Shown piece after piece: positions 1 through 32,679 of a stretch of DNA of 32,679 nucleotides. The notes under the pieces were generated by a model. The model had not been told where the DNA came from and made no database searches. It was given only the letters and a program-made list of their open reading frames with translations. The stretch is taken from IMG/VR virus record IMGVR_UViG_3300042691_028401, positions 1-32,679 of that record. One strand, given 5' to 3'. The translations under genes and the position numbers were made by a program. Within the stretch, counting starts at the first letter, position 1. Every line of letters starts with the position of its first letter. Origin of the DNA: a virus.

Positions 1-24
1 AGATTATTAGGATTTTTTGACTGA
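1..24 (+). CDS. Possible 3' end of an upstream gene
   Basis: Frame 1 reads seven codons (RLLGFFD) and stops with TGA at 22-24, which shares its A with the ATG of the next gene (TGATG). This stop/start overlap is the rule for co-directional genes in this window, so an upstream + gene probably ends here. Frame 3 also closes within the same stretch, so the reading frame is not certain. Nothing can be said about the product. Confidence 0.35.
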   Translation, partial: RLLGFFD

Positions 25-767
25 TGGCAATAAGCACAGAAAGAGAAGAATTGCTTAAATTTTATGAGCAAAAAATTAAATTAGATAAACAACAGTTAAC
101 TCAAGTAGAGACCATAGAATCTGGATATACTATTGATGCAAAAAATGGAGATACTCCAATTAAAGTATGGGGACCAAGTGAATTAATCTCATACTTTGAT
201 GTTCCAATTGAAAATTTGGATCAAGAAATTGTATCAATCAATAATGAAATAAAAGAATTACAAAACTCAGTATTAGCGATTGGAACTACTGCTAATTCAG
301 TTGGATGTGGAACAACTGCCTGGTCTCCAGGATTTTCTACAGTTACAGTATTGGAAGATAGAACAAGATACAAAGGATATTCATATACTTCTCCCAATCC
401 ATTTGCAGAAATTAGTGGATCTTTAAATACTGGAAATTCTGGAATTGGGACATATACCTTTATCAATCAAGTTGCAATAGGAACTTATTTTTCTCCAATC
501 AATGTTTGCTATGCATTTACTTGTACTAGTGGACAATGTGAAGACTATTCTGATCAAATTGTAGATTTAAATACACAAATTGATAATTTACAAACAGAAA
601 GAGATGACTTAATTGTTAAAGTTAATGATTTTAAAATAAAGAGAATAGATTTTGAATTGCAAAATTATGCATATACAGCATCTAAGCAAAAACTTAACAC
701 CCAAATAGGAATTGCAAGTGCTGCTATAGAGTTCTTAAATGATCCAGAAAATGAACAATGGTTCTAA
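24..767 (+). CDS. Coiled-coil protein of unknown function, likely structural
   Basis: A 247-residue protein that I do not recognise by name. Residues 1-90 and about 180-235 are rich in charged residues and heptad-like Leu/Ile and should form coiled coils. Between them lies a Gly/Ser/Thr/Tyr-rich section (about 90-175) with four scattered cysteines, which looks beta-rich. A helix - beta domain - helix layout is common in phage fibre, whisker and neck proteins, and the gene lies beside a baseplate operon, so a virion role is plausible but inferred. There is no signal peptide or membrane segment. The upstream AGGA is far from the ATG, and coupling to the preceding stop may drive translation. It converges on the HNH gene at 837-1301. 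Confidence 0.75.
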   Translation: MAISTEREELLKFYEQKIKLDKQQLTQVETIESGYTIDAKNGDTPIKVWGPSELISYFDVPIENLDQEIVSINNEIKELQNSVLAIGTTANSVGCGTTAWSPGFSTVTVLEDRTRYKGYSYTSPNPFAEISGSLNTGNSGIGTYTFINQVAIGTYFSPINVCYAFTCTSGQCEDYSDQIVDLNTQIDNLQTERDDLIVKVNDFKIKRIDFELQNYAYTASKQKLNTQIGIASAAIEFLNDPENEQWF

Positions 768-836
768 AAACCCTACAGCAATTTTTTACCTGGAAATTTT
801 TTTGCCCCTTTTTTGGAATAAAAAGTTAATTTTGAA

Positions 837-1301
837 CTAGGACTTCTTATTTTTTCCTCTATATGTTTCTGTTTGTGCGTGACAGTTGGGACATAAAATA
901 CGAAGATTTTCTAATCTATTGTCGTGGTGATTACCATTAATATGATCAAGTTCAATTGGAGTTGGTCTACCTCTCCATTCTGTTATTCCACATTCTTCAC
1001 ATTTGTGATCTTTAATTCCTTCTGAAATAAGTCTATTACGAAGTCTAAAAGATTGAACTACAGTATTTTCTTTAAGATAATCTTCAACAGGTCTTTTTGG
1101 TCCTAATTTTTTATCCCTACTCCAAGATTGTCCATGAAAGTGTGATGTATCAATTCCTAACTTAGATATTCTTCTGTGAGTTGTTTGATAATTTCCTCCA
1201 GCAGCAATTATATTAAGTTTTTGTAAAACTTGCCTAATACTGTCAGAAGTTTTTACTGCTTCACGAAGTTGTTCTTCAGTATAAGTGTATCTTTTATTCA
1301 T
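837..1301 (-). CDS. HNH homing-type endonuclease
   Basis: A 154-residue HNH nuclease. The C-terminal third has CEEC, then the core ELDHINGNHHDNRLENL, then CPNCH: a beta-beta-alpha metal nuclease fold (His and Asn of DHIN.N) held by a four-Cys zinc site. The N-terminal 60 residues (TEEQLREAVKTSDSIRQVL) look like a helix-turn-helix DNA-binding part, as in many free-standing phage HNH enzymes. Such enzymes cut a specific site in related phages and spread by repair. The gene sits alone downstream of a tRNA and convergent with a structural gene. I see no Shine-Dalgarno sequence before the ATG. No interrupted gene or intron is evident around it. Confidence 0.85.
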   Translation of the reverse strand: MNKRYTYTEEQLREAVKTSDSIRQVLQKLNIIAAGGNYQTTHRRISKLGIDTSHFHGQSWSRDKKLGPKRPVEDYLKENTVVQSFRLRNRLISEGIKDHKCEECGITEWRGRPTPIELDHINGNHHDNRLENLRILCPNCHAQTETYRGKNKKS

Positions 1302-1345
1302 TTAAATAGTAAACTTTATATTATATATATTACTTTACCTTTTAA

Positions 1346-1419
1346 TAGGGGTGGTGAGATTCGAACTCACACTGTGCGATTTTTAAGATCGCTTTCTCTG
1401 CCTGTTGGAATACACCCCC
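1346..1419 (-). tRNA. tRNA-Leu (anticodon UAA), short variable loop
   Basis: A full cloverleaf can be drawn. The acceptor stem is GGGGGTG (1413-1419) with CACCCCT (1347-1353), the first pair being G-U. The D-arm is TTC/GAA with GG in the loop, the anticodon stem is GCGAT/ATCGC with loop CTTAAAA (anticodon TAA, reads UUA), and the T-arm is GTGAG-TTCGAAT-CTCAC. CCA is not encoded. UUA is frequent in these AT-rich phage genes, so a phage tRNA for it makes sense. Odd point: the variable region is only five bases (ACAGT), whereas bacterial tRNA-Leu normally has a long extra arm. Identity rests on the anticodon only. Confidence 0.85.
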
Positions 1420-1477
1420 AAAAAAGGACTTACATAATCAAAAGATTAATGCCTTTGCACTTCCTCCACACCTTGTC

Positions 1478-1506
1478 AGTGTACTATAGGACTACTCTCT
1501 TGTCAA
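1478..1506 (-). promoter_or_regulatory. Candidate sigma-70 promoter for the tRNA
   Basis: Read on the minus strand: TTGACA, a 17-base spacer, then TACACT. The -35 is consensus and the -10 matches four of six positions of TATAAT. It lies at the end of the 57-residue gene and about 60 bases upstream of the tRNA, so it could supply the tRNA and perhaps the HNH gene. Inferred from sequence only. Confidence 0.45.
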
Positions 1507-1676
1507 GTGCTAGGTGCAAGTTCACCTCTGAGTTCTGCAAGTTTAGCAGTAGCAAGGCACTCTACACAAGTCCAGTAAGTTTCTCCACTAATAGGAAAAT
1601 TCTCATCAGTGAAGTGTGCTGCCATATCTTCCTGAATCCCTTGAAGTTCTGCCAATTGCTCTCTGGTGATTTGCAT
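1503..1676 (-). CDS. Small conserved-looking protein of unknown function (57 aa)
   Basis: Begins MQITREQLAELQGIQEDMAA and contains a WTCVEC motif near residues 35-40, a possible half zinc site, then an Ala/Leu/Glu-rich helix. The open frame fills most of the gap between the S74-domain gene and the tRNA. Codon use (GAA, CTT, GCA) resembles the neighbouring genes. The upstream AGAGA is a weak ribosome binding site, and the ATG lies 21 bases after the stop of the upstream gene, so it may be the last gene of the baseplate operon. I do not recognise a family. The acidic N-terminal helix and Cys pair suggest a small binding protein, nothing firmer. Confidence 0.6.
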   Translation of the reverse strand: MQITREQLAELQGIQEDMAAHFTDENFPISGETYWTCVECLATAKLAELRGELAPST

Positions 1677-1697
1677 AGTGAGTAGTCTCTTGCTTAC

Positions 1698-2435
1698 CTA
1701 TCCAGTATAGCATGACCCAGAGCACTTTTGGCAACCAGTGGACAGTTTGCTGACTGTCTCCTTGAGTTCTTGGATTTGCTTTTGCTGTTCTTGGATTGCT
1801 CCTACTAGAACAGTAGTTAACTTGCCATAATTAATTGACTTTACTTCTTCATCATTAACTAATTTTTGTCCTATAACTTCAGGAATCACCTTTTCAACTT
1901 CTTGTGCAATAAATCCTATCTCAGGTCTTTCTTTCACATATCTAGAAGGAACTAATTCCTCTATCCAGTTAAATGAAATTGATTGAAGTTGAAGAACTTT
2001 ATCTAAACAATTTTCTAAAGGTTGAATGTCTTTCTTCAATGAAATATCTGAGGTTTCATCTGGTTCTCTAGAAATTTCTTCACCTCTATATTTCCAAAAT
2101 CCATTAAGATTTCCATCTCCAGAATTAAAATCTATTCTAGATGCACTAGATTCTAAATTTGGTTGCGCATCACAGTGTCCTCCTACATCTACACCAAATC
2201 CAAATAGATTTGCTAACCCAAGTTGATTCCATAATCCAACACCATTGTATAGTCCTATTTCATTATGAACACCAAGTTGATTTGTAATTGCTTCAACCTG
2301 ATTAATGCCAAATATATGAGTTGTAAATGGTCTAGATGGATCTAATGCTGGTTCAAATGTAGCTGCTGCTAATGGTGGTAAGACACCTTCTCCTACGTGA
2401 AGGTTAGTTGAGTAAATATCAGTAAAGTTTGCCAT
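1698..2435 (-). CDS. Virion protein with C-terminal S74 intramolecular chaperone
   Basis: A 245-residue protein. Residues about 128-232 form a peptidase S74 (endosialidase-type) chaperone domain: SDISLKKDIQPL with the Ser129/Lys134 pair, then FIAQEVEKVIPEVI and the tetrameric-helix tail EEQQKQIQELK-type coiled coil. In known cases this domain trimerises a fibre or spike and then cuts itself off just before the SD.xxK motif. Residues 1-127 are Gly/Asn-rich with repeats of the NQLG/NGVG/NLFG type (residues 52-82), a possible beta-helical passenger. The extreme C-terminus has CQKCSGSC. Last large gene of the baseplate operon, so probably a tail-tip or fibre component; the passenger is unusually short. 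Confidence 0.8.
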   Translation of the reverse strand: MANFTDIYSTNLHVGEGVLPPLAAATFEPALDPSRPFTTHIFGINQVEAITNQLGVHNEIGLYNGVGLWNQLGLANLFGFGVDVGGHCDAQPNLESSASRIDFNSGDGNLNGFWKYRGEEISREPDETSDISLKKDIQPLENCLDKVLQLQSISFNWIEELVPSRYVKERPEIGFIAQEVEKVIPEVIGQKLVNDEEVKSINYGKLTTVLVGAIQEQQKQIQELKETVSKLSTGCQKCSGSCYTG

Positions 2436-2438
2436 AAA

Positions 2439-2981
2439 TTACCATCCATTAAGGAATTGAGTTACTTTAGTTACTACATCCAATATTCCACTTGGAATTA
2501 GACTATTTAAGGGTTCTACATTAAAAATTTGACCACCAGATGCGACCAAATAAACATTACCTTCTGACTTCACCACTGCATTTCTTGTTGCAGAAACAAC
2601 AACATTATTACCTTTAATACCAACATTACCACTAGATTCTATTCTTATATTACCATTATCATTCCTTAGAACAAAATCTCTTTCTGAACTTGTTGATTCA
2701 AATTTAATTTGCTTTGCTTTGATTGTGAGAGTTCCTTCACTTTGAATATTTAAGTCGCCTTTTGAATGAATTTTTAATCCATCAGCAGACTTACTAACTA
2801 TAGAATCACCAATTCTGGATGAATCTACACTTGCAATCTGAAATCCTCCATCCTTAAACAATTTTATATTTGTCCCAGAACCAGATCCCATTTGGATCTG
2901 CCTAATTCTGTTGGCATCAATATCTTCTCCAATGAATAAGACACCAGAGTCTTTATCTACAAAAGCAAATCCTTCACTCAT
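2439..2981 (-). CDS. Beta-prism/needle-like baseplate protein
   Basis: A 180-residue protein. From about residue 65 to 160 it shows short beta-strand repeats of the kind KSADGLKIHSKGDLNIQSEG, spaced about 8-10 residues, like the C-terminal beta-helix of T4 gp5 and the VgrG/gpV spikes. The C-terminal tail (ILDVVTKVTQFLNGW) is amphipathic. Its start overlaps the end of gp5 by eight bases, so the two are probably translated together. Inference: it supplies or extends the membrane-piercing needle that in T4 is part of gp5 itself. No catalytic motif is visible. Confidence 0.65.
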   Translation of the reverse strand: MSEGFAFVDKDSGVLFIGEDIDANRIRQIQMGSGSGTNIKLFKDGGFQIASVDSSRIGDSIVSKSADGLKIHSKGDLNIQSEGTLTIKAKQIKFESTSSERDFVLRNDNGNIRIESSGNVGIKGNNVVVSATRNAVVKSEGNVYLVASGGQIFNVEPLNSLIPSGILDVVTKVTQFLNGW

Positions 2982-5034
2982 GATCTTCTGCGCACAATAC
3001 TACTGTTTTAACTTGTTTTCTAGATGGAGGTGCTGGTTCATCTGTTCTTCTAAATTCCAAAGTTGGTTCAAGAATTGCACCTTGACCTGTTGTAGTATTT
3101 ATTTGCAAGTCTGGGAAAAGATTTACTGAAGATCCTGGATTTACTACATTAATACTAATGATTCTTCCAACATCATCAACCTCTGGGTATGCTTCTATGT
3201 CATTATTGCATCTTGCATCTACAATTTTATCAGTATTCTTATATCCCACCCCAGTAAGTTTGACTGAGATATCTTTAATGCTTCCAGTAACTTCTAATCC
3301 AGAGTCAGTAGTAGGATATGTTTGGCAAGCATCACCTTCTTCATTAACTGGAGGAGATTTATATCCTTTTCCAGGACCTGGAATGATAATATCAGTCACT
3401 TTACCATCCTTGATCTTAGTATAACCATAAGCACCACCACCCTGTTCTCCACAATTACTATCTATAGAAACAAATGGTGGTGTTGTGTATCCAGAACCAG
3501 ATGACTCTACTATTGCACCAATAATTTGTCCTGCAGAACTTACAACTGCTTGTGCTGATGCTCCAGATCCACCACCTCCAAAAATTGTAATGGTTGGGAA
3601 ACCACACTCTATAATACCAGCATTGCAGGAGAATTCAGAACCTGGAGGAATTGTACCATCAGTAGAAAGTCCAACAGAACCTGCCCAAGATCTAAAATTG
3701 CCTGAAACAGAAGATATTCCAGAAGAAATTGAAGATGAATAGTTGAGAATTTTTTGGAAATCTGGATTACTAGCAGGAATCCATCCCTTGTTTAATTCAT
3801 AATCATAATCTTCATAACAAGTGGGAGACTCACAAGAAAGAAGAGACAATAATGTTCTAGTAAATGAAACTGCTCTAGAAACAATAGAAGATACTTGTCC
3901 TATTGATGATCCTAACAATGAAGTTATTTTATTCAATGCTCCACCAAGAGATTCAGATAATTCATTGGAAAGAGTTCCAAGTAAATTTCCTAAAAGTGCT
4001 TCAGCAGCACAGATTGGAGCACTCAAAACTTGACCTACCATTGAAGTCAAGAAATTGATTACATAATTTAAAATTTGACTGAATATTTTTTCAAAGGCAC
4101 ATAAGATGCTATCAATAACAGTTTCAGTGGCAGCATGTTTTGCAATTTTTACTACTGGAGGTACTCCTGGAGTTCCAAAGAAATCTGTCAGTAAATTATA
4201 AACTCTTTTTATAATTTCCTCTCTTCCCCACTTCAATATTCCTATCAACTCATCTTTTATTGTTGTTGCTACATTTAATATTACATCATCAATATTTGCT
4301 ACTGCATTTAAAGTTGGATTAATGTAAACATTGTTTATAATTTGAATTGTGTTTAAAAATTGTATGAACTTTACCAGTGCTCTTTGAATGGCATTAAATT
4401 TTCTTTTTCCTGAGGCACATTCTGCTGGAACAGAAATGATGACACTATTTGGTCCCTCTAAATTGGATACTGCTTGACCTTGAGTTATTGCTCTTTCTTC
4501 TTTTGAAGTTGATCCTATTCCAACAGGACTTTTACCTTGTGCTATTTGTCCTTTATTTCCTATCCCACCCTTTGCAGTAACTATTCTTCCATTGGTAGCA
4601 ATTACATAACCACTTGTTCCTTGAGGGGGAGTGAATGGTTTAAATGATGATGTCCCTTTGCTTAAAACTTCACTCCAAGTTTGATTTGGATTTTGTTGTC
4701 CAATATCACTATTTTGAAGAGCACCAACAATAACTGGTTGCTGCTCATCATCTCCATCCAAGAAAAATCCAACTACAATTTCACCACCATTCCAATTATT
4801 TGATATTCCACTATATCCATTTCCTGCTCCAAGAGTTAGTGGTGTTAATACATGTGCCCAAGGTAAATTCTCATCCTTAATCTGATTGTCTGCAGGATGA
4901 CGTCCTAATATTCTAACTCTTGCTCTAGCACCTTTAGAAGAGTCTTTAGAATTATAAACTATCTGTCCTATAAACCAATTAAATCCATCTCTTCCTAAGA
5001 ATTGAGGATTAATTAAGGATTGTTCTAACATCAT
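2974..5034 (-). CDS. 5: gp5-type baseplate hub/spike protein without lysozyme domain
   Basis: A 686-residue protein. Residues about 15-110 form the gp5 OB-fold (FIGQIVYNSKDSSKGARARV, LPWAHVLTPLTLG, GFFLDGDDEQQPVIVGAL), the hub domain also found in VgrG. T4 gp5 has a lysozyme domain next; here residues about 205-430 are instead long hydrophobic amphipathic helices with no lysozyme motif. Residues about 490-670 hold three copies of a repeat of the form xxGxIxxIxxxxxGxGYxxxPxV, a beta element seen in cyanophage virion proteins. The protein should sit at the centre of the baseplate beneath the tail tube. Start ATGATG with the upstream gene overlapping by four bases. Confidence 0.85.
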   Translation of the reverse strand: MMLEQSLINPQFLGRDGFNWFIGQIVYNSKDSSKGARARVRILGRHPADNQIKDENLPWAHVLTPLTLGAGNGYSGISNNWNGGEIVVGFFLDGDDEQQPVIVGALQNSDIGQQNPNQTWSEVLSKGTSSFKPFTPPQGTSGYVIATNGRIVTAKGGIGNKGQIAQGKSPVGIGSTSKEERAITQGQAVSNLEGPNSVIISVPAECASGKRKFNAIQRALVKFIQFLNTIQIINNVYINPTLNAVANIDDVILNVATTIKDELIGILKWGREEIIKRVYNLLTDFFGTPGVPPVVKIAKHAATETVIDSILCAFEKIFSQILNYVINFLTSMVGQVLSAPICAAEALLGNLLGTLSNELSESLGGALNKITSLLGSSIGQVSSIVSRAVSFTRTLLSLLSCESPTCYEDYDYELNKGWIPASNPDFQKILNYSSSISSGISSVSGNFRSWAGSVGLSTDGTIPPGSEFSCNAGIIECGFPTITIFGGGGSGASAQAVVSSAGQIIGAIVESSGSGYTTPPFVSIDSNCGEQGGGAYGYTKIKDGKVTDIIIPGPGKGYKSPPVNEEGDACQTYPTTDSGLEVTGSIKDISVKLTGVGYKNTDKIVDARCNNDIEAYPEVDDVGRIISINVVNPGSSVNLFPDLQINTTTGQGAILEPTLEFRRTDEPAPPSRKQVKTVVLCAEDHE

Positions 5035-5240
5035 AGGTCAAAAATCTTACACTCAGGGCAATCTGGATTGTTGTAGCAGTACAATTCAAATGCATTTGGA
5101 CACTCTTCTGCATTTGGATGATGCTCTGCATAGTTGTTAAGAGAATTTAATTCATCTTCGAGATATCTTTTTCTTTGCTTATTAATTTCTGGATTGTCCA
5201 GTTCTTTTTCTAGTTTAGTAATTTGGTCTTGTATTTTCAT
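5031..5240 (-). CDS. Small coiled-coil, Cys-rich protein (69 aa)
   Basis: Begins with a charged helix (MKIQDQITKLEKELDNPEIN, about residues 1-35) suited to a coiled coil, followed by a compact region with four Cys (ECPN, LYCYN, CPEC) that could bind one zinc. It lies between the hub protein and gp5 with four-base overlaps on both sides (ATGA type), so it is translationally coupled and made with them. I do not know its function; a small baseplate assembly factor or a structural clamp is a guess from position. Confidence 0.75.
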   Translation of the reverse strand: MKIQDQITKLEKELDNPEINKQRKRYLEDELNSLNNYAEHHPNAEECPNAFELYCYNNPDCPECKIFDL

Positions 5241-6577
5241 TTTGGCGGAACTCCATATGAATCTCTAATGAGTTTGAGTCCAGTATACCCTTGATTAGTC
5301 TCAAATAAATGAGATAATTCTTTAATTAAATAATTTCCGGACTTTAAATCATCCCTTAATCCTTTCTTTGATTCATCTAATGTTATATTACCAAAATCTA
5401 ATTTGATCACATCACCAACTGTTAAGTTTAAGTTCAAGGGTACTGTTATATTTAACAGTTGACTAAATGCTAAGTTATATCTTGCAATGGATTGAGATTG
5501 ATACAATGGTCTTTGATCTATTCCTTCAGTCTCATCAGAATTATCAGGTTCTCCAACTAATTGATCAATTACTTTAACCATAATTCTAGATGGACTATCT
5601 TCAAGATACTTTGGAACTTTTGGTTTCTCTGGATTTGCTGCAGAATTTTTCATAACATCAAGACTTTCTGAAAGTTTATATTCTTCCAATTTTAAGTCTC
5701 TAGTATTGGCATCATAAAAGTAATTTACACTAGAGTACATTCCAATTCTCATATTCTCTAGAACATTAACATTCTTTTCAAAAAATGGTGTGCTGACTAT
5801 TTTGAAATTGGAATTTGGATCTGCAGGAGCATTTACTTTTTCATCATATCTATAAGTAGCTACAGGAGTAGAAGATCCAGTAGGAGAAAGTGTTTCAAAT
5901 AAAGAATCTAAACTTCTAAAATTGTATCCTTTTGTATTCTCATAGAATAAAAATCCTGCTGTTCCACTATTAGTAGAAGACTTTCCTGGTGGAATTGATT
6001 TTGGCCCCAACCAAGTTAATACTGTAAAAGGTTTTTTAGAATTTCCAAAGAAATGATAACTATTTTTTGTTGCATCTATGTTTCTTTTCTTTGTAGTTTT
6101 TAATACTCCAGTTAATATCTGCTCCACTGACTGATCAATAGTTTGCTTTGAACCTGATGACTCTGGATATCTTCTAAAGACTCTGGTTGTTTCATTAGAA
6201 AATACTTCAAGTGGAGCTATGTCAATCACAAACATTTCCTTAGTAGATTGAGTAGTAGATCCACTTATCTTGTAAATGTAATATGGATTAGTTGTCTCAT
6301 TAATATCAATAACTTGTTTAGTTTCTGTTTGCTCTATAGTCAGTATAACCTGTTCCCCTCCCTTCAATCCAGGCTTTATTTTTGAATCAGTAGAAGGAAG
6401 TGATGTTAATAATCCTTGAGTATCAACTACAACTAATCTCAGAAAAATAGCAGGTGAAAACAGGTCTTCAAAATATTGAACAGAAGCCTGTGTTTCTGTC
6501 ATATTGATGACAGTTTGTTCATCATGAGATATGATTAAAAACTTTTTAATTTTATAATTGGTATATGATCCTGCCAT
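5237..6577 (-). CDS. Baseplate hub protein, gp27-like by position
   Basis: A 446-residue protein. The N-terminal region (SHDEQTVINMTETQASVQYF then a hydrophobic strand-rich stretch to residue 125) and the C-terminal region (about 375-440: LNITVPLNLNLTVGDVIKLDF, YLIKELSHLFETNQGYTGLK) have the look of the gp27/gpD tail-tip hub barrel proteins, whose last domain resembles a 'phage late control D' protein. It is immediately upstream of gp5, the partner of gp27 in T4. No catalytic motif. The central third is low-complexity Ser/Thr/Lys. Assignment to the gp27 role is an inference; T4 gp27 is about 390 residues. Confidence 0.55.
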   Translation of the reverse strand: MAGSYTNYKIKKFLIISHDEQTVINMTETQASVQYFEDLFSPAIFLRLVVVDTQGLLTSLPSTDSKIKPGLKGGEQVILTIEQTETKQVIDINETTNPYYIYKISGSTTQSTKEMFVIDIAPLEVFSNETTRVFRRYPESSGSKQTIDQSVEQILTGVLKTTKKRNIDATKNSYHFFGNSKKPFTVLTWLGPKSIPPGKSSTNSGTAGFLFYENTKGYNFRSLDSLFETLSPTGSSTPVATYRYDEKVNAPADPNSNFKIVSTPFFEKNVNVLENMRIGMYSSVNYFYDANTRDLKLEEYKLSESLDVMKNSAANPEKPKVPKYLEDSPSRIMVKVIDQLVGEPDNSDETEGIDQRPLYQSQSIARYNLAFSQLLNITVPLNLNLTVGDVIKLDFGNITLDESKKGLRDDLKSGNYLIKELSHLFETNQGYTGLKLIRDSYGVPPK

Positions 6578-8541
6578 TAGTTCAATGTGTTGAGAAGAAC
6601 TTTCTTATAAAAACTATTTAACAGTTGTTCTTCAGAAGGTCCAGATATAATCACTGGTTCAGAAGAACCTTGCTGAATTAATTGCTGTTGTAATTGCTGA
6701 ACAACTGGATATGGAACTATTGTTGGTTCAGAATATCCTGATTGATATGGGAGATTTGTTGCTATTGGTCTTGAAGGTGTCCTAGGAGTTGTCATCTGAG
6801 CAGAAACTGGTCTTCCTCCAATATTAAATCCCCCAGATCCAACAGATAATCCTGCAGATCTCTGTGTTTGAGTCTGAGGTTGTTGGAATAGTGGGGAAAT
6901 TTGTTGTGGGGGTTGTGCTGGTGGCCTTCTTCTTGAAGAAGATGTTTTTTGCTCAAGGTTAGGATTGTTTTGTTTTTCCTGTTGAAAAAATTCATTTAAG
7001 TATCTCCTGACTATTCTGGATCCATTGTAATGACGTTCATCTATAGGTCCAGTTGCTCCCCATTGATATCCAGGAACATCAAATGCCAATCCACTATAAT
7101 GATAAGAACCTTCAGAATGTCCTCCAACAGCATCAAATCCCTGAAACTCTGTGACATCTAATCCTTTAGATTCTAGATATTGATAAGCTCTAATAGCCAT
7201 GTCTCTATCTCTAAAAGCTATATGATCATGATAATTTGAAGAAGTTCCATGAGATTCATCATAAGCTGGACTACTTGGATCTCCAGTCAAATATTGTGCA
7301 GTATAATTTGTAAATTCATATCCAGGTTCTGCAATAATATCCTGATCTCCAATTAAATTCTCTACATTTCTTGCTCTTCTTTGTGTTTGTTCTAAAGTTT
7401 CTTTTCCTAAAGATTTAAACTCTTTTGAAATTTTTTCAAACTTATTAACTACTCTTTCATACCTATCTAAAGTTTTAGAAAAAGTTAACTCACCCTTTGA
7501 TTCTTTTTTCTTTTCTACTAATTTCTTTTGCTGCTCTGTTTGTTTTTTTAATTTGTCTGGTTGAGTTGCCTTATTTCTTTGAGACTCTTTTTCACTAGCA
7601 CCACTTAAATCTCTAACTAAATTAACTACATCCAATCCAAATGATGCAATAGACAATAATCCAGCAACTGGAAGACCTATACCAGTTGCTGCTGATGCTG
7701 CTGCTAATGCATCTAAAGATGCTGAAGTCCCTGCAATTGATGCACCAGTAACATCCCCTTCCTGTGCTCTCAATGTTGCATCAATGGCACCAAGTGCTGC
7801 ACCTGCTACAGGAACTATAGACTTTCCAAATCTACCAAATGCTTTTGCAACTTTTCCAGGTTGTTTTGATAATACTTCTGACCCACCTCTACTTAATGCT
7901 TGTGTTGGTGTTATTTGCCCTCTTCTTAAAAGTCTAGCTCTATCTCCTAAATTTGCTTCTCCCTTTATAAATTTAGCATAAGATTCATTTGCTCTACCCA
8001 ATGATTTAGTATTTTTTGACCACCAAGGAGAAGAAGTAGCACTAGATCCAGGAGTTCCTGCTGCTGCACCACCACCTCCTCCTCTTCTCATCATATTCCC
8101 AACTCCTCCCAACAATGCAGGACCAAGGAAAATACCAGCAGTAACTAATCCAGGTCCAACAGCACCCATCCAATCACCTTTAGCAAGTTTTGATGCTGCA
8201 TTAAATGCTGCTAATGCACCTATTGCTTTTAGTGGATCACTTGTAGAACCAGCAGTAAACAAAGAACCTGCATATTTTTTTATATCTGGTGGTTTGATTT
8301 TAACTTGTTTTTTCTGAGCAAATCTTCTGTCATTTTGTTTTTGGATAGAATCTAATCTTCTCTTATATCTGTTAAGAATTGATAATTGTGTTTTCTTTTG
8401 ATAGGTTCCCTTCTCAAAAACTTTTCTTAATTTAGTAGAAGATTTCTTTATGCTGTCGGATGAATCTACAAGACTATTAATCTTAGTGATATGAGCAGTA
8501 ACTCTTGGTCTTGGTTTATTTAAAAGAGTTGTTGGGTCCAT
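6577..8541 (-). CDS. Tail protein with M15-like peptidase domain
   Basis: A 654-residue protein. Residues 1-90 are basic and helical; about 100-310 is a hydrophobic Ala/Gly-rich membrane-like region; about 310-395 is a Lys/Glu coiled coil. Residues about 430-515 contain GGHSEGSYHYSGLAFDVPG, matching the SxHxxGxAxD zinc motif of M15/VanY D,D-peptidases (Ser479, His481, Gly484, Asp488), with further His at 475 and 504. The C-terminal 120 residues are Pro/Gln/Ser-rich and disordered-looking. Peptidoglycan peptide cleavage during DNA entry is the likely role, since it lies next to the muramidase-domain protein in the baseplate operon. Its general architecture (hydrophobic middle, linker, hydrolase) matches that neighbour and suggests an old duplication. 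Confidence 0.7.
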   Translation of the reverse strand: MDPTTLLNKPRPRVTAHITKINSLVDSSDSIKKSSTKLRKVFEKGTYQKKTQLSILNRYKRRLDSIQKQNDRRFAQKKQVKIKPPDIKKYAGSLFTAGSTSDPLKAIGALAAFNAASKLAKGDWMGAVGPGLVTAGIFLGPALLGGVGNMMRRGGGGGAAAGTPGSSATSSPWWSKNTKSLGRANESYAKFIKGEANLGDRARLLRRGQITPTQALSRGGSEVLSKQPGKVAKAFGRFGKSIVPVAGAALGAIDATLRAQEGDVTGASIAGTSASLDALAAASAATGIGLPVAGLLSIASFGLDVVNLVRDLSGASEKESQRNKATQPDKLKKQTEQQKKLVEKKKESKGELTFSKTLDRYERVVNKFEKISKEFKSLGKETLEQTQRRARNVENLIGDQDIIAEPGYEFTNYTAQYLTGDPSSPAYDESHGTSSNYHDHIAFRDRDMAIRAYQYLESKGLDVTEFQGFDAVGGHSEGSYHYSGLAFDVPGYQWGATGPIDERHYNGSRIVRRYLNEFFQQEKQNNPNLEQKTSSSRRRPPAQPPQQISPLFQQPQTQTQRSAGLSVGSGGFNIGGRPVSAQMTTPRTPSRPIATNLPYQSGYSEPTIVPYPVVQQLQQQLIQQGSSEPVIISGPSEEQLLNSFYKKVLLNTLN

Positions 8542-8544
8542 TTA

Positions 8545-10239
8545 TCAAACAATCTGATAGACTAATTTTGAATACATTGTCAAGAAATTATCAGAATAAG
8601 AAGTATCTATAGCAGGAACATTATCATTGACTGCAGCAGTTGTTGATGCTTGTGGTGATGGTGCCCCCCCAACAGGCATAGGTGCAAGAACAAAACTTGG
8701 TTGTTGAGATGATGGAGATGGAATATTTCTTGCAGGACTTCTGGTTCCTGTTACTTGAGGAGTTGCTGGTGCTGCTGATGCAGAAGCTGGAGTTTTACTT
8801 GCCCTTTCAAGTATATCTAATTCTTCTTGAGAGTATTTTCCTAATCCCCAGGGTCCAGTCCAAGGTCTTGGACCACTAGCCCTAAGGTGTGCTACAAACA
8901 TTTTATCTTGATTCAATGAACTAAACTGATCAGATTCAGTAAGTCCAGCTTGCCTCATTGCTAATGGTAGAGTATTGCCAGTAAACTGATATCTACCAGC
9001 AGCATTTAATACTCCTCTTCCTTGTGCTTGTAGACCCATAACTTCGCCAATGGACATATCAGTTAAGTTCTTACCAAAATAATGACTTGCACCTTCTGGA
9101 CTATCTCCTCCTTGTCCTCTATTCATAGCATTATATCCACCACTACCAGAGGATTCATAACCTGCAATAATGTCAGCTGCTTGTTTGTGAATTCCTGTCA
9201 AACTGCTCATTTGTTGAACCCCAGGATCTACCTGTCCTGGAGATCCTCCTCCTCCACCACCACCTCCTCCTCCACCTCCAGAGGATCTTTGTCCTTGCTG
9301 TTCACCTTGCCTTTTCAGAAGGAAATCTAATGCTTCTTCAAATTTCTTATTAAGACTCTCAAATCTCTTTAAATCATTTTGAGGTAGTGGAACTAAACTT
9401 GATGATTGTGTTGATGCTTTTTGTTCTTGAGTTAATTCTTCAAGTCTTTGTTGAGTTGTATTTTCTTCTCCTCTACCAAATAAAGAACTTGCTAAAGCAA
9501 CACCACCAGCAGCAAGAGCTGCCTTGCCTCCAAACTTGCCCAATCTTCCAAGTCTAGATGCACCTGCTGCTGTTCCTGCAGCACCTGCAGCACCAGCTCC
9601 TGCACTTGCTCCACCTCTAGAGAATAATGATCCTACTAATTTGGATGTGAGTGTTGTTGCTATCCCACCAATGACAGCAGGAATGTAAGTTGCTCCAATT
9701 CCAATCAGAGGACCTATAATTTTTGATGGATCTCCACTTAAAATTCCTTGAAGAAGATTGAACATTGCCAATCCTCTAATTGCTCCACCAGCACCACTAA
9801 AGAATGAACCAGTATACTTTTTAACTGCTCCAAGTATATCAGTTTTACTATCCCCTAATTCTTTCTTACCTAATACTCTTCCTCTATTAGCAATTCTTTT
9901 TCTATACTCTTCAGATTCTTTTCTATTTTGATCTTGAGTATTTTTATAATCTTCTGATATAACCTGAAGAATTTTTTCTAAATTATTTTTAGTCTGCTCT
10001 AAATTTAAAGTTACTTTTCCCAAATAAGACACATCTCTCTGAGATGTTGATATACCATCATCGCCTGCAGAGGATACTTTTAATTTTTCTGCTAACTGCT
10101 GTGGTAAAGATCTCTTAGGTATTAAAGATATTCTTCTAATATTTGGAGCACCAAAAGACCTAGACTTACTCCCAAGACTTGTGCCTGAAATAAATCTAGT
10201 TACTCTTTGTTGAAAATAACTAAAGTCTTCTGGTGTCAT
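8545..10239 (-). CDS. Tail protein with lysozyme-like muramidase domain
   Basis: A 564-residue protein. Residues about 60-130 are charged helix, about 140-255 a Gly/Ala-rich hydrophobic region, then a coiled coil to about 315, a run of twelve Gly (321-332), and about 350-475 a lysozyme-superfamily domain. That domain has IIAGYESSGSGGYNAMNRG, where Glu362 is the likely acid, and GRYQFTGNTLPLAMRQAGL, the core typical of lytic transglycosylase and phage muramidase folds. The tail is Pro/Ser/Ala-rich. Expected role: local digestion of peptidoglycan by the tail. The start ATG shares bases with the stop of the gp26 frameshift extension (ATGA), which ties its translation to that upstream frame. Confidence 0.75.
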   Translation of the reverse strand: MTPEDFSYFQQRVTRFISGTSLGSKSRSFGAPNIRRISLIPKRSLPQQLAEKLKVSSAGDDGISTSQRDVSYLGKVTLNLEQTKNNLEKILQVISEDYKNTQDQNRKESEEYRKRIANRGRVLGKKELGDSKTDILGAVKKYTGSFFSGAGGAIRGLAMFNLLQGILSGDPSKIIGPLIGIGATYIPAVIGGIATTLTSKLVGSLFSRGGASAGAGAAGAAGTAAGASRLGRLGKFGGKAALAAGGVALASSLFGRGEENTTQQRLEELTQEQKASTQSSSLVPLPQNDLKRFESLNKKFEEALDFLLKRQGEQQGQRSSGGGGGGGGGGGGSPGQVDPGVQQMSSLTGIHKQAADIIAGYESSGSGGYNAMNRGQGGDSPEGASHYFGKNLTDMSIGEVMGLQAQGRGVLNAAGRYQFTGNTLPLAMRQAGLTESDQFSSLNQDKMFVAHLRASGPRPWTGPWGLGKYSQEELDILERASKTPASASAAPATPQVTGTRSPARNIPSPSSQQPSFVLAPMPVGGAPSPQASTTAAVNDNVPAIDTSYSDNFLTMYSKLVYQIV

Positions 10240-10421
10240 TTATTTGCTCTTTGTGCCTTTTCCTCTTCTTCTTGAATATGATTTTCAAGCAATGCCAAAT
10301 AAATCTCCCTTTCCCAAGGAATCATATTCTCAAGCTCAGTCAATGAGTATTTATGATACTGCATCAAGGCAAAGTTTGTCCTATAATAAGACTCCAAATC
10401 CTCATGACCAATTACTACCCG
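10236..10421 (-). CDS. gp26 -1 frameshift extension (tail assembly chaperone C-terminal part)
   Basis: Open frame of 61 codons that begins inside the last codons of gp26 and has no start of its own; its first Met is 20 residues in. It reads RVVIGHEDLESYYRTNFALM, then a helix with MIPWEREIYLALLENH, and ends Gln/Glu/Lys-rich. A -1 slip on T TTT TTC at 10421-10427 would join it to gp26 (about 303 residues total). Its length, position after a short tail gene and the W.RE.Y..LL pattern resemble the T part of lambda G/GT-type chaperones. T4 has gene 51, a hub assembly factor, at the same place after gene 26. The stop overlaps the ATG of the next gene. Confidence 0.65.
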   Translation of the reverse strand, partial: RVVIGHEDLESYYRTNFALMQYHKYSLTELENMIPWEREIYLALLENHIQEEEEKAQRANK

Positions 10422-11146
10422 AAAAAACTTGAAAGACCCTCAAGAACTATTTCATTTTCAACACCAGTGTTTGGATTCTTAATAGTAAAAGTATGAGATA
10501 ACTTTGGCATAGTATCAAAGAAGTTTTCTATTCCTTTGAACTGATTTGAATCAAAAGTTTGTAACCATTCAACAAGTTCTTTCTTGGTCACATCTGATGC
10601 TGACCAAGATTCATCAGCAGTATAGACCATATCAATACAAGATGCCACTATTTCAAATGATTTATTAATGGTATCCTTACTTGTCACATTACCTGAAAAA
10701 TTAAAGTTATTATCAATAAATTCCTGCAGTGAAGGATACTTCATTTTAATTGTAATACTATCATCAACTTTAATTTCTGATGTATGTCCTTCAGGAATCA
10801 CAACTTCAATTTCATCAATATTTACTTTCACTTCTACTTGTGTTTGATTGTCATCTGGACAAGTAACAATCAAATCTACAGACTCACCTACAGACTTTGC
10901 TCTAATATTTAAGAAAAGATATTCAATATCAAAACTAGGAAGAGAATCTATCTTAACTCCTCTAGTCAGAACACACTCTTTGAGAGTATTTTTAACTGCA
11001 TTAGTAATTTCTTTTGTATCATTGCTTTCCATAGCCAGGATAAGAATCTTTTCTTCCCCAACTAAAAAAGGTCTATACTTAATGGACTTTTTACTTGAAG
11101 GTAAAATCAACTCATAGGTTGGAGTTGCAACTTTTGGTAAAGGCAT
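10415..11146 (-). CDS. 26: Baseplate hub subunit gp26
   Basis: A 243-residue protein of the cyanophage gp26 type: LPKVATPTYELILPSSKKSI, YRPFLVGEEKILILAMES, then a beta-rich middle and a helical C-terminal half (YPSLQEFIDNNFNF, KKELVEWLQTFDSNQFKG). In T4 gp26 takes part in assembling the central hub of the baseplate. The compact alpha/beta make-up without any enzymatic motif fits a chaperone-like role. The end of the frame (SSFFG, stop at 10415-10417) lies two codons after the slippery heptamer, so the normal product and a longer frameshift product can both be made. A late promoter lies 27 bases upstream of the ATG. Confidence 0.8.
   Translation of the reverse strand: MPLPKVATPTYELILPSSKKSIKYRPFLVGEEKILILAMESNDTKEITNAVKNTLKECVLTRGVKIDSLPSFDIEYLFLNIRAKSVGESVDLIVTCPDDNQTQVEVKVNIDEIEVVIPEGHTSEIKVDDSITIKMKYPSLQEFIDNNFNFSGNVTSKDTINKSFEIVASCIDMVYTADESWSASDVTKKELVEWLQTFDSNQFKGIENFFDTMPKLSHTFTIKNPNTGVENEIVLEGLSSFFG
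10421..10441 (-). promoter_or_regulatory. Programmed -1 frameshift site
   Basis: On the minus strand the gp26 codons read T TTT TTC (10427 to 10421), a perfect X XXY YYZ heptamer in the correct phase for a -1 slip. Nine bases upstream is GAGGG (10437-10441), like the internal Shine-Dalgarno stimulator of dnaX. The zero-frame stop follows one codon later, and the -1 frame stays open for 61 codons. I see no strong downstream hairpin. P2 uses the closely related TTTTTTG in its tail genes. Confidence 0.65.
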
Positions 11147-11172
11147 TTTGAAATATAAAATTCAGATATGAT

Positions 11173-11180
11173 TATTTATT
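11173..11180 (-). promoter_or_regulatory. Late promoter for gp26 operon (AATAAATA)
   Basis: AATAAATA on the minus strand, a one-base variant of the T4 late -10 box TATAAATA. It is in the short gap between the gp54-like gene and gp26, the place expected for a promoter serving the long operon down to 1.7 kb. The match is to the motif alone, and the region is AT-rich. Confidence 0.5.
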
Positions 11181-11181
11181 A

Positions 11182-12024
11182 TTAAAATTGAGAGGGTGGT
11201 CCTTGTAATGTAGGAGTTACTGGTGTTCCTCCTTGTGCTGCAATTCTATTTTGAGATCTTAATCTTATCTCTCTAAGTTCAGATAATGTTTGATTAATGG
11301 TAGATCTACTACTGCTATTGGATGTTCCTGCTGGAACAACTGAACTTGATTGAACTGGATTTGGATCTTTACCTGGACCAAAAACATTTGAAGTTCCATC
11401 ACTATCAGTGGAATAAGTATCATTTATTCTTTTAAAGTTATACACAACATAATTAAATGTTATTGTGGTTCTTAAAATATTTGTTCCTTCATAAGAAATT
11501 GGAACCGCTATTATATTGATTGGATATGCATTTCTTAAAGTATATTCTACAAAAGTTTTTGGGGAATTATAAATTCCACCTTTAACAAGTTTATTACGAT
11601 TATCTCTAAATCCTCTTTCAAATTTAGTAATTATTATATCAGTTTGATATGTGTTTGGATAATTAAACTTAACATATGAATTTGAAGTATCTCCTAAATT
11701 TGGAGAAATTTCTGCCATCCAATCCTCAAAATATCTAAGAACATCATACTTACTATCAATATAAAAACTTACATCTACTGGTGTATAAATTCTTCTGGTC
11801 GGAAATTGTTCTATTCTTCCTTGCCTATCTCCATATACTTGTGCTAATTCAAGAGAGGTCCCAGGAAGAACTGCATCATAAGCTAAAAAATTTATCTTTT
11901 CACTGAGCACAGATTTAGAATTTATTGGAATAAAAACATCAAAAACATTAGATAATGATGGGTTAAATTTTTCGATTAATTCCTCAGTACTAAACCATAA
12001 ATTTTTATAGTTATTTACAGACAT
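11182..12024 (-). CDS. Tail-tube-fold protein, probable gp54-like tube initiator
   Basis: A 280-residue protein. Residues 15-200 read like a tail tube fold: NVFDVFIPIN, then INFLAYDAVLPGTSLELAQV, RIYTPVDVSFYIDSKYDVLR with an acidic-aromatic helix (YFEDWMAEISP), and paired strands near YPINIIAVPISYEGTNILRT. In T4, gp19 (tube), gp48 (cap) and gp54 (initiator) share this fold and stack on the hub. gp48 is present at 13020-14690, and this protein is next to gp26, so the gp54 role is the best guess. The last 70 residues are Ser/Pro/Asn-rich and probably flexible. It diverges from gp4 with 31 bases between the starts. Confidence 0.55.
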   Translation of the reverse strand: MSVNNYKNLWFSTEELIEKFNPSLSNVFDVFIPINSKSVLSEKINFLAYDAVLPGTSLELAQVYGDRQGRIEQFPTRRIYTPVDVSFYIDSKYDVLRYFEDWMAEISPNLGDTSNSYVKFNYPNTYQTDIIITKFERGFRDNRNKLVKGGIYNSPKTFVEYTLRNAYPINIIAVPISYEGTNILRTTITFNYVVYNFKRINDTYSTDSDGTSNVFGPGKDPNPVQSSSVVPAGTSNSSSRSTINQTLSELREIRLRSQNRIAAQGGTPVTPTLQGPPSQF

Positions 12025-12031
12025 CTAAATA
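12025..12031 (+). promoter_or_regulatory. Late promoter for gp4-gp53 operon (CTAAATA)
   Basis: CTAAATA, a late-type box of T4-like cyanophages, lies 25 bases upstream of the gp4 ATG in the 31-base divergent gap. It points toward the + operon of head completion and baseplate genes. The same gap must also serve the gp54-like gene on the other strand, where TATAAT-like sequence is present but no clear -35. Confidence 0.5.
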
Positions 12032-12055
12032 ATTTGAAGTGCTTATATTATATGT

Positions 12056-12490
12056 ATGAGTTATAAAGGAATATTTAAACCTTCATATCCAGAAAAATAC
12101 ATAGGTGATTATAGAAATATAATTTATAGATCATTATGGGAATTAAAGTTTATGAATTATTGTGATAGGAATGAGAATATAATTAAATGGTCCAGTGAAG
12201 AAATTTGGATTCCATATTTGTCTCCATTAGATAAAAGAGTTCATAGATACTTTCCAGATTTCTATATCAAATATAAAAATTCTGATGGAATAATTAAAGA
12301 AAGTCTAATAGAAATCAAACCAAAAAGACAAGTACAAGGACCAAAGTTAGGGAAAAGAGTTACAAAAAAACAGTTGGTGGAAATAAATGAGTTTGCAAAG
12401 AATCAAGCAAAGTGGAAAGCAGCAGAGGAATTCTGTGCTGATAGAAGATGGACTTTCCAAGTTCTAACGGAGGATAATCTTGGCATATAA
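12056..12490 (+). CDS. 4: Head completion protein gp4
   Basis: A 144-residue protein of the T4 gp4 (gp50/65) family. It carries the PD-(D/E)XK nuclease-like pattern of this family and TnsA: RSLWELKFMNY (Glu29), HRYFPDFYI (Asp68) and SLIEIKPKRQ (Glu86, Lys88), followed by a helical end (AKWKAAEEFCADRRWTFQVL). In T4 gp4 acts in finishing the DNA-filled head before tail joining. Whether it cuts DNA is not settled. It is first in a + operon with an unknown protein, gp48 and gp53, and its end overlaps the next gene, whose ribosome site (GGAGG) lies inside the gp4 C-terminus. Confidence 0.85.
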   Translation: MSYKGIFKPSYPEKYIGDYRNIIYRSLWELKFMNYCDRNENIIKWSSEEIWIPYLSPLDKRVHRYFPDFYIKYKNSDGIIKESLIEIKPKRQVQGPKLGKRVTKKQLVEINEFAKNQAKWKAAEEFCADRRWTFQVLTEDNLGI

Positions 12491-13019
12491 AACTATCTTT
12501 GAATCAATCAAAGAAAAGACTGGAGGAAAAACTCAATCAAGAGAATGGTATAGAGAACAGGTTCTAGGAAAAAGTCCTGAGGATATTATAACAGATGAAA
12601 GGTCTGATGAAATTGGAGATGTTTTAGAGAGAGATCTGAATAGAACTACATCATTTCCTTTACTATTCAACTTAATGTTCTATAAGTATAAAGCAAAGAC
12701 AAGAAGGGATCTTCCATTCTATGACAAGTATCCTTTATCATTTGTACTTGAGATAGATGCTAGATCATTCTTTGCAGTCAACTTACATTATTATTCTCCA
12801 GAAGAAAGGATGGGAATAGTTGCTAGTTTAGCAGAAGATAAGATTCCAAAGTTTCGTAAAGGAGCACATAAATACTTATTATCAGAGGTAAGAAGTCCTT
12901 ACTTAATTTTAGCACAGCAAGAATGGCAAACAATGTGTCTATTACCAGTAGAAGAATTTGTAAGGGACTTAGGTGGGGTAGAAATACCAATTCCATCAAA
13001 CAAAGTGTGGGGTAGATAA
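12480..13019 (+). CDS. Conserved phage protein of unknown function between gp4 and gp48
   Basis: A 179-residue protein. The start is TTG, six bases after a strong GGAGG (12470s) that sits within gp4, so the unusual start is well supported; there is no better ATG. The core (LPFYDKYPLSFVLEIDARSF then VNLHYYSPEERM and PKFRKGAHKYLLSEVRSPYL) has conserved-looking aromatic and charged residues. I recall similar proteins next to gp4/gp48 in other T4-like phages, but no function. No signal peptide or membrane helix. Its place between head completion and baseplate genes suggests an assembly or structural role. Confidence 0.75.
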   Translation: MAYKTIFESIKEKTGGKTQSREWYREQVLGKSPEDIITDERSDEIGDVLERDLNRTTSFPLLFNLMFYKYKAKTRRDLPFYDKYPLSFVLEIDARSFFAVNLHYYSPEERMGIVASLAEDKIPKFRKGAHKYLLSEVRSPYLILAQQEWQTMCLLPVEEFVRDLGGVEIPIPSNKVWGR

Positions 13020-14690
13020 ATGGCAAATGAAAACTGGAGACCTGGAGCTGGAAAAGCACTCCCAACAAATGTCCCTTTGAGAGTTGACCTCAGATTTAGC
13101 ACTGAAGGTCTTCCTGGAGCACAAGATGGATGGGTTCCATTAGATCCTGACTACACAGGTCAAAATGACTGGTTTTATAGAATACCTAGATCTGGTAGTA
13201 CTGCTGGTAGGATATTTATAAAAGCGGGACCATCTGCTCAAAATCCTCTTCTCTTAGGATTTGATGATTATGAAACCATAAATGCTGCTGCTGCTAATTC
13301 TCTTTGGGCATCTGGAAAAGTTCCTGGAAAAACTGGGAATGATGCTAAAATCTACTTTCAAACTAGATTACAGGAAAGATTGGAGGAAAGAGCACTTCAA
13401 CTTGGAATAAGACCAACACAAACACAAGCAACACCCCCAAGTAGAACTCCTGAGGGAGACCAAAGACGTGATCCAGAATCAGCATCTCCTGGAGGAGATC
13501 CTGATTTAGAAGCAGCAACCAGTGCAAATAGGGTAGATTTAGAATTCCTCAAAGATATGGGGGATCAGTTTGCAGATAATAAAGAACCAGAAAAATATAA
13601 AAAATGGAATCTGCATTATCCCGCAACAATACATTCTGGGCAAGATAGAATTAGTATCAAACAATTAATGTATGTCCCTTCACTATCTGTTGCTGGTGAA
13701 AATGGATCCACTTTTCTATCTGAGTCTTCTAGATTTGGTGATCCAACAAAAGAAAAACAAACCAAACAAAAATTGATTGGCACAGTGACTTTACCTATGC
13801 CAAATGATTTATCAGAGTCAAACTCTGTTGGATGGGGAGAGGATAGTTTAGGGAACTTTGCTGCTATGATGATGCCAGGATTAATTCAATTTGGAGCAGG
13901 ATTAGCAGCAACAGACTTTGGAAAGTCTGGAGCTGGAGTACAAAAACTTGTAGATGCTTTGAAATCTGAAGGAGTTGGTAAAAGAGCATATCAATATTTG
14001 GCTACAAATGCTGGAGCATCACTATTGAAAAAAATGAATATTAATGTTAATCCAGAAGCATACATAACAAGGGCTACTGGAGCAGCAATAAATCCAAATT
14101 TAGAATTACTTTTCAATGGACCAAAGCTCAGACAATTTACATTAGCTTTCAAAATGACTCCTAGGAGTCAAGATGAAGCAAGACACATTAGAGGTATACT
14201 TCAATTCTTTAAAAAAGGAATGGCACCTAGAAGATCTTTGTCACCAGAAAATTCATTCTTCTTAGGGACACCTAATGTATTCAAAATAAATTTTATGGGA
14301 CCTAATAATCAGGAACTAAAAAGTATTGGAAAATTTAAAACTTGTGCACTAGTTTCATTCAGTGCAAACTATACTGCTGATGGTTTTTATGCAGCATTTC
14401 AAGATGCATCAGTTGGATCACAACCCATATCTGTGGCTATGCAAATGGGATTCACTGAACTGACCCCAGTTTATAGTGATGAATTTGATCTTGATGATGA
14501 TGTAGTAAATGTTGGTCCAAGTGTCTTTACAGATAAGTATGAAAATAAGGTTAGTGGAGAAGGTGAACCAACAGATACTGCAGAACCGGAAGGAACTGGA
14601 ACTAGACAAGGAGGGGAAAGAAGTGGTGGAAGATCTCCAGGATCAATTGATCCAAACAGTAATAATCAGTTAAGAGGTAGGGCAAGATGA
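13020..14690 (+). CDS. 48: Baseplate tail-tube cap protein gp48
   Basis: A 556-residue protein, longer than T4 gp48 (about 364). The family region is in the second half: LLFNGPKLRQFTLAFKMTPR, SQDEARHIRGILQFFKKGMA, then NVFKINFMGPNNQELKSIGK and TALVSFSANYTADGFY-like strands, the tube fold used to cap the baseplate and start the tube. The first 180 residues are extra: a Gly/Pro-rich part with DWFYRIPRSGS and a disordered Gln/Arg/Pro segment. The C-terminus (EGEPTDTAEPEGTGT and on) is acidic then Gly/Arg-rich. The ATG directly follows the previous stop (TAAATG) and its own stop overlaps the gp53 ATG (ATGA). Confidence 0.8.
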   Translation: MANENWRPGAGKALPTNVPLRVDLRFSTEGLPGAQDGWVPLDPDYTGQNDWFYRIPRSGSTAGRIFIKAGPSAQNPLLLGFDDYETINAAAANSLWASGKVPGKTGNDAKIYFQTRLQERLEERALQLGIRPTQTQATPPSRTPEGDQRRDPESASPGGDPDLEAATSANRVDLEFLKDMGDQFADNKEPEKYKKWNLHYPATIHSGQDRISIKQLMYVPSLSVAGENGSTFLSESSRFGDPTKEKQTKQKLIGTVTLPMPNDLSESNSVGWGEDSLGNFAAMMMPGLIQFGAGLAATDFGKSGAGVQKLVDALKSEGVGKRAYQYLATNAGASLLKKMNINVNPEAYITRATGAAINPNLELLFNGPKLRQFTLAFKMTPRSQDEARHIRGILQFFKKGMAPRRSLSPENSFFLGTPNVFKINFMGPNNQELKSIGKFKTCALVSFSANYTADGFYAAFQDASVGSQPISVAMQMGFTELTPVYSDEFDLDDDVVNVGPSVFTDKYENKVSGEGEPTDTAEPEGTGTRQGGERSGGRSPGSIDPNSNNQLRGRAR

Positions 14691-15352
14691 CTTATTTCAG
14701 AGAAGTATCAGACTTATTCTATCAGTCCCAACAACAAAATAGAAACTCTTCTTTTGATTATGTGAAGGTCAAGAATCTTTTTCGTAGAGCAAAGATTCGT
14801 GATGACTTCTTTCAAAGTGTAACTGTATTTACTAAGTATAAAATTATTGGTGATGAAAGACCTGAACAGGTGGCAGAAAAAATTTATGGCAATTCAGAAT
14901 ATGATTGGGTAGTTCTTATATCAAACAATATCATTAATGTTAGAACTGAATGGCCAATGTCTGAATATGACTTCAACCAATATCTATTCAGAAAATATAC
15001 TGCAGAAGAATTATATGAAGAACACCACTGGGAAACAACACCAGTCTTTGATAGTAGAGGAAAATTAATTATTCCTGGTGGAAAAATAGTAGATGAAGAT
15101 TTTACAGTAGAATATTATGATGAGCAATTACAGAATCAATTAATCACACTAAGTCCAGTAAAGAAGGTTACTAACTTTGAGTATGAGACTTTAAAAAATG
15201 ATAATAAAAGAAATATTAATTTACTAAGACCTAGATTCTTACAAACTGCTATTGATGATATGAAGGAGATTATGTCTTATGGATTCTCATCTCAGTATGT
15301 AGATGAGAAAACAAAAAAGGGTGATAATTTAAGAATTATCACCCAAAGATAA
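14687..15352 (+). CDS. 53: Baseplate wedge protein gp53
   Basis: A 221-residue protein of the gp53 family. Its signature is the LysM-like segment DERPEQVAEKIYGNSEYDWV followed by VLISNNIINVRTEWPMS (residues about 55-90), which in T4 clamps neighbouring wedges of the baseplate. The N-terminus (YFREVSDLFYQSQQQNRNSS) and the C-terminal part (VKKVTNFEYETLKNDNKRNI, LLRPRFLQTAIDDMKEIMSY) are as expected. Last gene of the + operon; it converges on gp32 with the two stop codons touching. The gp32 terminator hairpin lies within its last 15 codons. Confidence 0.85.
   Translation: MTYFREVSDLFYQSQQQNRNSSFDYVKVKNLFRRAKIRDDFFQSVTVFTKYKIIGDERPEQVAEKIYGNSEYDWVVLISNNIINVRTEWPMSEYDFNQYLFRKYTAEELYEEHHWETTPVFDSRGKLIIPGGKIVDEDFTVEYYDEQLQNQLITLSPVKKVTNFEYETLKNDNKRNINLLRPRFLQTAIDDMKEIMSYGFSSQYVDEKTKKGDNLRIITQR
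15308..15344 (-). terminator. Rho-independent terminator of gp32, inside gp53
   Basis: A perfect 11-bp stem (15319-15329 with 15334-15344, loop of four) is followed on the minus strand by TTTTTTG and more T. It ends gp32 transcription while lying wholly in the coding end of gp53. On the + strand there is no T-run after the stem, so it should work mainly leftward. Confidence 0.85.
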
Positions 15353-16273
15353 TCATTCTTCAGCAAGTCTTGCAAAGTAAGAAAGGGTATCATCTTCATC
15401 CTCATCAGAAGATGCAGAATGACTTTGTGAGCGAGTCCCACCATACTTTCCCTCAAGAACTTCTTCACTAGAAGGAGCAGGACCACGATCATTATCCTCA
15501 TCATCAAAGGATTCATCTTGCTTAGGGGCAGTCTTCTGACCTAGAACAGACTTCAGACGAGCATCAAGTTGTTCATAGGATTTGAAAGTGCTTGGGTTTA
15601 CATACTCCTCAAGAGAGTATGCTTTCTTCCAGATGCCCTCAAGAACATCATCATCAAAGTTACCAAGAGTTCCAGGGGAATCAAACTCAGACTTGTCATA
15701 GTTCCAATAACCATCCTTCTTGGTGATCTTCACCTTGAAGTTAGCACCTTGCCAGAAATCAAAAGGATCAATTGGAGTTTCATCATCAAACTCTGGTTGC
15801 ATTGCTGCAGAAATCTTATCAAAGATCTTCTTACCATACTTGAAGAGGAAGACCTTACCTTCATTCTCAGGATGTGCTTTGTCACTCACCACATAAATGT
15901 TGGAGTAGTAAGACAGTTTACGCTTCCTTTGACGAACAATTTCTTGGTTGGATTTGCTGCCTGTGTTCCACAGTTCCCTATTTGCTTCACAAACAGGGCA
16001 GTTCTGATTGATTGTAGTCAAACAATTATCAATCAACCATCCACCTGAACCTTGGAAGGCATGAGTATAAACTTTTGCCCAGGGAAGTTCTTCACCTTCT
16101 GGGGCAGGCAGGAAACGAATAACTGCAAAACCATTTCCTGCTTTATCTACTTCAGGTTTCCAGATGCGTTCATCTGTTCCACCACCTGAAGAATTCATCT
16201 TTTCAACTTCATTCAGAAGTTTAGATGTAAGTGAACCAAGAGAAGATTTTTTCTTAAGTTCTGAAAAGGACAT
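15353..16273 (-). CDS. 32: Single-stranded DNA-binding protein gp32
   Basis: A 306-residue gp32. The N-terminal basic segment (FSELKKKSSLGSLTSKLLNE) serves cooperative binding. The core has the zinc site His-Cys-Cys-Cys (YTHAFQGSGGWLIDNC, NCPVCEANRELW) and the OB strands around RKRKLSYYSNIYVVSD. The C-terminus is acidic (SSDEDEDDTLSYF) and in T4 recruits replication proteins such as gp59, which is encoded two genes upstream. A good sigma-70 promoter, a leader with repeated ATCC/AATT units and a GAGG ribosome site precede it, and a terminator follows, so it can be its own transcription unit. T4 gp32 represses its own translation by binding its leader; the repeats here could be such an operator. 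Confidence 0.95.
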   Translation of the reverse strand: MSFSELKKKSSLGSLTSKLLNEVEKMNSSGGGTDERIWKPEVDKAGNGFAVIRFLPAPEGEELPWAKVYTHAFQGSGGWLIDNCLTTINQNCPVCEANRELWNTGSKSNQEIVRQRKRKLSYYSNIYVVSDKAHPENEGKVFLFKYGKKIFDKISAAMQPEFDDETPIDPFDFWQGANFKVKITKKDGYWNYDKSEFDSPGTLGNFDDDVLEGIWKKAYSLEEYVNPSTFKSYEQLDARLKSVLGQKTAPKQDESFDDEDNDRGPAPSSEEVLEGKYGGTRSQSHSASSDEDEDDTLSYFARLAEE

Positions 16274-16275
16274 TA

Positions 16276-16308
16276 GGATTACCTCGGATTAATTGGATTA
16301 ATTGGATT
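16276..16308 (-). repeat. Tandem repeats in the gp32 leader (possible operator)
   Basis: On the + strand GGATTAATT occurs twice in a row (16286-16294, 16295-16303), followed by GGATT (16304-16308); a further GGATT is at 16276-16280. On the mRNA this gives an unstructured AU-rich leader with four AAUCC units around the ribosome site GAGG. T4 gp32 binds an unstructured leader to shut off its own synthesis, so an operator role is suggested by analogy only. Confidence 0.5.
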
Positions 16309-16321
16309 GCTCCACCTAGAC

Positions 16322-16350
16322 ATCATACCATGTGGGAGGTCATGGGTCAA
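16322..16350 (-). promoter_or_regulatory. Sigma-70 promoter for gp32
   Basis: TTGACC, a 17-base spacer and TATGAT on the minus strand; five of six matches in each box. Start of transcription would be near 16315, giving a leader of about 40 bases before the gp32 ATG. It overlaps the end of the DUF1825-like gene. Suggests early or middle expression by host polymerase. Confidence 0.75.
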
Positions 16351-16672
16351 CCATGACTTTGGTTTTCAGGTTTTCTATAGTCATCCTCATTGATTTGAAG
16401 ATGCTATTGACATCTGCATTACCAAACCCAAGCATTCTTGAAGATTCTACAATTTGATTCTTCATTTCAATTGCTTTAGGATCATCAGATAAACTTAGTC
16501 TAGTGTAAAGTAATTGCTGTTTCTCTAAAAGATCAGAAAGAAGTTGCATGTGTTCATACTTTTCTTCCTTTGACATTGTAGGAAATACAAAAAGTTCTTT
16601 TCCTATTTTTCTTTGTAGTTCATTGATATCATCCATTTCTTTTTGGACAAATTCTGAATCAAAAAAAGACAT
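16340..16672 (-). CDS. DUF1825-like protein
   Basis: A 110-residue protein matching my memory of the DUF1825 family, known from cyanobacteria and cyanophages: FFDSEFVQKEMDDINELQRK, FPTMSKEEKYEHMQLLSDLL, LYTRLSLSDDPKAIEMKNQI and a C-terminal helix. It is all-helical and acidic, with no enzymatic motif; its function is not known to me. It lies between gp59 and gp32, that is, within the replication group, and its stop codon area holds the gp32 promoter. The presence of homologues in hosts hints at mimicry of a host protein, an inference. Confidence 0.75.
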   Translation of the reverse strand: MSFFDSEFVQKEMDDINELQRKIGKELFVFPTMSKEEKYEHMQLLSDLLEKQQLLYTRLSLSDDPKAIEMKNQIVESSRMLGFGNADVNSIFKSMRMTIENLKTKVMVDP

Positions 16673-17266
16673 TTATTTTCCCCCAACAATGGATCTCAAC
16701 ATACTCTTATAAATTCCCACATCAATATTTAGAAATGGAGAATACTTTTTAATTTTTAAAGATATAGTTTCCCACACTGGATCTAAAAGTTTTTTATCAA
16801 ATTCTTTTCCAACTTTAAATATTTTATCATAAACAACTAATGTTTCTATACAAATATTCCCCTTCAAAAAATTCTTAACTATTGGTGGATGTTGCTTTGA
16901 GCAATCAAATAATTCATTTAAATCATACTCAGACAACAGTTGTTCTGATTGTTCTTTAACCAAATAAGTCAAACTCTGTTGTCTTTTCTTCCAAGACACA
17001 AAGGTAGATTCTCCTGTTCTGATAATCTCTCCAATCCACAATCTTCCAGGATCATCTACCTCAACAAAATTTGCTATGAAAAAATTCTTTATATCCTCAT
17101 CACTCTTTTGTCTGGATAGTTTCTCATACCAATACCTATCCTTACGTTTATTGAAAGACTCTATTGATGCTCTAGTCTTACCTGCATATTTGATGTAATC
17201 ATAACTTGGTTTACTAAAATGATTTTTAAGTGCTAGGTAAGTTCTATAAGCATCAAAAGGTGTCAT
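16673..17266 (-). CDS. 59: Helicase loader gp59
   Basis: A 197-residue protein of the gp59 family. It begins MTPFDAYRTYLALKNHFSKP, with the pattern DYIKYAGKTRASIESFNKRK-DRYWYEKLS that in T4 gp59 reads YDVIKYNW...RRDKYFFQKLS. Next come FFIANFVEVDDPGRLWIGEI and a helical C-terminal half ending LNIDVGIYKSMLRSIVGGK. gp59 binds forked DNA and gp32 and loads the gp41 helicase. Gene order gp32 - (DUF1825) - gp59 - gp33 matches T4's 32-59-33 apart from the inserted gene. Four-base overlap with gp33 upstream. Confidence 0.85.
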   Translation of the reverse strand: MTPFDAYRTYLALKNHFSKPSYDYIKYAGKTRASIESFNKRKDRYWYEKLSRQKSDEDIKNFFIANFVEVDDPGRLWIGEIIRTGESTFVSWKKRQQSLTYLVKEQSEQLLSEYDLNELFDCSKQHPPIVKNFLKGNICIETLVVYDKIFKVGKEFDKKLLDPVWETISLKIKKYSPFLNIDVGIYKSMLRSIVGGK

Positions 17267-17520
17267 ATCAAAAGTTTAGCTCTAGATGTACGTTTCAAAA
17301 AGTTTAAATTAATAGCATCACATTTAAGTTTTTCCTTAAGTGGTTTGCTAATCAATTTGGATACAGAATCAACTTCTATATTGTTCTGCTCACAATAGTA
17401 TACTACTGCATCAATATAATTCATATCACTATTGACCTTTACCAAGTCTTCAATGATATTAGAAAATTTTGCTTGACATAAAAACTTTGTCTCTAATGCT
17501 TTTTCTAATTTATTTTCCAT
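17263..17520 (-). CDS. 33: Late transcription co-activator gp33 (probable)
   Basis: An 85-residue protein, close to the size of T4 gp33 (112). Helical and charged, it ends KLKCDAINLNFLKRTSRAKL, a C-terminal segment typical of cyanophage gp33 as I recall it. T4 gp33 bridges host RNA polymerase, the gp55 late sigma factor and the sliding clamp. Position directly upstream of gp59 matches T4. This fits the late-type boxes seen elsewhere in the window. The start overlaps the exonuclease gene by eleven bases. Sequence similarity in this family is weak, so identity leans on gene order. Confidence 0.7.
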   Translation of the reverse strand: MENKLEKALETKFLCQAKFSNIIEDLVKVNSDMNYIDAVVYYCEQNNIEVDSVSKLISKPLKEKLKCDAINLNFLKRTSRAKLLI

Positions 17521-18187
17521 ATTCTTTTAGTTTAGAGTTTATAAAATCCTTGATATAAGATGATAAAAGTTTGATATATTTTGTTTTGTCATATTGTTCA
17601 TAGACAACACAATCTCCATCTTCACAAGCCATAAGAATAACAAGTTTCTTGACTGGAATGTTGGTAAGTTCATAAAACATACAAGCATAAGCTGCTGCCT
17701 GAACAAAGTAATGCTCAATCCATTCTACAGGCTTTGCTTTCTTTGAAGTCTTAAAGTCAATTACTGAAAGTTCTCCATTATACTCAGCAATACAATCTAC
17801 AGTTCCAGCAATTCCTAGAACCTTACTATACAAAGAACTTTCAAGAGCATAGATATTATTTATCTTATCTAACTCGGGTTTGATAATCTTAAATAAATGT
17901 TTCGAGATTAATTGAACCTCTGGAAGATCTTTATTCAGGAGGTGATTTTCAACTAATGTATGAAGATCAGTTCCTCTACTTGTTGCTGCTTTATTGACTC
18001 GATTTGCCTCTTCTTCTCCGACTCGTTTTCTCCAGTCTTCAAAGATGTGTCGATTGTGATAACTTGTGACTGAAGTAATGGATACAAACTTATGAACTCC
18101 ATCTTCATCTGGGATTTTATAATACCTAACCCCATCAATAGTCTCCCTCTCAAGTTGAGGGAGACTTACATTACAATGATTAAACAT
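17510..18187 (-). CDS. PD-(D/E)XK exonuclease, MGME1/RecB-like
   Basis: A 225-residue nuclease. The motif order is RGTDLHTLVENHL (His76 and neighbours), ALESSLYS (Glu116), GIAGTVDCI (Asp131), LSVIDFKTSKK (Asp144, Lys146) and QAAAYA (Gln163). This is the RecB-type nuclease core, closest in layout to the mitochondrial genome maintenance exonuclease, which degrades single-stranded DNA ends. It lies among replication genes (gp33, gp59, gp32) and starts one base before the PhoH stop. Likely roles are recombination, flap removal or host DNA breakdown. Confidence 0.8.
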   Translation of the reverse strand: MFNHCNVSLPQLERETIDGVRYYKIPDEDGVHKFVSITSVTSYHNRHIFEDWRKRVGEEEANRVNKAATSRGTDLHTLVENHLLNKDLPEVQLISKHLFKIIKPELDKINNIYALESSLYSKVLGIAGTVDCIAEYNGELSVIDFKTSKKAKPVEWIEHYFVQAAAYACMFYELTNIPVKKLVILMACEDGDCVVYEQYDKTKYIKLLSSYIKDFINSKLKEYGK

Positions 18188-18945
18188 TAGAACCCTGCTG
18201 CCATTTTATTTACAATATAGGATTTAACAAGACCAGATCTTACAATATCCTCAACACCAAATTCAATTGATTCAAATTCAGGCATTCTTTGAATGATTTT
18301 CATAAAGTCTAGAATACCATTCCTTTCATTAGTCTTGGTAAGATCAGTTTGAGTTGCATCACCACAGAAGACAATTCTGGAGTTATCACCAACCCTAGTA
18401 ATTATACTATCAAGTTCATGGAAGTTCAAGTTTTGTGCTTCATCAACAATGATAATTGAATTGTCTAAAGTTGTACCTCTGATAAAAGATGTACTCCAGA
18501 AAGTAATTGTTTCTTGCTGCTTCAGATTACCATAGAGCATTTCAAATGAAGCATCATCTGGCATCTCAAACATATACTTTACCATATTCTTATAAGGAAT
18601 TTGATAAAGTGCAGATTTATCATCATGGTCTCCAGGAAGGAAACCAATCTCCCTAGTGGCAACTAGAGATCTTACAATCACAATCTTTTGATATGGAGTA
18701 ATCTCACTGAGAACATCTTTGAGTGCTAAGTAAAGAGCACAGAATGTTTTACCTGTTCCAGCACATCCATACACAAACAAATGTTTGTCTGAATTGTAGG
18801 CATCAAAAAGTTTAGTTTGATTTTGTGTTACTGGATTAATATCACAAAGGAAATCTGTATTGATTGGTTTCCTTCTCTTCATTTGCTTTGCTGTCATGCC
18901 AATTCCAATTGGCTGCAAATCATTGTTTCTTCTTTTTCTTGCCAT
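18187..18945 (-). CDS. phoH: PhoH-like ATPase
   Basis: A 252-residue P-loop protein. Walker A is GCAGTGKT (60-67) and Walker B IIIVDEAQN (Asp168-Glu169), with the PhoH region STSFIRGTTLDNS before it and FCGDATQTDL (sensor/motif III) after. PhoH proteins are ATPases, in some cases RNA helicases fused to nucleases; in marine phages phoH is common and often linked to phosphate stress, though its role in infection is not proven. The N-terminal 45 residues are basic. It overlaps both neighbours by one base. Confidence 0.9.
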   Translation of the reverse strand: MARKRRNNDLQPIGIGMTAKQMKRRKPINTDFLCDINPVTQNQTKLFDAYNSDKHLFVYGCAGTGKTFCALYLALKDVLSEITPYQKIVIVRSLVATREIGFLPGDHDDKSALYQIPYKNMVKYMFEMPDDASFEMLYGNLKQQETITFWSTSFIRGTTLDNSIIIVDEAQNLNFHELDSIITRVGDNSRIVFCGDATQTDLTKTNERNGILDFMKIIQRMPEFESIEFGVEDIVRSGLVKSYIVNKMAAGF

Positions 18946-19187
18946 TAGATTTTCTTTACACGGGAACCTGGAGCTTTACTTGCCTTGGCAAGTACATCAT
19001 TCCATCCTGGATTTCTGCTGATTAGTTTGTTTCTCCAATCACCAGTCTCTCCAGGACTTGCACAACCTTCAGACCAATCTCTTTTCCATTCAGGATTGTC
19101 TTTGTACCATTGAGTGATCTCATGAACACTCATCTCAACTTCTTTCTTTTCTCCAGTTTTTGTATTAATAATTGGATAAATTGCCAA
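18945..19187 (-). CDS. Small conserved cyanophage protein (80 aa)
   Basis: Begins (M)AIYPIINTKTGEKKEVEMSV and continues with WYKDNPEWKRDWSEGCASPG and NPGWNDVLAKASKAPGSRVK. I chose the TTG start at 19187 because it is eight bases after a perfect AGGAGG (19196-19201). The alternative GTG at 19194-19196 overlaps that site and cannot use it. The ending (GW.DVL...PGSRVK) resembles FmdB-type small proteins without their zinc ribbon; I recall relatives in other cyanophages but no function. The ribosome site overlaps the stop codon of the HNH gene, so that insertion kept this gene's translation signals intact. Confidence 0.75.
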   Translation of the reverse strand: MAIYPIINTKTGEKKEVEMSVHEITQWYKDNPEWKRDWSEGCASPGETGDWRNKLISRNPGWNDVLAKASKAPGSRVKKI

Positions 19188-19199
19188 AATTTTCACCTC

Positions 19200-19709
19200 C
19201 TAAATTATGTGTTTGTAAGCAGATGCTTTTCCCTTTCTTATTTGACAAATTAAAGAGGGAGCCACTTTATATTTATTGGCAAGTATAACACCTTTTTCAA
19301 AACTAGATTTAATTTCTTTTACTTGTTCATCTGTCAATTTTCTTTTCGTTTGTCTCATTCTTTCTATTGCTTCGGGAGAGCAGCATATTTTTCCCTTTAA
19401 TGCTTTACTTCTGTTCATTTTATGCTCTTCACTTTGCTTCCTTCCCTTCAATTTGGTTGCAGGATGTGGTTGATTTTTAGTAACCTCTTTCATCCTATCA
19501 TAACCTATTCTAGATTTAATTTTTTGAATTTCTTCATTTCCTATCTGCCCAGATAAACATTTCCAAGCAAGATGATCTCTATCATCCTTTTTTCTAGTCC
19601 ATTCAGCATAATGCCACATAGCGTGTTGAGTGGTAGTCAATTCAACAAGATTTTCTTGCAAATTACTACCACCTTCATATCTTGGTATGATGTGATGTTT
19701 GTGCTTCAT
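19200..19709 (-). CDS. HNH homing endonuclease with NUMOD3-like repeats
   Basis: A 169-residue protein starting MKHKHHIIPRYEGGSNLQEN: the HHIIPR...G....NLV.L....H...H pattern is the HNH nuclease of seg/mobile phage enzymes. Residues about 95-125 have NUMOD3-like DNA-binding motifs (KLKGRKQSEEHKMNRSKALK), and the end is a helix-turn-helix (SFEKGVILANKYKVAPSLIC). An in-frame extension upstream runs into thyX, but the start at 19709 is five bases after AGGA, so the shorter form is chosen. It separates thyX from the small gene at 18945. Its ribosome site is hidden in a hairpin with a built-in late promoter (see 19710-19748). Confidence 0.85.
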   Translation of the reverse strand: MKHKHHIIPRYEGGSNLQENLVELTTTQHAMWHYAEWTRKKDDRDHLAWKCLSGQIGNEEIQKIKSRIGYDRMKEVTKNQPHPATKLKGRKQSEEHKMNRSKALKGKICCSPEAIERMRQTKRKLTDEQVKEIKSSFEKGVILANKYKVAPSLICQIRKGKASAYKHII

Positions 19710-19748
19710 TTTTATCCTGTTATATATTTTATTTATAACAGGATAAAA
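19710..19748 (-). promoter_or_regulatory. RBS-hiding hairpin with embedded late promoter
   Basis: A perfect 15-bp inverted repeat (19710-19724 and 19734-19748) with a nine-base loop lies between the thyX stop and the HNH ATG. The Shine-Dalgarno AGGA is within the 3' arm, so in RNA read through from thyX it is paired. The late box TATAAATA (19730-19737) spans the loop and 5' arm; transcription starting six or seven bases downstream begins about 19724, just after the 5' arm, leaving the ribosome site free. The same design controls T4 I-TevI. Confidence 0.85.
19730..19737 (-). promoter_or_regulatory. Late promoter for the HNH gene (TATAAATA)
   Basis: Exact T4 late consensus on the minus strand, 20 bases upstream of the HNH start codon and inside the hairpin described at 19710-19748. 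It would give a short leader of about 15 bases carrying the unpaired AGGA. Confidence 0.75.
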
Positions 19749-19755
19749 CTTCAAA

Positions 19756-20418
19756 TTAAATGACCCACTCAAGAGCCTTTGCAGCATCTGGGAATTGTTC
19801 ATTGAAGATTTCTCTACACCCTTCAGCAATCTCCATATGTTCTTTCTGGGTTCCATGGGCAGAACGAAGATTGATATAATGTATCCAAGACCTACAAGAA
19901 CCAGTCATATAAATCCTGGTTGGAGTTGCAAGGGGAAGAATAAATCTAGCACATTCTTTTGCTACTCCTTGAGAAAGAAGTCTGTTGTAAATTGCCTGAC
20001 CTTTAATAAAGTATTCTTGAATTTCACTTTGAAGTGTGAGTTTCAGATAACCATCTAGATCATCAGTAGAATTCTGACGATTTTTGGTATCCTGTCTACG
20101 AAGTTCAGGAACTTTTGCTACATCTGATAGCAGATTAGTATCAGCATACCTCTGTGAAAATTCCTGGAAAGTGAATGATCTATGACGAAGTACTTGAGCT
20201 GCAATACCTCTGGTAGTATTAATCTCAAGTGTCATAAAAGCATGTTCAAAGATACTCCAGTGCTCATGCTTGATGCAATACTTAAGAAGACCAGCAGAAG
20301 TATCAAAATTTAATTGATTGCTTGGATTACTAACTCTGGCAATATATGAAATCACTTCTTGTGCATTTGCATTGATAAGTTCTCCAGCACCTTGAGTGAT
20401 TGAAATTAGTTTAATCAT
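19756..20418 (-). CDS. thyX: Flavin-dependent thymidylate synthase ThyX
   Basis: A 220-residue ThyX. The signature is RHRSFTFQEFSQRY (Arg78-Tyr91), the RHR motif that binds FAD and dUMP; the cyanobacterial-type Thr replaces the usual Ser. Other family parts are EHWSIFEHAFMTLEI and YMTGSCRSWIHYINLR near the C-terminus. It methylates dUMP to dTMP using methylenetetrahydrofolate and NADPH and so supplies dTTP for phage DNA. Length is normal. The start overlaps the stop of the upstream small gene by four bases. The HNH endonuclease follows directly; T4's thymidylate synthase gene (td, unrelated fold) also hosts a homing endonuclease. Confidence 0.95.
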   Translation of the reverse strand: MIKLISITQGAGELINANAQEVISYIARVSNPSNQLNFDTSAGLLKYCIKHEHWSIFEHAFMTLEINTTRGIAAQVLRHRSFTFQEFSQRYADTNLLSDVAKVPELRRQDTKNRQNSTDDLDGYLKLTLQSEIQEYFIKGQAIYNRLLSQGVAKECARFILPLATPTRIYMTGSCRSWIHYINLRSAHGTQKEHMEIAEGCREIFNEQFPDAAKALEWVI

Positions 20419-20576
20419 TTACCAAATCCCCTATAGTCCATTCTTTTTGCTAGTTTAATCTGCTCCTCAATATTTTTCAATTGGTCTTTCATATAAGACA
20501 ATTCTTCTTCTGAGTAAAGATTAGGTTTTTGTTCTACTGCTTCTTTAAGCAGTCTCATCATCTTATTAATTCTCAT
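20415..20576 (-). CDS. Small helical protein (53 aa)
   Basis: Begins MRINKMMRLLKEAVEQKPNL and continues EEELSYMKDQLKNIEEQIKL to RMDYRGFGK: one long charged helix, probably a coiled coil. The frame can be extended upstream to 20645, but that part lies inside the gene at 20566-20730 and is rich in Met/Thr/Ile without sense, so I place the start at 20576, where ATG overlaps the end of that gene. The stop overlaps the thyX start. Function unknown. Confidence 0.6.
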   Translation of the reverse strand: MRINKMMRLLKEAVEQKPNLYSEEELSYMKDQLKNIEEQIKLAKRMDYRGFGK

Positions 20577-20730
20577 CTGAATACACTTCATCATAGTCAT
20601 TATAGTTATATGGAGTAATGAACTTGTCATACTCCACAACCTCAACCTTTTGTTCAGAAATTTCTTCCTTTAAACATCTAACAAGACATTCCATATTATT
20701 GACAATGAGTTTGATTTTTTCTACATCCAT
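20566..20730 (-). CDS. Small acidic protein (54 aa)
   Basis: Reads MDVEKIKLIVNNMECLVRCL, then a Glu/Val-rich part and an acidic Tyr/Asn tail (YNYNDYDEVYSDEN). The frame has phage-like codon use and ends just past the start of the next small gene. It follows a terminator at 20758-20790, so it needs its own promoter or depends on read-through; I see no clear one. Function unknown. Confidence 0.6.
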   Translation of the reverse strand: MDVEKIKLIVNNMECLVRCLKEEISEQKVEVVEYDKFITPYNYNDYDEVYSDEN

Positions 20731-20757
20731 AAAGCAAATAGTGTTTCCTGAATTTTA

Positions 20758-20790
20758 CACAAAAAAAGAGGGGAAGTCAAGTTCCCCTCC
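20758..20790 (-). terminator. Rho-independent terminator
   Basis: On the minus strand GAGGGGAA (20782-20789), a six-base loop, TTCCCCTC (20768-20775), then seven T. Strong GC stem and T-run. It closes the unit holding the 45- and 32-residue genes. Confidence 0.9.
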
Positions 20791-20815
20791 CAAATATCTA
20801 CTTATTCAGTAGCAA

Positions 20816-20914
20816 TCATTTTTTTGCGCCCACATTAACAAGTTGTGCTTGATGACGTCTTTCTTCTTTTTGCTTTTGCTCTTTAATGAGTTGAAGTACA
20901 TTAAGTTTTTTCAT
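20816..20914 (-). CDS. Very small basic peptide gene (32 aa)
   Basis: Reads MKKLNVLQLIKEQKQKEERR and ends HQAQLVNVGAKK. A strong ribosome site (AGGAGGGG) lies ten bases upstream, inside the end of the preceding gene, whose stop shares a base with this ATG (TGATG). It is followed by a terminator, so this pair forms a complete small transcription unit. A basic amphipathic helix; function unknown. Confidence 0.6.
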   Translation of the reverse strand: MKKLNVLQLIKEQKQKEERRHQAQLVNVGAKK

Positions 20915-21051
20915 CACTTATGCCCCTCCTTTACAAACTTAACACCACGATATGTTTCATTGTATTGTTGAGGTTGCTGCATCATTTGCTGTTGATACTC
21001 AAGACGCTTTTGAGTATCATATTCTACACCACGATATACTACTTTGGACAT
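20914..21051 (-). CDS. Small YRG-repeat protein, DUF4278-like (45 aa)
   Basis: Begins MSKVVYRGVEYDTQKRLEYQ, has a Gln/Met-rich middle and repeats the motif near the end as TYRGVKF. The YRGxxY/F pattern is that of DUF4278, a short family of cyanobacteria and their phages whose function I do not know. A good ribosome site (AAGGAG) is seven to eight bases before the ATG. It is first in a two-gene unit with a sigma-70-like promoter upstream and a terminator downstream, which supports its being real. Confidence 0.7.
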   Translation of the reverse strand: MSKVVYRGVEYDTQKRLEYQQQMMQQPQQYNETYRGVKFVKEGHK

Positions 21052-21106
21052 AGGTTTGCTCCTTTACTAACAGTAAATTTGCGTTCCTTCGGTATTCCTA
21101 CTTCCG

Positions 21107-21128
21107 TTTGCTATTTGCAAATAGCAAA
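21107..21128. repeat. 22-bp perfect palindrome in a promoter-leader region
   Basis: TTTGCTATTTG directly followed by its reverse complement. It lies between a candidate promoter (21136-21163) and the gene at 20914-21051, so it could be an operator or form a hairpin in the leader. No T-run follows on either strand, which speaks against a terminator. Confidence 0.75.
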
Positions 21129-21135
21129 TGAACGT

Positions 21136-21163
21136 ACTATATCTATAAGAATAATTTTGTAAA
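21136..21163 (-). promoter_or_regulatory. Candidate sigma-70 promoter for the small-gene unit
   Basis: TTTACA, 16-base spacer, TATAGT on the minus strand. The start would be near 21129, at the edge of the 22-bp palindrome, leaving a leader of about 80 bases before the ATG at 21051. The stretch 21052-21176 has no gene and holds this promoter, the palindrome and a purine-rich leader. Confidence 0.5.
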
Positions 21164-21176
21164 ATCTGATACAGTT

Positions 21177-21494
21177 TTAATCTCTTTGTCTCCAGTCATC
21201 TGGTTTATCTCCAGAAAAGAAATCAATGATATCATCAACTCCACCAAATCTATTCTTATGATTTGAGGGATCTGGATCTCCTAAATCAAGTTGATTTAAA
21301 AAATCATCCATACTTCCCTCTTGCATATCTGGATTAGAAGCACGTCTTCTTGCTTGTCTTAAGATTGTTGCTGCAGATCTATTTGATTTAGCAAGTTTTT
21401 CTGCCCAGATAATATCTTCCAGACTTACTTCTTCTTGTCTCACTATCCTATTACAAATCTCTTCAAGACGCAATCTATAAGCAGTAGAGAGCAT
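21177..21494 (-). CDS. Conserved cyanophage protein of unknown function (105 aa)
   Basis: The N-terminal half is helical (LRLEEICNRIVRQEEVSLED, IWAEKLAKSNRSAATILRQA) with a basic end RRR; the C-terminal half is acidic (FLNQLDLGDPDPSNHKNRFG, then DDIIDFFSGDKPDDW). I recall similar proteins in other cyanophages but no function. The basic-helix/acidic-tail split suggests a nucleic-acid or protein binder. A ribosome site (TGGAG) and a late-type box AATAAATA lie just upstream, so late expression is likely. Confidence 0.7.
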   Translation of the reverse strand: MLSTAYRLRLEEICNRIVRQEEVSLEDIIWAEKLAKSNRSAATILRQARRRASNPDMQEGSMDDFLNQLDLGDPDPSNHKNRFGGVDDIIDFFSGDKPDDWRQRD

Positions 21495-21515
21495 ATATAA
21501 TCTCCAGATATAGTG

Positions 21516-21523
21516 TATTTATT
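21516..21523 (-). promoter_or_regulatory. Late-type promoter box (AATAAATA)
   Basis: AATAAATA on the minus strand, 22 bases upstream of the ATG at 21494 and directly after the speD stop. One mismatch to the T4 late consensus. Confidence 0.45.
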
Positions 21524-21850
21524 TTATCTTTCAATGTAACTTAAAGTGTGATCCTTGGCATAAAGTTGATGGATGATCATATCACAACCAATCTTAGGAT
21601 TACAATCACCACAGGTATAGACATCTACTGCAGCTTTGCCTTCTTCTGGCCAAGTATGAATGCTGATATGACTTTCCGATAGAAGACAAATTACAGTGAC
21701 GCCTTGTGGTTCAAACTTCTTTGATATAGTTTGAACCACAGTAGCACCACTAGCAACTGCTGCATTCTCCAATAAATCTATAAGGCATTTCTCATCATCA
21801 AGAAGGACAAAGGAACAACCATATAAATTAAGTAAATAGTGCTTTCCCAT
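21524..21850 (-). CDS. speD: S-adenosylmethionine decarboxylase SpeD
   Basis: A 108-residue enzyme of the prokaryotic (class 1B) type. LSESHISIHTWPE holds the Glu59-Ser60 self-cleavage site that creates the pyruvoyl cofactor and the catalytic His65; TCGDCNP holds the catalytic Cys80. These line up with Ser63/His68/Cys83 of the Thermotoga enzyme. It makes decarboxylated AdoMet, the aminopropyl donor for spermidine. It is a frequent auxiliary gene of cyanophages; polyamines may help DNA packing or host physiology, which is conjecture. The start overlaps the stop of the upstream gene by one base. Confidence 0.95.
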   Translation of the reverse strand: MGKHYLLNLYGCSFVLLDDEKCLIDLLENAAVASGATVVQTISKKFEPQGVTVICLLSESHISIHTWPEEGKAAVDVYTCGDCNPKIGCDMIIHQLYAKDHTLSYIER

Positions 21851-22101
21851 TATCCCTTCTTCTTAGTTTTTTGTGCCCCCCATAGTTTTGGATTTACTGT
21901 TCCATCAGTCCATTTAATATCAATGGGAGATCCTTTCCCATAGGTATCATAGTAATAATCGAAGATAGACACTTTAGATGATGCCTTTACAACATCATAA
22001 GAGATATTATCCTCTTCCAAATAAGTAACCAAATAAGAATCTAGGGGAAGAGTCTTATCTTTTGCAGCAACTGGATCACAACTTTTATGAATGATTTTCA
22101 A
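21850..22101 (-). CDS. Hypothetical protein (83 aa), speD neighbour
   Basis: Reads MKIIHKSCDPVAAKDKTLPL, with aromatic-rich VSIFDYYYDTYGKGSPIDIK and ends NPKLWGAQKTKKKG. No known domain is apparent to me. The frame is tightly packed (one-base overlap with speD, four-base gap to the upstream gene), so it is co-transcribed. The basic C-terminus and central Tyr cluster are the only features. I recall cyanophage relatives beside speD, without function. Confidence 0.7.
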   Translation of the reverse strand: MKIIHKSCDPVAAKDKTLPLDSYLVTYLEEDNISYDVVKASSKVSIFDYYYDTYGKGSPIDIKWTDGTVNPKLWGAQKTKKKG

Positions 22102-22105
22102 TTAT

Positions 22106-22540
22106 TCACCCCCAAACAATTTCAGGAAATGCCTCAGATACTACTGCCTTAGTAATTCTATATTTCTTATGCAATTCTTTGTCTTTAGTGGCACAAAGAA
22201 CTTCTGCTTCAGAACTGTGAAGTGATTCACAGAGCTGAATAAAAATCATTTCTCTTTTTGTTTGAGGAAGATCACTTACTCCTTTAACAAAGTGATTAAA
22301 CTTCCTCCACTCTTGAATAAGTTTAGAGTGCTCAGTTCCTTCTGGAGCATCATTAGGAGTGTAGGGTACTTCTCCTGCAGGAATTGCAGACTCTACTTTA
22401 GAATCAAAATTCCAAATTAAAACAGATCTAAGAGCTACATTGTCGTAGTGTCTTAGGATCTCAATCTTTTCATCTTTAGTTTTTGCACTAGATACTCTTT
22501 GTAAAACTTCAGAGATCAGTTGATCTGGGGGCAATTTCAT
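22106..22540 (-). CDS. Conserved cyanophage protein, possibly DUF6433 (144 aa)
   Basis: Helical protein with EILRHYDNVALRSVLIWNFD, GEVPYTPNDAPEGTEHSKLI, then RKFNHFVKGVSDLPQTKREM and EVLCATKDKELHKKYRITKA. This set of motifs is familiar from cyanophage and T4-like genomes as a small protein of unknown function (I associate it with DUF6433, from memory). A GGAG ribosome site precedes the ATG. No membrane segments or catalytic pattern. Confidence 0.75.
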   Translation of the reverse strand: MKLPPDQLISEVLQRVSSAKTKDEKIEILRHYDNVALRSVLIWNFDSKVESAIPAGEVPYTPNDAPEGTEHSKLIQEWRKFNHFVKGVSDLPQTKREMIFIQLCESLHSSEAEVLCATKDKELHKKYRITKAVVSEAFPEIVWG

Positions 22541-22557
22541 TAATAAACTCCAATTAA

Positions 22558-22776
22558 TTAATCTTCTTGTTCTTCCTCTTCATCATACTCTCCATCAAAA
22601 CTAAATGCTATAATTGAATCTGGAACAACATTTCCATTTTCATCAAACATTTCTGGATGTAAATTCATTGGGTGTTGAGAATAAGTATATTCTTTGTATA
22701 ACCAACCAACAACTGCTCCTAATACCAAAGATGTAATGAAGAACATTACACAAAAAACTAATGTGATAGCAATCAT
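22558..22776 (-). CDS. Small single-pass membrane protein (72 aa)
   Basis: Residues 3-27 are a transmembrane helix (ITLVFCVMFFITSLVLGAVV) followed by WLYKEY; the rest is a soluble, acidic tail ending in EEEE and DEEEEQED. The good ribosome site AGGAG precedes the ATG. Probably anchored in the host inner or thylakoid membrane with the acidic tail in the cytoplasm, judged from the positive residues after the helix. Function unknown. Confidence 0.75.
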   Translation of the reverse strand: MIAITLVFCVMFFITSLVLGAVVGWLYKEYTYSQHPMNLHPEMFDENGNVVPDSIIAFSFDGEYDEEEEQED

Positions 22777-22791
22777 TTTATATCTCCTATG

Positions 22792-22971
22792 CTAGGTATG
22801 GTTCCTTATATCAAAGGAAAAATGAAAGGAGATGGTTATATCCTTTTTAAAGAGGGAAACCATCTTTTCAAAATAAAAAGAAAATGTTTTCTTTTTAGGT
22901 TTCCTCCTTCTTAATATTAAATCAACACCCCTGTTAATATCAGAGGTCTTACTGTTATTTATAGTTGACAT
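22792..22971 (-). CDS. Small basic protein (59 aa)
   Basis: Begins MSTINNSKTSDINRGVDLIL, then RRRKPKKKTFSFYF and a C-terminal beta-like part ISFHFSFDIRNHT. The frame is open further upstream but that part overlaps glutaredoxin; the ATG at 22971 shares bases with the glutaredoxin stop (TAATG), so I use it. A similar RGVDLILRRRKPK protein is known to me from other cyanophages, function unknown. The basic patch suggests nucleic-acid or membrane binding. Confidence 0.65.
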   Translation of the reverse strand: MSTINNSKTSDINRGVDLILRRRKPKKKTFSFYFEKMVSLFKKDITISFHFSFDIRNHT

Positions 22972-23219
22972 TACAACAAAGATTTCTCCTGCAGATATCT
23001 TACTGTATCTGCACATCCTCCAATAGGTTTCTGTTCATGAACAACTTGTGGGAAGGTAGAACCCTCACCAAATTCTTTATAAAATTCTTCTCTAGTAAAG
23101 TGGGTATCCAATACATACTCCCTAACTGAATATCCTTTATCAACACTTAAAGAATTTAAAACATTAATAACTTTAGTGCAATAAGGACATCCTCTCTTTG
23201 AATAAACTGTAAAATTCAT
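22971..23219 (-). CDS. grx: Glutaredoxin
   Basis: An 82-residue glutaredoxin with active site CPYC (Cys11, Cys14), cis-Pro in STFPQVV and the GGCADT glutathione-binding loop. It reduces disulphides with glutathione and in phages usually serves as electron donor to ribonucleotide reductase, comparable to T4 nrdC. Full length. The gene follows the GT2-methyltransferase gene by four bases, so it may be co-transcribed with the end of the glycan island. Confidence 0.95.
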   Translation of the reverse strand: MNFTVYSKRGCPYCTKVINVLNSLSVDKGYSVREYVLDTHFTREEFYKEFGEGSTFPQVVHEQKPIGGCADTVRYLQEKSLL

Positions 23220-23223
23220 AATT

Positions 23224-24486
23224 TCAAATTCTTACTGGGTGTGGTCTACGTTTGTTTGATTTTACTGCACATAACCAAGCATTGACAACTGCTATGTTAT
23301 TGTCCCACCAATTAGTTTCAAGTCTAAATTCTTGAAACTTAATATCAGTGTTCCTAATAAATTGTGCATGTGATTGTCTGGTGTAATACCAGAAACTATT
23401 TTCATTCCAATAACTCACATGAGTTGGATCTTGCCATGCTCCTCTACCATCAGTAGAAGGCACTTCGATAAATGCCCAACCTCCATCAACAAGCACTCTA
23501 TATATCTCACTCATTGTTTTGATTGGATCCTTTAGGTGCTCAATTACATGACTAGCATTAATAACACCAACACTATTATCTGGCAAAGGAATCCCTTCAT
23601 TCAAATCACAAGTAATATCAGCGCCTTCTTGGTCTATTGTAACATATCCTGCTCTAGGGAACAATCCACCTCCAATATCAACTTTCATCAATCCATTCAA
23701 ATCAGCATCTCTTTCTGCAAGAAGTTGTCCATACTGATGGAATAATTCAAATGTTTTAATTTGAATGTCTGCATTTCTCTGCAGTTGAGTATTGTCTCCA
23801 GCAGGAAGCCATCTGTAATAATAAAGAACCTTTGAAATGAAATGAAACTTTGTTTCCAGATATGTTCTAATCATAAGTTCATGATCATCACAAATATTTA
23901 AATCTGGATTATGTCCCCCAAGTTTATGGTATACACTTGCCCTCCAAGATCTAACATGATCTGGAGCATACCAAATAATACCAACACTGTGACTTGTGGC
24001 AGGGAAGCTATCAATCTTAATAAAGTCTTCTCCTCTAAAGTTCATCCATTTGTAAGTCCACCCATTATCAGGATTCCAGGGGATTTTATGTTCATCTCCC
24101 CTCATATCATAAAGTAGATCTTCACTATAAACAAATCCTACCTCAGAATCCTGATATGCTTCATTCAATTCCTTTAGACAATCTTCATGAAGTAAATCAT
24201 CATGATCTACTTCAACAAGAATATCACCCCTACCAAGATGAAATGCTTTATTTTTAATGAACCCCACATTAGAATGAGTGATTCCATCATAAATTTTAAC
24301 CTTAGAATCTTCTCTTATTTCCTGAGGGATGTTTGCAATTTTACAATTTCCATTTAAATATAAAACCCATTCCCAATTGGAATATGTTTGAGATTTAATT
24401 GTTTCATAAAGTTCTAAAAGGAATGGGATATTTTCTTTCTTATGCTCAGGTGTAATAATACTAAACTTATAATTCATATCAATCAA
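23224..24486 (-). CDS. GT2 glycosyltransferase fused to a methyltransferase
   Basis: A 420-residue two-domain protein. Residues about 6-230 form a GT-A glycosyltransferase family 2 domain: FSIITPEHKKENIPFLLELY, ILVEVDHDDLLHEDCL (the DxD-type metal site, residues 94-97) and the acceptor helix with CDDHELMIRTY. Residues about 265-400 form a class I methyltransferase: LMKVDIGGGLFPRAGYVTID (AdoMet loop), DLNEGIPLPDNSVGVINASH and VIEHLKDPIKTMSEIYRVL. Such fusions make and then methylate a sugar chain. It overlaps the oxygenase-like gene upstream by eight bases. Confidence 0.85.
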   Translation of the reverse strand: MIDMNYKFSIITPEHKKENIPFLLELYETIKSQTYSNWEWVLYLNGNCKIANIPQEIREDSKVKIYDGITHSNVGFIKNKAFHLGRGDILVEVDHDDLLHEDCLKELNEAYQDSEVGFVYSEDLLYDMRGDEHKIPWNPDNGWTYKWMNFRGEDFIKIDSFPATSHSVGIIWYAPDHVRSWRASVYHKLGGHNPDLNICDDHELMIRTYLETKFHFISKVLYYYRWLPAGDNTQLQRNADIQIKTFELFHQYGQLLAERDADLNGLMKVDIGGGLFPRAGYVTIDQEGADITCDLNEGIPLPDNSVGVINASHVIEHLKDPIKTMSEIYRVLVDGGWAFIEVPSTDGRGAWQDPTHVSYWNENSFWYYTRQSHAQFIRNTDIKFQEFRLETNWWDNNIAVVNAWLCAVKSNKRRPHPVRI

Positions 24487-25063
24487 AAAAGAACATGTGG
24501 AACAATCTTGAATCCTCTAAATTTTTGCCAAAATATTTTGATGCTGCGTGAATACATTTTCCGTTAAATATAACTAATCTATTAAAAACATTCCCAACAA
24601 CATCTACCAACTCAAACTTTGTACTGTCATAAAATCCACCATCAAAAGCAATATCAATTCCAGGATCAGAGGTATGTCTTACTTTAGTTTCTTTATGAGC
24701 ATACATGGATGTACCACATTCAAATGGAGCATTGGGAGTCAAATATACCATACCAGCCCATTCTTGCAAGTCTGTATGATACACTAATGGGTCTTCTGCA
24801 TTACATGTTTGAAAAACTCCATTCATACCATATTCTTCCCAAGCAGTAATCTTTTTTCCTATAATGGATTCAAATGCTTTCTTTGTTCCTGGAACAAAGA
24901 ATTGTTCAGATGTTCTCTTACCTTTATAGTATCTAAGATCATCATTAAATTGTTGAGTAAGAGCAAAATCTCTAACTGAATATGGATCAGAATAAAAATT
25001 ATCTACTACAAAAATTCTTTTATCATATTGAATATTAATACTAGTATTAGTTAAAAATGCCAT
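24479..25063 (-). CDS. 2OG-Fe(II)-oxygenase-like protein (DUF6445-type), copy 1
   Basis: A 194-residue protein. VYHTDLQEWAGMVYLTPNAP gives a His96-x-Asp98 pair, IHAAS gives His172 and EDSRLFHMFFF gives Arg186: the HxD...H...R set of 2-oxoglutarate/Fe(II) dioxygenases. The N-terminus (IFVVDNFYSDPYSVRDFALT) is typical of the DUF6445 group as I know it. It is a clear paralogue of the gene at 27246-27812. Hydroxylation of a sugar, lipid or protein is possible; the substrate is unknown. A strong sigma-70 promoter stands right upstream (25086-25114). Confidence 0.75.
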   Translation of the reverse strand: MAFLTNTSINIQYDKRIFVVDNFYSDPYSVRDFALTQQFNDDLRYYKGKRTSEQFFVPGTKKAFESIIGKKITAWEEYGMNGVFQTCNAEDPLVYHTDLQEWAGMVYLTPNAPFECGTSMYAHKETKVRHTSDPGIDIAFDGGFYDSTKFELVDVVGNVFNRLVIFNGKCIHAASKYFGKNLEDSRLFHMFFFD

Positions 25064-25085
25064 GATTAGAATATTTTATATCTAC

Positions 25086-25114
25086 ATTATATCAAGTAAT
25101 TAAATATTAGTCAA
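25086..25114 (-). promoter_or_regulatory. Sigma-70 promoter inside the glycan island
   Basis: TTGACT, 17-base spacer, TATAAT on the minus strand, a near-perfect match. It fills the only real gap of the island (25064-25114) and should drive the oxygenase-like gene, the GT2-methyltransferase and perhaps glutaredoxin. Confidence 0.8.
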
Positions 25115-26200
25115 TCAAAGATTTGCAATGCAAATCTCATGCAACTGATGAACATATGTCCCAGTATTAGGATATGCTGAATTGTGAATTAAGAACATAT
25201 AATTTGGGAAAGGATTATTTCTATTTGGGTTTACCAATAAAGAAGTATATTCATACATACTTTCATAATCTCCCAACAGTTGATAACATTCTGCTAATCC
25301 ACAAATATGTTCATTTCTTCTTGAGCAATAATTACTACATCTATTATATGCTGCTATTGCTTTGTCATATTCTCCACAAAATTTATACGATGATCCAACC
25401 ATGTACTGAGCATAATAAACCATCTCATCTTCGACATTAAGATAATCAACATAGTGTTGAGCATAAAAAATACATCTACGTGCATATTCTTTTTGATGCT
25501 CATATCCTAAAGGAAATACATTATTCCCATAACAATCAAAATAACTTTTAGCAATATAGAAGAAGTGATACATGTCTGATAGGAGAGTTCCACCTGCAAC
25601 ATGTTGATTTTCAATCTCCAATGCATCAGTTAAAAATTTTGATGGATTCACCCAAGTCTTCCCATCATTAATAATATAATGCCTAAATCCATAATCTAAA
25701 TTTAGTCTTTCAAATTCTTCCTCTGTTGGTCCACATCCTGGAAGGATAATACACTCATGTCTTTTATCATGTTTAAATCTCCAAGGAAGATTTGCATTCC
25801 AAAGTCTAGTTCTATACCAAACTGCACCATCAGTTTTTGCAGTCACATTCCAACTTGGAACAGAAGTGTTTTCTAAAACACTCCAATCAAAATCATCATC
25901 AACTTCTAATTGCTCATCTGCATCAATTCTAAACAACCAATCACATCCATGATCTGCTCTATAACACTCTTGAACTAAATGATCACTGTTCCAACCTGGA
26001 AAATGCCATTCAGTTGTATAACAATATCCAGGAATGCCTTTCTCTTTGAAAAAATTTTCTATAATTTCTTGGGTGTTGTCTGTCCCATTACATTGTATGA
26101 TCCAATAATCAATATACTTATAACAAGAATTAAGCATTCTTTCAATGACATGAGATTCATTTCCCACCATCACATTCAAACAAAGTTTTACATTTTTCAT
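25115..26200 (-). CDS. Glycosyltransferase family 2 with C-terminal TPR-like repeats
   Basis: A 361-residue protein. The N-terminal domain begins KLCLNVMVGNESHVIERMLN and has WLFRIDADEQL (the metal-binding DAD) near residue 100, the layout of the cytosolic GT2 proteins linked to TPRs. Residues about 205-340 are helical with TPR-like units (YAQYMVGSSYKFCGEYDKAI, AAYNRCSNYCSRRNEHICGL, AECYQLLGDYESMYEYTSLL). It should add a sugar from a nucleotide donor; the TPRs may bind partner or acceptor. It overlaps the mutase gene by four bases. Confidence 0.85.
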   Translation of the reverse strand: MKNVKLCLNVMVGNESHVIERMLNSCYKYIDYWIIQCNGTDNTQEIIENFFKEKGIPGYCYTTEWHFPGWNSDHLVQECYRADHGCDWLFRIDADEQLEVDDDFDWSVLENTSVPSWNVTAKTDGAVWYRTRLWNANLPWRFKHDKRHECIILPGCGPTEEEFERLNLDYGFRHYIINDGKTWVNPSKFLTDALEIENQHVAGGTLLSDMYHFFYIAKSYFDCYGNNVFPLGYEHQKEYARRCIFYAQHYVDYLNVEDEMVYYAQYMVGSSYKFCGEYDKAIAAYNRCSNYCSRRNEHICGLAECYQLLGDYESMYEYTSLLVNPNRNNPFPNYMFLIHNSAYPNTGTYVHQLHEICIANL

Positions 26201-27243
26201 ACCATTTCTAACTCAATAGTTGGGGTAAGAATAGGATCACTGAATCCCATTCTTTTAAGTTTATTAGCTGTCCTTGCAATAGTTTGATCAATTGTCAAAT
26301 ACTTGTAGGTTGCTGTTCTTCCAGCAAAAATAGTATTTTTTTCTGATTCCATTAATGGTTTGTATTTCTCAAATTGTTCAAGATATTTACCAAAAATCAT
26401 TGGGTAATATGGATTGTTAATACCATCTACATGTTCTACTGGATATTCTCTAGTGACAATTGTAGTATCTACATCTTGACTATACCAGTAAGAGTGGTCA
26501 ATTGCTCTGTTCCATTTATTTTTAGAATTACATTCATTCAATTGAATGTATAAAGTTTTGGGACAATAGATATGCTCAAAGTTAAGAGATCTATATGCTA
26601 ACTTGCCATATTTATAGTCAAAGTACTTATCTACCTTTCCAGTATAAACAAACAAATCACACTTATCTTTGAGATTTTTCCATTCATTTTCTGAAACATT
26701 TACATGAACTGGAATGTCCTCAAAAATATTTTTGAACATATCCACAAATCCATTTTTAGGAAGTCCCTGAAATTTTTGTTGGGTGAAAGAACCATCAGTC
26801 CCATTCTTCCTAACTGGAAGTCTATTTAAAATTCCCATAGGAAGTTCTTCCATTTTAACTCCCCACATTTTCTCAGAATAATCTCTAAAAACTAACTCCT
26901 TAATTTCATTGTCAGACAATTTTCTTCCAATGATTTTATCTGAGTTATCATTATATGGAATTGGAATTCTTCCTAGTTTGGTATTTCCCCAAACTTGAAC
27001 AGAAAAATTATTGAATGTTGAAAATTGGTTTAACCATTTCCAAACACGTTCATTATCGGTATGAATGGCATGAGGTCCATGAGCATGAACTATACATCCG
27101 GTTTTTTCATCAATATAATCAAAGCAATTTCCAGAAATATATTCTCTAGTTTCAAATACTTCTACATCCCATCCATTGTCTTTAAGAATTCTTGCAGAAG
27201 TTGCTCCAGCAGTCCCTGCACCAATCACATATGCCCTCTTCAT
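26197..27243 (-). CDS. glf: UDP-galactopyranose mutase
   Basis: A 348-residue flavoenzyme. The FAD-binding start is YVIGAGTAGATSARILKDNG with the acidic VFETRE and GGNC-type HAHGPHAIHT loop; YTGKVDKYFDYKYGKLAYRS and WYSQDVDTTIVTREYP are family hallmarks (the conserved Tyr/Arg that bind the sugar diphosphate). It converts UDP-galactopyranose to UDP-galactofuranose. No galactofuranose is expected in the phage itself, so the product is presumably used by the neighbouring glycosyltransferases. Four-base overlap with the next gene; rare among phages in my knowledge. Confidence 0.9.
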   Translation of the reverse strand: MKRAYVIGAGTAGATSARILKDNGWDVEVFETREYISGNCFDYIDEKTGCIVHAHGPHAIHTDNERVWKWLNQFSTFNNFSVQVWGNTKLGRIPIPYNDNSDKIIGRKLSDNEIKELVFRDYSEKMWGVKMEELPMGILNRLPVRKNGTDGSFTQQKFQGLPKNGFVDMFKNIFEDIPVHVNVSENEWKNLKDKCDLFVYTGKVDKYFDYKYGKLAYRSLNFEHIYCPKTLYIQLNECNSKNKWNRAIDHSYWYSQDVDTTIVTREYPVEHVDGINNPYYPMIFGKYLEQFEKYKPLMESEKNTIFAGRTATYKYLTIDQTIARTANKLKRMGFSDPILTPTIELEMV

Positions 27244-27245
27244 AA

Positions 27246-27812
27246 TTAATATCTAGTGTTAAAGAAAAAAGTTTGAAATAATCTACCAGTTTCCATATTG
27301 TGCCCAAAATAATCTATGGAGGCATGAAATAATTTACCTGGATACAAAATCAACCTGTTGTAAATATTTCCTACTCTATCAACAATTTCCCATTTAGTAT
27401 AATCTCTTGCATGTTCTCCATGATCTGAACTTCCAGTGGATCCCCTCTCTCCACTTTCCTTATGCATATACAGGGCAGTACCACCACTAATAGGAGCATT
27501 GGGTGTTAAATAGCAAACACCTGCCCACATATTATTATAGTCAGAATGAATCCAAGTTCTATCTTCTGCTGTGCAAATTTGAAATGCTCCAGTATATCCA
27601 TCTCCATTCTCATCCAATAACCAATCAGTTACTCCACCTGCAGCATGTGAAACAAGAGCATTGATAACTTCCATATGACTATCATTAAGAAAAGATTTCG
27701 TTCTAAGACCTGGATAGTTTCCCCTTACTGCAAACTCTTGCTGTAGGGCAAAACTTCTCACAGAATCTGGATCATTATAAAAATTATCAGCTACTATTAA
27801 ATTAACATTCAC
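27246..27812 (-). CDS. 2OG-Fe(II)-oxygenase-like protein (DUF6445-type), copy 2
   Basis: A 188-residue paralogue of the gene at 24479. Matching blocks are VADNFYNDPDSVRSFALQQE, IHSDYNNMWAGVCYLTPNAP (His89, Asp91), NRLILYPGKLFHASIDYFG (His163) and TGRLFQTFFF (Arg177). The metal and 2-oxoglutarate residues are all kept, so both copies look active. Between them lie the mutase and a glycosyltransferase, and both copies are packed into the same operon, which ties the family to glycan or cell-surface chemistry. Four-base overlap with the glycosyltransferase upstream. Confidence 0.75.
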   Translation of the reverse strand: MNVNLIVADNFYNDPDSVRSFALQQEFAVRGNYPGLRTKSFLNDSHMEVINALVSHAAGGVTDWLLDENGDGYTGAFQICTAEDRTWIHSDYNNMWAGVCYLTPNAPISGGTALYMHKESGERGSTGSSDHGEHARDYTKWEIVDRVGNIYNRLILYPGKLFHASIDYFGHNMETGRLFQTFFFNTRY

Positions 27813-28561
27813 TCTACAACTCCTCCAGTTCTAGAACAATATTTTACATTAGGATCAATATATTTAAATCCTTCCCATCCAGGTTCATTTTCTGCAACTC
27901 TTTTGCCATGAAAGTAATCTCCTATATGATTGACCATCATTCCACCTTCAGAAGTCTTTAATAATCCTGCCCCAATATTATATTTGTTTTGAAGATAGTT
28001 AGCAATTACAGACTCTGATGGATTAAATCCAGTTTCTTCTAAAATTGGTTCTCTAGCAATCCATGCAGGATATAAAGACATCAGCATCCAAAAATATGGT
28101 GTTGCTTTTTCATATCTATAATTTCTAAAAATTACATCATCATCCTTTGGTCCAATTTCTTCTGTTTCAAACTCATACCAATTATTTCTTTTTAATTGAA
28201 TTTGAGAAAGACTACCATCATTTTTAAGCAAGTCTATCAAATCAATTACTTTCAATGGATACATCAATTCTACATCATCTTCATGATGCAGAATGTAATC
28301 ATAATCTTCATCCTTGACAATATCAAAAAGTTGTTGCCAAGTTTTTGTTATTCCCATATTTTCTTCATGGAGAATTGCTTCATCGTATCCATTAGAAAAT
28401 ACAAATTGTAATAGTGAATTATTATCCCTTCCCATTGGATAATCATCAATGAAAAGATGATAAACATCCAATCCAGTAAAGTCTAATTTTTTATTTGCCT
28501 GAAATGTTTTTTCTAGAAACTCTACTCTATTAGTAGAAAAAACTACATGAAGGACTTTCAT
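27809..28561 (-). CDS. Glycosyltransferase (GT-A fold)
   Basis: A 250-residue protein. It begins KVLHVVFSTNRVEFLEKTFQ, followed by a strand FIDDYPMGRDN, ENMGITKTWQQLFDI and the metal site YILHHEDDVELMYP near residue 95, the GT-A order of family 2-like enzymes. The C-terminal part (SLYPAWIAREPILEETGFNP) fits the acceptor-binding end. Overlaps both neighbours by four bases. It should transfer a sugar, but donor and acceptor cannot be told from sequence. Confidence 0.8.
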   Translation of the reverse strand: MKVLHVVFSTNRVEFLEKTFQANKKLDFTGLDVYHLFIDDYPMGRDNNSLLQFVFSNGYDEAILHEENMGITKTWQQLFDIVKDEDYDYILHHEDDVELMYPLKVIDLIDLLKNDGSLSQIQLKRNNWYEFETEEIGPKDDDVIFRNYRYEKATPYFWMLMSLYPAWIAREPILEETGFNPSESVIANYLQNKYNIGAGLLKTSEGGMMVNHIGDYFHGKRVAENEPGWEGFKYIDPNVKYCSRTGGVVE

Positions 28562-28821
28562 ATTACAAAGGGTTCCTGTTGATTATCTGGCAGAATTTTT
28601 TGAGGATTAAGTTGCTTATCATCTTCCATTCTAGTATATGGAATATTCACAACTTGATCTAAAAGAATTTTATTTTTCTTATAATATCTAGTTGGATCCA
28701 GTGAGCACATCAAAAATGCATCTTGAATTGTCCCAACATCACAAATCTTATTTCCATTTTTATTAAAAACAGAATAATAATCTGCATTTTTAATTTGATG
28801 AATTTTTTGAAGTTGATCCAT
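28558..28821 (-). CDS. Hypothetical protein heading the glycan operon (87 aa)
   Basis: Reads MDQLQKIHQIKNADYYSVFN, KNGNKICDVGTIQDAFLMCS, then a basic middle and Gln/Asn-rich end. I do not recognise it. It is first after the promoter at 28841-28869 with a leader of only about 13 bases and no clear ribosome site, and it overlaps the first glycosyltransferase by four bases. Probably a real, co-expressed gene of unknown function. Confidence 0.65.
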   Translation of the reverse strand: MDQLQKIHQIKNADYYSVFNKNGNKICDVGTIQDAFLMCSLDPTRYYKKNKILLDQVVNIPYTRMEDDKQLNPQKILPDNQQEPFVI

Positions 28822-28930
28822 TATTATTAGTCTTTTGACTATTATAGGTCACTTGAGGTTTTCTGTAAAGACCAGGCCAAGTATCCCTAATAATCTCTGC
28901 AAGTTTGTAAGGAGTATCTTTGGCAATCAT
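28790..28930 (-). CDS. Doubtful small ORF (46 aa) or gene remnant
   Basis: Begins MIAKDTPYKLAEIIRDTWPG and ends in a Ser/Asn-rich stretch. The frame is protein-like and stays open upstream to about 29034 without any ATG, GTG or TTG in phase, reading VLHPYKFHTLWTFYVYNVDY. It lacks a ribosome site, overlaps the 87-residue gene by 32 bases and contains the glycan promoter. Either a remnant of a longer gene cut when psbA arrived, or chance. Confidence 0.25.
   Translation of the reverse strand: MIAKDTPYKLAEIIRDTWPGLYRKPQVTYNSQKTNNNGSTSKNSSN
28841..28869 (-). promoter_or_regulatory. Sigma-70 promoter for the glycan island
   Basis: TTTACA, 17-base spacer, TATAAT on the minus strand. The start would be about 28834, just before the ATG at 28821. 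It is the likely main promoter of the island and would be used by host polymerase early in infection. Confidence 0.75.
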
Positions 28931-29001
28931 AGGTCTTGTGTAATCGACATTATAAACATAAAAAGTCCAAAGAGTATGAAACTTATAAGGATGAAGAACA
29001 T

Positions 29002-29026
29002 AAAAAAAGGAGTTCCAAAGAACTCC
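29002..29026 (-). terminator. Rho-independent terminator of psbA
   Basis: GGAGTTC, four-base loop, GAACTCC and then seven T on the minus strand, 25 bases after the psbA stop. The rest of the stretch 28931-29001 holds no gene I can support. Confidence 0.85.
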
Positions 29027-29050
29027 TCTATTTATTTTTTAAGTTTTAAC

Positions 29051-30130
29051 TCAACCAATTGCAGGTGCAGTGAGAGCAACAGGAGTGCTATCAGCAGCAG
29101 CAAGGTCAAGTGGGAAGTTGTGAGCGTTGCGCTCGTGCATCACTTCCATACCCAGACCACCACGATTCAGAATATCTGCCCAAGTATTAATTACATGACC
29201 TTGGCTATCTTGGATTGACTGATTGAAGTTGAAACCATTCAGGTTGAATGCCATCGTGCTAACTCCAAGAGCAGTGAACCAAATACCAACAACAGGCCAA
29301 GCAGCCAAAAAGAAATGTAGAGAGCGAGAGTTGTTGAAGGACGCATATTGGAAAATCAAACGACCAAAGTAACCATGGGCAGCAACGATGTTATAAGTCT
29401 CTTCTTCTTGACCAAACTTATAACCATAGTTCTGTGACTCATTTTCAGTGGTTTCACGAACCAGTGAAGAAGTAACCAGAGAACCATGCATAGCAGAGAA
29501 CAGTGAACCACCAAAGACACCAGCAACTCCAAGCATATGGAAGGGGTGCATCAGGATGTTGTGTTCTGCCTGGAACACAAGCATGTAGTTGAAAGTACCA
29601 GAAATGCCAAGAGGCATGGCATCAGAGAAAGAACCTTGACCAAAAGGATAGACCAGGAATACTGCAGAAGCAGCAGCAACAGGTGCAGAGTATGCAACAC
29701 AGATCCAAGGACGCATACCTAGACGGTAAGAAAGTTCCCACTCACGACCCATATAGGCATAGATACCAATCAGGAAGTGGAACACTACAAGTTGGAAAGG
29801 TCCACCATTGTAGAGCCATTCATCTAGGGAAGCAGCTTCCCAGATGGGGTAAAAGTGCAATCCAATAGCATTGGACGAAGGAACAACAGCACCAGAGATA
29901 ATGTTGTTTCCATACATCAGAGAACCAGCAACTGGTTCACGAATTCCATCAATGTCAACAGGGGGAGCTGCAATGAAAGCAACAATGAAGCAGATAGTTG
30001 CTGCGAGCAATGTTGGAATCATCAGGGTTCCAAACCACCCAACATAAAGTCTGTTGTCAGTTGAAGTAACCCAGTTGCAGAATTGTTCCCAAGTATTAGA
30101 TTGTCTTTGTTGTGAAATTGTAGCAGTCAT
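29051..30130 (-). CDS. psbA: Photosystem II D1 protein PsbA
   Basis: A 359-residue complete D1 protein. It has five membrane helices, starting near [20 protein letters not shown], the primary donor Tyr161 and His190 region ([15 protein letters not shown]), the quinone pocket ([18 protein letters not shown]-type) and the manganese cluster ligands in [16 protein letters not shown] at the C-terminus, with the cleavable tail ending APAIG. Phage D1 replaces the short-lived host protein so that photosynthesis continues and powers phage growth. Base composition is clearly richer in G and C than the neighbours, consistent with transfer from a host. Not interrupted by any intron. Confidence 0.98.
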
Positions 30131-30180
30131 TTTTTAAAAGAGTAAGTAGATCCATCAGGGACATGGTGGAATTACTTATT

Positions 30181-30251
30181 TCCTAGACACCCTTATTCTA
30201 GGATATGAGAGACGTGATTTATACTCCCCATAGGTCTCGGTTAATGGGAGT
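30181..30251 (-). promoter_or_regulatory. Structured leader of psbA
   Basis: The roughly 160-base leader between promoter and psbA ATG (30131-30292) has no gene. It contains two hairpins: 30181-30187 with 30197-30203 (TCCTAGA/TCTAGGA), and 30223-30231 with 30244-30251 (ACTCCC.AT/ATGGGAGT with one bulge). Near the ATG there is no Shine-Dalgarno, so folding or host factors may control translation. Inferred only. Confidence 0.45.
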
Positions 30252-30298
30252 TACAAAGATTAAAGAACTGTTACATTCCTTAACCTGTTGATGTATTT

Positions 30299-30327
30299 AT
30301 CATAACATTGTTTTGAATCCCTGTCAA
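30299..30327 (-). promoter_or_regulatory. Sigma-70 promoter for psbA, overlapping a late-like box
   Basis: TTGACA, 17-base spacer, TATGAT on the minus strand; the -35 is a perfect match. The -10 runs on into GATAAATA (30294-30301), a one-base variant of the late box, so the same spot may be used early and late. Confidence 0.8.
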
Positions 30328-30348
30328 GGGTCCAATTTCTGAACCGGT

Positions 30349-30355
30349 CTAAATA
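30349..30355 (+). promoter_or_regulatory. Late-type promoter box (CTAAATA)
   Basis: CTAAATA on the + strand, 22 bases before the ATG at 30377, facing away from the psbA promoter. It should serve the three small + genes. Confidence 0.5.
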
Positions 30356-30376
30356 GTTAAAACTGCTTCCCCCTGT

Positions 30377-30568
30377 ATGCCAAGGGAATGGAACACTCCC
30401 AAAAGGGAACCTTGGAATGCTCCTATACATAACATTCTTAAAGCAATAGATAATCACACTCAAGAATACTTTAAGAGTGGTAATATGTGGCATCTACAAA
30501 AAGCAGATCTATTGAGACAATACTTAAGGGAACTCAAGGATTTTATACATAAGTCAGAAGGAAGATGA
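30377..30568 (+). CDS. Small conserved cyanophage protein (63 aa)
   Basis: Reads MPREWNTPKREPWNAPIHNI, then LKAIDNHTQEYFKSGNMWHL and a helix QKADLLRQYLRELKDFIHKS. The WNTPKREPWNAPIHN segment is familiar from other T4-like cyanophages, without known function. It has no Shine-Dalgarno. Its stop overlaps the ATG of the next gene. The frame on the other strand (30260-30493) is a shadow of it. Confidence 0.75.
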   Translation: MPREWNTPKREPWNAPIHNILKAIDNHTQEYFKSGNMWHLQKADLLRQYLRELKDFIHKSEGR

Positions 30569-30736
30569 AAAAGATTTTTCTTATTGGATTGTTGGTTATG
30601 AGATTAATCACCAACGAGGGAGTATTCAATGAGAATAGGAGACCGCAACCAAAAAGACAGTTCCCAGAAATCATCAGATTCATCAGAAGACCAGCAAAAA
30701 GAGGTAGGAAAAAAGCAAAGTTCTATCCTCAATAAA
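30565..30736 (+). CDS. Small protein with N-terminal hydrophobic segment, overlapping the next gene
   Basis: About 56 residues: MKKIFLIGLLVMRLITNEGV, a signal-like or anchor start, then a very basic Pro/Arg/Lys tail (RRPQPKRQFPEIIRFIRRPA). The ATG shares bases with the previous stop. The last 108 bases are also the first part of the gene at 30629 in another frame. Which of the two frames is coding there, or both, cannot be told from this sequence alone. Function unknown; a small membrane-active peptide is possible. Confidence 0.45.
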
Positions 30737-30961
30737 TTAATCTTTGCTGTTTGCTGTTCTATTATTGGATTTGTTGGTTTGAATTTTGTTGCCTGTAATT
30801 TTATGATTCCAGGTACAACAAACTATGCAAATCTTTTAGGTGGATTAAAAAATCCTCCTCCAACAGATTGCAAAGAATCTGAAAGAAGAGGGTATGATGC
30901 ACTCATAACAATAATGACTACAATAATCGCACTAAAAACTAGAATAGAAGATATAGATTAA
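30629..30961 (+). CDS. Small membrane protein of unknown function (110 aa)
   Basis: Residues 1-35 are hydrophilic (MRIGDRNQKDSSQKSSDSSE), residues about 36-62 a transmembrane helix (LIFAVCCSIIGFVGLNFVAC), then a short Gly/Pro/Thr loop and a second, weaker hydrophobic helix (GYDALITIMTTIIALKTRI). A strong GAGGGAG ribosome site lies before the ATG. The size and two hydrophobic segments would suit a holin or membrane-remodelling protein, and an endolysin is nearby at 32405, but that is speculation. It ends inside a TTAA repeat next to the stop of the opposing gene. Confidence 0.65.
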   Translation: MRIGDRNQKDSSQKSSDSSEDQQKEVGKKQSSILNKLIFAVCCSIIGFVGLNFVACNFMIPGTTNYANLLGGLKNPPPTDCKESERRGYDALITIMTTIIALKTRIEDID

Positions 30962-30975
30962 TTAATTAATTAATT
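30958..30975. repeat. TTAA tetranucleotide repeat at a gene junction
   Basis: TTAA repeated four times plus TT. It holds the stop codons of the + gene ending 30961 and the - gene ending 30962. Replication slippage could change its length without changing either protein. Confidence 0.8.
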
Positions 30976-31678
30976 CAATCATTTCAATTTTTATAACATC
31001 TTTGTGTCTTTTTCGTTCATTTTTATAAACCCAACAAAGAGCAGAAGTACTATATCCATTTTCTTTTGCCCACTTATTAAGACCAGAAAGTTCAATTACT
31101 TTACCATTTTCAAAAGTAACCCTCCACGAATTTGATCTTGGATGTATTTTATCCTCATAATATTTTGATATATTTTTCTTTGTGTTTTCAGATAAAGATT
31201 TTCCTTTATGAGATTCACTAAGTTTTCTTTTGTGAGATTCACTTTTTGATTTTCCTAGAATGGGACTTGGTTCTTTTGAGTATTTTTCTTTTAAAATAGC
31301 ACTTATTTTTTCACCAACTTCTTTTGGTCTTTTTTTACCTTTTTGACCTTCGCTTATTTTCTTTTTATGAGATTCAGTAAATGTTGAACCAAAAACACTA
31401 AATTTTGTAGATGTTTGATAAGACCTATTAGCAAAATGTGGGTTCTTAACTACCTTATAATATTCTTGTAAAATAATCTCGTCAGCATATGCTTCTTCTC
31501 TGGTATCATAATCCTCTTTGAGGATTATCTTTTTAGTTGGTACAAAAGTTTTATCTTTGAATGAACCAAAATATTTTATATCCTCTTCTGGAAGACACTT
31601 GCAAGTTCTACTACCAAAATACCCTCTACCATATTCCTCATAGGAATAATAGACATAGTGATACTCTTTGAGTTCCAT
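30962..31678 (-). CDS. GIY-YIG/NUMOD3-type homing endonuclease
   Basis: A 238-residue protein. The N-terminus (YHYVYYSYEEYGRGYFGSRT) has the VYY...GYFGSR order of a divergent GIY-YIG nuclease, followed by a helix with EEAYADEIILQEYYKVVKN. The middle has NUMOD3-type repeats, read as FTESHKKKISEGQKGKKRP, SKSESHKRKLSESHKGKSLS and SENTKKNISKYY, which bind DNA in such enzymes. The end (GLNKWAKENGYSTSALCWVY) is a helix-turn-helix of the NUMOD1 type. Its own late promoter and a preceding terminator make it a separate cistron. Third selfish nuclease in the window. Confidence 0.75.
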   Translation of the reverse strand: MELKEYHYVYYSYEEYGRGYFGSRTCKCLPEEDIKYFGSFKDKTFVPTKKIILKEDYDTREEAYADEIILQEYYKVVKNPHFANRSYQTSTKFSVFGSTFTESHKKKISEGQKGKKRPKEVGEKISAILKEKYSKEPSPILGKSKSESHKRKLSESHKGKSLSENTKKNISKYYEDKIHPRSNSWRVTFENGKVIELSGLNKWAKENGYSTSALCWVYKNERKRHKDVIKIEMIELIN

Positions 31679-31706
31679 AGTTCTGCTTTATGTTGTGCCG
31701 CAATAC

Positions 31707-31714
31707 TATTTATA
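31707..31714 (-). promoter_or_regulatory. Late promoter for the GIY-YIG gene (TATAAATA)
   Basis: Exact late consensus on the minus strand, 29 bases upstream of the ATG at 31678 and immediately after the terminator at 31715-31738. Ensures the endonuclease is read only from this point. Confidence 0.7.
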
Positions 31715-31738
31715 CAAGAAAAGGTGCCCGAAAGCACC
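31715..31738 (-). terminator. Rho-independent terminator
   Basis: GGTGC, six-base loop, GCACC followed by TTTTCTT on the minus strand, behind the gene ending at 31782. A short but GC-rich stem. Confidence 0.7.
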
Positions 31739-31781
31739 CAATCTCTGCTATGGTTGCGACACACATAAGCACTATTATTTA

Positions 31782-32372
31782 TCAACCAAGGATACTATCT
31801 CTCCACTCTTCACTCATATTCACCATAATCGCTTCTGCTGCTTCTGGTGTTTCAGCATATCCTTCATCAAGAAGGTGTGAAAGAATGATGTCGTAGAGGT
31901 CTACTTGTTCTCCAAGAGCATCATTTATTCCATCAATAATACCATCTCTAACAGCCTTTCCATAATTATTTTTTTTCTTAGGAGTATTAGGACGAGGACC
32001 AGTTTTCTTAAATCTATCTCTTAGAGCTGCTGCAGCAGATGGACCTACTTCCCTTGCTGTGTCTCCAACTGCCCTATTTTGCCTCTCTTTTTCTTTAGAA
32101 GCTTCTGGATTATGGCGTTTTGCTGTTTGATATATTTTCTGTGCTTGTCTACCAAGTTTTTCACTTTTTTGACCAGCAATTTGTCCCCCCGCAGTTCCCC
32201 CTTTAGGATCTAAATTTTCACCAGCATCGTGAGCTTTTTTAAGAGTATTAGCCCCTTTAAGCATTTTATGGGCAACTCTTTTTGCCATTTTACCTCTAGG
32301 TGGTTTATATCCCTCATTCATAACAACTTCCATATATGCTTCTTGAAGATTGCGAAGTTCTTGTGCGTCCAT
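31782..32372 (-). CDS. Conserved cyanophage protein, C-terminal 'MSEEWRDSI' type (196 aa)
   Basis: Reads MDAQELRNLQEAYMEVVMNE; the central part (KRVAHKMLKGANTLKKAHDA, then a Lys/Ala/Gly-rich linker) is basic and disordered, and the C-terminus QVDLYDIILSHLLDEGYAET, PEAAEAIMVNMSEEWRDSIL is a compact acidic motif I know from many cyanophage proteins, where it occurs as a separate tail. Function unknown. I start it at the ATG at 32372, after a run of ten A; the frame upstream of this is low-complexity and overlaps the late promoter. That promoter (32395-32402) suggests late expression. Confidence 0.75.
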   Translation of the reverse strand: MDAQELRNLQEAYMEVVMNEGYKPPRGKMAKRVAHKMLKGANTLKKAHDAGENLDPKGGTAGGQIAGQKSEKLGRQAQKIYQTAKRHNPEASKEKERQNRAVGDTAREVGPSAAAALRDRFKKTGPRPNTPKKKNNYGKAVRDGIIDGINDALGEQVDLYDIILSHLLDEGYAETPEAAEAIMVNMSEEWRDSILG

Positions 32373-32394
32373 TTTTTTTTTAATTTTATAATTG

Positions 32395-32402
32395 TATTTA
32401 TA
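32395..32402 (-). promoter_or_regulatory. Late promoter (TATAAATA)
   Basis: Exact late consensus on the minus strand, 23 bases upstream of the ATG at 32372, in the short gap after the lysozyme gene. Confidence 0.7.
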
Positions 32403-32404
32403 TT

Positions 32405-32679
32405 TCAAGACTTCCAAAGATTACCTTCTGCTTTTCTCCTTCTTGCTAATCCTGCTTCAACATTAGTACCAGGATTTCTATAAAGATATAAAGCATCAGG
32501 AACTTTGTCCCATTCTTTATTCTTTAGGCATTTAGTAATAGTATTAAAGTTAGAACCACCGTAAAAACCGGCACCAAGATTATAAGCAAAGCTGAGCAAA
32601 GCACCTCTTTGTCCATCAGTCATCTCACTCCAATAAGGTATTTTTTGTAGTGAAGGAAGAAACTCCCTTCTCAATTGAT
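32405..32679 (-). CDS. Phage lysozyme (GH24 endolysin), N-terminus beyond the window
   Basis: The last 90 or so residues of a T4/P22-type lysozyme: LPSLQKIPYWSEMTDGQRGA, LLSFAYNLGAGFYGGSNFNT, KNKEWDKVPDALYLYRN and the ending AGLARRRKAEGNLWKS, whose RRR.AE..LW is typical of GH24. It cleaves the glycan strands of peptidoglycan for lysis or, if fused, for entry. The catalytic Glu lies upstream, outside the window, and the frame is open to the window edge, so the gene is partial here. No start codon within the window fits. Confidence 0.85.
   Translation of the reverse strand, partial: QLRREFLPSLQKIPYWSEMTDGQRGALLSFAYNLGAGFYGGSNFNTITKCLKNKEWDKVPDALYLYRNPGTNVEAGLARRRKAEGNLWKS

Follow-up and report, generated by a model that had tools for sequence, protein, structure and literature searches.

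Is the free-standing HNH endonuclease gene that lies directly behind thyX in this phage expressed only late in infection, and, if so, by what means? The window (the whole stretch of 32,679 nt that we analyzed) is a fragment of a T4-like cyanophage and encodes PhoH, gp33, gp59, psbA, and baseplate genes. On its minus strand, thyX is followed by a hairpin, the HNH gene, a small regulator gene, phoH, an exonuclease gene, and the gene for gp33. A sequence-only reading had proposed that the hairpin is an I-TevI-style switch. We consider it very probable that an RNA hairpin and a T4-type late promoter together limit translation of the HNH gene to late infection. The features that matter here are:

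19756-20418, minus strand: thyX, full length and intact (PF02511, 2.5e-45)
19734-19748, minus strand: 5' arm of the hairpin, which the predicted late RNA would lack; also the left boundary of the block that the window has in common with the relative L003
19730-19745, minus strand: TATCCTGTTATAAATA, which comprises the promoter and 5'-arm sequence
19730-19737, minus strand: TATAAATA, a late promoter of the T4/cyanophage type, split evenly between the 5' arm (4 nt) and the loop (4 nt)
19724, minus strand: predicted late transcription start, 6 nt past TATAAATA, giving a 15-nt 5' UTR (from T4 late promoter geometry and modeling)
19710-19724, minus strand: 3' arm of the hairpin, which carries the ribosome site
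19715-19718, minus strand: AGGA Shine-Dalgarno site, five bases before the ATG at 19709
19200-19709, minus strand: homing-endonuclease-like HNH gene, 169 amino acids (HHIIPRYEGGSNLQEN..TQH; phrog_655, 1.6e-13)
19163-19178, minus strand: TATCCAATTATTAATA at the start of the regulator gene, similar to TATCCTGTTATAAATA; the two are a candidate pair of homing site and operator
18945-19196, minus strand: small "transcriptional regulator" gene, next after the HNH gene (phrog_385)
17263-17520, minus strand: gene for a gp33-type late promoter coactivator (phrog_254, 4e-28)

The sequence elements are as first described: a perfect 15-bp inverted repeat whose 3' arm holds the HNH gene's only ribosome site, the AGGA at its spacing from the ATG, and a late-promoter motif across the loop and the 5' arm. 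The arms pair at 15 of 15 positions around a 9-nt loop, and when extended to 18 nt they are 94% complementary. Across 40 copies that a first-order Markov model generated from the window, no arms of at least 13 bp with a loop of at most 12 nt occurred; for arms of at least 12 bp, the average was 0.025 per copy. The window itself contains one other long inverted repeat (21705-21740), with perfect 13-bp arms and a loop of 10, which lies inside an S-adenosylmethionine decarboxylase ORF. The RNA from 19660-19770 (minus strand) folds at -27.8 kcal/mol (z = -5.07), and none of 200 shuffles did as well. The late promoter of cyanophage S-PM2 is NATAAATA (PMC2984593). By itself, the presence of TATAAATA is weak evidence, since it occurs 6 times in the window and 3.5 occurrences are expected, so the weight rests on its conservation.

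The proposed mechanism depends on two transcripts. As the gene upstream of the HNH gene, thyX is expected to be transcribed early, presumably as a member of the early class. It is on the same strand, its end is 7 nt from the hairpin, and a terminator scan found no convincing terminator between it and the HNH gene. RNA that reads through from thyX would contain both arms; the 3' arm with the ribosome site would be paired, and the HNH gene would not be translated. Late polymerase (gp55/gp33/gp45) would start near 19724, where the 3' arm meets the loop, and the resulting RNA, which would lack the 5' arm, would leave the ribosome site open and allow the endonuclease to be made. The gp33 gene indicates that this phage has a T4-type late transcription machinery. 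We did not find gp55 in the window, which is a fragment; a late sigma factor is annotated in the related phage DSL-LC03. Because the stop codon of thyX is 7 nt from the 5' arm, ribosomes that terminate there might partly open the hairpin, and reinitiation could follow.

Folding the read-through RNA, as the sequence-only reading had suggested, gave the expected contrast. As in T4-type switches, the ribosome site is paired within the 3' arm in the predicted fold of the longer RNA, and the promoter is placed so that the late RNA, from its predicted start, would lose the 5' arm and free the site. The modeled cost of opening the AGGA is 13.3 kcal/mol in the read-through RNA versus 0.1 in the late RNA, for which the model placed the start 6 nt past the promoter. 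In one truncated fold, set by the 3' end that was chosen, the ribosome site of the late RNA pairs more weakly with coding sequence instead; this pairing is absent with other 3' ends. The timing, the start site, and the effect on translation are what we infer from these models and from the sequence.

We then compared 22 leaders: those of the 20 closest homologues in IMG/VR (57-98% amino acid identity), that of L233, and that of the window. They include near-duplicates (L010/L011, L016/L017, L020/L021, and L004/L005) and represent 15 distinct arm pairs. All 22 have TATAAATA at 28-30 nt before the start codon, and all 22 keep the hairpin over the ribosome site. Close relatives with the HNH gene but without the hairpin would have spoken against the switch, and there were none among the 22. 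The mean modeled cost of opening the ribosome site is about 10.7 kcal/mol in the read-through RNAs versus 0.2 in the late RNAs. Across the leaders, 94% of the stem cells are paired, versus 32-56% when the partners are slid. Two stem pairs show two-sided changes: the outermost pair alternates between C-G and U-A, and L022 has A-U for G-C. Several changes lead to G-U. The covariation stands out only modestly from shuffled columns (cells paired, 17/500; pairs with two-sided changes, 79/500), since the 5' arm doubles as a promoter and hardly varies. The weakest cases are L006, which has lost the ribosome-site match and much of the stability (opening costs 4.1 kcal/mol), and L019-L021, which have a weaker ribosome site, TGGAT. 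In the leaders of L009, L017, and L018, the 16-mer that contains the promoter is also found on the opposite strand (in L009, with one mismatch); given this symmetry of the palindrome, the late promoter could also fire antisense into thyX.

Among distant homologues of the HNH protein, the switch seems to be missing. When we looked for homologues at the thyX site without the hairpin, a wider search returned the same close set; distant relatives were checked as a sample. For distant HNH homologues at other locations, 0 of 44 distinct leaders contained the switch. Several of these genes sit behind late structural genes, and in some, a terminator followed by a late promoter takes its place. This fits a device that is needed where the gene is embedded among early genes.

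This type of control is already known: hairpins with late promoters have been described for I-TevI, I-TevII, I-TevIII, segB, Aeh1 mobE, and the T4 genes e, soc, and 49 (PMC2988022, PMC3014915), and the window's control works like that of I-TevI/II/III, segB, Aeh1 mobE, e, and 49. As a positive control, we ran the same scan on T4 (1-75 kb). The top cases were I-TevII (ddG of 11.9) and lysozyme e (10.1); gene 49 was found when NATAAATA was allowed (7.7), and soc scored low (ddG of 0.7). The recovery of known T4 cases, the modeled contrast between the two RNAs, and the conservation in 22 of 22 leaders all support the late-only switch. In I-TevI/II/III of T4, as predicted for the window, the ribosome site is sequestered on RNA from upstream promoters by a hairpin combined with a late or middle promoter, and the position of the late promoter leaves the 5' arm out of late RNA (PMC2988022). 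However, those genes are in group I introns, and I-TevI and I-TevII are GIY-YIG enzymes, whereas the window has a free-standing HNH gene behind an intact thyX. Closer in arrangement are mobE of the Aeromonas phage Aeh1 and segB of T4, which are free-standing endonuclease genes with a hairpin over the ribosome site (PMC2988022, PMC3014915); but mobE is in nrdA, segB is a GIY-YIG gene in a tRNA region, and both differ from the window's gene in hairpin sequence and insertion site. The T4 genes e, soc, and 49 are late genes on early or middle transcripts, with the ribosome site in a hairpin and a late promoter in its 5' strand (PMC3014915), but they are not mobile endonucleases of this kind. We found no description in the open-access literature of such control for a cyanophage endonuclease, so control that was known mainly from T4 and Aeromonas phages can now be extended to endonuclease genes of cyanophages.

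The HNH protein is not a relative of I-TevI: it is HNH-type, without the GIY-YIG domain and group I intron of I-TevI, the thyX ORF is intact, and an Rfam scan found no intron family. It does have an HNH motif and homology to homing endonucleases (phrog_655), with invariant residues H5-H6, N16, N20, and H29, and it is 31% identical to T6 MobE (the window's protein is P0001). Its match to Pfam's HNH model (0.0041) is below the cut-off, and a profile search of PDB gave only weak matches to the HNH domain of IscB. For an AlphaFold model (mean pLDDT of 77, pTM of 0.38), Foldseek found no meaningful match in PDB. From this weak but consistent homology, we infer that the protein is probably an endonuclease.

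The distribution of the gene is what would be expected for a homing endonuclease: it is present or absent at a fixed site, and it has moved between divergent genomes. All 20 homologous loci have the order thyX, HNH, regulator, phoH, except that another gene takes the place of thyX in L006 and L014 (in L014, a divergent thymidylate synthase) and L013 has an extra gene after thyX. The differing upstream sequences had suggested many insertion sites, but this was rejected, as all 20 loci share one site. In none of the 80 thyX loci nearest to the window's thyX did we find the HNH gene, and in most of these, the regulator is 6-90 nt downstream of thyX. Comparing the junction in phages with and without the gene, another suggested check, showed that the regulator directly follows thyX in relatives that lack the HNH gene; DSL-LC03, for instance, has a thyX-regulator junction without an HNH gene of the window's type. 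The window and L003 are identical at 42 of 42 positions from the hairpin to the ATG and 98% identical in the HNH gene, versus 65% for thyX, 73% for the regulator, 70.5% for phoH, and 71% for the exonuclease gene. On the left, the boundary of the shared block falls no more than a few bases from the 5' arm; on the right, it is some 50 nt inside the regulator gene. Such identity between divergent flanks implies that the gene brought its switch along, which is what homing with co-conversion of the flank would produce. By these alignments, the hairpin, the promoter, and the HNH gene are inherited and transferred as one cassette inserted between thyX and the next gene.

A second HNH family in DSL-LC03 and other phages has the same design. 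We scanned eight promoters with a start codon in DSL-LC03, and the only strong candidate was an annotated HNH endonuclease gene (40846-41256) whose protein has no sequence similarity to P0001. In this family's main set of 10 leaders, the hairpin TAGTAGACCTTATAAATA...AAGGTCTACT is directly before the ATG and includes three pairs with two-sided changes; the gene lies just before tRNA-Thr(UGU) in 10 of 10. The upstream flanks differ (34 of 45 pairs have no match). L387 is an eleventh, degenerate member. As in the window, the hairpin covers the start region of an HNH gene, contains a late promoter, and forms the left end of a mobile unit; unlike in the window, the start codon directly abuts the stem, and neither the protein nor the hairpin is similar. 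The idea that the control travels with mobile endonucleases is thus supported by the transferred block, by this second family with its own hairpin, and by its differing upstream flanks. Independent evolution, the other suggestion, is likely for the differing hairpin sequences, but the control reaches beyond I-TevI, with free-standing Aeh1 mobE (an HNH gene) and segB already having it. Whether an endonuclease gene that invades an early operon is tolerated only if it stays silent early has become testable, with natural variants, with DSL-LC03 as a relative that is free of this HNH gene, and with the second, unrelated family. In DSL-LC03 (L286, 40770-40846), the hairpin comes after an apparent 5' half of a tRNA (TGTGTAGCTCAGTTGGATAGAGCAACGGTTTTGAAA), which is absent from ARAGORN's output and is possibly a tRNA truncated by the HNH insertion.

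The strongest competing explanation, which we regard as possible but doubtful, is that the palindrome acts as DNA: it would be an operator over the late promoter for the HNH protein (autorepression) or for another dimeric protein, with the RNA hairpin as a by-product. In its favor, TATCCTGTTATAAATA, the 16-nt core of promoter and 5' arm, is similar to the beginning of the downstream regulator gene (codons Y-P-I/V-I/V-N), the likely target side; the similar stretch lies about 21 nt after the HNH stop codon. Across 17 loci, the regulator start matches the 16-mer at a mean of 12.06 of 16 positions, which is the best of 4,508 aligned positions on both strands (z = 5.6; the next-best position has 10.0, z = 4.0), and the match stops sharply at the ends of the 16-mer. 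HNH-free relatives reach up to 15 of 16 matches there, and I-TevI has such an operator, which resembles its homing site at 15 of 20 positions and overlaps the late promoter (PMC2988022). On the other hand, the matches in the regulator gene fall largely at positions that its protein sequence fixes. The similarity is not better in HNH-free than in HNH-bearing phages (12.37 versus 12.14 of 16), and the association between the HNH gene and the YPxxN-type start is weak, because most HNH-free loci have that start too. The second HNH family has a different hairpin, and we saw no target mimicry in it. Also, the ribosome site is in the 3' arm of every leader, and the changes to G-U preserve pairing in RNA but break the symmetry of the DNA. 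An operator is compatible with the RNA switch, and both may act. A homing site at the regulator start together with an operator in the leader would explain both the 16-mer match and the extent of the transferred block, and we treat this as a lead. More speculatively still, the same 16-nt stretch could be a late promoter, the arm that silences early RNA, and a mimic of the endonuclease's target, so that the enzyme would shut off its own late promoter. If so, T4-like phages of aquatic bacteria would repeatedly have evolved units of hairpin and late promoter, unrelated in sequence, as the left end of mobile HNH cassettes. The regulator start, through its likeness to the promoter, is also a concrete candidate for the cut site.

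It is improbable that the repeat serves as an end sequence for insertion of the cassette (by recombination or target duplication) rather than for expression. The left edge of the block shared with L003 does coincide with the 5' arm, and the HNH gene is flanked by an imperfect 16-bp direct repeat, made up of the 5'-arm core on one side and the regulator start on the other. But the hairpin is not repeated at the right end, the regulator would lose its start codon if the direct repeats recombined, and the promoter and the position of the ribosome site are conserved, as expected for expression control. We rejected the reading of the repeat as an intrinsic terminator of thyX, which is very improbable: although it is 7 nt past the thyX stop codon, the stem is not followed by a T run on either strand, the terminator scan gave a weak, unrelated candidate, genes downstream in the presumed operon need read-through, and the late promoter within every copy would be left unexplained. 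The chance that an AT-rich repeat merely coincided with TATAAATA, which is expected 3.5 times per window, is negligible, given that the Markov copies contained no comparable arms and that both elements are kept in 22 leaders across 57-98% protein identity.

Similar hairpin sequences before unrelated genes are partly forced: once the 5' arm contains a TATA and the 3' arm an AGGA, TCCT..TATA has to stand opposite TATA..AGGA. Exact matches to ATCCTGTTATAAATA in viral contigs were mostly due to chance, but nine were part of such a hairpin, in front of an unrelated gene. This hairpin, with TATAAATA and a nearly identical stem (AATCCTGTTATA/TATAACAGGATT), is found before a different gene in other T4-like phages (L281 at 4986-5021, L210, L253, L224, L226, L265, L276, L178, and L180); in L281, the gene behind it encodes head-tail adaptor Ad2.

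Single cases of other hairpins before ORFs that were found by HNH queries include L328/L329, L337, L414, and L075. In the leaders of L414 and L409, the 5' arm (GGTAGAG/GGTAGAAC) resembles a tRNA D-arm, which suggests that host tRNA sequence may serve as the repressing arm. L075 (1543-2238, on a contig shared with L462) has a 232-amino-acid HNH/NUMOD3 gene with GATAAATA in the hairpin before it. The neck-like gene immediately downstream begins with codons (MATITNREDFTNYC) that the first codons of this gene (MATITNWNDFKSYC) mirror, and the start of the downstream gene seems to have been copied into the cassette.

The window also contains two known RNA families, both on the minus strand. An intergenic glutamine riboswitch aptamer (21078-21136; Rfam, 54.1 bits, gathering threshold of 35) is upstream of small ORFs, and a PhotoRC-II RNA (30168-30263; Rfam, 79.6 bits) is directly upstream of psbA (29051-30130).
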